IMG/VR virus record: IMGVR_UViG_3300037628_000606
Coordinates: 1 to 38,186 of that record
Length of the DNA stretch: 38,186 bases
Source: a virus
Reading direction: 5' to 3' (one strand)
In this document: positions 1-38,186 of the stretch, piece by piece
Position numbering within the stretch: the stretch's first letter is position 1
Layout: each line of letters starts with the position of its first letter
The notes under the pieces: model-generated
Databases searched by the model: none
Seen by the model: only the letters and a program-made list of their open reading frames with translations
What the model was told of the DNA's origin: nothing
Program-made: the position numbers and the translations under genes

Positions 1-2
1 AT

Positions 3-31
3 GTATGGGAGAGGGTGGGAGAGGGTGGGAG
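3..31. repeat. Left copy of terminal inverted repeat
   Basis: The first 22 bases from position 3 are the exact reverse complement of the last 22 bases of the window; after one mismatch six more bases match. Inside lies a 10-bp direct repeat (GGGAGAGGGT, about 2.7 copies, 7-33). Joined to the right end, the two copies give a nearly loopless palindrome centred between bases 1 and 2, in the gap between terS and terL. It may be a packaging cut site, a terminator, or an assembly stop at a palindrome. Confidence 0.9.
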
Positions 32-38
32 AGTATAC

Positions 39-539
39 TCATTCCAACAACCCATCCTCATCAATGACCGGATCGACTATAACCCGCTCAATCCTCGTGA
101 CCACTATGGCTGGGCCCTCGCCATCGGGGCCGGTCAGCGCGGTGCGTGCACCGAAGATCCTGCGCCGTCTGCCCTCGAGCAGGAACCTCAGCAGGGTGTC
201 CGAATACTTCCGCACGAACGTGCCGCCATGCTCGCCCCTATAGAAGCCCACTGGCTCGACCACGCCCTCCACAGCGCGTCTACGGGCCTCCTCCTCTAGG
301 GTGTCGGTTGCTTGCTCCTCTGCCTCACGGAAAGCCGCGGCGTAGTGCTCGTCGGTCCTGAGCCAGTCATAGTGGGAGTTCCTTGTGATGTTGGCTACAT
401 CGGCGGCCCGCCTGATGATGCCTGTATCAGCGTAGGCCTGCAAGAAAGTCTCCTGTACAGCGGTGCGCCTCTCAGGTCCCAACCCTCCAGACCTCTGGCC
501 CTTGGTGCCTACGCTGGGGGTTTTCTCGGGACTAGCCAT
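39..539 (-). CDS. terS: Terminase small subunit
   Basis: Probable DNA-recognition subunit of the packaging motor, 166 aa. Residues about 28-75 form a helix-turn-helix of the kind seen in small terminases: a run of predicted helices (FLQAYADTGIIRRAAD, then NSHYDWLRTDEHYAAAF), followed by an acidic helix and a basic segment with LLRFLLEGRRRRIFG, typical of the oligomerisation/C-terminal part of this family. Starts with ATG; the ribosome site is weak. It reads leftward off the window start, and its natural partner terL begins at the right edge on the same strand, so terS-terL order is restored if the ends are joined. Family assignment rests on this motif pattern and context. Confidence 0.8.
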   Translation of the reverse strand: MASPEKTPSVGTKGQRSGGLGPERRTAVQETFLQAYADTGIIRRAADVANITRNSHYDWLRTDEHYAAAFREAEEQATDTLEEEARRRAVEGVVEPVGFYRGEHGGTFVRKYSDTLLRFLLEGRRRRIFGARTALTGPDGEGPAIVVTRIERVIVDPVIDEDGLLE

Positions 540-860
540 GGGGCGTAGATGGTCCAGAACTTTGATGATTCGGCTGGGAGGCTAAATGGGAATTTCTCAC
601 ACACGATAATACGTCACGAAGCGCTGGCCCAGACTACCCGCACAACCCACAGGAGGAGGACGATCAAGTGCCCGCCGTGTCTCGATGTCACGAGTGTCTC
701 GACATATCTTTACCACGATTTATTAGTGTCACGGCTAGACGGCCCAAAAAGTCACGAGTGTCACTATATTCAATTCGGTACTGAGTAATAGTGGTAATGC
801 CAACTCGAGACACTCGTGACAACCGCGACACAGAAGTACGACAATTCCTGACGCTCGTTA
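540..860 (-). promoter_or_regulatory. Spacer with three GTCACGAGTGTC operator-like motifs
   Basis: This 321-bp gap between the primase-helicase end and terS holds no convincing gene. GTCACGAGTGTC occurs at 687-698 and 751-762, and inverted at 809-820. The outer two copies extend to a 16-bp perfect inverted repeat (687-702 and 805-820) with the middle copy near its centre. Each motif is itself an imperfect dyad (GTCAC-GA-GTGTC). The stretch from about 700 to 800 is AT-richer than its surroundings. It probably carries the late leftward promoter and a regulator site, or replication iterons; no clear -35/-10 pair was found. Confidence 0.6.
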
Positions 861-3032
861 TCAGGTTTGACGCTCCCTTTCCTGAAGGGCTCGGCATGAG
901 GTCAGCTGCTCGGGGTATGGTTTCTTCGCCAAGCAGAAGATGGTCATCTTCTTTCTGCCGACCTTCCACCTACCGTCTGCGGCGTCCGGGTTAGCTACCG
1001 TTTCGTACCCCGCTCCCTCCATCCTCCGTCTGACTTGCCACATTTTCCGGGGATCACCGAGCCACATAGCGAGCTCGCCCGTAGCCTTAGTAGCAACCAG
1101 GCTGAACGTCGTCGCGATGGGCCACTCCAGAGCCTCCAGGGCATCGTGCATGTCGGCGTCCTCGGGCGCCCGACCTGTATCGACCATCGCCCTAAAGGCG
1201 GGCGTCTGACGAGGAGGCGCTTTCGGATCAAAGCCGGACAGGTCGCGCTCCTTCAGGAACGCAGCCACATGCCCCACTCCACCCTCAGCATACCAAGCCC
1301 AGATCTTCGTCCAATAGCCCTCCTCGAACTCGCCCCGCTCAGCCTTAGACCAACAGACAAAGTGCCGTCTATCCTCAACTGGTAAATACAGCCCATCCCT
1401 ATGATTTGTCGTAATAACAACTCCGCACAGATTCGGGACTGAATACTCTCGGAGATTCTTCTCATCGACTCGAAGGGTATCCGGCGGGGCGGCCGTGAGC
1501 GTCTTGGTGTGGTCGTAGAAATCGAAGCGCCCCACGTCACCAAGATCTCTTGCCTCTGAGACTCGGAGGACGACCGACTTGACGAACGAGTTGAACCGGC
1601 CGAGCATTTGCTTTGGGGAAACTTCACTGAAGTTCCAAGGGCCGACCGCGAGCTTGAGGGCATGCAGCAGGGTGTCCTTGCCAATACCTTGGCCGCCTCC
1701 AAGGACGATAGCATGGTTAATTTTCTCATCAGGCCTCTGTACACGGTGAGCCATCCAGTCGGTCAGCTCCTCTGCCTCGTCAGGGTAGAGGTGCTTCATC
1801 AGTTTGATCCAAAGCACCGCCTTCGACGCATCGCCCTTGAGCTCCCGAGGCGGCAAGTAGAGATTGAAGACGCGGGAGCCTATATGAGACATCCAGCCAT
1901 CCTCGGTCATCAGCTGATCCTCGATTATCTGAGGTTCTCCCGGCTGCCAAGTCATCTGCTCCACATGTCTGTTCCGGGTGACCCAGGTCGTCGCTCTGAG
2001 CCCGCCGGGGACGCAGCGCGATGGTATGAGCATGTTGATAGATCCACCAGGCCACAGCTCACGTGAGGGCTTGTAGATATACCGACCCGAAGGGAGATGG
2101 GCATAGAGCTCGGTCAGCCCGATCCCGTGTGGGTTATCGGTCGAGTCGGATTTGCCCCCGAATGCCCGGGCCAAGGTGCTAGCGGCGTAGTCGACCCTCA
2201 GGGCTTTCGTCACGTCGTCGCCCCTCTTCTTCCGGCCGACCACGACGGCATCCCACGTTTCCTGGCGACTTGCTCCGATGCCGGCGAATGCGGAGGCTAA
2301 TGCCATGTCATATTCGGACGCTGACTTGAGGTCGGTTCGCTCACCTTCCCATGTAGCTCCGAGTTTCGGGTCGGCCGCTATCGCGGCTAGCAGCTTAGTC
2401 GATATCGAGGCGTTCTCATTGGGCTCAACGTCGGTCCCGCTATTAGCAACTTGGACTGAGGTCTCGACACGGCCCCAAGCCGTTGCGACCTGCATAGCTG
2501 CATCTATAGCGGGACCGACCGAACCCAAGGGCCCATCCGGTGGCCCAAGATCTGAGAAGCCCGTCATAGTCAAGTACCCTCGACCTGAGAATGTCTCGAC
2601 GCCCTCTTTCTTCTTGGCTCCGGGTTTCCGAGTATTCGTCCGGCCTACCTTCAGTCCCTTGGGTGCTCGCCCTATGGCGTGGAATCCTTTCCCCGAAGGA
2701 GACGTCTCTACGTAGATATCATCAGCCGCGTCGAGAATTGGAGAAGCCCACTTCTTCGGCTGGCCATTGGAGTCGTACGCACCATCCCCGTCAACTGCGG
2801 CCCAGTCAGTTCCGAACAGACATAGCCCGATCCCCCCAGACGCCTTATAGGCCACGCCGACCGCCTCTGCGTATGTTAGGCCAGGATTCGACTTCTGGAC
2901 GTCCACAGGCTGCCCGTCGCGTCCCAGGGGTACTTTATCCCTACCGCCTCGAACCGCCCATGCGCACCACACCTTCGCTTCTACCAGTTCCTTGGGTAGA
3001 TCCGCTGGAACCGGGATTACCGGACGCGTCAC
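861..3032 (-). CDS. Primase-helicase (PrimPol-like domain plus SF3 helicase)
   Basis: 723-aa replication protein combining priming and helicase activities. The N-terminal part (about 10-190) resembles a bifunctional primase/polymerase: an acidic metal motif AAVDGDG (78-84) and SPSGKG (111-116). The C-terminal part (about 400-570) is a DUF5906/VirE/D5-like superfamily 3 ATPase: Walker A GGGQGIGKDT (445-454), a Walker B-like strand near 487-494, sensor GVVITTNH (537-544) and arginine finger EDRRHF (553-558). The start is GTG, sharing GTGA with the stop of the upstream HTH gene, so translation is probably coupled. It lies in the leftward early unit, opposite the DNA polymerase block. Exact primase chemistry is inferred from the motif pattern. 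Confidence 0.88.
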   Translation of the reverse strand: MTRPVIPVPADLPKELVEAKVWCAWAVRGGRDKVPLGRDGQPVDVQKSNPGLTYAEAVGVAYKASGGIGLCLFGTDWAAVDGDGAYDSNGQPKKWASPILDAADDIYVETSPSGKGFHAIGRAPKGLKVGRTNTRKPGAKKKEGVETFSGRGYLTMTGFSDLGPPDGPLGSVGPAIDAAMQVATAWGRVETSVQVANSGTDVEPNENASISTKLLAAIAADPKLGATWEGERTDLKSASEYDMALASAFAGIGASRQETWDAVVVGRKKRGDDVTKALRVDYAASTLARAFGGKSDSTDNPHGIGLTELYAHLPSGRYIYKPSRELWPGGSINMLIPSRCVPGGLRATTWVTRNRHVEQMTWQPGEPQIIEDQLMTEDGWMSHIGSRVFNLYLPPRELKGDASKAVLWIKLMKHLYPDEAEELTDWMAHRVQRPDEKINHAIVLGGGQGIGKDTLLHALKLAVGPWNFSEVSPKQMLGRFNSFVKSVVLRVSEARDLGDVGRFDFYDHTKTLTAAPPDTLRVDEKNLREYSVPNLCGVVITTNHRDGLYLPVEDRRHFVCWSKAERGEFEEGYWTKIWAWYAEGGVGHVAAFLKERDLSGFDPKAPPRQTPAFRAMVDTGRAPEDADMHDALEALEWPIATTFSLVATKATGELAMWLGDPRKMWQVRRRMEGAGYETVANPDAADGRWKVGRKKMTIFCLAKKPYPEQLTSCRALQERERQT

Positions 3033-3223
3033 TCTCCGTTCTCTTCGCGCTCAGCGATCCACTCATTGACAGTGGAAACTCGCCAGCCTATCCTTCTTGC
3101 TCCGAGCTTGATCGGTCGTGGGAAGTCGCCCTCTTTGACCATCACGATGATCGTAGAGCGGCTCAGTCCGATCCGCTCAGTCAGTTCTCCCATGCTCACT
3201 ATCTGCTCCACTGCCTCGTTCAT
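3029..3223 (-). CDS. AlpA/MerR-like helix-turn-helix regulator
   Basis: 64-aa DNA-binding protein of the AlpA/excisionase HTH type: SMGELTERIGLSRSTI forms the helix-turn-helix, and KEGDFPRPIKLGARRIGWRV is the winged segment typical of these proteins, ending in a helix WIAERE. It overlaps the preceding small gene by ATGA and the primase start by GTGA, so all three leftward early genes appear translationally coupled. Its place next to the divergent control region makes it a good candidate for a regulator of early transcription or for a replication accessory factor. No integrase is present, so an excisionase role is unlikely. Confidence 0.82.
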   Translation of the reverse strand: MNEAVEQIVSMGELTERIGLSRSTIIVMVKEGDFPRPIKLGARRIGWRVSTVNEWIAEREENGE

Positions 3224-3408
3224 AGTTTTCGGATCCTACGAATGCGCGCGAGCGCGTACCTCTTATTCTTTCGGTTCAGGCTTGCGACGCCCATCTTGAG
3301 TCGCCCGTGTGCCCGCGGTCGTGGAGCTCCCTTGCGCTTGGCATCTAGGACGGCTTGCTCGTACGCTGCGAGCTCTTCCGTCACGTCAATATACTTGGGT
3401 ATTTGCAT
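3220..3408 (-). CDS. Small basic protein, first gene of leftward early unit
   Basis: 62 aa, not recognised. The N-terminal half is a mixed helix (ELAAYEQAVLDAKRKG) and the C-terminal half is very basic (KNKRYALARIRRIRKL), which suits nucleic-acid binding. An AGGAG ribosome site lies about 10 bases before ATG, and the stop overlaps the next start (ATGA). It is the promoter-proximal gene of the leftward unit, so it should be made earliest. Coding is supported by the ribosome site and coupled overlap; function is unknown. Confidence 0.7.
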   Translation of the reverse strand: MQIPKYIDVTEELAAYEQAVLDAKRKGAPRPRAHGRLKMGVASLNRKNKRYALARIRRIRKL

Positions 3409-3526
3409 CTCTTAGAACGCTCCTGCACTTCTCAGTATCAATCAACACACTACGATACACCGTGGTACGATCTCCGTGAATCTCAGGGCACCGAGTGATG
3501 GTGTCATCCTAGTAATGGAGGTTGGA
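3409..3526. promoter_or_regulatory. Divergent early control region
   Basis: All genes left of here read leftward and all to the right up to 16.3 kb read rightward, so promoters for both early units must lie here or just inside the flanking genes. Leftward, TTCACG-17-TATCGT is a poor sigma70-like match. TACGAT occurs twice (near 3451 and 3466) around an ACACCGTGGT half-dyad, and CACC/GGTG arms occur near 3490-3505. None of these is strong enough to name an exact start or operator. Confidence 0.45.
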
Positions 3527-4051
3527 ATGTCAGACGCAGAGGGCTATGAGACATGGACCATAGCGGAGTTGAAAGGGGCGCTTCGAGAGTTGCCCTTGCC
3601 TGTATCCGGGAGCAAGGCCGAGCTGGTCGCTCGACTGGTGGAATATGACAAGGACGTCGAGGAAGAAGCTGAGGAAGTCGAGGCAATCGAGAAGGAAGAG
3701 CTGTACGGAGATTCGCCAATCGCGGCCGTCCTCAACAGGATCGCCGATCTCCTCGAGCCTTTTGCGGGTATCGCAGAGCAGCTCGCTGCCCAGATGCAAA
3801 CAGATGAGGAGAAGTCCCCAACCGCCCCGACTCTAGTTCCGGCTTCGCCGCCCGAGCCCGATGAGTCGGACACCCTCCGCGCCCACGTCAAGGACGCGAC
3901 CAAGCGGCTACTAACCGCCCAACCCGACGGCCGCAGCCGCGCCAAGTCTGTGTTGGCCGAGTTCGGCGGCAGCGTGTCGAAGGTGGATGCGGACGACCTC
4001 GGTGCATGTCTGCAGGCCCTGCAGAACCACCTCGACGAGCTGGGCGTATGA
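3527..4051 (+). CDS. SAP-domain protein, first rightward early gene
   Basis: 174 aa when started at the ATG preceded by GGAGG (5-base spacing); GTG at 3476 and ATG at 3515 are in-frame alternatives with poorer ribosome sites. Residues about 10-40 are a SAP motif (WTIAELKGALRELPLPVSGS, then KAELVARLVEY), a DNA-binding helix-extended-helix. An acidic stretch, a predicted amphipathic helix and a Pro/Glu linker follow. The C-terminal 60 residues contain helices with an EFGGS turn, like C-terminal modules seen in phage recombination or ssDNA-binding proteins. Its place at the head of the recombination/replication block suggests a DNA-binding role. Confidence 0.72.
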   Translation: MSDAEGYETWTIAELKGALRELPLPVSGSKAELVARLVEYDKDVEEEAEEVEAIEKEELYGDSPIAAVLNRIADLLEPFAGIAEQLAAQMQTDEEKSPTAPTLVPASPPEPDESDTLRAHVKDATKRLLTAQPDGRSRAKSVLAEFGGSVSKVDADDLGACLQALQNHLDELGV

Positions 4052-4470
4052 GTGACAACAACGGCACTCTGATCCCGACTCCACCGCGGGTGATGGTCCA
4101 CTCCCGACACCGCAGGGACGACGACAGGGATCGCGCCGGCCGGACGCTCGTCGAGGTCACGCTCGATGGCGTCGTCCACCGGTTCCGAACCGAGGGGGAT
4201 TTACCGCCCCTGATGATCTCCGTCGCCGAGATCACGCCCTGCGCTGCGTTCGACCAGCTGTGGCACGAGTTCGGCGAGGAGTCCGACCGAGACTACCAGC
4301 CGCCGTCGGAGCCACCGCCCCGCCGCTCGCCCGAGGAATTCCGTCAGGGCGACGCGGTCACGGTCGACGCCGAGTTCTGCCGGCATACCAGGCACGGCCT
4401 CTCGACGGTCGTGGTGTCCCCGCATTTCTATCTGGACGTGCAGTCCATAACGGTCAAGAGGGCGAAGTAA
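4048..4470 (+). CDS. Hypothetical protein
   Basis: 140 aa, not recognised. The start ATG overlaps the previous stop (ATGA), which fixes the start and implies coupling. The N-terminal third is basic and probably disordered (HSRHRRDDDRDRAGR), a short beta-rich segment follows (LVEVTLDGVVHRFRTEG), then a Pro/Arg linker, then a second beta-rich segment containing FRQGDAVTVDAEF. Third-codon GC is high, like its neighbours. It may be a small DNA- or protein-binding factor of the early block, but there is no direct evidence for a function. Confidence 0.7.
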   Translation: MSDNNGTLIPTPPRVMVHSRHRRDDDRDRAGRTLVEVTLDGVVHRFRTEGDLPPLMISVAEITPCAAFDQLWHEFGEESDRDYQPPSEPPPRRSPEEFRQGDAVTVDAEFCRHTRHGLSTVVVSPHFYLDVQSITVKRAK

Positions 4471-4650
4471 ATGAGTTGGCCAGAAGCGTTCTTCTACTCT
4501 GTGTGCGTGGTGGTTGGCGCGTCCCTCATGCTGAAGGCAGGGACTGGCGTGTCGATCATGTGGCTTGACTGGCAGAAAGCACGCGTCACCAAGGTCGCCC
4601 TAAAGAACTTCACTGACTCGTTGCTTCAGATGGAGAAGGACGACCAATGA
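4471..4650 (+). CDS. Small single-span membrane protein
   Basis: 59-aa gene starting with MSWPEAFFYS directly after the previous stop (TAA then ATG). Its own stop overlaps the start of the nuclease gene (ATGA), which strongly supports it as a real coupled gene. Residues about 6-32 are hydrophobic (FFYSVCVVVGASLML and on) and can form one membrane span. The remainder is charged and amphipathic (WQKARVTKVALKNF, ending MEKDDQ). Such early membrane proteins often alter host physiology, but nothing specific can be said. Confidence 0.68.
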   Translation: MSWPEAFFYSVCVVVGASLMLKAGTGVSIMWLDWQKARVTKVALKNFTDSLLQMEKDDQ

Positions 4651-5852
4651 AGCATGCAAGACTGCCGGCCTCTGCGGCCTACCGCTGGTCGAAGTGTCCA
4701 GCCTCCGCCTACATGGATGAAGAGGGTGACCGTCGCGGATCGAAGTATGCCGCTGAGGGGACTGCCGCCCACTTCCTAGTCGAAGAGTGCATCGTCGACG
4801 ACTTGGATCCGAGGGACCAAGTCGGTCGGCGCATATACGTTGACGAGGAGGGTGACGCCGGTTGGATGGGGGAGGACGAGGCTCACACCTATGCGAGTGA
4901 GTGGATCTTCGAGGTCGACCCCGAGATGGTGGGCGGCGCGATGACCTTCATGCAGTGCGCTCAGGACGCGCTCCTCACGATGGAGCCGGACGGGGTGCAG
5001 TACGTAGAGGAGCGTGTCAGCCCAGGTCACCCGGACCTCGGCGGCACTCTCGACTGGGCGTACGTGTCCAACCAAGAGGCAGCGATCGCGGACCTCAAGT
5101 ATGGCCGAGGCGTGGTGGTCGATGTACAGGACAACCCGCAGCAGATGATCTATGCCCTCGGCTTGCTGGCCAACCATCCTGAGGTCCAGACTATAGACTC
5201 TTACATCGTGCAGCCACGTGCTCCACACGTGGACGGGCCGATACGCCTTGCTGTTTACACTCGCGAGGAGTTGGAGAGCTTCTACGGGTGGCTGTTGACC
5301 CGCGTAGAGGCAGCACAGGCCCCCGGCTCAAAGCCGCGCGTAGCAGGCGAGCACTGTCGGTTCTGTCCTGAGCTAGCGATCTGTCCTGCAGTAGCGGCAC
5401 TGGCCGACAAGGCAGCGGCTACCGACTTCACCGAGATGGACGACGGCGAGGCGCTAGCCGAAGCTATGACCCTCACCCCGATCGTGACGGCGTGGGTAAA
5501 GGCAGTCCGTCAAGAAACGCTTGACCGTCTCATGGGCGACATCGAGGTCCCAGGGTGGAAGCTGGTCCACGGACGCGGCACACGCAACTGGATCGTCGAG
5601 GCGGCCGAGCTCCTCAAGCTTGCTCGCAAGGTCGGGCTGCTCAAGAGACTCTGCTACTCAGAGCCCAAGCTACTGTCGCCCTACGCGATCGAGCAGGCAG
5701 CGGCGAAGAAGGGGAAGCTGACCGGCAGGCAGGCCAAGATCTACTTCGGCGACCTCTGGGAGAGCACCCCAGGCGGTCCGGCCATCGCGCCAGAGAACGA
5801 CCCGCGTGACACGTACCGACGCTCCCCCGAGGATGACTTCGACGCACAATAA
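4647..5852 (+). CDS. PD-(D/E)XK exonuclease, Cas4/AddB-like (DUF2800 type)
   Basis: 401-aa recombination or DNA-processing nuclease. Motif I Glu lies in GTAAHFLVEE (38-47), Asp136 in GGTLDWAY, the core DLK at 149-151, and QQMIYALG (165-172) carries the motif IV Gln/Tyr. Cys17 (RWSKCPAS) with Cys237, Cys240 and Cys246 (HCRFCPELAIC) matches the split four-cysteine iron-sulfur pattern of Cas4 and AddB nucleases. The layout fits DUF2800, which in phages usually sits beside a DUF2815 protein, as here. It probably works with the ssDNA-binding protein downstream in recombination-dependent replication. Start overlaps the previous stop. Confidence 0.88.
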   Translation: MKHARLPASAAYRWSKCPASAYMDEEGDRRGSKYAAEGTAAHFLVEECIVDDLDPRDQVGRRIYVDEEGDAGWMGEDEAHTYASEWIFEVDPEMVGGAMTFMQCAQDALLTMEPDGVQYVEERVSPGHPDLGGTLDWAYVSNQEAAIADLKYGRGVVVDVQDNPQQMIYALGLLANHPEVQTIDSYIVQPRAPHVDGPIRLAVYTREELESFYGWLLTRVEAAQAPGSKPRVAGEHCRFCPELAICPAVAALADKAAATDFTEMDDGEALAEAMTLTPIVTAWVKAVRQETLDRLMGDIEVPGWKLVHGRGTRNWIVEAAELLKLARKVGLLKRLCYSEPKLLSPYAIEQAAAKKGKLTGRQAKIYFGDLWESTPGGPAIAPENDPRDTYRRSPEDDFDAQ

Positions 5853-5995
5853 TGATACACGAATGGAGGTTCCTTCGGTCAGGCAAGCGCGGTCCCGAGG
5901 CCGTCTTGTCGGGTTGGGGGGTGGCCCGCCATTCATGGGTAGTCCGTTACCACGGGAAGCCGAAGCCTGTCAAAGAGCCGCGACGACCGTGGTGA
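5852..5995 (+). CDS. Small basic Trp-rich protein
   Basis: 47-aa gene (starts MIHEWRFLRSG, ends EPRRPW), not recognised. Its ATG shares one base with the nuclease stop (TAATG), a typical coupled start, and GAGG lies upstream inside the nuclease gene. It is strongly basic with four tryptophans. It fills most of the gap between the nuclease and the ssDNA-binding protein, and would be missed by a length cutoff. It could modulate the nuclease or bind DNA, but only the overlap and composition support it. Confidence 0.5.
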   Translation: MIHEWRFLRSGKRGPEAVLSGWGVARHSWVVRYHGKPKPVKEPRRPW

Positions 5996-6055
5996 CGTGA
6001 TGCCCATTCTCAAGTCGCCGTCGTAAGACGTTAACCAGCAAGGAGAGAGGCGACC

Positions 6056-6637
6056 ATGGCTAAAGGCGATAAGCTCATCACACCCCCGTTCAGGGTGTCC
6101 TTCCCAGCGATCTGGGAGCCGCGCGGGTTCGACGATCAGAAGCCGAAATATTCGGTATCTGCCATTTTCGATCCGTCCACGTTCACCAAAGCCGATCACG
6201 CCGCGTTCGCCCGCATGGTGGAGCTCGCGGAAGAGACGGCCCAGGCAAAGTTCAGCAAGCCGCACACCCACGCCATGCTGAAGAATCCCTTCCGGGACGG
6301 CGCCGAGAAGGCTCACCTCGAGGGTTACGGTGAGGGTCTGATCTTCTGTACCCTCTCCACCAAGATGAAGCCGGGCGTCGTCGGTCGCGACTCCAAGCCG
6401 CTCATGGATGAGTCCGAGCTCTACGCTGGGTGCTATGCCCGGGCGACGATCACGTGCTACCCCTACGACAATGTGGGTAAGGGCGTCGCGTTCGGCCTGC
6501 ACAACCTGCAGAAACTCGGTGACGGCGAGAACCTCACCGGGCGGATGAAGGCGGAGGACGACTTCGGCGACGAGGCTCCCGAGTGGGAGGACGTCGATCC
6601 GACTGGCGACGACGCGGACGACGCGTTGCTCGACTGA
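6056..6637 (+). CDS. DUF2815-type single-stranded DNA-binding protein
   Basis: 193 aa, preceded by a strong AAGGAGAG ribosome site. It matches the DUF2815 family, which resembles the T7 gp2.5-type OB-fold ssDNA-binding proteins: a beta-rich core opening with PPFRVSFPAIWEPRG and YSVSAIFDPSTF, a central helix, then the ATITCYPYDNVGKGVAFGLH segment. It ends in a very acidic tail (from about 165, rich in Asp and Glu), as expected for an SSB tail that recruits polymerase and helicase partners. It follows the Cas4-like nuclease and precedes the polymerase, a standard replication/recombination order. Confidence 0.85.
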   Translation: MAKGDKLITPPFRVSFPAIWEPRGFDDQKPKYSVSAIFDPSTFTKADHAAFARMVELAEETAQAKFSKPHTHAMLKNPFRDGAEKAHLEGYGEGLIFCTLSTKMKPGVVGRDSKPLMDESELYAGCYARATITCYPYDNVGKGVAFGLHNLQKLGDGENLTGRMKAEDDFGDEAPEWEDVDPTGDDADDALLD

Positions 6638-6667
6638 CCCTAGGTAGGCAGGGCGCGGAGGCGCTCA

Positions 6668-6700
6668 AGGTCGGTGTTTGTTACGCACCTTCCCCGACCT
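6668..6700 (+). other. Hairpin upstream of DNA polymerase
   Basis: AGGTCGG (6668-6674) pairs with CCGACCT (6694-6700), and GTG/CAC can pair inside. No T-run follows, so it is not a classic intrinsic terminator. It lies in the 100-bp gap between the ssDNA-binding protein and the polymerase start and could tune readthrough or polymerase translation. Confidence 0.4.
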
Positions 6701-6737
6701 CATCCCAGTCCTCCGCGTCCTCGCCCTAGAGTTCATC

Positions 6738-8861
6738 ATGATCTACCTAGATTTTGAGTCGAGGTCCAGAGCCAATCTGCCGAAGTGTGGTGCATCAGCT
6801 TATGCAATGGATCCGTCCACGCAGGTGCTGTGTGCTTTCTGGGCAATAGACAATGGGCCGGTCAAAGGCTGGCATCGAGCTCACCCGCACATAGCTGAGA
6901 GTCCACCACCAGAGGAATTCCTAGATGCCGTATCTGATGGGCATCGAGTAGAAGCCCACAACGCCGGCTTCGAGAGGGCGATCGTACTCCACTCGTGGCA
7001 TCGCGAATATCGCTGGGCGGCAGATCTCGCGAGTCAGCTGCGCAACCCCGAGCGATGGCGGTGCTCAGCCGCAAGGGCCGCCTCCTTCGGGTTGCCGAGG
7101 TCCCTTGATGGTGCGGCTATGGCCCTTCGTCTGACCGAGCGCAAAGACCCCGAGGGGAAGCTGCTGATCCACCTCCTCTGCAAACCACAGAAGGATGGTA
7201 GTTGGGCTGAAGATCCAGATCCTCTAGAGTACCTGTGGGACTACTGTGCCCAAGATGTCGTGACTGAGCGAGCCGTCTCGCAAGCGCTAATCCCGCTCAT
7301 AGACGACGAGCAGCGACTGTGGGAGGCTGACTGCCGCATGAACGAGAGGGGCTTCTCGCTGGACGCCCGTTTTGCTCGTGAGGCGTTGAGCCTCGTAGAC
7401 GAGGAGAAGGCAGAGCTGAATGCGGAACTATACGAGTTGACGCTCCACCACGTCGAGCGGGGTACGCAGCGGGCCCGCTTCATTAAGTGGGCCGATTACA
7501 TGGGTGTTCACCTCTCGAACACCAAGAAGGAAACGGTGACGGAGTTGTTAGAGTCGGGCGACCGTTTACCCAAAGCGGTGAGGCGTGGCCTCGAGATCTT
7601 GCGGACCGTGAACATGACAAGCGTGACCAAGTTCAAGACCGCACTGGTCTCGGTGTGCGACGACGGCAGGTTGCGGGACACTCAGATGTTCCACGGAGCT
7701 AATACCGGTAGGTGGACAGGCAAGGGGATACAGCCTCACAACTTGCCCAGGGGCGTGTCGCCAGTTGGCTGTGAGGAGATGGCCTTGGATGCTAGTCTCG
7801 ACCTCGAGGATTTCCGCCTTCTCCATGGGTCGCCGACCGAGAAGTTGTCCGCCGCTATACGCGGGTTGTTCGTTGCTTCTAAGGGCTTGCATCTGTTCGT
7901 CGCCGACTACAGTGCAATCGAGGCTAGGGTGCTCTGCTGGCTAGCAGGTCAGGAGGACGCTGTCGAGCTCTTTCGCCGGGGGGACGACGTCTACATGGAC
8001 ATGGCCGCCTCGGTCTATGCTTGTGAGCTTCGCGACGTAGACTCCGACAAGCGCTTCGTCGGCAAGCAGGCTGTCCTCGGTCTCGGATACGGTATGGGCG
8101 CGACCAAGTTCAGCGACAACGTGAGGATGCTAGGCCTACGCTTCGGCTTCAAGGCCGACATGCCACTCGGCTTCTACAAGTCTGTCGTTGACGTGTACCG
8201 CCGGGAGAAGTACCAGCAGGTCGCCGAGTTCTGGGGCGTGCTCGAGCGGGCCGCGATCGCAGCCGTGAGGGAGGGTGGGATGCACCTAGCAGGGGACAAG
8301 CTAGCGCTCGCTATGCGCGGCAGGTTCCTCCGCATCAGACTGCCTAGCGGCAGGATGCTGTCCTACGCCGAACCTATGCTCGCTCTCCGCACCCTGTGGT
8401 ACTTTTCAGCTGTCAACTCCGAGCAAGAGAAGGTCTCATTACCTGTCCGCACGAAGCGGGGTGAGGCTGTGCCCTGGGTACGAGCCAAGAAGACGGCAGA
8501 GGAAAGAGGTTGGACCTTACTGCGTGATGAGCCGAGTGACCGTGACGGTGAGGAGCTAACCTACATGACGGCCCGAGGTATGGGAGCCTGGATCCGGGAG
8601 GGCACCTATGGCGGGAAGCTCGCGGAGAATGTCACACAAGCGGTAGCCCGGGACGTACTCGCCGGCGCGATCTTGAGGGCTGACGCGGACTACGAGTTTC
8701 ACAAGGTCCTCCTAACCGTGCACGACGAGATCATCTGTGAGGCCCCTCCCAATACCAACATAGCTAGGTTTGCGCGCCTGGTCGGCGAGCCGCCTGAGTG
8801 GGCTCCTGACCTGCCCGTAGACGTGGAGCCCTGGCACGGACCGAGGTACGGCAAAGCATGA
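6738..8861 (+). CDS. polA: Family A DNA polymerase with 3'-5' exonuclease
   Basis: Replicative polymerase, 707 aa from the ATG giving MIYLDFES. This start puts exonuclease motif I (LDFE, residues 4-7) at the N-terminus as is usual; an upstream TTG adds 20 residues unlike the family. Exonuclease motif II is HNAGFERA and motif III YCAQDVV. Polymerase motif A is DYSAIEARV (Asp390), motif B near 438 is KRFVGKQAVLGLGYG, and motif C is VHDE near 661. All catalytic acids are visible. It follows nuclease and SSB genes and overlaps the next small gene by ATGA. The phage therefore probably replicates with its own polymerase plus the leftward-encoded primase-helicase. Confidence 0.95.
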   Translation: MIYLDFESRSRANLPKCGASAYAMDPSTQVLCAFWAIDNGPVKGWHRAHPHIAESPPPEEFLDAVSDGHRVEAHNAGFERAIVLHSWHREYRWAADLASQLRNPERWRCSAARAASFGLPRSLDGAAMALRLTERKDPEGKLLIHLLCKPQKDGSWAEDPDPLEYLWDYCAQDVVTERAVSQALIPLIDDEQRLWEADCRMNERGFSLDARFAREALSLVDEEKAELNAELYELTLHHVERGTQRARFIKWADYMGVHLSNTKKETVTELLESGDRLPKAVRRGLEILRTVNMTSVTKFKTALVSVCDDGRLRDTQMFHGANTGRWTGKGIQPHNLPRGVSPVGCEEMALDASLDLEDFRLLHGSPTEKLSAAIRGLFVASKGLHLFVADYSAIEARVLCWLAGQEDAVELFRRGDDVYMDMAASVYACELRDVDSDKRFVGKQAVLGLGYGMGATKFSDNVRMLGLRFGFKADMPLGFYKSVVDVYRREKYQQVAEFWGVLERAAIAAVREGGMHLAGDKLALAMRGRFLRIRLPSGRMLSYAEPMLALRTLWYFSAVNSEQEKVSLPVRTKRGEAVPWVRAKKTAEERGWTLLRDEPSDRDGEELTYMTARGMGAWIREGTYGGKLAENVTQAVARDVLAGAILRADADYEFHKVLLTVHDEIICEAPPNTNIARFARLVGEPPEWAPDLPVDVEPWHGPRYGKA

Positions 8862-9049
8862 AGAGTAAGAGACCGGTTCTCTCTATAATCCTGAGAGATC
8901 AGAGGGGTAGGCTAGTCTGTAGGATACCGTGCGACAGTCAGGGGTCCTTGGACTTGATGAAGGAGAAGTGTGAATATAAGGGACGCAAGTATAAGTACGT
9001 CGGCTTCCATGAGAACGCCGCCACCTTCATAGAGATCGATGAAGCCTGA
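8858..9049 (+). CDS. Small hypothetical protein after polymerase
   Basis: 63 aa, not recognised. ATG overlaps the polymerase stop (ATGA), and its end overlaps the helicase start by 11 bases, so it sits in a coupled chain. Predicted beta-rich: a first hairpin (LSIILRDQRGRLVCRIP) followed by a basic KGRKYKYVGF strand. It has two cysteine-containing stretches, but their spacing is not a clear zinc motif. Its place between polymerase and helicase suggests a replication accessory role, which is inference only. Confidence 0.68.
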   Translation: MKSKRPVLSIILRDQRGRLVCRIPCDSQGSLDLMKEKCEYKGRKYKYVGFHENAATFIEIDEA

Positions 9050-10913
9050 GCTCTGGGGTCACCAGCGGAACGAGCTGGACAACTATTACGACGACCCGTC
9101 CCGCGGTCTGCTCTGGTCGATGCGCTCGGGCAAGTCGAGGGTAATCATCGAGAGCGCCTGCCGACTCCACCGTGAGGGTCGAATAACAGGCCTACTCGCG
9201 ACGGCGCCGAACGGCGTGCACGCGCAGTGGATCAGTCGTCAGTTCCCCCTCTGGGCCACGGGACCGATCGGTGAGATGCTGGCATGGCGCTCGTCCTCCA
9301 CTTCGCCGGCTGACGTCGACCGGTTCTTGAAGGATCCAGAGGGACTCCACGTGTTGACCGTCAACGTGGAGGCACTCCAGATCAAACGCGTCCAGGACAT
9401 CATCCGTAGGTTCCTCAAGTTACATGGTGGTGGTGATACCGTCATGGCCGTGTTCGACGAGAGTCACGACTTTAGATCGCCCGGCGCGAGGCGCACGAGG
9501 CTGGCCCGGGGTTTGGCTAGGCGTTGCAAGTTCCGGAGGATCCTGACCGGCACCGCCTCGGATAACAGCCCGCTCCACCTCTTCTCGCAGTTCGAGCTGC
9601 TCCAGCCGTGTGCCCTAGGCCACAGGACTTACTCCTCCTTCAAGGCGCACCATGCCGAGTACAGGGAGCAGAGGAGAGCGGACGGCCGGTCCTACCCTCA
9701 ACTTACCGGATACAGGAATCTCGAGGAGCTCCGGGACTGGGCATCCCTGTGGGCCTCGGTCGTCACGCGTGCTCAGGCAGATGTCCCTGAGGTACTACTG
9801 ACCGAGCGCGTCGTGCAGCTCAGCTCCCCACAGCGACGTGCTTATGACGATCTAGCACGTGACGCTTTGCGGATTGATGCCGAGGGGGAAGGGGAGATCG
9901 AGGTACGTAAGCATCTCATGAAGATGCAGCAGGTGCTCGGCGGTTTCGTCCACTTCAATGATACTTATGGCAACCACGTCCATGCTATCAAGGGACCTAT
10001 ACCTCGGATCAAAGCAATGGTCGAAGAGGTGCTTGGCTCTGAGCCACTCCGCGTGATTGTTTGGTGCCGTTTCAGGGAGGACATACGCTTGTGCTGCCTC
10101 GCCCTGCGCGAGGCCGAGGTGAGGGTGGTCGAGTATCACGGGGGTGTATCAGACGATGACAAGGAGGCTGCGATCGCCGCGCTCCAGGATGGTCCCGCCC
10201 CGATCGTCTTCGTCGGCCAGCCGCAGGCTGCGGGACAGGGTCTCGACCTGTCAGCGGCCTCGACGGTGATCTGGTACAGCCACGTCTACGGCGACGCGAT
10301 CGTAAGGGAGCAGGCCTCGGCCCGCGCCTCCGTCAAGGGTGGCGACCGCGTCGTGATGGTCGACCTGGTCGCCGAGGACACGCTGGATATCGGTATGCTC
10401 GAGGCGCTCCACGACAAGGCCGAGCTGGGTGACAGACTTACCGGCAACGGCCTAGCCGAGTTGCTGGCGGGAGGTTCACCAGCACTTGTAGACGCTGGCC
10501 CTTCTCGGATACCTGTGAATGAGTTCTCACAGTATGATTCTTCCATCGAATCTACCGGGTTACAAGAACCCACCCCACGCATAGCTGAGGAGATAGACAT
10601 GGCACAGCGTAAGGCAGCGACCAAGAAACCCGTCGCCAAGAAGAAGGCGACCAAGAAAACCCCGGCGAAGCCCAAGGGTCCGACCATCAGCGACACCGCC
10701 CGCAAGGCCATCAAGGCCGGCGCGACCAACGCGGAGGCACTCGCCACCGTCAAGGCCGCCCACCCCGACGCGAAGACCACCATGGCCAGCGTCGCCTGGT
10801 ACCGCAACGACATGCGCAAGGCCGGTCAGAAGGTGAAGACCTCCCGCGAGATCAGCGCCGCACGCCGCGCCAAGGAGAAGAAAGCCAAGGCCGCTGAGGA
10901 CAAGAAGTCCTGA
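9039..10913 (+). CDS. SNF2-like superfamily 2 helicase with histone-like tail
   Basis: 624 aa. The helicase core spans about 1-480: Walker A variant WSMRSGKS (26-33), DEAH-type box DESH (140-143), motif III LTGTASDNSP, and the C-terminal lobe with VGQPQAAGQGLDLS and the motif VI region REQASARA near 420-430. This matches phage DEXH/SNF2-like ATPases that remodel or unwind DNA. The C-terminal 104 residues are different: a Lys/Ala-rich histone H1-like stretch followed by a small WY-containing domain also found in two later genes. That part has its own ATG and AGGAG ribosome site at 10599. Its codons are noticeably more C/G-ending than those of the core, suggesting a fused, originally separate gene. 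Confidence 0.88.
   Translation: MKPELWGHQRNELDNYYDDPSRGLLWSMRSGKSRVIIESACRLHREGRITGLLATAPNGVHAQWISRQFPLWATGPIGEMLAWRSSSTSPADVDRFLKDPEGLHVLTVNVEALQIKRVQDIIRRFLKLHGGGDTVMAVFDESHDFRSPGARRTRLARGLARRCKFRRILTGTASDNSPLHLFSQFELLQPCALGHRTYSSFKAHHAEYREQRRADGRSYPQLTGYRNLEELRDWASLWASVVTRAQADVPEVLLTERVVQLSSPQRRAYDDLARDALRIDAEGEGEIEVRKHLMKMQQVLGGFVHFNDTYGNHVHAIKGPIPRIKAMVEEVLGSEPLRVIVWCRFREDIRLCCLALREAEVRVVEYHGGVSDDDKEAAIAALQDGPAPIVFVGQPQAAGQGLDLSAASTVIWYSHVYGDAIVREQASARASVKGGDRVVMVDLVAEDTLDIGMLEALHDKAELGDRLTGNGLAELLAGGSPALVDAGPSRIPVNEFSQYDSSIESTGLQEPTPRIAEEIDMAQRKAATKKPVAKKKATKKTPAKPKGPTISDTARKAIKAGATNAEALATVKAAHPDAKTTMASVAWYRNDMRKAGQKVKTSREISAARRAKEKKAKAAEDKKS
10599..10913 (+). CDS. Internal in-frame start: histone-like protein with WY domain
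   Basis: An ATG in frame with the helicase is preceded by GAGGAG at good spacing and would give a separate 104-aa basic protein (MAQRKAATKKPVAKKK and on). Residues 1-27 are Lys/Ala/Pro-rich like histone H1 or bacterial HU tails. Residues about 28-75 form the WY domain (ISDTARKAIKAG, then AKTTMASVAWYRNDMR), with Trp67 and Tyr68. The tail is again basic. No stop separates it from the helicase, so it is either an alternative product or a fusion that retained its ribosome site. A DNA-compacting or DNA-binding role is likely from composition. Confidence 0.6.
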   Translation: MAQRKAATKKPVAKKKATKKTPAKPKGPTISDTARKAIKAGATNAEALATVKAAHPDAKTTMASVAWYRNDMRKAGQKVKTSREISAARRAKEKKAKAAEDKKS

Positions 10914-10937
10914 CCGTCCCAGCGTCAGGGGATCCGA

Positions 10938-10963
10938 GCCGCGGCGGCAAGAGCCGTCGCGGC
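10938..10963 (+). terminator. Strong GC hairpin after helicase
   Basis: GCCGCGGCGGC (10938-10948) pairs with GCCGTCGCGGC (10953-10963) around the tetraloop AAGA, with one G-T wobble. Only a short, mixed T-containing stretch follows. It lies 24 bases after the helicase stop and just before the nucleotide-metabolism cassette, so it could act as a partial terminator or as an mRNA 3'-end stabiliser. Confidence 0.55.
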
Positions 10964-10998
10964 GTCGTCCCTTCTAGTGATACTGAGGAGGGTTGGAG

Positions 10999-11886
10999 AT
11001 GGCTAGGGATCTACTCGCCGCGCCATGCACATGGTGCGAGTACAACGGTGAAGGATACTGGCAAAGGGAAACGCACGCAGAGTTCTGTCCATGGTATCTC
11101 ATAGCTGGGCTCGAGCCTCGGCTCCACTTCCTGCGCTCCTTTGGCAGGACGCAGAGTGTGCTGGATGGCATGCTGGTCGACGTCGATAGGTTCCACCGAG
11201 AGGTACTCGAATTCACTCCACCCGATAAGCCGACCCTGCTCAGTGAAGATACTGAGCGAGACCTGCGGACTTGCCTCGACGAGGAGCTGGCCGAGTATGA
11301 CGAGGCGACAGCGATAGACGACAAGGCAGATGCGCTAGTCGACCTTGTCTACTTCGCCCTCGGTGGCCTGCTCAAGATGGGCGTCGCCCCCGGTGCCGTG
11401 TTCGCTCAGGTCCACGAGGCGAACATGCGGAAGAGGCGGGGCACCAATGACACGAGGCCAAAGCAGCATGTAGACGCGGTCAAGCCGAAGGGCTGGACTC
11501 CGCCGATGATTGACGCCCTCCTGAGAGCCTCCCCTTTAGACGTGCTGCTTGCCACCCATATGTCCCCCCTGTTCGGTGTTTGTGCCGCGGTCAGGAAGGA
11601 ACGAGGTGACCAGTACAATCAGGCCGGCGTCGACCTAGGGGACTACTTCCCATTCGACCACGTCAGCCACGCGCAGATGGTCCACGTGAAGGGGACGCGT
11701 CTCCGCGCCGAGGTTCAGGGGTCTAACTTCAATCCCGAGTTCTCTGCGCTACGCGAGCACCTGAGGGACCTCGTCAACTACGCCTGCTTTTGGTACGAGT
11801 TCGCGCTCGAGCAGGAGGACGACAAGGCTACTGCTCTACGCCTTCCCCGATTCTCGACACGGCAATCCTTGGAGGGAAGTGAGTGA
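10999..11886 (+). CDS. MazG-like NTP pyrophosphatase fused to DUF1599 domain
   Basis: 295 aa, ATG preceded by GAGGAGGG. N-terminal CTWC (10-13) with His27/Cys30 looks like a small zinc motif. The middle is an all-alpha NTP-pyrophosphatase of MazG type: EELAEYDEA (Glu95, 96, 99) and DDKADALVDL (Asp111, 115) supply the metal ligands, followed by EANMRKRRG. Residues about 170-270 resemble DUF1599 (nucleotide-modification-associated domain 1): RKERGDQYNQAG, VHVKGTRLRAEVQ, LREHLRDLVNYACFWYEF. It probably hydrolyses a (d)NTP to the monophosphate. Its stop overlaps the start of the thymidylate-synthase homologue, so product and next enzyme are coupled; dCTP is an attractive but unproven substrate. 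Confidence 0.78.
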   Translation: MARDLLAAPCTWCEYNGEGYWQRETHAEFCPWYLIAGLEPRLHFLRSFGRTQSVLDGMLVDVDRFHREVLEFTPPDKPTLLSEDTERDLRTCLDEELAEYDEATAIDDKADALVDLVYFALGGLLKMGVAPGAVFAQVHEANMRKRRGTNDTRPKQHVDAVKPKGWTPPMIDALLRASPLDVLLATHMSPLFGVCAAVRKERGDQYNQAGVDLGDYFPFDHVSHAQMVHVKGTRLRAEVQGSNFNPEFSALREHLRDLVNYACFWYEFALEQEDDKATALRLPRFSTRQSLEGSE

Positions 11887-12821
11887 CGATCTACAAGGGC
11901 TTTGCTGCCCAGTATACCGACCTACTACAAGGGCTCCTCGACCCGTCCGCCTTCCGCGAGACGAACGAGAGAACGGGGGTTGGCGTCTCCTTCATGCCAC
12001 AGGGGTGGAGCCTCACCGTCAACGTAGGGCGTGGGCTCCCACTCATCAACCTCCGCAAGACGTACCCCCGCACCGCCGCGGCAGAGGTCGAGTGGTTCGT
12101 CTCCGGGGAGAGGTCGCTCGACATCCTACATAGACACAGCGTCCACATGTGGGATGACTTCGCTTATAGAACTACTCGCCCACCTGGCATGGCGGTCGGG
12201 ACGGCTTACGGCTACCGGTGGCGGAAGCACTTCGGCCGTGACCAGCTGAGGGAGGCGGTCAGCACCTTGATCGAGGATCCTACTAGCCGGCGGGTGGTCG
12301 TGACCGCTTGGGACCCGAGCGAGGATGGGATGCGATCAACGCAGGTAGCCACCCCGTGTCCGTTCGGTTTCAGCCTGTCGACATCGCGGATGCCTCCGAA
12401 CAAACCTCGACCGCAAGACAGCCACCCAGTAGACGCAATGAGGTATGCAACAGAATCCTCAAGGCGCATGCTCAACTCCTCCCTGTGGATCCGGTCGAGC
12501 GACGTGTTCGTCGGCTTGCCCTACGACGTGATGGGTCACGCTGTGCTAATGGGTATCCTCGCGGCCGAGCTCGGCATGCAACCCGGCTGGCTACACGTGT
12601 CGCTCGCCCACCCGCATCTATACGATGTCCACAGAGAGATGGCACGGGAAGGCCTCGAGCACATCACACTGAGGAGGATGATGGCACCACATATCGTCGT
12701 ACCTCACGTGACCCTGAGCGAGGTCGAGGAGATGCCGGGTATCCTGGTCGCGACGTACGAGACAGCGCAGAGCCTGACAGACTGGCCGCTCTTCAACCCG
12801 AGGCCGGAGGTGGTGAAGTGA
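11883..12821 (+). CDS. Thymidylate-synthase-fold enzyme, probably dCMP-specific
   Basis: 312 aa, GTG start overlapping the previous stop (GTGA). Family landmarks: VEWFVSGERSLDILHRHSVH with MWDDF, YGYRWRKHFGRDQL, DPTSRRVVVTAWDP, catalytic Cys159 in TPCPFGFSL, RSSDVFVGLPYDV, and the AHPHLY segment. In dUMP-specific synthases the last-but-one motif reads GxPFN, the Asn fixing uracil; here Asp215 replaces it, as in T4-type dCMP hydroxymethylase (Asp179). The usual PCH is PCP, and about 20 extra residues follow the catalytic loop. This predicts dCMP methylation or hydroxymethylation rather than dTMP synthesis. Plain ThyA remains possible if other pocket changes compensate. Confidence 0.85.
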   Translation: MTIYKGFAAQYTDLLQGLLDPSAFRETNERTGVGVSFMPQGWSLTVNVGRGLPLINLRKTYPRTAAAEVEWFVSGERSLDILHRHSVHMWDDFAYRTTRPPGMAVGTAYGYRWRKHFGRDQLREAVSTLIEDPTSRRVVVTAWDPSEDGMRSTQVATPCPFGFSLSTSRMPPNKPRPQDSHPVDAMRYATESSRRMLNSSLWIRSSDVFVGLPYDVMGHAVLMGILAAELGMQPGWLHVSLAHPHLYDVHREMAREGLEHITLRRMMAPHIVVPHVTLSEVEEMPGILVATYETAQSLTDWPLFNPRPEVVK

Positions 12822-13252
12822 TGACAAACAAATGGGACGAGAGGTTCTGTGGACTCGCTGCTCAAGTCGCCGTCTGGTCTAAGGATCCAGAAAGGAAAGT
12901 CGGCGCCGTGATCGTCAACCCCGACCGGCGGGTGGTCGGGGTCGGCTACAACGGCTTCCCTCGTGACGTGTCCGACACGGCTGAGAGGCTGAACAACGTC
13001 GAGGAGCGACGACTCATGTCGGTCCACGCCGAGACGAATGCCGTCCTAAACGCTTGGTCCATGCGGGGTTCGACGCTCTACTCCACCTCCTTCCCGTGCG
13101 CTGGCTGTGCCGGGATTATCATCCAGGCTGGGATATCCAGGGTGGTCGCTCCACTACCAGAGAAGGACAGTAGTTGGGCTACTTCATGGGACATGGCTTT
13201 GGCCATGTTCAAAGAAGCCGAGGTGAATACTTACCTATATAGAATTCGATGA
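12821..13252 (+). CDS. Deoxycytidylate (dCMP) deaminase family protein
   Basis: 143-aa zinc deaminase. HAETNA (His69, catalytic Glu71) and PCAGC (Cys93, Cys96) give the complete zinc/catalytic set, and KVGAVIVNPDRRVVGVGYNGFPRD is characteristic of dCMP deaminases rather than cytidine or tRNA deaminases. The ATG shares one base with the previous stop (TGATG); the reading frame remains open far upstream but overlaps the synthase gene, so that extension is rejected. It converts dCMP to dUMP and would balance the pool used by the preceding synthase homologue, as in T4-like nucleotide modules. Confidence 0.88.
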   Translation: MTNKWDERFCGLAAQVAVWSKDPERKVGAVIVNPDRRVVGVGYNGFPRDVSDTAERLNNVEERRLMSVHAETNAVLNAWSMRGSTLYSTSFPCAGCAGIIIQAGISRVVAPLPEKDSSWATSWDMALAMFKEAEVNTYLYRIR

Positions 13253-13686
13253 AGACTAGGGAGAGATCTCTCTGGCGGTGGCTCGCGAAGGCGCGTGCGG
13301 ACGGGTGTCACCTCGAACGGATAGAGAACGTTCTCTCCAGGTCCACGCCCGACGTTGAGGCCTCCGCGGGTGTAGGGGGATTCTGGGTCGAGCTGAAGTC
13401 GGCCGAGAGACCGGCCCGTCGGACAACCCTGATCCGCGTCAAGTTCCAACACGGTCAGTCCCGCTGGCTCGAGCGGAGGTGGAACTTCGACCGCTGCGCC
13501 TGGCTGCTGATCCAGGTCGGACCGGCGAGGTACATGATCCCCGGGGTGCACGCCCCGGCAGTGGAGCGGGGTATGACCGAGGACGATCTCGCGATGCACT
13601 CAATAGTCCGCGGAGACAGGTCGCCGGACGAGATCCTGACGGCCGCCTCGAACATCATATGGGGAGGAGACAATGAAGAAGAGTAG
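13249..13686 (+). CDS. VRR-NUC-like PD-(D/E)XK nuclease
   Basis: 145 aa, start overlapping the deaminase stop (ATGA). A small restriction-endonuclease-like fold is suggested by Asp35 (RSTPDVEAS), the strand FWVELKSA with Glu48 and Lys50 (ExK), and QHGQSRWLERRW, which supplies the conserved Gln and helix of VRR-NUC or Holliday-junction-resolvase-like phage nucleases. The later AWLLIQVGPARYMIPG strand pair also fits that fold. It probably processes branched DNA or degrades host DNA. The C-terminal 40 residues are acidic and not assigned. Its end overlaps the next small gene by 14 bases. Confidence 0.75.
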   Translation: MKTRERSLWRWLAKARADGCHLERIENVLSRSTPDVEASAGVGGFWVELKSAERPARRTTLIRVKFQHGQSRWLERRWNFDRCAWLLIQVGPARYMIPGVHAPAVERGMTEDDLAMHSIVRGDRSPDEILTAASNIIWGGDNEEE

Positions 13687-13846
13687 AGCGGAGTGGAGAC
13701 GCCGACAGGATGTCCGAGATCTTCTGCCTCTCTGCCGAGAGGAAAGGATCACAGCAGGCCACTGCATATTCCTGGTCTTCATCGTCGTCCTGCTGATTGC
13801 TGCCGTGGTCTACTGGGGTCCTGAGATAGACGCCCTTTTTGACTAG
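13673..13846 (+). CDS. Small single-span membrane protein
   Basis: 57 aa, with an excellent GGAGGAG ribosome site 4 bases before ATG. A basic, probably cytoplasmic N-terminus (MKKSRAEWRRRQDVRD) precedes one hydrophobic span (about 32-49, IFLVFIVVLLIAAVVYW) and a short acidic end. Charge distribution predicts N-in, C-out. It overlaps the nuclease gene in another frame and closes the tightly packed rightward operon before a 100-bp gap. Function unknown; similar size and topology are common among early host-modifying proteins. Confidence 0.72.
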   Translation: MKKSRAEWRRRQDVRDLLPLCREERITAGHCIFLVFIVVLLIAAVVYWGPEIDALFD

Positions 13847-13878
13847 GGGGCTCTTATTAATGTTTCGCTAATGCTGGC

Positions 13879-13915
13879 TTGAGGGGTACCCTTCCCTTAC
13901 AGTATCCTTTATGAT
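13879..13915 (+). promoter_or_regulatory. Possible sigma70-like promoter for accessory genes
   Basis: TTGAGG (13879-13884) and TATCCT (13903-13908) are 18 bases apart; TATGAT (13910-13915) is a closer -10 match without a good -35. It lies in the largest gap of the rightward block, just upstream of a set of genes whose codon use differs, so a separate promoter is plausible. Confidence 0.4.
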
Positions 13916-13951
13916 CCTCGTATGCTTATCACATCAACCAACGAGGCGATC

Positions 13952-14101
13952 ATGAACAAGCGCGACGCACAGAGCCACGTCGACGGCAACCGGAAAGCAG
14001 CTGAGGTCGCACGCAAGGCAGGACATGCTGGTACCGCGAACTTCCGCGAACGCCTTGCCAATGCGATTGAACGTGAGCACAACCTGAAGGGAACCAAGTA
14101 G
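13952..14101 (+). CDS. Small basic helical protein
   Basis: 49 aa (MNKRDAQSHVDGNRKAAEVA and on), not recognised; an in-frame ATG at 13922 would add 10 residues but lacks a ribosome site, whereas GAGG precedes the chosen ATG. It is highly charged and largely helical, with no membrane span. It ends directly at the start of the next gene (TAG then ATG). Arginines are almost all CGN, unlike the AGG/AGA-rich replication genes, marking the start of a block (13.95-15.02 kb) that may have been acquired separately. Confidence 0.6.
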   Translation: MNKRDAQSHVDGNRKAAEVARKAGHAGTANFRERLANAIEREHNLKGTK

Positions 14102-14431
14102 ATGCTTTGGTACCTGAGCCGGCACAACCAACCAGAGACGGATGCTGAAGGGACTACAGTGTTCTACGGTCCCTTTGAAGAGACCCAGGCTTGCACCGTT
14201 CCTGAAGATCTCCTTGCCACCATGTATGCGCACCGCATCAAGTACGGCTACGTGGTTCCTGGCGAGTTCACTGACTGGTCGGTTCAAGGCTTTGGTGCCA
14301 ACGAGTTGGATTGCTACGACGTAGAGATCCGTGATCCTGAGATGATTGAAGAGAAGGAAGAACTTCGCAGGATCGGCGAGCTTGGTGAGAACAGTCTTTG
14401 GAATCTATTCTGCAACCGCTCAAGGGACTAA
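14102..14431 (+). CDS. Hypothetical protein
   Basis: 109 aa, beginning immediately after the previous stop. Not recognised. Aromatic-rich N-terminal half (MLWYLSRHNQPE, VFYGPFEE) with beta propensity, a central AHRIKYGYVVPGEF segment, and an acidic helical end (EMIEEKEELRRIGELGE). No signal, membrane span or cofactor motif. Codon use (CTT, GGT, CGC) differs from upstream genes and matches its two neighbours. Reality is supported by gene packing and length; function unknown. Confidence 0.68.
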   Translation: MLWYLSRHNQPETDAEGTTVFYGPFEETQACTVPEDLLATMYAHRIKYGYVVPGEFTDWSVQGFGANELDCYDVEIRDPEMIEEKEELRRIGELGENSLWNLFCNRSRD

Positions 14432-14436
14432 GAACA

Positions 14437-15021
14437 ATGACTAACGCAACAGATGCACAGCGCGACGCACTGAACGACATTAACCGCCGCCAACGGACAC
14501 ACCACGAGATGAACGTCAACACGATGCAGGCGCTCATCACCCGTAAGTGGGCTACCACGAAAGATGGCGTGGGCCACTACACTGGTTCACAGGTTTACGC
14601 GATCACCAACCTGGGTCGCAACGCGGCGGGCATCGAGATTCCTCCTCCCACGCCCCAAGAGAAGTTCAACACCATGTTCTCTCACATGGCGATGGATCTT
14701 CAGATGAAAGCGTGGGACCTTGACTCCGCCAACAAGGATGTCCTCTCCGCTGCCAAGTGGGCCAAGGACGACATGGACCGCATCATCAGTCACGTTAGCA
14801 GGAACTACAACACCAGCGACTCCATCACTATGGGCAGCCTCAATGACGCCCTCAAGGCTCGCCAAGCAGCAGTCATGGCAGCAAGCAAGGTGCTTGGCTC
14901 TTGGGATCACGACGTGGCCCGTATGGCCTCCAAGAATGCTGATGAGTTCAAGCAGTGGATGAAGTGTTACGGCATGTGCTTCCGCGCCCTCCACGTTGGC
15001 GCGAAGACTTCCGCTAGCTAA
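14437..15021 (+). CDS. Hypothetical alpha-helical protein
   Basis: 194 aa from the ATG giving MTNATDAQRDALND; an upstream TTG in frame overlaps the previous gene and is less likely. Mostly helical, with a central Pro-rich turn (IEIPPPTPQEKF) and a long helical C-terminal half (KWAKDDMDRIISHVSRNY, SLNDALKARQAAVMAASKV). No motif recognised. It belongs to the 13.95-15.02 kb group with distinct codon choice. Could be a moron-type accessory protein or a DNA-associated helical protein; nothing decides. Confidence 0.7.
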   Translation: MTNATDAQRDALNDINRRQRTHHEMNVNTMQALITRKWATTKDGVGHYTGSQVYAITNLGRNAAGIEIPPPTPQEKFNTMFSHMAMDLQMKAWDLDSANKDVLSAAKWAKDDMDRIISHVSRNYNTSDSITMGSLNDALKARQAAVMAASKVLGSWDHDVARMASKNADEFKQWMKCYGMCFRALHVGAKTSAS

Positions 15022-15062
15022 CTCAATCAACTTACCTCCCCACAACCGAGTAGGAGTTAGGG

Positions 15063-15440
15063 ATGGCTACTATCAAGGAACTGATCCAGGAACACAACGA
15101 GCTGGCCACGATCGTGGATGCTCAGCCTTTCAAGTCGGCCCCTAAGGGCGGCAAGAAGGGACTGCTGATTCGGATCGCAGCCCTCAAGCGTGAGCAGCAC
15201 TCTCAGGAGACCGGCGAGAAGCTGACGATCCGTCAGATCGCGGAGGACGCGCTGGTCGTGGTCGTGGGCAAGGACGAGCACGGCAACGAGCTGGGTCACC
15301 CGTACGAGGACATCATCACGATCGTCCGCGGGTTCTTCCCGGAGGCCGAGACGACCGCCCGCTCCCTCGCGTGGTACGCGTCCAAGATGCGGTGCGCCGA
15401 CATCCACGTCCCTTACCGCCCGCGTGCACGGAGGTCCTAA
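15063..15440 (+). CDS. WY-domain protein
   Basis: 125 aa, preceded by a TAGGAGT ribosome site. The C-terminal half carries the same small domain found in the helicase tail and in the gene at 15658: LTIRQIAEDAL at its start, then FFPEAETTARSLAWYASKMR with Trp104 and Tyr105, and a longer insertion between the two parts than in the other copies. The N-terminal half is helical and basic (KSAPKGGKKGLLIRIAALKR). The fold is probably a small helical DNA- or protein-binding unit; similar FPxxxT...WY segments occur in other phage proteins of unknown role. Third of the window's paralogues to lie in the early unit. Confidence 0.78.
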   Translation: MATIKELIQEHNELATIVDAQPFKSAPKGGKKGLLIRIAALKREQHSQETGEKLTIRQIAEDALVVVVGKDEHGNELGHPYEDIITIVRGFFPEAETTARSLAWYASKMRCADIHVPYRPRARRS

Positions 15441-15677
15441 GTGAGCGATCGGGAAGAACTACGGTGGAGCGATCACTTCGACAATGACCGCGAGGCCGGT
15501 GGCTCTGGTGGCTCTGGTGGTTCTGGCGGGTGGCTCTGCGAGTGCGGCTCCGCGAACAAGCCCGCAGAAACCGTCTGCGTACGATGCGACAAGCCCCAGA
15601 AGGGGGGACTTCCCAAAGACTTCCGGTTCACACACTTCCTACACGGGGGCAAGCCTAGTGGCAAAGAAGATCGGTGA
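15441..15677 (+). CDS. RanBP2-type zinc-finger small protein
   Basis: 78 aa, GTG start directly after the previous stop. After an acidic N-terminus and a Gly/Ser linker (AGGSGGSGGSGG, 19-30), residues 31-49 form a RanBP2-like zinc ribbon: Trp31, Cys33, Cys35, Asn39, Cys46, Cys49 (WLCECGSANK, then VCVRC). Spacing is W-x-C-x-C-x3-N-x6-C-x2-C. Such fingers bind ssRNA or proteins and are best known in eukaryotes, though bacterial versions exist. The remainder is short and basic. Its end overlaps the next gene by 20 bases. RNA or protein binding is inferred from the motif only. Confidence 0.75.
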   Translation: MSDREELRWSDHFDNDREAGGSGGSGGSGGWLCECGSANKPAETVCVRCDKPQKGGLPKDFRFTHFLHGGKPSGKEDR

Positions 15678-16101
15678 CGTCGCAAGGGAAGCGCTCGAGG
15701 CCGGAGCCTCCGACGAGGAGGCTCTTGCCGCGGTCCTCGAGGAATTCCCGGAGGCGAAGACTAAGGTCGCCTCCATCAAGTGGTATCGGAGCCAACTCCG
15801 CCGGGAGGTGAAGGAGGGGAAGAGGGAGGCTGGCGGTGAGGGCGCGTCCAAGAGGAGGTCCGTGGACCTGTCGCGGCGGCATGAAGGGATGACCCCCGAG
15901 CTCGCAGCGAAACTCCGTGAGAATGCAACCAAGCGTCGCGACGAGAAGCATGCCAAACTCTTAGCAGATCAAGAGGAGCGGATCAAGGCGAGAGGAGTGA
16001 TACCGGACCGGGCCAACATGATCCGGTCGGCCGCCCTCCGCTACAAGAAGGAGCACGGATTCTGGCCGGCTCCGTCGGACCTGAACCTACTAGGAGGATG
16101 A
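15658..16101 (+). CDS. WY-domain protein with basic helical C-terminus
   Basis: 147 aa from GTG preceded by GGGGG; the frame is open further upstream but that part overlaps the zinc-finger gene. Residues 4-49 are the clearest free-standing copy of the domain: IGDVAREALEAGASDEEALA, then FPEAKTKVASIKWYRSQLRR, with Trp42 and Tyr43. A Lys/Arg/Gly-rich linker and a charged helix with KLRENATKRRDEKHAK follow, and the end (RSAALRYKKEHGFWP) may be another small helical unit. Overall very basic, suggesting DNA or RNA binding. It sits two genes after another WY protein. Confidence 0.74.
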   Translation: MAKKIGDVAREALEAGASDEEALAAVLEEFPEAKTKVASIKWYRSQLRREVKEGKREAGGEGASKRRSVDLSRRHEGMTPELAAKLRENATKRRDEKHAKLLADQEERIKARGVIPDRANMIRSAALRYKKEHGFWPAPSDLNLLGG

Positions 16102-16102
16102 G

Positions 16103-16300
16103 ATGAACGCGCTGAGAATGATGGGGGATGTGGATCGCCGCGGGATGTACAAGCGTCCCACCCTTCCCTTGGGGGAAGTGGTCTCGCTGATGGTGGAGGA
16201 ACTCCGCGGGTTGAGCGACTGTCCGGAGTTCCGAGAGACGAAAATCTACGTACCGAAACGCGTAGAAGATCGCGTGACGTCTAGCTCGGAGAAGATCTGA
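16103..16300 (+). CDS. Small hypothetical protein, last rightward gene
   Basis: 65 aa with an excellent AGGAGG ribosome site 5-6 bases before ATG. Not recognised. Helical middle (LGEVVSLMVEELRGLSDCPEF) between basic ends; resembles a small regulatory or toxin-inhibitor-like size class but no motif supports that. It is the final gene before the convergent boundary with the late leftward unit. Confidence 0.7.
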   Translation: MNALRMMGDVDRRGMYKRPTLPLGEVVSLMVEELRGLSDCPEFRETKIYVPKRVEDRVTSSSEKI

Positions 16301-16301
16301 A

Positions 16302-16389
16302 TCCCCGAAGACTGTTCTGCAGTAAACCTATAGGGCCACGTCTTACGGGGACTCCGTGATCGTACCCAGAAGACGCCCGGAACTGGGCG
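16302..16389. terminator. Convergent terminator region with two hairpins
   Basis: TCCCCGAAGAC (16302-16312) pairs with GTCTT-A-CGGGGA (16340-16351), an 11-bp stem with one bulged A and a 27-nt loop. A second hairpin, CGCCC-ggaact-GGGCG, lies at 16374-16389, with an alternative CCCAG/CTGGG pairing. They begin right after the last rightward stop and precede the end of the leftward late unit, so both transcripts would meet here. There is no T-run on either strand, so termination may need Rho or the region may be a structured RNA. Confidence 0.5.
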
Positions 16390-16453
16390 CATATAAGTAG
16401 CAGGGCCTAGAAGCCGGCAGTCCACAGGGGTTGTTTACGGCGACCAGGGAGTG

Positions 16454-16930
16454 CTATTGCTTCAAGAGCTGTATCAGACCAGCGACGGTGCACGCCCCGC
16501 CCACGGCCCGGTGATACCAGAGCTCGGCCTGTCGGAGGGCTGAGTTGGCCCTGTGCCCGCGGAGCTCATCCTCAGCGAAGGCGAGGGTATCTCGTAGGTT
16601 CGTCACCTCGTCTAGGAGGTCGGCTCTGTCAGCCTCGACCGTCTGCAGAGAGATCAGCAGCCGGTCCAGCGCCTCGGCCCGCAGTAGGTAGGCGACGTCT
16701 CCGCCGTCCTTGGCGGGGTCGAAGGCCGACAGGATTAGTGCAGCCATCCCACTCTGTAGGTCGACGTCAGTTAGCTCCAGCTCGAAGTAGTCTCGCCCGA
16801 GCTCAAGGGTCGTCTGTCCCGCCGGGTAGATTCCTGAGGCGACGACGACGCTCGTCACGAGAAAGAGACCCATCAGGAATGATCCGATCGACACGGCGCT
16901 TGCGTGCCTCGTCAGCTCTTTCGATCGCAC
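16454..16930 (-). CDS. Membrane-anchored coiled-coil protein, spanin candidate
   Basis: 158 aa, GTG start with GGGGAG ribosome site about 6-7 bases upstream. One N-terminal membrane span (about 14-33, SIGSFLMGLFLVTSVVVASG), then a long helical, charged region with coiled-coil character (LLISLQTVEADRADLLDEV, LRDTLAFAEDELRGH) and a short hydrophobic C-terminus. Topology matches an inner-membrane spanin or another envelope protein. It starts inside the preceding gene in another frame with a 128-bp overlap, an arrangement often seen for spanin pairs, but no lipoprotein box is present. Last gene of the late unit. Confidence 0.6.
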   Translation of the reverse strand: MRSKELTRHASAVSIGSFLMGLFLVTSVVVASGIYPAGQTTLELGRDYFELELTDVDLQSGMAALILSAFDPAKDGGDVAYLLRAEALDRLLISLQTVEADRADLLDEVTNLRDTLAFAEDELRGHRANSALRQAELWYHRAVGGACTVAGLIQLLKQ

Positions 16931-17045
16931 GTTTTCTCCCCTTCGATGCTGCGCCGCCCTTGATCCCGTAGGAGACCAAGAGCGACGCGATCACACCGAT
17001 AAGAACCAACAAGCCAGCAGCGAAGATTGCCCCTTGGTTCTCCAT
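16803..17045 (-). CDS. Small membrane protein with basic tail
   Basis: 80 aa. N-terminal membrane span (about 8-28, AAGLLVLIGVIASLLVSYGI) followed by a strongly basic, probably cytoplasmic tail (RKRAIERADEARKRRVDR, SRDERRRRLRNL). Positive-inside charge predicts N-out, C-in. It starts 5 bases after the holin-like gene stop and its 3' half overlaps the coiled-coil membrane gene in a different frame. Within a probable lysis cluster it could be an antiholin, pinholin or spanin partner; the sequence alone does not decide. Confidence 0.6.
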   Translation of the reverse strand: MENQGAIFAAGLLVLIGVIASLLVSYGIKGGAASKGRKRAIERADEARKRRVDRIIPDGSLSRDERRRRLRNLPGGTDDP

Positions 17046-17050
17046 CGACC

Positions 17051-17458
17051 TTATTTTGGCGGCGACGCGTTGATCTTGCGGACTGCGTTGCCGCCGACGG
17101 ACTTCAGCCCTTCGATGAGTCCGATGCCGGCAGCGAGAGACGCGAACGCATTACCTCCGTCAGGTACAGGTACTCCGATCTGTCTGGCGAGTTCAACGGC
17201 TGCCGCTAGGACAACACCCATCGCGATCGTGATGATCGGGCTGGCGAACGACTTGCTGAAATTCCGCAGAAGAGTGATGACCAGTGGGAGCGCGATCATC
17301 AGGTAAGGGTTGATCTGCAGAGCGCTGAGGCCTGCGCCTGCCGCTTCTGTGGCCACCTCGACGGCGGCCTCAGCAGCAGGAACGTCTTGAGCCAGGCCGA
17401 CCCCGATGGGGACCAGCAGGATCAGGACGACGACGAACATGCGAAGCAGTAACTTCAC
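17051..17458 (-). CDS. Holin-like membrane protein
   Basis: 135 aa from a GTG with a strong AAGGAGG ribosome site 7 bases upstream; the frame is open 17 codons further, but that overlaps the preceding gene. The N-terminus is a hydrophobic signal-like helix ending LLVPIGVGLAQ, then an Ala-rich linker, then two more spans (NPYLMIALPLVITLLRNF and IITIAMGVVLAAAVELA) and a short polar C-terminus. Size, span number and position next to other small membrane genes and a putative wall hydrolase fit a holin, although no family signature is recognised. Confidence 0.6.
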   Translation of the reverse strand: MKLLLRMFVVVLILLVPIGVGLAQDVPAAEAAVEVATEAAGAGLSALQINPYLMIALPLVITLLRNFSKSFASPIITIAMGVVLAAAVELARQIGVPVPDGGNAFASLAAGIGLIEGLKSVGGNAVRKINASPPK

Positions 17459-17483
17459 GACTACACCTCCTTGGGAGTGACCG

Positions 17484-18464
17484 TTAAGCCACAAGGGAAG
17501 AAGCGACATTGGTCAGTCGCTTCTGGATCCGCCCGAACGGCGGAGCGCTACCTGACACATAGCCAGGACGCTGGAGATCTGGATTCCGAGCACTCGATAT
17601 ATCGAAGGCGGACCAACCGGTAGTCAGCAAGTAGAGCAACCCCGGTCGGCCATCCGCGTGCGCTTGGGAAAGGGCATTGCCAAAGTACGCCGCCTCGGCT
17701 CCCTCAGCGGCCCTCTGAGAGCCCGCGTTGTCACCCCTACCTGATAACCCTGCTAGGCGTAGCCGCACTCCTCTGGCGACCTTGTAGCGCCTCGTGGAGT
17801 GTCCCCAGCCATCGAAGACTAACCACTCGGAACCGGCCGGGACTGACTCGCCGGGGTTGACGTGGATCTCATCAATGCCAGCTCGGAGCACTCCAGGCGT
17901 GGCCGCCTGGATCGCGTCGGTGAACTGGTTCGACGGGCGCTCGAGCGGTCCGCCGTAGGGCTCTGTCCCGTCGACGAAGATCGCATCGGGATAACGCTCC
18001 ACAATCGGAACCCACAGATCGATCCAGGCGTCGCGCACCCGTGGGTCTTGGCCAGGAAACCAAGTCGTGAACCACTCGCGCCAGAGTGTACGCACGCCGG
18101 CGATCTTGATGGCCGGGATGAACGGCTCGAGGCCCTCGCGCTCGCGAGCGTATTGACGTCGGCCATCAGGGAACATGGGTCCGTAGATCACCGCCTTCGC
18201 GCCGGCGGTTTCGATCGTCTCGACCAGGTTGTCGAGAGTCGGCAGGGCCCACCGCTTCAGCCTCGTGAAGTCATTCACCTTCCAGATGGTCGGCCGGCGG
18301 CGAAGCGCTTTTGGCTGGATCGGCGGGACCTCGACGACACTGAAGGGCGCGAGGTTGAATCCGATCGCGGTCGCGCCGTTATCGAGTATCGATGCTAGGA
18401 GCTCCATCTGCATCTTGGGGCGGTATGCGGTCAGCTCTTGGATGTAGGGTCCTTGAAGTATCAT
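17484..18464 (-). CDS. Putative TIM-barrel glycoside-hydrolase-like protein
   Basis: 326 aa. Alternating beta strands and helices suggest a TIM barrel: GATAIGFNLAPFS, AGAKAVIYGPMFP, AGVRTLWREWFTTWF, PDAIFVDGTEPYGG, AGIDEIHVNPG and SEWLVFDGWGHS. Strand-end acids in VDGTEP and VFDGWG sit where catalytic Glu/Asp occur in glycosidases. No family could be assigned. Between the tail-tip gene and the holin-like gene, it could be a tail-associated depolymerase or a lysis enzyme. Start overlaps the upstream stop (ATGA). Confidence 0.55.
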   Translation of the reverse strand: MILQGPYIQELTAYRPKMQMELLASILDNGATAIGFNLAPFSVVEVPPIQPKALRRRPTIWKVNDFTRLKRWALPTLDNLVETIETAGAKAVIYGPMFPDGRRQYAREREGLEPFIPAIKIAGVRTLWREWFTTWFPGQDPRVRDAWIDLWVPIVERYPDAIFVDGTEPYGGPLERPSNQFTDAIQAATPGVLRAGIDEIHVNPGESVPAGSEWLVFDGWGHSTRRYKVARGVRLRLAGLSGRGDNAGSQRAAEGAEAAYFGNALSQAHADGRPGLLYLLTTGWSAFDISSARNPDLQRPGYVSGSAPPFGRIQKRLTNVASSLVA

Positions 18465-18733
18465 GATGCGTTAACCGCCATGCGGATCTCCCGCAGCTGG
18501 TTGAGGATTTCCTGGTAACGCTTGGACTCCACATCCAGGTGGTCATTGAGCCGGAGATTGAGAGAGCCCACCGCCGCCTCATTCAGAGCAGCCTGCTGCC
18601 CATTCATGATGACCGCTTCCTGTATCCGCGTCTCCCCCCAGACACGGCCCACGAGCAGCATCAGCGCGGCGACTGCTATCGAGAGGAGAACCTTCGACCA
18701 GTCCCGCGATTTGAAATCTGTCATCTTGCCCAC
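18461..18733 (-). CDS. Small membrane protein with coiled coil
   Basis: 90 aa from GTG at 18733 (ATG at 18724 also in frame; ribosome site AGGGA suits the GTG). One membrane span near 14-33 (SKVLLSIAVAALMLLVGRVW), then an outside helical region (ETRIQEAVIMNGQQAALNEA, KRYQEILNQLREIR) with heptad-like hydrophobic spacing. The topology resembles an Rz-type inner-membrane spanin or an XhlA-like lysis helper. Its stop overlaps the next start (ATGA). Confidence 0.62.
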   Translation of the reverse strand: MGKMTDFKSRDWSKVLLSIAVAALMLLVGRVWGETRIQEAVIMNGQQAALNEAAVGSLNLRLNDHLDVESKRYQEILNQLREIRMAVNAS

Positions 18734-18746
18734 GATCGTCCCTGTT

Positions 18747-21700
18747 TTATATGGTGAATAAGTACTCGTCGCCGGGGTAGATGCCAGCGATGTCGTCGAA
18801 TGTGGCCTGTGTCACGTCCGTGCTGTTGGTCACGACGATGTCCGTCCAGCCCGCGAACGGCACCACCTCCGTCGCGCCACCGGCCATCGAGGCATCTATG
18901 GTCGCGACCCCACTCGACTCGGTCGCCTCCGCCACGACGACGCCTGCGGAGTCGCGGATCTTCGCCTTGAACCCGGTCGGCAAGTCGCGTACGACGACGT
19001 CCTTCGACCGGCAGACCATGTAGTCGTCCCACTCGCATGAGACACTTATGCCGGTACCTGCATGGACGCCACCGCGGCCCGTACCGGTGAAGCCACCGTG
19101 CGTGCCGGTGACGGTCGCGATCGGGCCGCCCGTGCGTTTCTGTATCCAACCGTCCTGGACGGAATCCTTGACGTAGAACTGTACGTCCCACTCGTCGTTG
19201 TCGTTGATCGTGATGGCACCAGATGAGTTGACCAGTGTGACGAAGGCACCCCCATTCCAGTACCAGATCCGGAGCCGATCCTGGAAGGTGCCGAGCTGGA
19301 GCAAGTAGCCGCCGCTCCCGTCGGACCACTTACCGAGTAATCCGACAGGCACGCTATCGTCACCGGAGCGCGCGAAGGCTTGTACGAACATCTCGTCGAG
19401 CCCGTCAGAGGGGATCAAAGTTGTTTGCATCTCTGCGCCCGTCGGTGTGTCCTGTAATTCGTTGGACGCAATCAGCGGGGCGGCTCCTCTGTGGACCGTC
19501 CAGTCGGCGCCAATTGCGCCATCGGCGCGGTCGAAGTTGTCCGACGCGAACAGGCCCTCAACGACGCGGCTGAGGCCAAGCTCTACCATGCGCTCCGTGT
19601 ACTCGAGCCAGCAGTCACCCACCTCGACGTCGCCCACGGTATCACCCGCCACGGCGACGTTGCGCGATAGGAGGATGATGACCTTGTCCCCGGCGACGCC
19701 GCCGTCGAAGTTGGCGAGGTTGACGACGAAGGTCCCCTGATCGTCGATCGTACCCGGCACTACCACGACGCCCTCGTTGTCGGTGTCGTAATCGTCGGCA
19801 GCCGTCGGGTCCCCGTCCGACGTGGCCATGACGGCGACCGTGATCCCTAACGATCCGGTGGCGGCCGTCGCTCGGAAGACCCCCTTCAGCCTCAGCACGG
19901 GGTCGCCGTCGAAGTCGATCGGCAGCACGAAGCTCCAGGAGGCGAACTCCTCGGTGGTGTCGTCGAAGGCCAGGACGCGTGGCCAGCCTGCAGCGCTCGT
20001 GATGACCGCCGGCACGTTCGCCTCGAGCAGCTCGGCCGCGGCGATCGTGAGCGGGATCGTCCGGATAGGTGTGGGGAGGGGCACCCACTTCATGAGTCCG
20101 GGCTCGTTTATGTCTGGTACGAGACGCGAGTCGCCGAAGACGGGCGGTGCCAACAGACCCAGTGTCTCGACGCCTGTCGCCACTAGCAGGTTTCCAGGAG
20201 TGTACTCCTTGAACCCCGTCCCACCGAACACAACCCGTAGCGGGGCCTCGATTTCGTAGGGGACTATCCTGTCGAAGGCCGGTTTGCCGAATGTGACCTG
20301 GTGCTCGGCCGTGACCCCGTCGTGTTTCATCGCCACGCGGTTGCCGATGTAACTCCGCTCCGGGCCCCGGTTGCTGGAGGTGTCGTTGGCATAGGTGAAG
20401 GACTCGACGAAGCTTACGCCGTCGACCGGGTCTACCGTGAAAACGTGCGCCTCCTGCGTGTTAGGCGTCGTGCTCGCCGGCCGCTCGCGGAACGCGATCG
20501 CGCTGTCGGAAAAGAAGCACAGGGAGACACCCTTCATCATCGAGGTCGACAGGGCGAGGGTGTCCTCAACGTCGAGGGTCAGCGTGCCTCCGGCGACGTC
20601 GATCACCGCGTACCGGACATTGGAGGCGTCATCGCGCGCCACCATGAACAGGCGGGCGTCGTCCTCGTCGATGTCAAGGCTGACATAATTACCGGTTACC
20701 ACTTGGGTGTCGGAGATCGAGGGCGCGGTCGGGTCGCTGATGTCGATCGAAACCACGTCGGATCCGGCGCCTGTCGCGTACAGGAATAGCCCGTCGGACG
20801 AGGGGACGCAGGAGTCGGCAGATGACAGCCCGGTGGCGAACTCGTTGTCCAGTACCGGGTTGGCCGGGTCACTCACGTCGAAGATGAAGATCGAGCCGCC
20901 GCCGGTCTCTGGCCAGTACACGTGATTGCCGACCCAGACGCCCTCGGTGTAGTCGTTGTTATCGGCTATGCCGGTGAAGGACACACTCCCGAGGAACCCG
21001 GTGAGGAGGCTCACGACGAGGAAGATCGGGTTTGCGCCATCACGCTCTATGAGACAGGCCGTCGTATTGTCCGGCTTGACGATGATGGATTTCTTGAAAC
21101 TCGACGCGTTCAATTCATTCCAGGTAAATATGGTTGACGGCGAGGCCTCCGGCTTGTCGTCGGCGTCGATCGCATACATTTCCAGGTGGGACTTCCGCGG
21201 CGTGGCGACCGGCCCGCGACCTGCCTCTATCACGTGGCCGCCCTGACCGAAGCCCTGATGCGTGATGCTGATAGCAACCCCGCTGACACCCCCCGTCAGC
21301 GAGTCCGACAGGGCTCCTTGGAACCACTGAGCGGGGATTTCCACAGGGTCGTGGATGAGAACGCCAGGCGTAGGCAGAACGCGAACAAGCCCAGGCGTCG
21401 CCTCGATCTGCATGGGTATGGTCCTGGGCGGGAGCTTGCGGCGGTACTCACTCTGCCAGGAGCCGTCGAGGAACCCGTCGACCGCCGTGATGGTGTGCCA
21501 GAGCTCACGCACCCCGGGGGAGACAGCGGTCTCGACATTCATGATGAAGAAGGTCTCCTCATCGATGCCGAGGTTCGGCAGGTCGACGGTCACCTGCTGG
21601 CCGATGTCGAAGCCCGAGACGCGGGTCATGGCCGTGAACCTCTGGCGGATCTGCTTCCGCTGCAGGAGGATGCCCTCAGCCTTGACCTCTGCCTGGTTAG

Positions 21701-22472
21701 CTGACAAGATCTCAGAGTCTTCTACGACGTCGTGGTAGATACCCGAGCCGCCCTCGACCGCCGCCCGCGCCGCAATCTCGGTGGCGTCGCGGGCCGTGAA
21801 GAGGATGGGCAGCTCGTGGTTGCCGCCGACCACGGTGATGGTGTTGGCGTACCCGGTGCGATCGGGCTGGATGGTCGGCTTTGGTCTGTTCAGTTCGACG
21901 TTCCGGGCGTTGAGTTCGGCGGGCGCCGCCGTCGCGCTCTGAACGTCGATGGTTAGGACCTTCGACGGCGACACGAGCCAGCTGCGTCCGTCGCTCTCGA
22001 GGGCGCAGAGGATGTCGAGCGCCTCCGCCACCGTCTCGCCGTTGAACGTGACTGTCTGGACGGAGCCGGCGAGCACCGACAGCGTGATGCCCTCGCCATC
22101 GAGGAAGTCCGTGTTGATGTCGGTGACGATATCCGCGAAGGTGATAGCCGTGTAGACTCTCCAGATCCTGCGCTTGTTCAGCCGCAGCTCCCAGGAGGCG
22201 ACGTCGATCTGGTAGAATGTCAGCTGCTTCGCGGAGTCGGGCCCTCTGAAGTTGCGCGGCCTGCCGTTGATTATGCCGCCGAACCTGTCGACGCCGTCCT
22301 CCTTGATTAGGACCTCCATGCCGTCGGTGGGCACGAAGCCGTCGGGAGTATCCGCGAGCACGAATCCCGCGTTGCCCTGACTGTTGATGTCTCGGCTGTA
22401 CGATAGGCGGTTGTCGCGGTCGATTAGCTTTGACCGGTCGACGCTGTCAATGGTGACGGTGATGTCGGCCAT
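18747..22472 (-). CDS. Tail-tip / baseplate hub protein fused to propeller and lectin-like domains
   Basis: 1241 aa, start sharing one base with the tape-measure stop. About 1-350 resembles siphophage tail hub/Tal proteins (gp27-like): TFADIVTDINTDFLDGEGIT and GFDIGQQVTVDLPNLGID are typical. About 420-720 looks like a beta-propeller with LVIVD-type repeats (IFIFDVSDPANPVLDN, VVSIDISDPTAPSI). About 975-1150 is a concanavalin/laminin-G-like fold (DNFDRADGAIGADW, then a trailing GTGRGGVHAGTGIS strand). The extreme C-terminus is another beta domain. The protein probably combines tail tip and receptor-binding functions in one chain. No separate fibre gene is visible, so this is the best candidate for host recognition. 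Confidence 0.8.
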   Translation of the reverse strand: MADITVTIDSVDRSKLIDRDNRLSYSRDINSQGNAGFVLADTPDGFVPTDGMEVLIKEDGVDRFGGIINGRPRNFRGPDSAKQLTFYQIDVASWELRLNKRRIWRVYTAITFADIVTDINTDFLDGEGITLSVLAGSVQTVTFNGETVAEALDILCALESDGRSWLVSPSKVLTIDVQSATAAPAELNARNVELNRPKPTIQPDRTGYANTITVVGGNHELPILFTARDATEIAARAAVEGGSGIYHDVVEDSEILSANQAEVKAEGILLQRKQIRQRFTAMTRVSGFDIGQQVTVDLPNLGIDEETFFIMNVETAVSPGVRELWHTITAVDGFLDGSWQSEYRRKLPPRTIPMQIEATPGLVRVLPTPGVLIHDPVEIPAQWFQGALSDSLTGGVSGVAISITHQGFGQGGHVIEAGRGPVATPRKSHLEMYAIDADDKPEASPSTIFTWNELNASSFKKSIIVKPDNTTACLIERDGANPIFLVVSLLTGFLGSVSFTGIADNNDYTEGVWVGNHVYWPETGGGSIFIFDVSDPANPVLDNEFATGLSSADSCVPSSDGLFLYATGAGSDVVSIDISDPTAPSISDTQVVTGNYVSLDIDEDDARLFMVARDDASNVRYAVIDVAGGTLTLDVEDTLALSTSMMKGVSLCFFSDSAIAFRERPASTTPNTQEAHVFTVDPVDGVSFVESFTYANDTSSNRGPERSYIGNRVAMKHDGVTAEHQVTFGKPAFDRIVPYEIEAPLRVVFGGTGFKEYTPGNLLVATGVETLGLLAPPVFGDSRLVPDINEPGLMKWVPLPTPIRTIPLTIAAAELLEANVPAVITSAAGWPRVLAFDDTTEEFASWSFVLPIDFDGDPVLRLKGVFRATAATGSLGITVAVMATSDGDPTAADDYDTDNEGVVVVPGTIDDQGTFVVNLANFDGGVAGDKVIILLSRNVAVAGDTVGDVEVGDCWLEYTERMVELGLSRVVEGLFASDNFDRADGAIGADWTVHRGAAPLIASNELQDTPTGAEMQTTLIPSDGLDEMFVQAFARSGDDSVPVGLLGKWSDGSGGYLLQLGTFQDRLRIWYWNGGAFVTLVNSSGAITINDNDEWDVQFYVKDSVQDGWIQKRTGGPIATVTGTHGGFTGTGRGGVHAGTGISVSCEWDDYMVCRSKDVVVRDLPTGFKAKIRDSAGVVVAEATESSGVATIDASMAGGATEVVPFAGWTDIVVTNSTDVTQATFDDIAGIYPGDEYLFTI

Positions 22473-25400
22473 CAGGCTAACCCCAACTTACGCAGAATCT
22501 CTGGCGTCAACTTCACCACCTTTCGCGTGATCATCTCACCGTCGAGTTCGAGATTCAGGACGATCGACCCGCCGCCGAAACCCCGGCCAGCCGCCTGGGT
22601 AAAGCCAGAGGAAGAGGTGGACGTAGACTGTAGTCTGTTCGCCCCGAGACTGCGCATCAGGCGCTCGACGCCGCTACCCTCCTGCTGCCATATTTGACCC
22701 GTACCAACTGCGGCCTGCTGGTGACTTTCGCCGAGCTGATCGGCTGCCTCCGAGCCGCGTCGCTCGATGTCGAGTATGGAGGAGCCGCCAACGGTTTGCC
22801 GCCGAGCTTCTTCCCAAGAAGTTATGGTGGTGCTCGCCGCGTTTGACCAGGCCCGCCCCGCCCGAGCCCCAGCCCTCTCAGCGGCCTCGGCCATCTTTCG
22901 CTGGTTGTCCCTGAACGATTTACGTTCATCGAGCATTATCTGTCGCGCTGCTAAGGAGGCGGCCCGGATCTCTTGCCGCCTCAGCTTCATTTGACCCTTA
23001 ACCCATGCCGCCTTGTCCTTCTCACTTAGGCCTAGGTCATCGGCTTGCGTTCTGAACAGATCACGCTGGGTCCTGTTGAACGCCTTTTGATCCGCGGACT
23101 GCTTGGCAAGCATCGCCTCGAAGACTCGTGTGGCCTGCGCGCCCGACAGCCCCATCGCCTTTACGAGGTCCCACAGTTCCTGCTCAGACTTAGCCTTGAA
23201 CTCCTCGAAGCTGACGCCCGCCTCTTCGGCCCACAGCCGCCACGCAGACTTGTTGTCCTCCACCGCGGCTTGTAGCCCGTCGAACGTGACGCCCAGGGAC
23301 TCGAGCCAGTCGATGAGCTCCTGAGTACCTGCCACGCCCGAGGCCATCAGCGCTTCGATGACCGGTTGCAGGGCGATCGAGGCGGCCTCGGTGTCACCCA
23401 GCCGCGTGATGATGTCGCTCATGGCGGACTGGAAGTCCATCGCAGAACCGCCGGCCGCGTCGAACGACGGTATTAAGGCCAGCATCGAATCGGCCATCGA
23501 GGAGATCGCCTGTCCGAGCGAGATGAACCCCTCATCGACAGACGACAAGATCTCGTGGACACGCTTCACCCAGTCATTGAGCTGCGCCTCCGTGGTGATC
23601 GTCGCCTCCTCGATAGCCTCGGATAACAGGAGGCGGAAGGCGGCCGAGATATCCCCAACATTCTTGGCCAGGTCATCGATCGCCTTTGCCATTCCCTCTG
23701 ACAAGGCCAGACCGAAGAACTCCGCGATATGGTCAACAGCGTTAGCCTTCTTAAAGAACCCTCGTATTAGACTTTCTAACGCGTCAATCAGCGGACCAGC
23801 AAGAGCGCCGAGTCCCGGTATTACTGCGTTGAACGCGGCGCCGAGTGTGCTCTTGAGCGCGCCCGTGATCGTACTCAGTGCGCCCTCGATACCGCCCGTA
23901 AACAGACTCCCCACCGCTGCGGTCAAACCGCCTACAAGCTGGTCCAGTCCGTCGGTCAGGGCGCCGGAGAAGGTGTCGAGGATGCCCCCTATCTTGGGGG
24001 CCTCGCTTTCCAGTCCGAAGAAGAAATCCGTAGTGGCGGCCCCGAGGTCGTTTACCGCGTCCTCAGTGTCACCGAGGCTGGACGTCCAGCCCTCTTGCCA
24101 CTCCTCCATCCGCTCGGCCTGAAGGCGCTCTAGGGCCTCTTCGTACCTGCCGAGGGCCACCAGCGTATTCGTGTCGAGCTCGACGCCCTGGTCGATCAGC
24201 GCCTGGGCAATAAGGTCGAGTTGCTTGCGGACGTCTGGACCGAGTAGATCTAGATCTCCGTATTTCTCGACGAGCTCGTCGACCTTGTCCACCATCTGGG
24301 AGGTCGGTACGAGGCCCGTCTCGAAGGCTTTGGCGAGCTCGAGTACCTCGGTCTTAGCGTTAGCTACCGTGACGAACCCAAGCTTACTGATGAGCTGCTC
24401 AAGCTCATCTATTTCGGTAGCTGCTGATTCAGCAGAGTCAGCGACCTCGTCTAAGGCCGGTGCGAGTTCGTCCTCGGCTGCTGCTGCGGCAGCAAGCTCG
24501 GCTTCGGCCATCTCGCCGAGCTTCTCCCGCAGCGCATCGCCCTCGGCTGTACCCTCGGCAAACTCCGTGGAGAGCGCCTTCAGGATATCCTCGTAGCTCT
24601 CGCCGGCGGCGACGCCCTTAGATATCTCGGCGGTGATCGCGGGGAAGGACTGGCGGAAAGTATCGGCGAGCTCGTTGACCGCCGGTACATTATCCATGAG
24701 CGAGCCCCTGATATCCTCGAAGCTCTCTACTGTACCAGCGGCCCAGTTCTCAAGTAGACCACCCTCCTTCGAGACGAAGGAGGTTATCGCCAGGGCAGCA
24801 GCACCCAGAGCGAGGACGAGGCCGACCGGTCCGAGCAGGGAGGCCCCGATCGCCTTGATCATGGTGATAGTAGCCGCACCACCCACAGCGAGCGCAGCCC
24901 CAGGGGCGAGAGCTGCAGCGACCGCACCCGCGGCGGAGACGAGGCCACCCAGTATAAGGAGCACGGGGCCAGCAGCCGCGGCGACAGCGGCGAGCGCGAC
25001 GACGACCGCCTGGATCGGGAAGGGCATCGCTGCGAAGCTCTCAGCGACAAAGGTCACTGCCGTTATGAGGCCGTTAAAGAGTGGCATAGCGGCGAGGAGG
25101 GAGTCAGCCAGCACACTGCCTAGGGTGATGGCCGCGTCAAACACACCGTCTTTCAATAGACCTATCTGGGCTGAGAACGACTTAAGCTGGTTTTCGGCGA
25201 TCTCTTTGGTCGTGCCGCCAGCAGCCACCAATGCTGTTTGGTACTTGGTCACGGCGTCGGCCGTACCCAACAGCGGCAGGATCATGCCCTGCATCTTGGC
25301 TTTGAATCCGATCGCGTCTAGGGCGACGGTTCGCATCCTTGGACTCAGAGGAGCCATCACCTCTTCGATGTTCCGAAGGATATCAGGCAGCGGGAGCATC

Positions 25401-26257
25401 TGTTCGTTTGCGTCAAAAACAGAGATGCCCCACTCATCGAAAGCGCTGGCGTTCTTTACCGCCGAGACCGAGAGTAGCTTCAGGATACGAGCGAGATTTG
25501 AACCCGCGACCTGACCCTTGATACCTTGATCCGCGAAGGCTGCAAGTACCGCAACGCCGTCTTCCATCGGTACGTTGAATGCTCGCATTGCCGCAGCAGC
25601 TTCGTTAGTCAATGACTCCGAGAACTGTTGGACGGTAGCATTGGCGATCGTGTTGGCCTTGACCAATACGTCCGAGACGCGTACCATGTTCTCCATGTTC
25701 GCGACGGCGTCGTCGCGTACAGCCAGGCCGAGCGCCGACTGAGCGTCAGTCAGCAGGTCCGTCGCCGTCGCCATATCGAACATGCCCGCCTGGGCAAATG
25801 CGGCGACGGTCGGTAAAGCCGCTATAGAAGCTTCAGCTCCTAGCCCTGCTGAAGCCAGGAAGAAGTAGGACTCTGCCGCCTGTTTGGCGGAGAACACCGT
25901 CGTCTTGGCCATCTCCCGAGCGGCGGCAGACATCTCCTCGCTGAGGGCCTCAGACACGTTCCCCATAATAGCGAGGGACTTGTTCATCGACGAATCGAAG
26001 TCGGCGAAGGTCTTGATCGCAAGTCCGCCGATAGCGACGATGGGGAGCGTGACGGAAGCTGTGAGCGAGCTCCCTATATTAGAGAGCTGTCGCCCAGAGT
26101 TTTGCAGGCTTTTACCTAAGGCCTTCCATTGCCTCTCTGCTGTAACCGCCTGTTGTGTCCATTCCTTGGTCTTACGTTTACCGGCGTCGACATCTCTGTC
26201 GAATCGTCCCTTGTCTACAGTAAGATCAAGTACCGCCTCGCCTAGAGACTCACCCAC
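22472..26257 (-). CDS. Tape measure protein
   Basis: 1261 aa. The N-terminal 400 residues match TP901-family tape measures (TFADFDSSMNKSLAIMGNVS, FFLASAGLGAEASIAALPTV, ALAAFADQG-type repeats of Ala/Met-rich helices). Hydrophobic helices occupy about 400-520 (IQAVVVALAAVAAAAGPVLL). The rest is long coiled-coil and Ala-rich helix, ending in a beta stretch (GSIVLNLELDGEMI). At about 0.15 nm per residue this predicts a tail near 190 nm. It overlaps the chaperone T frame by 8 bases upstream and the tip gene by one base downstream, the canonical order chaperone-tape measure-tip. Confidence 0.92.
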   Translation of the reverse strand: MGESLGEAVLDLTVDKGRFDRDVDAGKRKTKEWTQQAVTAERQWKALGKSLQNSGRQLSNIGSSLTASVTLPIVAIGGLAIKTFADFDSSMNKSLAIMGNVSEALSEEMSAAAREMAKTTVFSAKQAAESYFFLASAGLGAEASIAALPTVAAFAQAGMFDMATATDLLTDAQSALGLAVRDDAVANMENMVRVSDVLVKANTIANATVQQFSESLTNEAAAAMRAFNVPMEDGVAVLAAFADQGIKGQVAGSNLARILKLLSVSAVKNASAFDEWGISVFDANEQMLPLPDILRNIEEVMAPLSPRMRTVALDAIGFKAKMQGMILPLLGTADAVTKYQTALVAAGGTTKEIAENQLKSFSAQIGLLKDGVFDAAITLGSVLADSLLAAMPLFNGLITAVTFVAESFAAMPFPIQAVVVALAAVAAAAGPVLLILGGLVSAAGAVAAALAPGAALAVGGAATITMIKAIGASLLGPVGLVLALGAAALAITSFVSKEGGLLENWAAGTVESFEDIRGSLMDNVPAVNELADTFRQSFPAITAEISKGVAAGESYEDILKALSTEFAEGTAEGDALREKLGEMAEAELAAAAAAEDELAPALDEVADSAESAATEIDELEQLISKLGFVTVANAKTEVLELAKAFETGLVPTSQMVDKVDELVEKYGDLDLLGPDVRKQLDLIAQALIDQGVELDTNTLVALGRYEEALERLQAERMEEWQEGWTSSLGDTEDAVNDLGAATTDFFFGLESEAPKIGGILDTFSGALTDGLDQLVGGLTAAVGSLFTGGIEGALSTITGALKSTLGAAFNAVIPGLGALAGPLIDALESLIRGFFKKANAVDHIAEFFGLALSEGMAKAIDDLAKNVGDISAAFRLLLSEAIEEATITTEAQLNDWVKRVHEILSSVDEGFISLGQAISSMADSMLALIPSFDAAGGSAMDFQSAMSDIITRLGDTEAASIALQPVIEALMASGVAGTQELIDWLESLGVTFDGLQAAVEDNKSAWRLWAEEAGVSFEEFKAKSEQELWDLVKAMGLSGAQATRVFEAMLAKQSADQKAFNRTQRDLFRTQADDLGLSEKDKAAWVKGQMKLRRQEIRAASLAARQIMLDERKSFRDNQRKMAEAAERAGARAGRAWSNAASTTITSWEEARRQTVGGSSILDIERRGSEAADQLGESHQQAAVGTGQIWQQEGSGVERLMRSLGANRLQSTSTSSSGFTQAAGRGFGGGSIVLNLELDGEMITRKVVKLTPEILRKLGLA

Positions 26258-26968
26258 CGGAGGGCTCCTCGACCCGCACTACTTCGACCCCGATCCCAAA
26301 CGCAGCAATCTCCGAGGTCGCCTCTTCGAGAGTCGCGGCCTGAACCTCTGGCCGTGAACTTTGATGGCGACGTTTCCCACGTGCTTGGCGCTCCAAGTCG
26401 CGTAGGTGCTGCTTGCGCATGTGATCCCTCTTGAATACGCCTGCGGCTGCTCTGTCCGTCAGGGCGTTCAAACGTTCTTGCGCTTCCAGAGAGTTGACAA
26501 GGTCGACCCACTTAACGACCCTGCCCATGGGCATACCTTCCCAGGTCAGTCCCCCTCCTGGGTCTCCGAAGAATCGCTGGCATCGGGCACAGAGCTCAAG
26601 CCAGGTTCGCTCGCCCTCTGCATAATCCTCTCCTGCGTGGCGAGCTTGTTGAAAAAATTGTTGACCTTGAGGTAGCGACCAGGAGTGAGGGCGGCCGCGG
26701 CCTCGTCAGTCAGGTCAATCAGAATCATGTGCGCGGACTCGACGATAAGCGTCTGTAGCCCCTTGATCAACTTGGCCTGGTTCTCTCCAGGCTGAGCTGC
26801 TTCGGCAGCACGATCCATCAGCGTTTGACCGATGGAGATCTGGCGGCCGAACTGCTTGAAGGTGAGTTCCTCCGCAAGCCTCATCTTGAATTCGCCCTCG
26901 GGCAACTTCACGGTGGGGCGCTCTGGCTCGCCCGTAAGGTCCAGTACTTGTAGCTCTTTCTCGGCCAT
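26250..26968 (-). CDS. Tail assembly chaperone, -1 frameshift product (G-T type)
   Basis: A second reading frame overlaps the end of the chaperone gene and continues to 26250. It is in the -1 frame relative to the first and is open through the slippery heptamer at 26651-26657. A slip there after Phe106 would add 133 residues beginning QQARHAGEDYAEGERTW, giving about 239 aa. The extension contains a Cys pair (LCARCQRFF), MPMGRVVKWVDLVNSLEAQE and a basic helical end. This G/GT arrangement is conserved in siphophages, where both products guide tape-measure and tail-tube assembly. ATG at 26534 could start a free T product but has no good ribosome site. Confidence 0.8.
26546..26968 (-). CDS. Tail assembly chaperone, short form (G type)
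   Basis: 140 aa, located between the tail tube gene cluster and the tape measure, the invariant place of this chaperone. N-terminal beta segment (VKLPEGEFKMRLAEELTF), then helical core (RQISIGQTLMDRA, LIKGLQTLIVESAHMILI), ending in an acidic, Ser-rich tail used only by the unshifted product (PDASDSSETQEGD). The NNFF codons at residues 103-106 carry the frameshift heptamer. It would bind the tape measure during tail assembly. Family assignment is by context, size and frameshift rather than by a strong sequence signature. Confidence 0.85.
   Translation of the reverse strand: MAEKELQVLDLTGEPERPTVKLPEGEFKMRLAEELTFKQFGRQISIGQTLMDRAAEAAQPGENQAKLIKGLQTLIVESAHMILIDLTDEAAAALTPGRYLKVNNFFNKLATQERIMQRASEPGLSSVPDASDSSETQEGD
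26651..26657 (-). other. -1 ribosomal slippery heptamer T TTT TTC
   Basis: On the minus strand the chaperone reads AAC AAT TTT TTC; the last base of AAT plus the next two codons form the T-TTT-TTC heptamer, which fits the X-XXY-YYZ rule. After slipping back one base both tRNAs re-pair on TTT TTT, and the -1 frame is open to 26250. This is the only long T-run in the gene. Confidence 0.85.
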
Positions 26969-26979
26969 GAGTTTATCCT

Positions 26980-27183
26980 CTACGCCTTGTGCTCGACATA
27001 CTCGATGCCGAACTGTTTGAGTTTCCTTACGAGGACGGCCCGTTGCCGGGCCGCCTCCCTAAGTTCGGACCGTTCCTCTCGGATCACCTTCTTATGTTCG
27101 GCGATCTGATTGTCTAGTTGGGCAAGTTGCCTATGCGATGGCGACGACAAGACGACCGGCCGGATTCGACTGGCCCTCGTCAT
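26980..27183 (-). CDS. Small coiled-coil protein between tail tube and chaperone genes
   Basis: 67 aa, ATG with AAGGTGAT ribosome site; its first 53 bases overlap the end of the tail tube gene in another frame. The central part is a charged coiled-coil helix (LDNQIAEHKKVIREERSELR, EAARQRAVLVRKLKQFG). Not recognised. Position between tail tube and chaperone suggests a tail assembly accessory, but this is not certain and the overlap with the longer gene lowers confidence. Confidence 0.6.
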   Translation of the reverse strand: MTRASRIRPVVLSSPSHRQLAQLDNQIAEHKKVIREERSELREAARQRAVLVRKLKQFGIEYVEHKA

Positions 27184-27697
27184 AGATCACCTTGAAGATG
27201 AGTTCTGCCAGTACGGGGTCGCCCTTCACATGGCTGAGCTCACGTGAGCCCTCTTCCACGACGCGCGGCAGCTCATACTGCATGTTGCCTCCGCTGAACT
27301 GCGGGGACTTGCCGGTGCCACGTACGAGGATGGCGATCTCGTTGATGTCCAACCCGACGTCGAGCTGGATGTGATCGATCGGCGACGCCGTCGTCACGAC
27401 ATTCTGATTGAGGGCGAGGCGCATCTGCGCCAGCGTCATGTCGGCCATACTGACCGTGACACTCACATCCGCCTCGGTGATGAACGCCTTCCGCGGGTAC
27501 GGCGAAGCCAGTCCCCGCCAGTAGTCCACGCTCTTGTCAAGGGCGACAGTGACACCGTCGTCGGAGTAGTTGTGCGCCCCCGACGTGCCGATCAGCGCCC
27601 AGTTGCCAGCTGGCGCTGCGCTGATCACGGGGAAGGCCTCCCCAACGGGAGCCCAGTACAGGGACAGTGGACCGTTAACAATCTCGAGTTCGGGCAT
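27131..27697 (-). CDS. Major tail tube protein
   Basis: 188 aa from the ATG giving MPELEIVNGP, with GGAGG about 10 bases upstream; a longer frame overlapping the preceding gene is rejected. Beta-rich with the typical tube-protein opening (PLSLYWAPVGEAFP, NWALIGTSGAHNYSDDGVTV) and a tail with SRELSHVKGDPVLAELIFKV. It follows the tail-terminator and HK97-gp10-like genes and precedes the chaperone pair, as in other siphophages. It would assemble into the stacked rings of the tail tube. Confidence 0.82.
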   Translation of the reverse strand: MPELEIVNGPLSLYWAPVGEAFPVISAAPAGNWALIGTSGAHNYSDDGVTVALDKSVDYWRGLASPYPRKAFITEADVSVTVSMADMTLAQMRLALNQNVVTTASPIDHIQLDVGLDINEIAILVRGTGKSPQFSGGNMQYELPRVVEEGSRELSHVKGDPVLAELIFKVIYDEGQSNPAGRLVVAIA

Positions 27698-27699
27698 CT

Positions 27700-28113
27700 T
27701 TACGGAACCTCCAATATGTCGGCTAGGATCGTGAAGCTCTGCGCCACAGCGGGCCACACGAGGTCCGGGTCGACCGACGAAATCGGTCCTCCGGTCGGGT
27801 TGATATGGTGGATCAGCACGTCGTCGTGCGTCTCCCTTGACAACAGAGTGAACCGCTGAGTGACCGCCCTGCGTAATTTGTCTGCCTCGAAGTCCGTCTC
27901 GCCGTAACACAGGGCGTCTACAGTCAGATCAACCGTGGGCATGACGTCGGCCTTGCTTCCACCACCCGCCATGCGGAGCACGAGTATCTTCGGCGGCTCA
28001 AGGGTATCGGCCGCCTCAATGTCAGCGCGCGGTATCTTGTTGATGTAGATCCGATCGTCTATGAGGTCGGTGATCGTGGTCTCAGCGAGCACGAGAGTAC
28101 GGAGAGCCTTCAT
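27700..28113 (-). CDS. Tail terminator / tail completion protein
   Basis: 137 aa from ATG; TTG at 28125 is in frame and possible. Helix-plus-beta layout: MKALRTLVLAETTITDLIDD with RIYINKIP, then PKILVLRMAGGG and LTVDALCYGETDFEADKL, then the DDVLIHHINPTGG strand. This is like DUF3168-type tail terminators that cap the tail tube and join it to the head. Its place between the HK97-gp10-like gene and the tube gene is the usual one. Confidence 0.72.
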   Translation of the reverse strand: MKALRTLVLAETTITDLIDDRIYINKIPRADIEAADTLEPPKILVLRMAGGGSKADVMPTVDLTVDALCYGETDFEADKLRRAVTQRFTLLSRETHDDVLIHHINPTGGPISSVDPDLVWPAVAQSFTILADILEVP

Positions 28114-28117
28114 AGCG

Positions 28118-28516
28118 TCACGCAAAGGCGAAAGCCTTCCTCACCCGACCGGCTAGCTTCGGGTATTCGGTCTGCGCGGCAGGCCTTAGGAAAGGGTAGG
28201 CCGGCGCGTTAACGACCCGACCCAACTTGTCTTTGCCTTGGAAGCCCAGCTCGAGGCGTCTGGCGTGAACCAGCTGTGCGCCCCAACGGCCGGTCACGCC
28301 CTTACGCGTACTCTCAGCCTGTTGGACGATCTTGATCCCACGCTCAGTGTCTCCACTGTGGCTCTCGAACCGACCGCTACCCCTCGCTCCTGCGGTGTGG
28401 TTAGCCCTGGCGAGGATGATGGCTGCGGACATGGTCGCGTCGATGGCAAGCCGAGAGGCTAGGTCGGCCTTACGCTTCACAGCGTCGCCTTTCCAGTCCA
28501 CTCTGCTTTTGCCCAT
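28118..28516 (-). CDS. HK97 gp10-like head-tail joining / tail completion protein
   Basis: 132 aa. Helical N-terminus (AVKRKADLASRLAIDATMSA), a central stretch with GRFESHSGDTERGIKI, and the C-terminal YPFLRPAAQTEYPKL motif, very typical of HK97 gp10-like proteins (the YPFLRPA-type loop followed by a helix). Starts directly after the upstream stop (TAA then ATG). It would sit at the head-tail interface or help complete the tail. Confidence 0.8.
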   Translation of the reverse strand: MGKSRVDWKGDAVKRKADLASRLAIDATMSAAIILARANHTAGARGSGRFESHSGDTERGIKIVQQAESTRKGVTGRWGAQLVHARRLELGFQGKDKLGRVVNAPAYPFLRPAAQTEYPKLAGRVRKAFAFA

Positions 28517-28882
28517 TTACTTATGCCTCGTGAGCATGAGTTCGAAGTGAGAAGCCCTTGATCCTGAGCTGCCCTTTCGGACCCTCGCCTCAACGAGTAC
28601 GGGGCCGTCGAACTGCATCACCCCCAGACGGTCGCGGATAACTAGCCTGTCTTGTTCCTGTATATCCGCGCCGACCGGCACGGCAGCACGCAGGTCCTCC
28701 ACCACGGCTGACTTGCCGGAGTCGTCTACCATCCGCTTAGTCGTTGACCAGGTGCGACAGGGTACGAGACCGCCGACGACCTCGACGAAGGCGGCCTTCT
28801 CAGGTCCACCCCAGTCGCTCGACTCGGCGGTCGGGTCGCGGGACACGGTAGCCCGCATGGTCATAGTGGATCGTGCACTCAT
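28517..28882 (-). CDS. Head closure / head-tail connector protein
   Basis: 121 aa, beta-rich (LVPCRTWSTTKRMVDDSGKS, VPVGADIQEQDRLVI, GVMQFDGPVLVEARV), with the SH3-like strand order seen in head-closure proteins such as SPP1 gp16 and the HK97-family minor connectors. Start overlaps the adaptor stop (ATGA). Assigned from context between adaptor and gp10-like gene; the sequence itself is only suggestive. Confidence 0.65.
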   Translation of the reverse strand: MSARSTMTMRATVSRDPTAESSDWGGPEKAAFVEVVGGLVPCRTWSTTKRMVDDSGKSAVVEDLRAAVPVGADIQEQDRLVIRDRLGVMQFDGPVLVEARVRKGSSGSRASHFELMLTRHK

Positions 28883-29400
28883 GCGAAAGGAGACCTCCCC
28901 TCCCTGACATGTGCAAGTACCTCACGCCGAGTTGACTTCCAGTTCTTTTGCTCACCCTCCCAGTCACCGGACTTTTCCCGCTCATAGGCGCGGAACTCGA
29001 TGTCCACCTGACTGAGATCGAGGGCTACCCGGTCGCGGACTTCGGTGTCCACCTCTGGGGTGTACGTGATCTCGACCTCGTTGCCCCAGCAGGAGTTACC
29101 GTTGTCGCCGCCCGTCAGGCGCAGGATGCGATAGTCGCCGACGACCCGATAGTCGTTGGCCGACAGCATGACCTGGTCGGACGCGTGGCGGCGACGCTCC
29201 CCGATGGAGACGATCGCCGTGTGCCGGCGGTTCAGCGCGAGCCACTCCGAACTTGAGGGAAGTTTGACTTCCACTTGGTTGTCGATGCCACCGGCGGCGC
29301 GGTCGACCGCCTTGACGGCGGAGTCAAGGATACGCTGCAGGGTGGGCTCGTCGAGGTCAGTCTCAACGCGCGCCCGCAGATCGACTACCGTGACGGCCAT
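28879..29400 (-). CDS. Head-tail adaptor (gp6-like) protein
   Basis: 173 aa. The N-terminal helices (VDLRARVETDLDEPTLQRIL, DSAVKAVDRAAGG) and middle beta part (NDYRVVGDYRILRLTG, EVEITYTPEVDTEVRD) followed by a long helix are typical of the HK97 gp6/SPP1 gp15-like connector ring that sits below the portal. Start shares one base with the previous stop (TGATG). The C-terminus is basic (NWKSTRREVLAHVREGR). Confidence 0.76.
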   Translation of the reverse strand: MAVTVVDLRARVETDLDEPTLQRILDSAVKAVDRAAGGIDNQVEVKLPSSSEWLALNRRHTAIVSIGERRRHASDQVMLSANDYRVVGDYRILRLTGGDNGNSCWGNEVEITYTPEVDTEVRDRVALDLSQVDIEFRAYEREKSGDWEGEQKNWKSTRREVLAHVREGRSPFA

Positions 29401-29738
29401 CAGATCTGCACCGCCTCGACGGTGATGGCAGTATCCTCATCCGTGGACACGTCGAGGTCCCCGTTCGAGTCGTTGTAGATACTCGGATCGAAGGGACCGG
29501 CCCACACGTCCCCGGTTGTTGCGGGGACCACGAAGGTCTGATCCGTGATGGCGAGACCGCCGACTGTGTTCGGGGTCACGACCGTGATGGTCGCGGGGTT
29601 GGCGCCGGTCTTCACGAAGTGCAGCAGCACTCGCCCGTTGTTGCGGACGATATAGTTGTCCGCCGCCGCCATAGCCTGCGTGCTGGATGCGATGCCAGTC
29701 GGCACGGCAGCCGTTGGGGCTAGCGTTACGTCTCCCAT
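29400..29738 (-). CDS. Small beta-rich structural protein, possible capsid decoration
   Basis: 112 aa, entirely beta-predicted: NYIVRNNGRVLLHFVKTGAN, ATITVVTPNTVGGL, QTFVVPATTGDVWAGPFD, then an acidic DLDVSTDEDTAITVE end. This pattern (strand, TVTPxTVxGL, VPAxTGD, GPFxPxxYN) recurs in small phage virion proteins thought to decorate heads. It is between the acidic-repeat protein and the adaptor. Function is inferred from pattern and location. Confidence 0.65.
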   Translation of the reverse strand: MGDVTLAPTAAVPTGIASSTQAMAAADNYIVRNNGRVLLHFVKTGANPATITVVTPNTVGGLAITDQTFVVPATTGDVWAGPFDPSIYNDSNGDLDVSTDEDTAITVEAVQI

Positions 29739-29803
29739 CTGTCAACTCTCCTCCGATGAACGTCCATGCAGTGTTGTCAAGTGTGGTGCTCTTGAGGGGA
29801 CGA

Positions 29804-30190
<387 letters not shown>

Positions 30191-30203
30191 ACTTGAGTCC
30201 CTC

Positions 30204-31010
30204 TTATGCCGGCCTCGCCGAGGAAACCCCAGCTTCGTCCGAGTTGTTGACCCACAGGATGCCGGCCGCGATGGTCATCTTCGCCGCAGAGATGGCGGCA
30301 GTCGCGAACTGGCAACCCGAGACCATGCCGGTGTCGCCGACGCGGTCCACGAGGATGTAGTCGGTCGGCTCGGTGGCGTCCTCCGAGTTCATGAAGCGGC
30401 AGTCCTCGACAAACAGATCAAGCACACCGCCGAACGCGGCTTCGACGCGCAGGTGAGCGGTCGTGACCCCGTGGAACCAGCACTGCCGGAGGAGGATCTG
30501 CGTGGGATAGCCGTAGCCCGAGTTAACGAACTCCATCCCGACGAGACCCCAGGCGAACTCACAGTCCATGAACATGAGGTTCGAGCACTGCGCGCCCGCT
30601 GTCCCCTCGAGGAGTGCGAGTACATCGGAGCCTCCCTCGATCTTGCACTGGTGGAAGCGGGACTCGCTGGTCGAGGTCAGCCTCAGGGCCGCTGCCGCGG
30701 CAGCCACTCCGCCGATCCCGAGGTTTATCACCACGACGTCGTCCACCTCGTTGATGTGGAGGGCGACCCCGGAGGCAGGGTTGATCCAGGGTTGACCCCT
30801 AGCCCCGAGACCTACGAGGGTGATCCCGGCCGTGGCGATGACGACGTTCTCGGCGTACGTGCCCGGCGCGATGTAGATGACGTCTCCGGCCTCCGCGTCA
30901 TCGACGGCAGCCTGAATGGTACTGCCGTCGACGTACCGAGTTTTACCGAACGGGTTGTTGTGCCGCGGGAAATGCCCGGGGATTACCGAGCCGCCCTCGA
31001 TGATGCCCAT
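30204..31010 (-). CDS. Right-handed beta-helix protein in head module
   Basis: 268 aa with AGGAGA ribosome site. The sequence begins like a pectate-lyase/beta-helix protein: STIQAAVDDAEAGDVIYIAP then GTYAENVVI, followed by repeating coils (ITLVGLGARGQPWINPASGV, VVVINLGIGG, RFHQCKIEGG, NLMFMDCEFAW, ILLRQCWFHGV, LFVEDCRFMN, GMVSGCQFATAAI) each about 20-25 residues with a C-F/C-x pattern. Beta-helices of this type are usually tail spikes or depolymerases, but this one lies between major capsid and connector genes, suggesting a head-attached fibre or decoration. No catalytic residues could be assigned. Confidence 0.75.
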   Translation of the reverse strand: MGIIEGGSVIPGHFPRHNNPFGKTRYVDGSTIQAAVDDAEAGDVIYIAPGTYAENVVIATAGITLVGLGARGQPWINPASGVALHINEVDDVVVINLGIGGVAAAAAALRLTSTSESRFHQCKIEGGSDVLALLEGTAGAQCSNLMFMDCEFAWGLVGMEFVNSGYGYPTQILLRQCWFHGVTTAHLRVEAAFGGVLDLFVEDCRFMNSEDATEPTDYILVDRVGDTGMVSGCQFATAAISAAKMTIAAGILWVNNSDEAGVSSARPA

Positions 31011-31054
31011 GTTCTACTCTCTCCTGCTGTTGTCGTCGGGGTTCCGGCGGGGAT

Positions 31055-32329
31055 CTAGATGCCGGTGGTGGTGCCGAACGCCGCGGGGCGGTACAGGACC
31101 AATGCCCAGCGCCCGGAGGCGCGGATGGTCTGCTTGCCTTCCTTGAACTGGTCGGCGACGAAGCCACGCTCGATGATGATCCCGCGCCGCTCGAAGACCG
31201 TGATCCAGCTCAGCATGAAGCTGCCGACCAAACCGGTGCCCACGCTGAGCGACTCGTTCTGCACGACCGGCAGGCCCCAGATGCGCTCGGGCCCGGCCTC
31301 GCTGGGATTGCCCCAGATATATACGCCGTCCGCGGTGCGCAGGAGTCGGATCGGCGCCCAGTCATCCGGGTGCAGCAGTACGTGTGTCGGGATCGCGCGG
31401 CCGGTGACACGGATCAACTTCATCATGTTGAAGATCGTATCTGGTACCGGTTCGGCACCCTTGGCCAACGTTTGGATACCGGCGACATTCAGGATGCCAT
31501 CCAGGTTCGGAGCGATGCCGTCGCCCGCGACGATCTGACCGTCGAGGCGCTGCTGGACACCGAAGTTCAGACGACCCTCGAGATACGAGCTGACCATCGC
31601 CACGTCCTCGAGCTGCTCATCGGTGACGGGCACGCTGTCGGTGATCTTCCGCACGGGCGACGTGCGCTCGGTCAGGACGAATTCCGACTCGGCGTACGCA
31701 GCCCCCTCAGCCTTTTCTGCGGCGGCGTGGGTGCGCGTCGTCTCCTCCATGTACACGACGTTCGCCTGCCCGGTGCGCCCGGTCGGCATGATGTCCGTGA
31801 CCTGCAGTGGGCGTGTCACAGCCGCCACGACCACACCGGTACGTGTCGATTCCGGCGCCCAACCGGCACTCGTCTCGAACAGGGTCTTGAGCTCCCGCAT
31901 GCCGTGGTTAGGCAGGACGATGTGGCCGGACGTGTCGCCCTTCATCCACTGCTGGTAGACCTCGTGCTCGGTGACGAGCTCGCCGAGGGACTTGGGCTTC
32001 TCGCCCTTCCCCTCCGGGTGACCCGGGCGGTTGACTGGGGTCTTGTCCCGTTTCGCGAGCGCGGTGCCGATGCCTTCAGCGGCTTCGCGTTTGGTGAGCT
32101 CATCGACAAGCTCATCGAGCTCGCCATTCCTTTCCGCGACGAGCTCGCACACGCGCAACGACTTCTCGGTACCCGAGAGCGCGAGGACGTCCGCGCCGAG
32201 CCAGTCGGCCGTGGCGTTCTGAAAGTCGTAGGCGGTCTTGCCGTCGACACCCGACTTGACCTGCTTGAACACCTCACGGAGCTGTTCGCGCTTGGCGTCC
32301 AGCTTCTTCCGCAGCTCCTTCAGAGTCAT
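31055..32329 (-). CDS. Major capsid protein (HK97 fold)
   Basis: 424 aa. Residues 1-120 are helical and charged (LKELRKKLDAKREQLREVFK, RNGELDELVDELTKREA), typical of the scaffolding delta domain removed by the prohead protease. The capsid fold follows: VLPNHGMRELKTLFETSAGW, a VVVAAVTRPLQVTDIMPTG strand, RKITDSVPVTDEQLED, LDGILNVAGIQT, IRVTGRAIPTHVLLHPDDW and RASGRWALVLYRPAAF, all as in HK97-family coats. It has GGAG 6 bases before ATG and its own promoter region upstream (32395-32459), consistent with the need for many copies. Cleavage around residue 120-145 is expected but not visible. Confidence 0.9.
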   Translation of the reverse strand: MTLKELRKKLDAKREQLREVFKQVKSGVDGKTAYDFQNATADWLGADVLALSGTEKSLRVCELVAERNGELDELVDELTKREAAEGIGTALAKRDKTPVNRPGHPEGKGEKPKSLGELVTEHEVYQQWMKGDTSGHIVLPNHGMRELKTLFETSAGWAPESTRTGVVVAAVTRPLQVTDIMPTGRTGQANVVYMEETTRTHAAAEKAEGAAYAESEFVLTERTSPVRKITDSVPVTDEQLEDVAMVSSYLEGRLNFGVQQRLDGQIVAGDGIAPNLDGILNVAGIQTLAKGAEPVPDTIFNMMKLIRVTGRAIPTHVLLHPDDWAPIRLLRTADGVYIWGNPSEAGPERIWGLPVVQNESLSVGTGLVGSFMLSWITVFERRGIIIERGFVADQFKEGKQTIRASGRWALVLYRPAAFGTTTGI

Positions 32330-32394
32330 GATTGCTCCACGCTTAGAAAATGCTAGCGTCTGAGCAACGGGAGCAAAGACGACTTGCTTGGCTG

Positions 32395-32459
32395 ATTGGT
32401 CGACGGTTGACCAATATTAAAGTCTTTTTAATTATAGTGAACCCGCAGTCTGCCAGACT
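32395..32459 (-). promoter_or_regulatory. Capsid gene promoter with three nested inverted repeats
   Basis: The 138-bp gap upstream of the capsid gene is AT-rich. On the minus strand a perfect TATAAT (32431-32436) is present; no good -35 is at 17 bases, but AGTCTG-g-CAGACT (32447-32459), a perfect dyad, lies where it should be. A second repeat ATTAAA-n5-TTTAAT (32416-32432) overlaps the -10, and ATTGGTC-n7-GACCAAT (32395-32415) lies downstream. The dyads could be activator or repressor sites, or an mRNA hairpin in the leader. Confidence 0.55.
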
Positions 32460-32467
32460 ACCCGCGT

Positions 32468-33505
32468 TCACTCTTCGAGGTGGTGGGCCACCTCGCTCGC
32501 TAGGAACCTCGCCGCCGCTCTCGCTACGGCGTCTTCAGGCAGCATGTTCTCGGCCAGACCCCTCAGGTTCTTCATGAGTTCGCCGTGCTGTTCGGCCATC
32601 TCCAATACGGTAGCCTTCGCATCCCTGCCGAGCGACCGGTTGCTGGTGGCTTGCTCGATCCGTTTCAACACAGCCTGGGCGTCGTATGTGGCCAGACGCA
32701 CCTGGTCGACCAAGCGGATACCCGGCTTGTCGCCGAGCTCAGGCGGTTCGAAGTCGGCATTCTTGAGATGGCCAGCGAGGTGGTCATACACCCCCTGCCG
32801 CTGCTCGGCATCGAGGGTCGACGCGCCCCGTGCTCCTTTCAGAACTGCGATCCCGGCGAGGCAGGCATGCACGCTCGCGGCGCCGACATCCCCCTTCTCA
32901 TCTACCATGTGGTGCAGGAAGTGCCCCTGGTCGTCCAGGACGATCGCGAAGGCACACGAATCCTTGGCCCCTGCTGTTAGCCTACGCGCGTTGTCAGGCG
33001 CGTCCCAGGGATCCACAGAGGTTTCTGTCTCGTGGGTCTTCTCGGACTTAGCTGACAGGGTACCCGTCCCGACGGAGGCACCTCGTAGGACTGGAGATAC
33101 CTCGCGGAGGTCGATCTCCTCCAGCACGCGGATCTGCCGACCGTCGACCTCCTCGAAGCTGGTCTTTACCGGGCGGAAGCCCCAGCTCCACTGCTGCACT
33201 GGGGGCGGGTTGTCGAGGTCGAACTTGAGAGCCGAATGCCATTCGACCGCGGCGCCGATCTCGAGATTGAACCGGCCGACTGCCACGGCCAGCTTACCCC
33301 GCTCCTCGACGATGGTCTTGCCCAGCGGGACGTGGTCCTGGCGGTGCGAGGGCAGCACCGATGCAGGCAAGCCGCCGAACGCACCGGGCCGGACGATGTC
33401 GTCGTCGCTGTCGATCTCGTCGAAGGTAGCGATCACGGCCTCGAAGGTTCCGTCCTCGCCGACCTGCTTGATCGTCACCCCAACTGTCTTGCGTTCTGTC
33501 TTCAT
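32468..33505 (-). CDS. HK97-family prohead protease fused to a second domain
   Basis: 345 aa from ATG with GAGGA ribosome site (a GTG four codons upstream is less likely). Protease domain about 1-150: ATFDEIDSDDDIVRPGAFGG, SHRQDHVPLGKT (His54), WSWGF (Ser107), REVSPVLRGAS (Glu135); His/Ser/Glu spacing fits the HK97 gp4 triad. It matures the capsid. About 160-345 is extra: WDAPDNARRLTAGAKDSCAF, DEKGDVGAASVHACLAGIAV and DAEQRQGVYDHLAGHLKNAD form a small domain found beside phage proteases, followed by helices. Located directly before the capsid gene as usual. The role of the second domain is unknown. Confidence 0.87.
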   Translation of the reverse strand: MKTERKTVGVTIKQVGEDGTFEAVIATFDEIDSDDDIVRPGAFGGLPASVLPSHRQDHVPLGKTIVEERGKLAVAVGRFNLEIGAAVEWHSALKFDLDNPPPVQQWSWGFRPVKTSFEEVDGRQIRVLEEIDLREVSPVLRGASVGTGTLSAKSEKTHETETSVDPWDAPDNARRLTAGAKDSCAFAIVLDDQGHFLHHMVDEKGDVGAASVHACLAGIAVLKGARGASTLDAEQRQGVYDHLAGHLKNADFEPPELGDKPGIRLVDQVRLATYDAQAVLKRIEQATSNRSLGRDAKATVLEMAEQHGELMKNLRGLAENMLPEDAVARAAARFLASEVAHHLEE

Positions 33506-33513
33506 TCCGTTCC

Positions 33514-34350
33514 TCACTCGTCGGTGACTAGGTAGCCTTCAAAGCCGGCATTGATATCAGAGCCATTTGCAGAAACCTCAGCGCGCAATTTTATATCTGT
33601 TTTCTCAGACATGAGCAGAGGGATTCGGTGCACAAGCGCGGCTGTGGTTGAACCAACTGAATTTAGGCCCACGTTCTGTAGGCGCCGCCAAGCCATACCG
33701 AACGGCCTAATCAAAAAGTGGATTGTTGCGGAGGTGGCTTGCTTCTTACCGATAGAGGCATACAGCCTGACGATGAGGAACGACTTGCCTGCCGGCACGG
33801 TGTACATGGCAAGCAAGGTCTGACCGTCAAGCGGGTTGATGTGGATAAGCACATTGCTTGAGACTGTGTTGTCAGCGGTTATGGTGCCGACGTTCGTGCC
33901 GATCGCACCGGCGGTTAGTACGAAGGCACGGTAGGCGCGCAGGTATTCCTTGGTTGTGCTGACTACACCCTCACCCTCGAGGGTTATGTCTTCCTGTATT
34001 TCTACGTAGGAAGCATCCAAGCCAAAGACCCTCAGCGTGTGGGCGCCTGTCAGTAGGAGTAGGCCGTTGTCCTGGTCGCTGCTTGAGACGAAGTCCAGGA
34101 TTTCTGCGTTGGCCGGGAACGTATATTCACCGCCGACGTTCCAGATGTCTTCTTCGGCGGCGGAATCAACAGAGACGTTCTGGCCAAACTTGTGAAACCC
34201 CACCACATCTGAGAAGTCACCATGCGCGACGCGAATATCGAATTCTGTGGCGTGGTCGACGTAGTTGTATCGCTGCGCCGATGAAGCGCCGACTAGGCCG
34301 CCAACGACGGCAACGAGTAGTACGGTGAGAATGCCTATCCATTTTCTCAT
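33514..34350 (-). CDS. Secreted or lipobox-free signal-peptide beta protein in head module
   Basis: 278 aa from the ATG giving MRKWIGILTVLLVAVVGGLV, a clean signal peptide (basic n-region, 15-residue hydrophobic core, likely cut after ASSA). An upstream start would mask it and overlaps the peptidase gene. The mature part is beta-rich: NVGGEYTFPANAEILDFVSS, TLRVFGLDASYVEIQEDITL, YLRAYRAFVLTAGAIGTNVG, a series found in virion-associated proteins of aquatic phages. Start shares one base with the peptidase stop (TAATG). A Sec signal is rare for a head-gene product; it may act in the envelope, or the signal could be an anchor for the virion. Function unclear. Confidence 0.75.
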   Translation of the reverse strand: MRKWIGILTVLLVAVVGGLVGASSAQRYNYVDHATEFDIRVAHGDFSDVVGFHKFGQNVSVDSAAEEDIWNVGGEYTFPANAEILDFVSSSDQDNGLLLLTGAHTLRVFGLDASYVEIQEDITLEGEGVVSTTKEYLRAYRAFVLTAGAIGTNVGTITADNTVSSNVLIHINPLDGQTLLAMYTVPAGKSFLIVRLYASIGKKQATSATIHFLIRPFGMAWRRLQNVGLNSVGSTTAALVHRIPLLMSEKTDIKLRAEVSANGSDINAGFEGYLVTDE

Positions 34351-34667
34351 TACCTGACTCCGTTGTGTTCGAACGAGTAGTGGTTGCCGTCGTTGAATCG
34401 ACCGCCCCAGCGGCACAGTATGTGCTGCTGCTCCCACCACAAACCGAACTGCTCGTGGGCCTTAGTGCTGCTGAGGTAGCGGCCGTCTTTGAAGAGGTTA
34501 ATGTCTTTTGCCAGCTTGAACTTGTGGGTGCTCCGAGGGTGACCGTAGTCCGCATCCATCGGCCGGAGAGCGTCGCCGGTCGTCGTTTCAAAGCCAGCCA
34601 TCCACATCCTCGTCTCGAGCTGATTGACGAGGCGGGCGAAGAGTGACTGTTTCTGGCGGAGTGTCAC
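34350..34667 (-). CDS. M15-family peptidase, likely endolysin
   Basis: 105 aa, GTG start sharing GTGA with the portal stop. Zinc peptidase of the VanY/L-Ala-D-Glu M15 type: STHKFKLAKDINLF (His48, Asp55), then HEQFGLWWEQQH, CRWGGRFNDGNHYSF with His96 completing the H-D-H zinc set, the usual WGG...DxxHF signature. It cuts peptidoglycan stem peptides and is short enough to be a single-domain endolysin. It lacks an obvious signal peptide. Its place between portal and head genes is unusual for an endolysin, so an entry role for the virion is possible. Confidence 0.83.
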   Translation of the reverse strand: MTLRQKQSLFARLVNQLETRMWMAGFETTTGDALRPMDADYGHPRSTHKFKLAKDINLFKDGRYLSSTKAHEQFGLWWEQQHILCRWGGRFNDGNHYSFEHNGVR

Positions 34668-36835
34668 AGCCCCATCTCCTGCATTAGTAGTGCATTGATC
34701 GGTACGAAGCCTCGTGTGCAGTTCGGGTGGGCGAGACCGATCGCATCCGCCTCGTCGATGGTGATGATCGCGCCGTCGGCGGTAAGGCAGGCCTCGTCAG
34801 CTCTGCCGCCACCCCGGTTGTCGAAGACCTGGACGTGCTCCGTTTTGGGCATCGACCGAGCCGCTTGGAGCGTAGACGTATTTGCTGCGTGCGCGCCCTC
34901 GGTACGTGCGATCACACGTGCGCGCGTAGCCGCATCCCGCCACGGCCCGGCCTTCACATTGTCGGCGATGTGCCTGGCCAGATTGTCGGATGATAGTCCC
35001 TGCTTGCGTCCCTCCTCGAGGGCTTGGAAGACAGAGTCGCGGGTCTGGTCGCTGAGGTCAATCAGGCCCGAACGTAGACCCCCTTCTCGCAACACGTTGA
35101 GCTGTGCCTCGTCGGTCAGCTGGAAGGTCGTGCCGAAGGTGCGCCCGATAGCAGAGGAGGTATCGGAAGCTGCTGTCGCGTACCCCGCCTCAAAGGCTTC
35201 CTGCAAAGCCACCTGAGCGGCTGCTGTATCGGTAGCCTCTACGATCCTCTCGGCGAGCACTATGTCGATGGGGCCGAGTCCAAGTTCGCCGCCCACCTGC
35301 TTGGTATCCTCGATGGTTAAGCCCTTTAGGAAGTCCTTTGCAGCTGCCAAGGCCGAGCGCCCTAGATCCTCGAAGACCCGCTCGAGCGGATCTTGCATCA
35401 GCTTGCCCGTGCGTATGCGGATAGTATCGAGGCGCTTGGCCAGCGCGATGGCTGTCTGAGTGGGCGGTGCTTTCGGTGCGGCCGCGATGATCCGATCCTC
35501 GGTCGCGCCGTGGCTATGCTTGAGGTAGGCCGCAGCCCAGTGGTCAGTCTTGCTGGGTTCAGTTAAGGTGGGAGGCCTTTGTACCTGACCCTGCGGAACC
35601 TCGATGATCGCAAGCGACATGAGGTAGACCTCATCACTGGGCTGCGACTCAAAGCCGAGCTCAGTACGCCCCTCAGCCCTTGTAAGAATCATCGATCGTA
35701 CGAGGCGCTCAATACGATTAGCTCGGGTGTCCTGATTCTCACGGAGCGCCTCTACACCCTGGTTATTGAACTCAGCCTTTGCGACATCAAATGCTGGAGC
35801 TAGCTGCCTTGTAACTCCTCCCTCGATGCGTCGCTGATGAGGGATGACGCCGTTTGTCCAGGCGAGTTGCCTCAGCTCCTTCATCGTGGCGCCTACGCTG
35901 GTTTGCTGTAGGCCAGCACCGAATCCAACGACCGCAGCCGGAGTACCTAAGGCGGCACACACGCGCTCCTCTGAGATGTTCCTCAGTGGGCCGAGGTCAA
36001 GCTGTTTGGGGTTGAAACCAAACTGCTCGACTCTGGTCGGACCAAGCATGACAATTGTTTTGCCGCGTCCCTCGCCCCTGTACTCGTCGATCTTGGCCTG
36101 CGCCGCCTCGCCCTGCTCAGGGGTGAGTGTCGCGTTCGGGTCGGAGGGTGAGACGATCACGCCAGGCACGCCGTTATTCTTCAGCAAGGAGGCGGTGAAG
36201 GCGGCAGCCTCGTTGTCCGTCCACACCTCGCGCAATAGGCCCTTGAGCGGCGACAGTCCCTTGCGGAGGTTGTCGAGGTCGACGCCATCCCGGAAGTGGA
36301 TAACTGAGAGGCCCTCAACCACTTCAGGGTGGACATCGTCAGGGTCAGCGCCCATGGGCTTGATGAGTTGCTTCTGCCCAGCTACGTTGTACTCATAGTG
36401 GGTGATGAACTTGGTGTTATCCTGACTGGGCCACTTAGGCTCCATGTTCAGGTGGGGCGCGTACCACAGTTCGCAAGGACGACTATCGGCATTGTCAGCA
36501 ACGATCCAGTAGCCGTTACCATCAAGGCTCAGGCTGAGCACCGTCCCGGCTAGTAGGATGTCACCCGAGTAGAAGGGGTTCGGTGCGTTCAGCAGGGCTA
36601 GCAGATCGCTGTCCTCTATGGGTTCACCCTTGGCATCCTTGATAGCCCAAGGTGCCTCGACGATCGACCGCTGCAGCCAGCGGATCGGCGTCATCAGGAT
36701 GTCTGACGAGGTGCCGTCACCGACCTTCCGCTGGATGGTAGATGTGGCATCCCTGGTAGTGTCGAACAATATCAGGGATCGACCCGGGAACTTCACCCTA
36801 CCTGTGAGGGCCTTGAGCCTACTGAGCATGCTCAT
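34664..36835 (-). CDS. Portal protein fused to MuF-like head morphogenesis domain
   Basis: 723 aa. The N-terminal 420 residues are an HK97-type portal: DILMTPIRWLQRSIVEAPWA, DLLALLNAPNPFYSGDILLA, VIHFRDGVDLDNLRKGLSPL, LKNNGVPGVIVSP, ISEERVCAALGTPAAVVGFG and GATMKELRQLAWTNGVIP. A linker follows, then about 590-715 is a MuF/SPP1 gp7-like domain: ARVIARTEGAHAANTSTLQA, DNRGGGRADEACLTADG, and HPNCTRGFVPI. Portals and MuF are usually separate genes. The start is two bases after the terL stop. The portal ring is the DNA entry channel and the MuF domain is probably inside the head. Confidence 0.9.
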   Translation of the reverse strand: MSMLSRLKALTGRVKFPGRSLILFDTTRDATSTIQRKVGDGTSSDILMTPIRWLQRSIVEAPWAIKDAKGEPIEDSDLLALLNAPNPFYSGDILLAGTVLSLSLDGNGYWIVADNADSRPCELWYAPHLNMEPKWPSQDNTKFITHYEYNVAGQKQLIKPMGADPDDVHPEVVEGLSVIHFRDGVDLDNLRKGLSPLKGLLREVWTDNEAAAFTASLLKNNGVPGVIVSPSDPNATLTPEQGEAAQAKIDEYRGEGRGKTIVMLGPTRVEQFGFNPKQLDLGPLRNISEERVCAALGTPAAVVGFGAGLQQTSVGATMKELRQLAWTNGVIPHQRRIEGGVTRQLAPAFDVAKAEFNNQGVEALRENQDTRANRIERLVRSMILTRAEGRTELGFESQPSDEVYLMSLAIIEVPQGQVQRPPTLTEPSKTDHWAAAYLKHSHGATEDRIIAAAPKAPPTQTAIALAKRLDTIRIRTGKLMQDPLERVFEDLGRSALAAAKDFLKGLTIEDTKQVGGELGLGPIDIVLAERIVEATDTAAAQVALQEAFEAGYATAASDTSSAIGRTFGTTFQLTDEAQLNVLREGGLRSGLIDLSDQTRDSVFQALEEGRKQGLSSDNLARHIADNVKAGPWRDAATRARVIARTEGAHAANTSTLQAARSMPKTEHVQVFDNRGGGRADEACLTADGAIITIDEADAIGLAHPNCTRGFVPINALLMQEMGL

Positions 36836-36837
36836 GG

Positions 36838-38142
36838 TCAGACCACCCCCCAGCCGCCGCTACCGCCGCGCAGGCCTTCCGTCGCGTACCTCATAGAGTC
36901 CATGTAGTGGTTATCCTTGTCCAGCGGTATGGGCAGCAGCTCGCCCGTGTGCCTGTCCGTCTTCCATGAGTATGAGGCGAGCTCGGCCGCAGCCCGCTTG
37001 CACCTCGGGTGCACGATGATCTCGTATGATTCCAGCCTCTTGATTCCCTCGTCTATCGACCCGGGTCCCTTCTTGGCCCCCTTGATATTGGGGAAGCCGT
37101 GACGCCTCAGGTATGAGATGGCGTCGGGCTTTGACGAGTCCGCCTTGATCGGCCAGCGCCTCGCACCAGGCACGCCTGGTAGGCCGACCATCGATGTGGG
37201 CAGTGAGTCGAAGCCGTCCTGGTTGAGAGCCCTCAGCTCCTCGTCCTCCGTGCCGCCGAAGAGGAAGGGCAGGTGGTCTGTCTCGCAGCCTAACATGTAG
37301 GCCTCGTAGTCGACATACATCTGCCGCCCACGTACGAACAGGCGCACGAGCACGGAAGGATCGATGCTGAACCCCCAGTCCCCGCCGAGCCTGAGCACGT
37401 CGTTCTCGTTGGGGATGGGCGTGTCGCCGATGCGCCAGTTCTTGATGATCCTCGCCTCGGTCAGGATCTGATATCCGCCTTCCCAGACGTGGGCGTACTT
37501 GTCTGGGTTGGCTGCTAGGTCGTAATCCTTCTCTACGATTAGGACTCTCGGGAACCATGGGTTGTCGCGCCAGTTGACCTCGATCACAACAGAGTCGGGG
37601 TGCTTGTGCTTGCCCCTCAGCAGGACGTCGACCGGGTCGGTCGGCTGTATGGGGTTCCAGCTGAACCAGATCTCCGAGCCGCCCTTGATCGAGCCGTCCT
37701 CCCTGACGACCGGGTCGTTCCTGAAGGTGGGCCGTAGCAGGTCGAGACTGCGCTGGGATAGCGACTGCGCCTCCTCTACCCAACAGGTGTCGAACCCCTC
37801 GAGCGACTTGATCGAGTCGCTCGTGTGGTTCTGCATGCCCTGGAAGATGATGATCCCACCGCCGTGCACGTTGATCTGCGCTTGCTGGACCTGGAAGTAG
37901 TTCTGCACGCCCAGCTTCTTGATCTTGTCCTCGAGCAGCTTCTTGACCGACTCCTTGAGGGACAGCTGCACCTCGCGGATGCACACAGCGCGATGGCCTG
38001 GATCCATGACGCAGCGCTCTATGAGGGCCTCCGCAAAGTAGTGGGACTTCGCCCCGCCCCTGCCACCATGCGCTCCCTTGTATCTGGCTGGCCGCAGCAA
38101 CGGCAGGAAGGCTCGAGGTGTGGCGAGCTGCAATATGCTCAT
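36838..38142 (-). CDS. terL: Terminase large subunit (PBSX/XtmB type)
   Basis: 434 aa from the ATG giving MSILQLATPR, with AGGTGG about 8 bases upstream; a frame-open upstream ATG at 38184 is in the repeat and not preferred. Walker A GGRGGAKSH (26-34), Walker B DTCWVEEAQ (118-126) with catalytic Glu, then the RNase H-like nuclease: GGDWGFSIDP (Asp255), IKADSSKPD (Asp335), and DNHYMDSMRYA (Asp415). This order and the HGGRGG loop fit the Terminase_3 family. It is the packaging motor. It lies at the right edge, with its partner terS at the left edge on the same strand. Confidence 0.92.
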   Translation of the reverse strand: MSILQLATPRAFLPLLRPARYKGAHGGRGGAKSHYFAEALIERCVMDPGHRAVCIREVQLSLKESVKKLLEDKIKKLGVQNYFQVQQAQINVHGGGIIIFQGMQNHTSDSIKSLEGFDTCWVEEAQSLSQRSLDLLRPTFRNDPVVREDGSIKGGSEIWFSWNPIQPTDPVDVLLRGKHKHPDSVVIEVNWRDNPWFPRVLIVEKDYDLAANPDKYAHVWEGGYQILTEARIIKNWRIGDTPIPNENDVLRLGGDWGFSIDPSVLVRLFVRGRQMYVDYEAYMLGCETDHLPFLFGGTEDEELRALNQDGFDSLPTSMVGLPGVPGARRWPIKADSSKPDAISYLRRHGFPNIKGAKKGPGSIDEGIKRLESYEIIVHPRCKRAAAELASYSWKTDRHTGELLPIPLDKDNHYMDSMRYATEGLRGGSGGWGVV

Positions 38143-38157
38143 ACATGTCCCACCTGC

Positions 38158-38186
38158 CTCCCATCCTCTCCCACCCTCTCCCATAC
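38158..38186. repeat. Right copy of terminal inverted repeat
   Basis: Reverse complement of the left end: 22 exact bases (38165-38186 with 3-24), one mismatch, then six more. It lies just upstream of the terL ribosome site and shows the same GGGAGAGGGT period with decay. Together with the left copy it forms the palindrome when the ends are joined. Confidence 0.9.

Follow-up and report, generated by a model that had tools for sequence, protein, structure and literature searches.

Background

The DNA of phage Xp12, in which cytosine is fully replaced by 5-methylcytosine (5mC), is cut by KpnI and AhdI (PMC7653180), and cells infected by this phage contain a tetrahydrofolate-dependent dCMP methyltransferase (PMC8543423), an activity that has been known since 1976-78. 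The XP-12 deaminase, in which the residue numbered 128 is a Trp, turns 5-methyl-dCTP into dTTP (PMC12088426). AXL1, a phage closely related to Xp12, has DNA that is cut by 5 of 31 enzymes, i.e. AseI, TasI, Tru1I, KpnI and Eam1105I, the last two partially, and its authors gave the genetic mechanism behind this restriction-resistant DNA as unknown (PMC9206674); the DNA of phage DLP4 resists 36 enzymes (PMC6469090). The enzymes that cut AXL1 DNA are A/T-only enzymes plus KpnI and Eam1105I. AhdI and Eam1105I are isoschizomers. The restriction pattern of AXL1 is 5mC-like and matches that of Xp12.

Exchanging Asn for Asp turns thymidylate synthase (TS) into a dCMP methylase, as shown by Liu and Santi 1992 and others (cited in PMC8670742), and in the MetaGPA study Asp177 and position 147 (E. 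coli TS numbering, as throughout) were the top two TS positions tied to cytosine-modified contigs, the TS in question co-occurring with PRA-PH and dCMP-deaminase domains (PMC8670742). According to the T4 gp42 structure paper, hydroxymethylases are marked by an Asp (or Glu) that precedes the catalytic Cys by three residues; T4 gp42 carrying D145N makes no 5hm-dCMP, and hydride transfer leaves dihydrofolate and thereby a need for dihydrofolate reductase (DHFR), whereas hydroxymethylation does not (PMC6400193).

Here we analyse a DNA stretch of 38,186 nucleotides from an uncultured phage (IMG/VR record IMGVR_UViG_3300037628_000606, positions 1 to 38,186; hereafter the window), for which an initial annotation had pointed out a TS homologue with a dCMP-type residue. 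We consider it probable that this protein is a dCMP 5-methylase of the Xp12 kind, encoded within a putative precursor-replacement cassette, and the DNA of this phage probably carries 5mC, which would shield it against the restriction enzymes of the host.

Results and discussion

A thymidylate synthase homologue with a dCMP-type residue

The protein was aligned with E. coli ThyA (sequence of PDB 1aob), T4 gp42, SPO1 gp29 and M6 gp58. The motif GLPYD occupies residues 211-215, and Asp215 falls in the column of E. coli Asn177 and T4 gp42 Asp179, so that the ORF translation and the alignment bear out the initial annotation both on the replaced Asn and on the T4 equivalent. Cys159 aligns with E. 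coli Cys146 and T4 gp42 Cys148, Pro160 with E. coli His147, and Ala156 with E. coli Leu143 and T4 gp42 Asp145. The TS fold, the catalytic Cys and the phosphate-binding Arg are all present. When superposed on ThyA, as had been proposed, the AlphaFold2 model of the protein (pLDDT 90) matches the E. coli enzyme with a VIA Z of 30.7, 256 residues being aligned at 1.9 A; T4 gp42 is absent among the 50 structure matches listed for the model, which carries no weight either way.

Table 1. Location of the cassette genes and of the key residues of the TS homologue in the window
Feature	Position	Strand	Remarks
MazG/PRA-PH-type nucleotide pyrophosphohydrolase	10993-11886	+	PF01503 E 2.5e-10; phrog_18404; putative dCTP-removing role
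TS homologue, putative dCMP 5-methylase	11883-12821	+	GTG start, 312 aa; PF00303 (Thymidylat_synt) E 1.1e-40
Ala156, 3 residues N-terminal of Cys159	12348-12350	+	Hydroxymethylases have Asp and nearly all relatives Asn here
Cys159 (catalytic) and Pro160 (E. coli TS position 147)	12357-12362	+	
25-residue insertion, about residues 168-192	12384-12458 (limits approximate)	+	Alignments; low-confidence model loop
Asp215 codon GAC, dCMP-type residue (E. coli TS position 177)	12525-12527	+	
dCMP-deaminase-like protein, 143 aa	12821-13252	+	PF00383 E 7.1e-22; phrog_174; putative 5-methyl-dCMP/dCTP role
phrog_2165 protein, last gene of the cassette	13249-13686	+	PHROG lists helicase; nuclease-like by annotation of relatives

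Some traits are private, or nearly so, to this protein. Cys159 and Leu197 lie 38 steps apart, against 13 in E. coli TS and AXL1; the insertion that had been noted before is thus real, the earlier length of 20 residues being slightly low. Apart from a shorter one in a single related locus (L005) it is found in the window protein only. As a mark of a new activity the insertion is unlikely, because it forms a low-confidence surface loop and is absent in the relatives, and it is probably incidental. The window protein is also the only sampled close family member with Ala at position 156. At the C-terminus the model places residue 312 on E. coli residue 264; by sequence the protein ends about 4 residues short of E. 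coli TS. In TS a tail at this end closes the active site when hydride is transferred, and T4 gp42 lacks it; given the shorter sequence, the tail is a soft argument on the product.

The cassette and its partner genes

The TS homologue is the second gene in a row of four, preceded by the MazG-like gene and followed by the dCMP-deaminase-like and nuclease-like genes. The MazG ORF overlaps the TS start, the deaminase ORF the TS stop and the nuclease-like ORF the deaminase, an arrangement that suggests one translationally coupled cassette. It sits in a replication module with an exonuclease, a ssDNA-binding protein, a family A polymerase and a helicase. The deaminase is 45% identical to that of AXL1, and its Trp119 aligns with AXL1 Trp128; the Trp that matches XP-12 Trp128 was dropped as a discriminating mark, as M6 has it too. 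Sugar-transferase, carbamoyltransferase and 5hmU-decorating families were not seen among the window proteins scanned. Separately, residues ~185-297 of the MazG-like protein (~110 aa) have no Pfam match, and this C-terminal region could harbour a domain for another activity or for specificity.

Conservation of residues and gene context in relatives

Scanning viral sequences with the window protein as the single query recovered no relative; profile scans did. The nearest cultured relatives belong to the Bradleyvirinae (Donnerlittchen, DLP4, AXL1, PaMx74 and others), together with Achromobacter phage JWX and Rhodobacter phage RcRudolph, and Roseobacter phage RDJL Phi 2 lies further out. By tblastn the best relatives are 37-43% identical and canonical phage TS about 23-29%. 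All seven cultured relatives that were fetched have Asp177, Pro147 and the MazG-TS-deaminase cassette, with a DHFR after the deaminase in DLP4, AXL1, PaMx74, Donnerlittchen, RcRudolph and RDJL Phi 2, not in JWX; the cassette, usually with DHFR, recurs in Bradleyvirinae phages and many IMG/VR contigs.

In the published annotation of the relatives the gene belongs to an ordinary TS that makes dTMP from dUMP, and here the neighbouring dCMP deaminase would feed it. The fold and the catalytic residues agree with this, and a dCMP deaminase and a DHFR as neighbours are the partners classically used to make dTMP (PMC6469090). Nevertheless, Asn177, His147 and Gln165 are all replaced, although the seven canonical phage TS that were fetched all keep Asn177 and His147, an Asp substituted at 177 favours dCMP (PMC8670742), and the restriction-resistant DNA of the relatives would be left without explanation. 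We regard an ordinary TS as very unlikely.

In the loci L004-L042 the conservation of Asp is circular, as these were found by a pattern that included GLPYDVM. They were replaced by a scan with the N-terminal half of the protein, using the patterns xAWDPxxDG and AYGYRWR, both of which lie before position 143. The 80 loci kept comprise 52 of the window family and 28 of the M6 type (42 and 12 clusters, respectively, when collapsed at 90% identity). Every window-family locus has Asp177 and Pro147, position 143 being Asn except in L074, where it is Thr, and every M6-type locus has Asn177, Asn147 and Asp143. Since Asp and PCP are fixed throughout the clade, including the relatives found without the Asp motif, they are not a matter of chance, and the change of PCH to PCP, which the initial annotation had counted as a departure of this enzyme, is a fixed mark of the whole clade.

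These residues also bear on a third activity, that of a dUMP hydroxymethylase giving modified thymine, the label that the Lydia paper applies to all Mesyanzhinovviridae homologues (PMC11946847). M6, a member of the same virus family, does have such an enzyme. M6 gp58, SPO1 gp29 and the M6-type loci, however, share the combination Asn177/Asn147/Asp143 where the window protein has Asp/Pro/Ala, and the window proteins scanned yielded none of the 5hmU-decorating families. This activity we hold to be extremely improbable.

The gene context separates the two groups in the same way: MazG, deaminase and DHFR were found in the neighbourhoods of 46, 45 and 37 of the 52 window-family loci and in none of the 28 M6-type ones, with the reservation that the partner queries came from Asp-type phages and that many of the M6-type contigs are short. 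The Pfam DHFR model PF00186 gave 10 of 32 window-family and 0 of 13 M6-type records; it is insensitive for phage DHFRs, which is why phage DHFRs served as queries for the counts given above.

In a maximum-likelihood tree the window protein pairs with that of contig L004 (100/99) and groups with the enzymes of the Xp12 kin AXL1 and DLP4, the Xp12 protein itself not being in the tree. The family forks off at 84/77, and the Asp177/Pro147 group stands apart from the ThyA-like, T4 and SPO1/M6 enzymes, in a tree with weak support at a number of its deep forks and a very long branch for T4 gp42. The relatives point to a dCMP methylase of the Xp12 type, for a protein that is only 39-46% identical to the AXL1 enzyme.

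One further locus (L052), from Escherichia phage vB_EcoBD_211, holds a distant TS homologue with Asp177, Tyr147 and Leu143, which may be an independent enzyme of the dCMP type.

Substrate, product and proposed pathway

The active-site residues, the clade, the operon and the literature all lend good support to the suggestion of the initial annotation that the enzyme would take dCMP rather than dUMP and that the phage DNA would contain modified cytosine, and the annotation's premise that Asn-to-Asp in TS shifts the preference to dCMP is backed by the mutant literature (PMC8670742). The annotation left the product as 5-methyl- or 5-hydroxymethyl-dCMP and drew on T4 gp42 for comparison; the evidence tilts this choice towards methyl.

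Were the enzyme a dCMP hydroxymethylase of the T4 gp42 kind, the exocyclic methylene would be captured by water and not by hydride, and the DNA would carry 5-hydroxymethylcytosine, bare or decorated. In favour of this, T4 gp42 likewise has an Asp at 177, Thr107-Ala-Tyr109, with its Thr two residues ahead of the active-site Tyr, is partly like the Ser/Thr-x-Tyr half of the T4-type signature, and the C-terminus is shortened. Nevertheless, T4 gp42, SPO1 gp29 and M6 gp58 all have the signature Asp, which is absent from the window family (Ala156, or Asn in relatives), and T4 gp42 with D145N is inactive. The DHFR neighbours of most relatives would not be needed for such chemistry, a carbamoyltransferase, which acts in the pathway from 5hmC that the MetaGPA study characterised (PMC8670742), was seen in none of 32 relative records, and the digestion pattern of AXL1 fits the 5mC phage Xp12. 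Hydroxymethylation is therefore unlikely, and methylation is favoured by the missing signature Asp, the clade and the DHFR beside most family members.

The 5-methylase would then work as follows. By analogy to T4 gp56, the MazG-like enzyme may convert dCTP to dCMP. In the TS homologue Asp215 would pair with the cytosine base of dCMP, as the residue and the mutant literature suggest, Cys159 would attack C6, and the one-carbon unit would come from methylene-tetrahydrofolate; hydride transfer would give 5-methyl-dCMP and dihydrofolate, in line with the absent hydroxymethylase signature, the clade and the DHFR linkage. Kinases would phosphorylate 5-methyl-dCMP to 5-methyl-dCTP, which the phage polymerase would use, so that 5mC is predicted to replace most or all cytosine in the genome and cytosine-sensitive restriction to be resisted. 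The deaminase, judging from Xp12, may turn 5-methyl-dCMP or 5-methyl-dCTP into dTMP or dTTP. No DHFR was found within the 38 kb of this phage, a record that may be incomplete; an adjacent DHFR is also missing in L004, JWX and several others, which implies that the host DHFR probably suffices.

It is possible, if somewhat less likely than not, that a broad siphophage lineage including this phage derives both its modified cytosine and its thymine from a single intermediate: the TS homologue would make 5-methyl-dCMP and the deaminase would convert it or its triphosphate into dTMP or dTTP, the reverse of the normal order. If so, a route to thymine with enzymatic evidence from Xp12 alone would turn out to be a widespread alternative.

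Other regions of the genome

The minus strand holds the tail, head and packaging genes. The best matches of the polymerase (replication genes 6678-8861, plus strand) are in Roseobacter phage RDJL3, Donnerlittchen and Achromobacter phages, and the terminase is closest to that of Xanthomonas phage PBR31 (packaging genes 36838-38184, minus strand); since the nearest relatives of the packaging genes differ from those of the replication genes, the genome is mosaic. A search of genome contigs found no relative of the TS homologue and so gave no prophage or host link.

A domain of ~50-60 residues occurs three times, in the C-terminus of the helicase (10599-10913) and in two small proteins (15063-15440 and 15484-16101), with pairwise identities of 31-40% (E 2e-6 to 3e-15); the related PHROGs 17205, 34102 and 38698 have no assigned function. 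A 1241-aa ORF (18747-22472, minus strand) adjoins the tape measure gene and has no PHROG match at E 0.01, and the early region encodes a SAP-domain protein (3476-4051, plus strand; PF02037, E 3.1e-11).

Implications for annotation

The gene has been published as thymidylate synthase (DLP4, AXL1, A1432) or dUMP hydroxymethylase (Lydia). Asp177 and Pro147 without the hydroxymethylase Asp, in a MazG-TS-deaminase-(DHFR) cassette, make a simple sequence test, which predicts 5mC genomes for many siphophages, whether cultured or not; the prediction is easily checked on phages already cultured. A dCMP methylase of the Xp12 type would be of a known kind; the family-wide prediction, drawn from sequence comparison, would be a useful addition.

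Comparison with known systems

With E. coli ThyA (30% identity) the window protein shares the fold, the catalytic Cys, Arg166, Tyr94 and Tyr209, whereas Asn177, His147, Gln165 and Leu143 are all altered. T4 gp42 (~19% identity) belongs to the same superfamily and likewise combines an Asp for cytosine with the catalytic Cys, but it has the Asp three residues before this Cys, which the window protein lacks, and its C-terminus is the shorter one, without the TS tail present in E. coli TS. The TS of MetaGPA modified contigs agree in Asp177, a changed position 147 and PRA-PH and deaminase partners (PMC8670742). Closest are the TS homologues of AXL1 (gp63) and DLP4, Stenotrophomonas phages of the genus Bosavirus (Bradleyvirinae) and kin of Xp12: Asp177, Pro147, Phe83, a conserved C-terminal PxPEV and the order MazG-TS-deaminase are shared, whereas these two phages have Asn where the window has Ala156, and a DHFR next to the cassette, which the window lacks; the insertion sets the window apart as well. 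The dCMP methyltransferase of Xp12, likened here by its described activity and not by sequence, carries out the reaction predicted here, in which dCMP becomes 5-methyl-dCMP with the help of a tetrahydrofolate cofactor, in a setting of related phages with the same kind of cassette (PMC8543423, PMC9206674).
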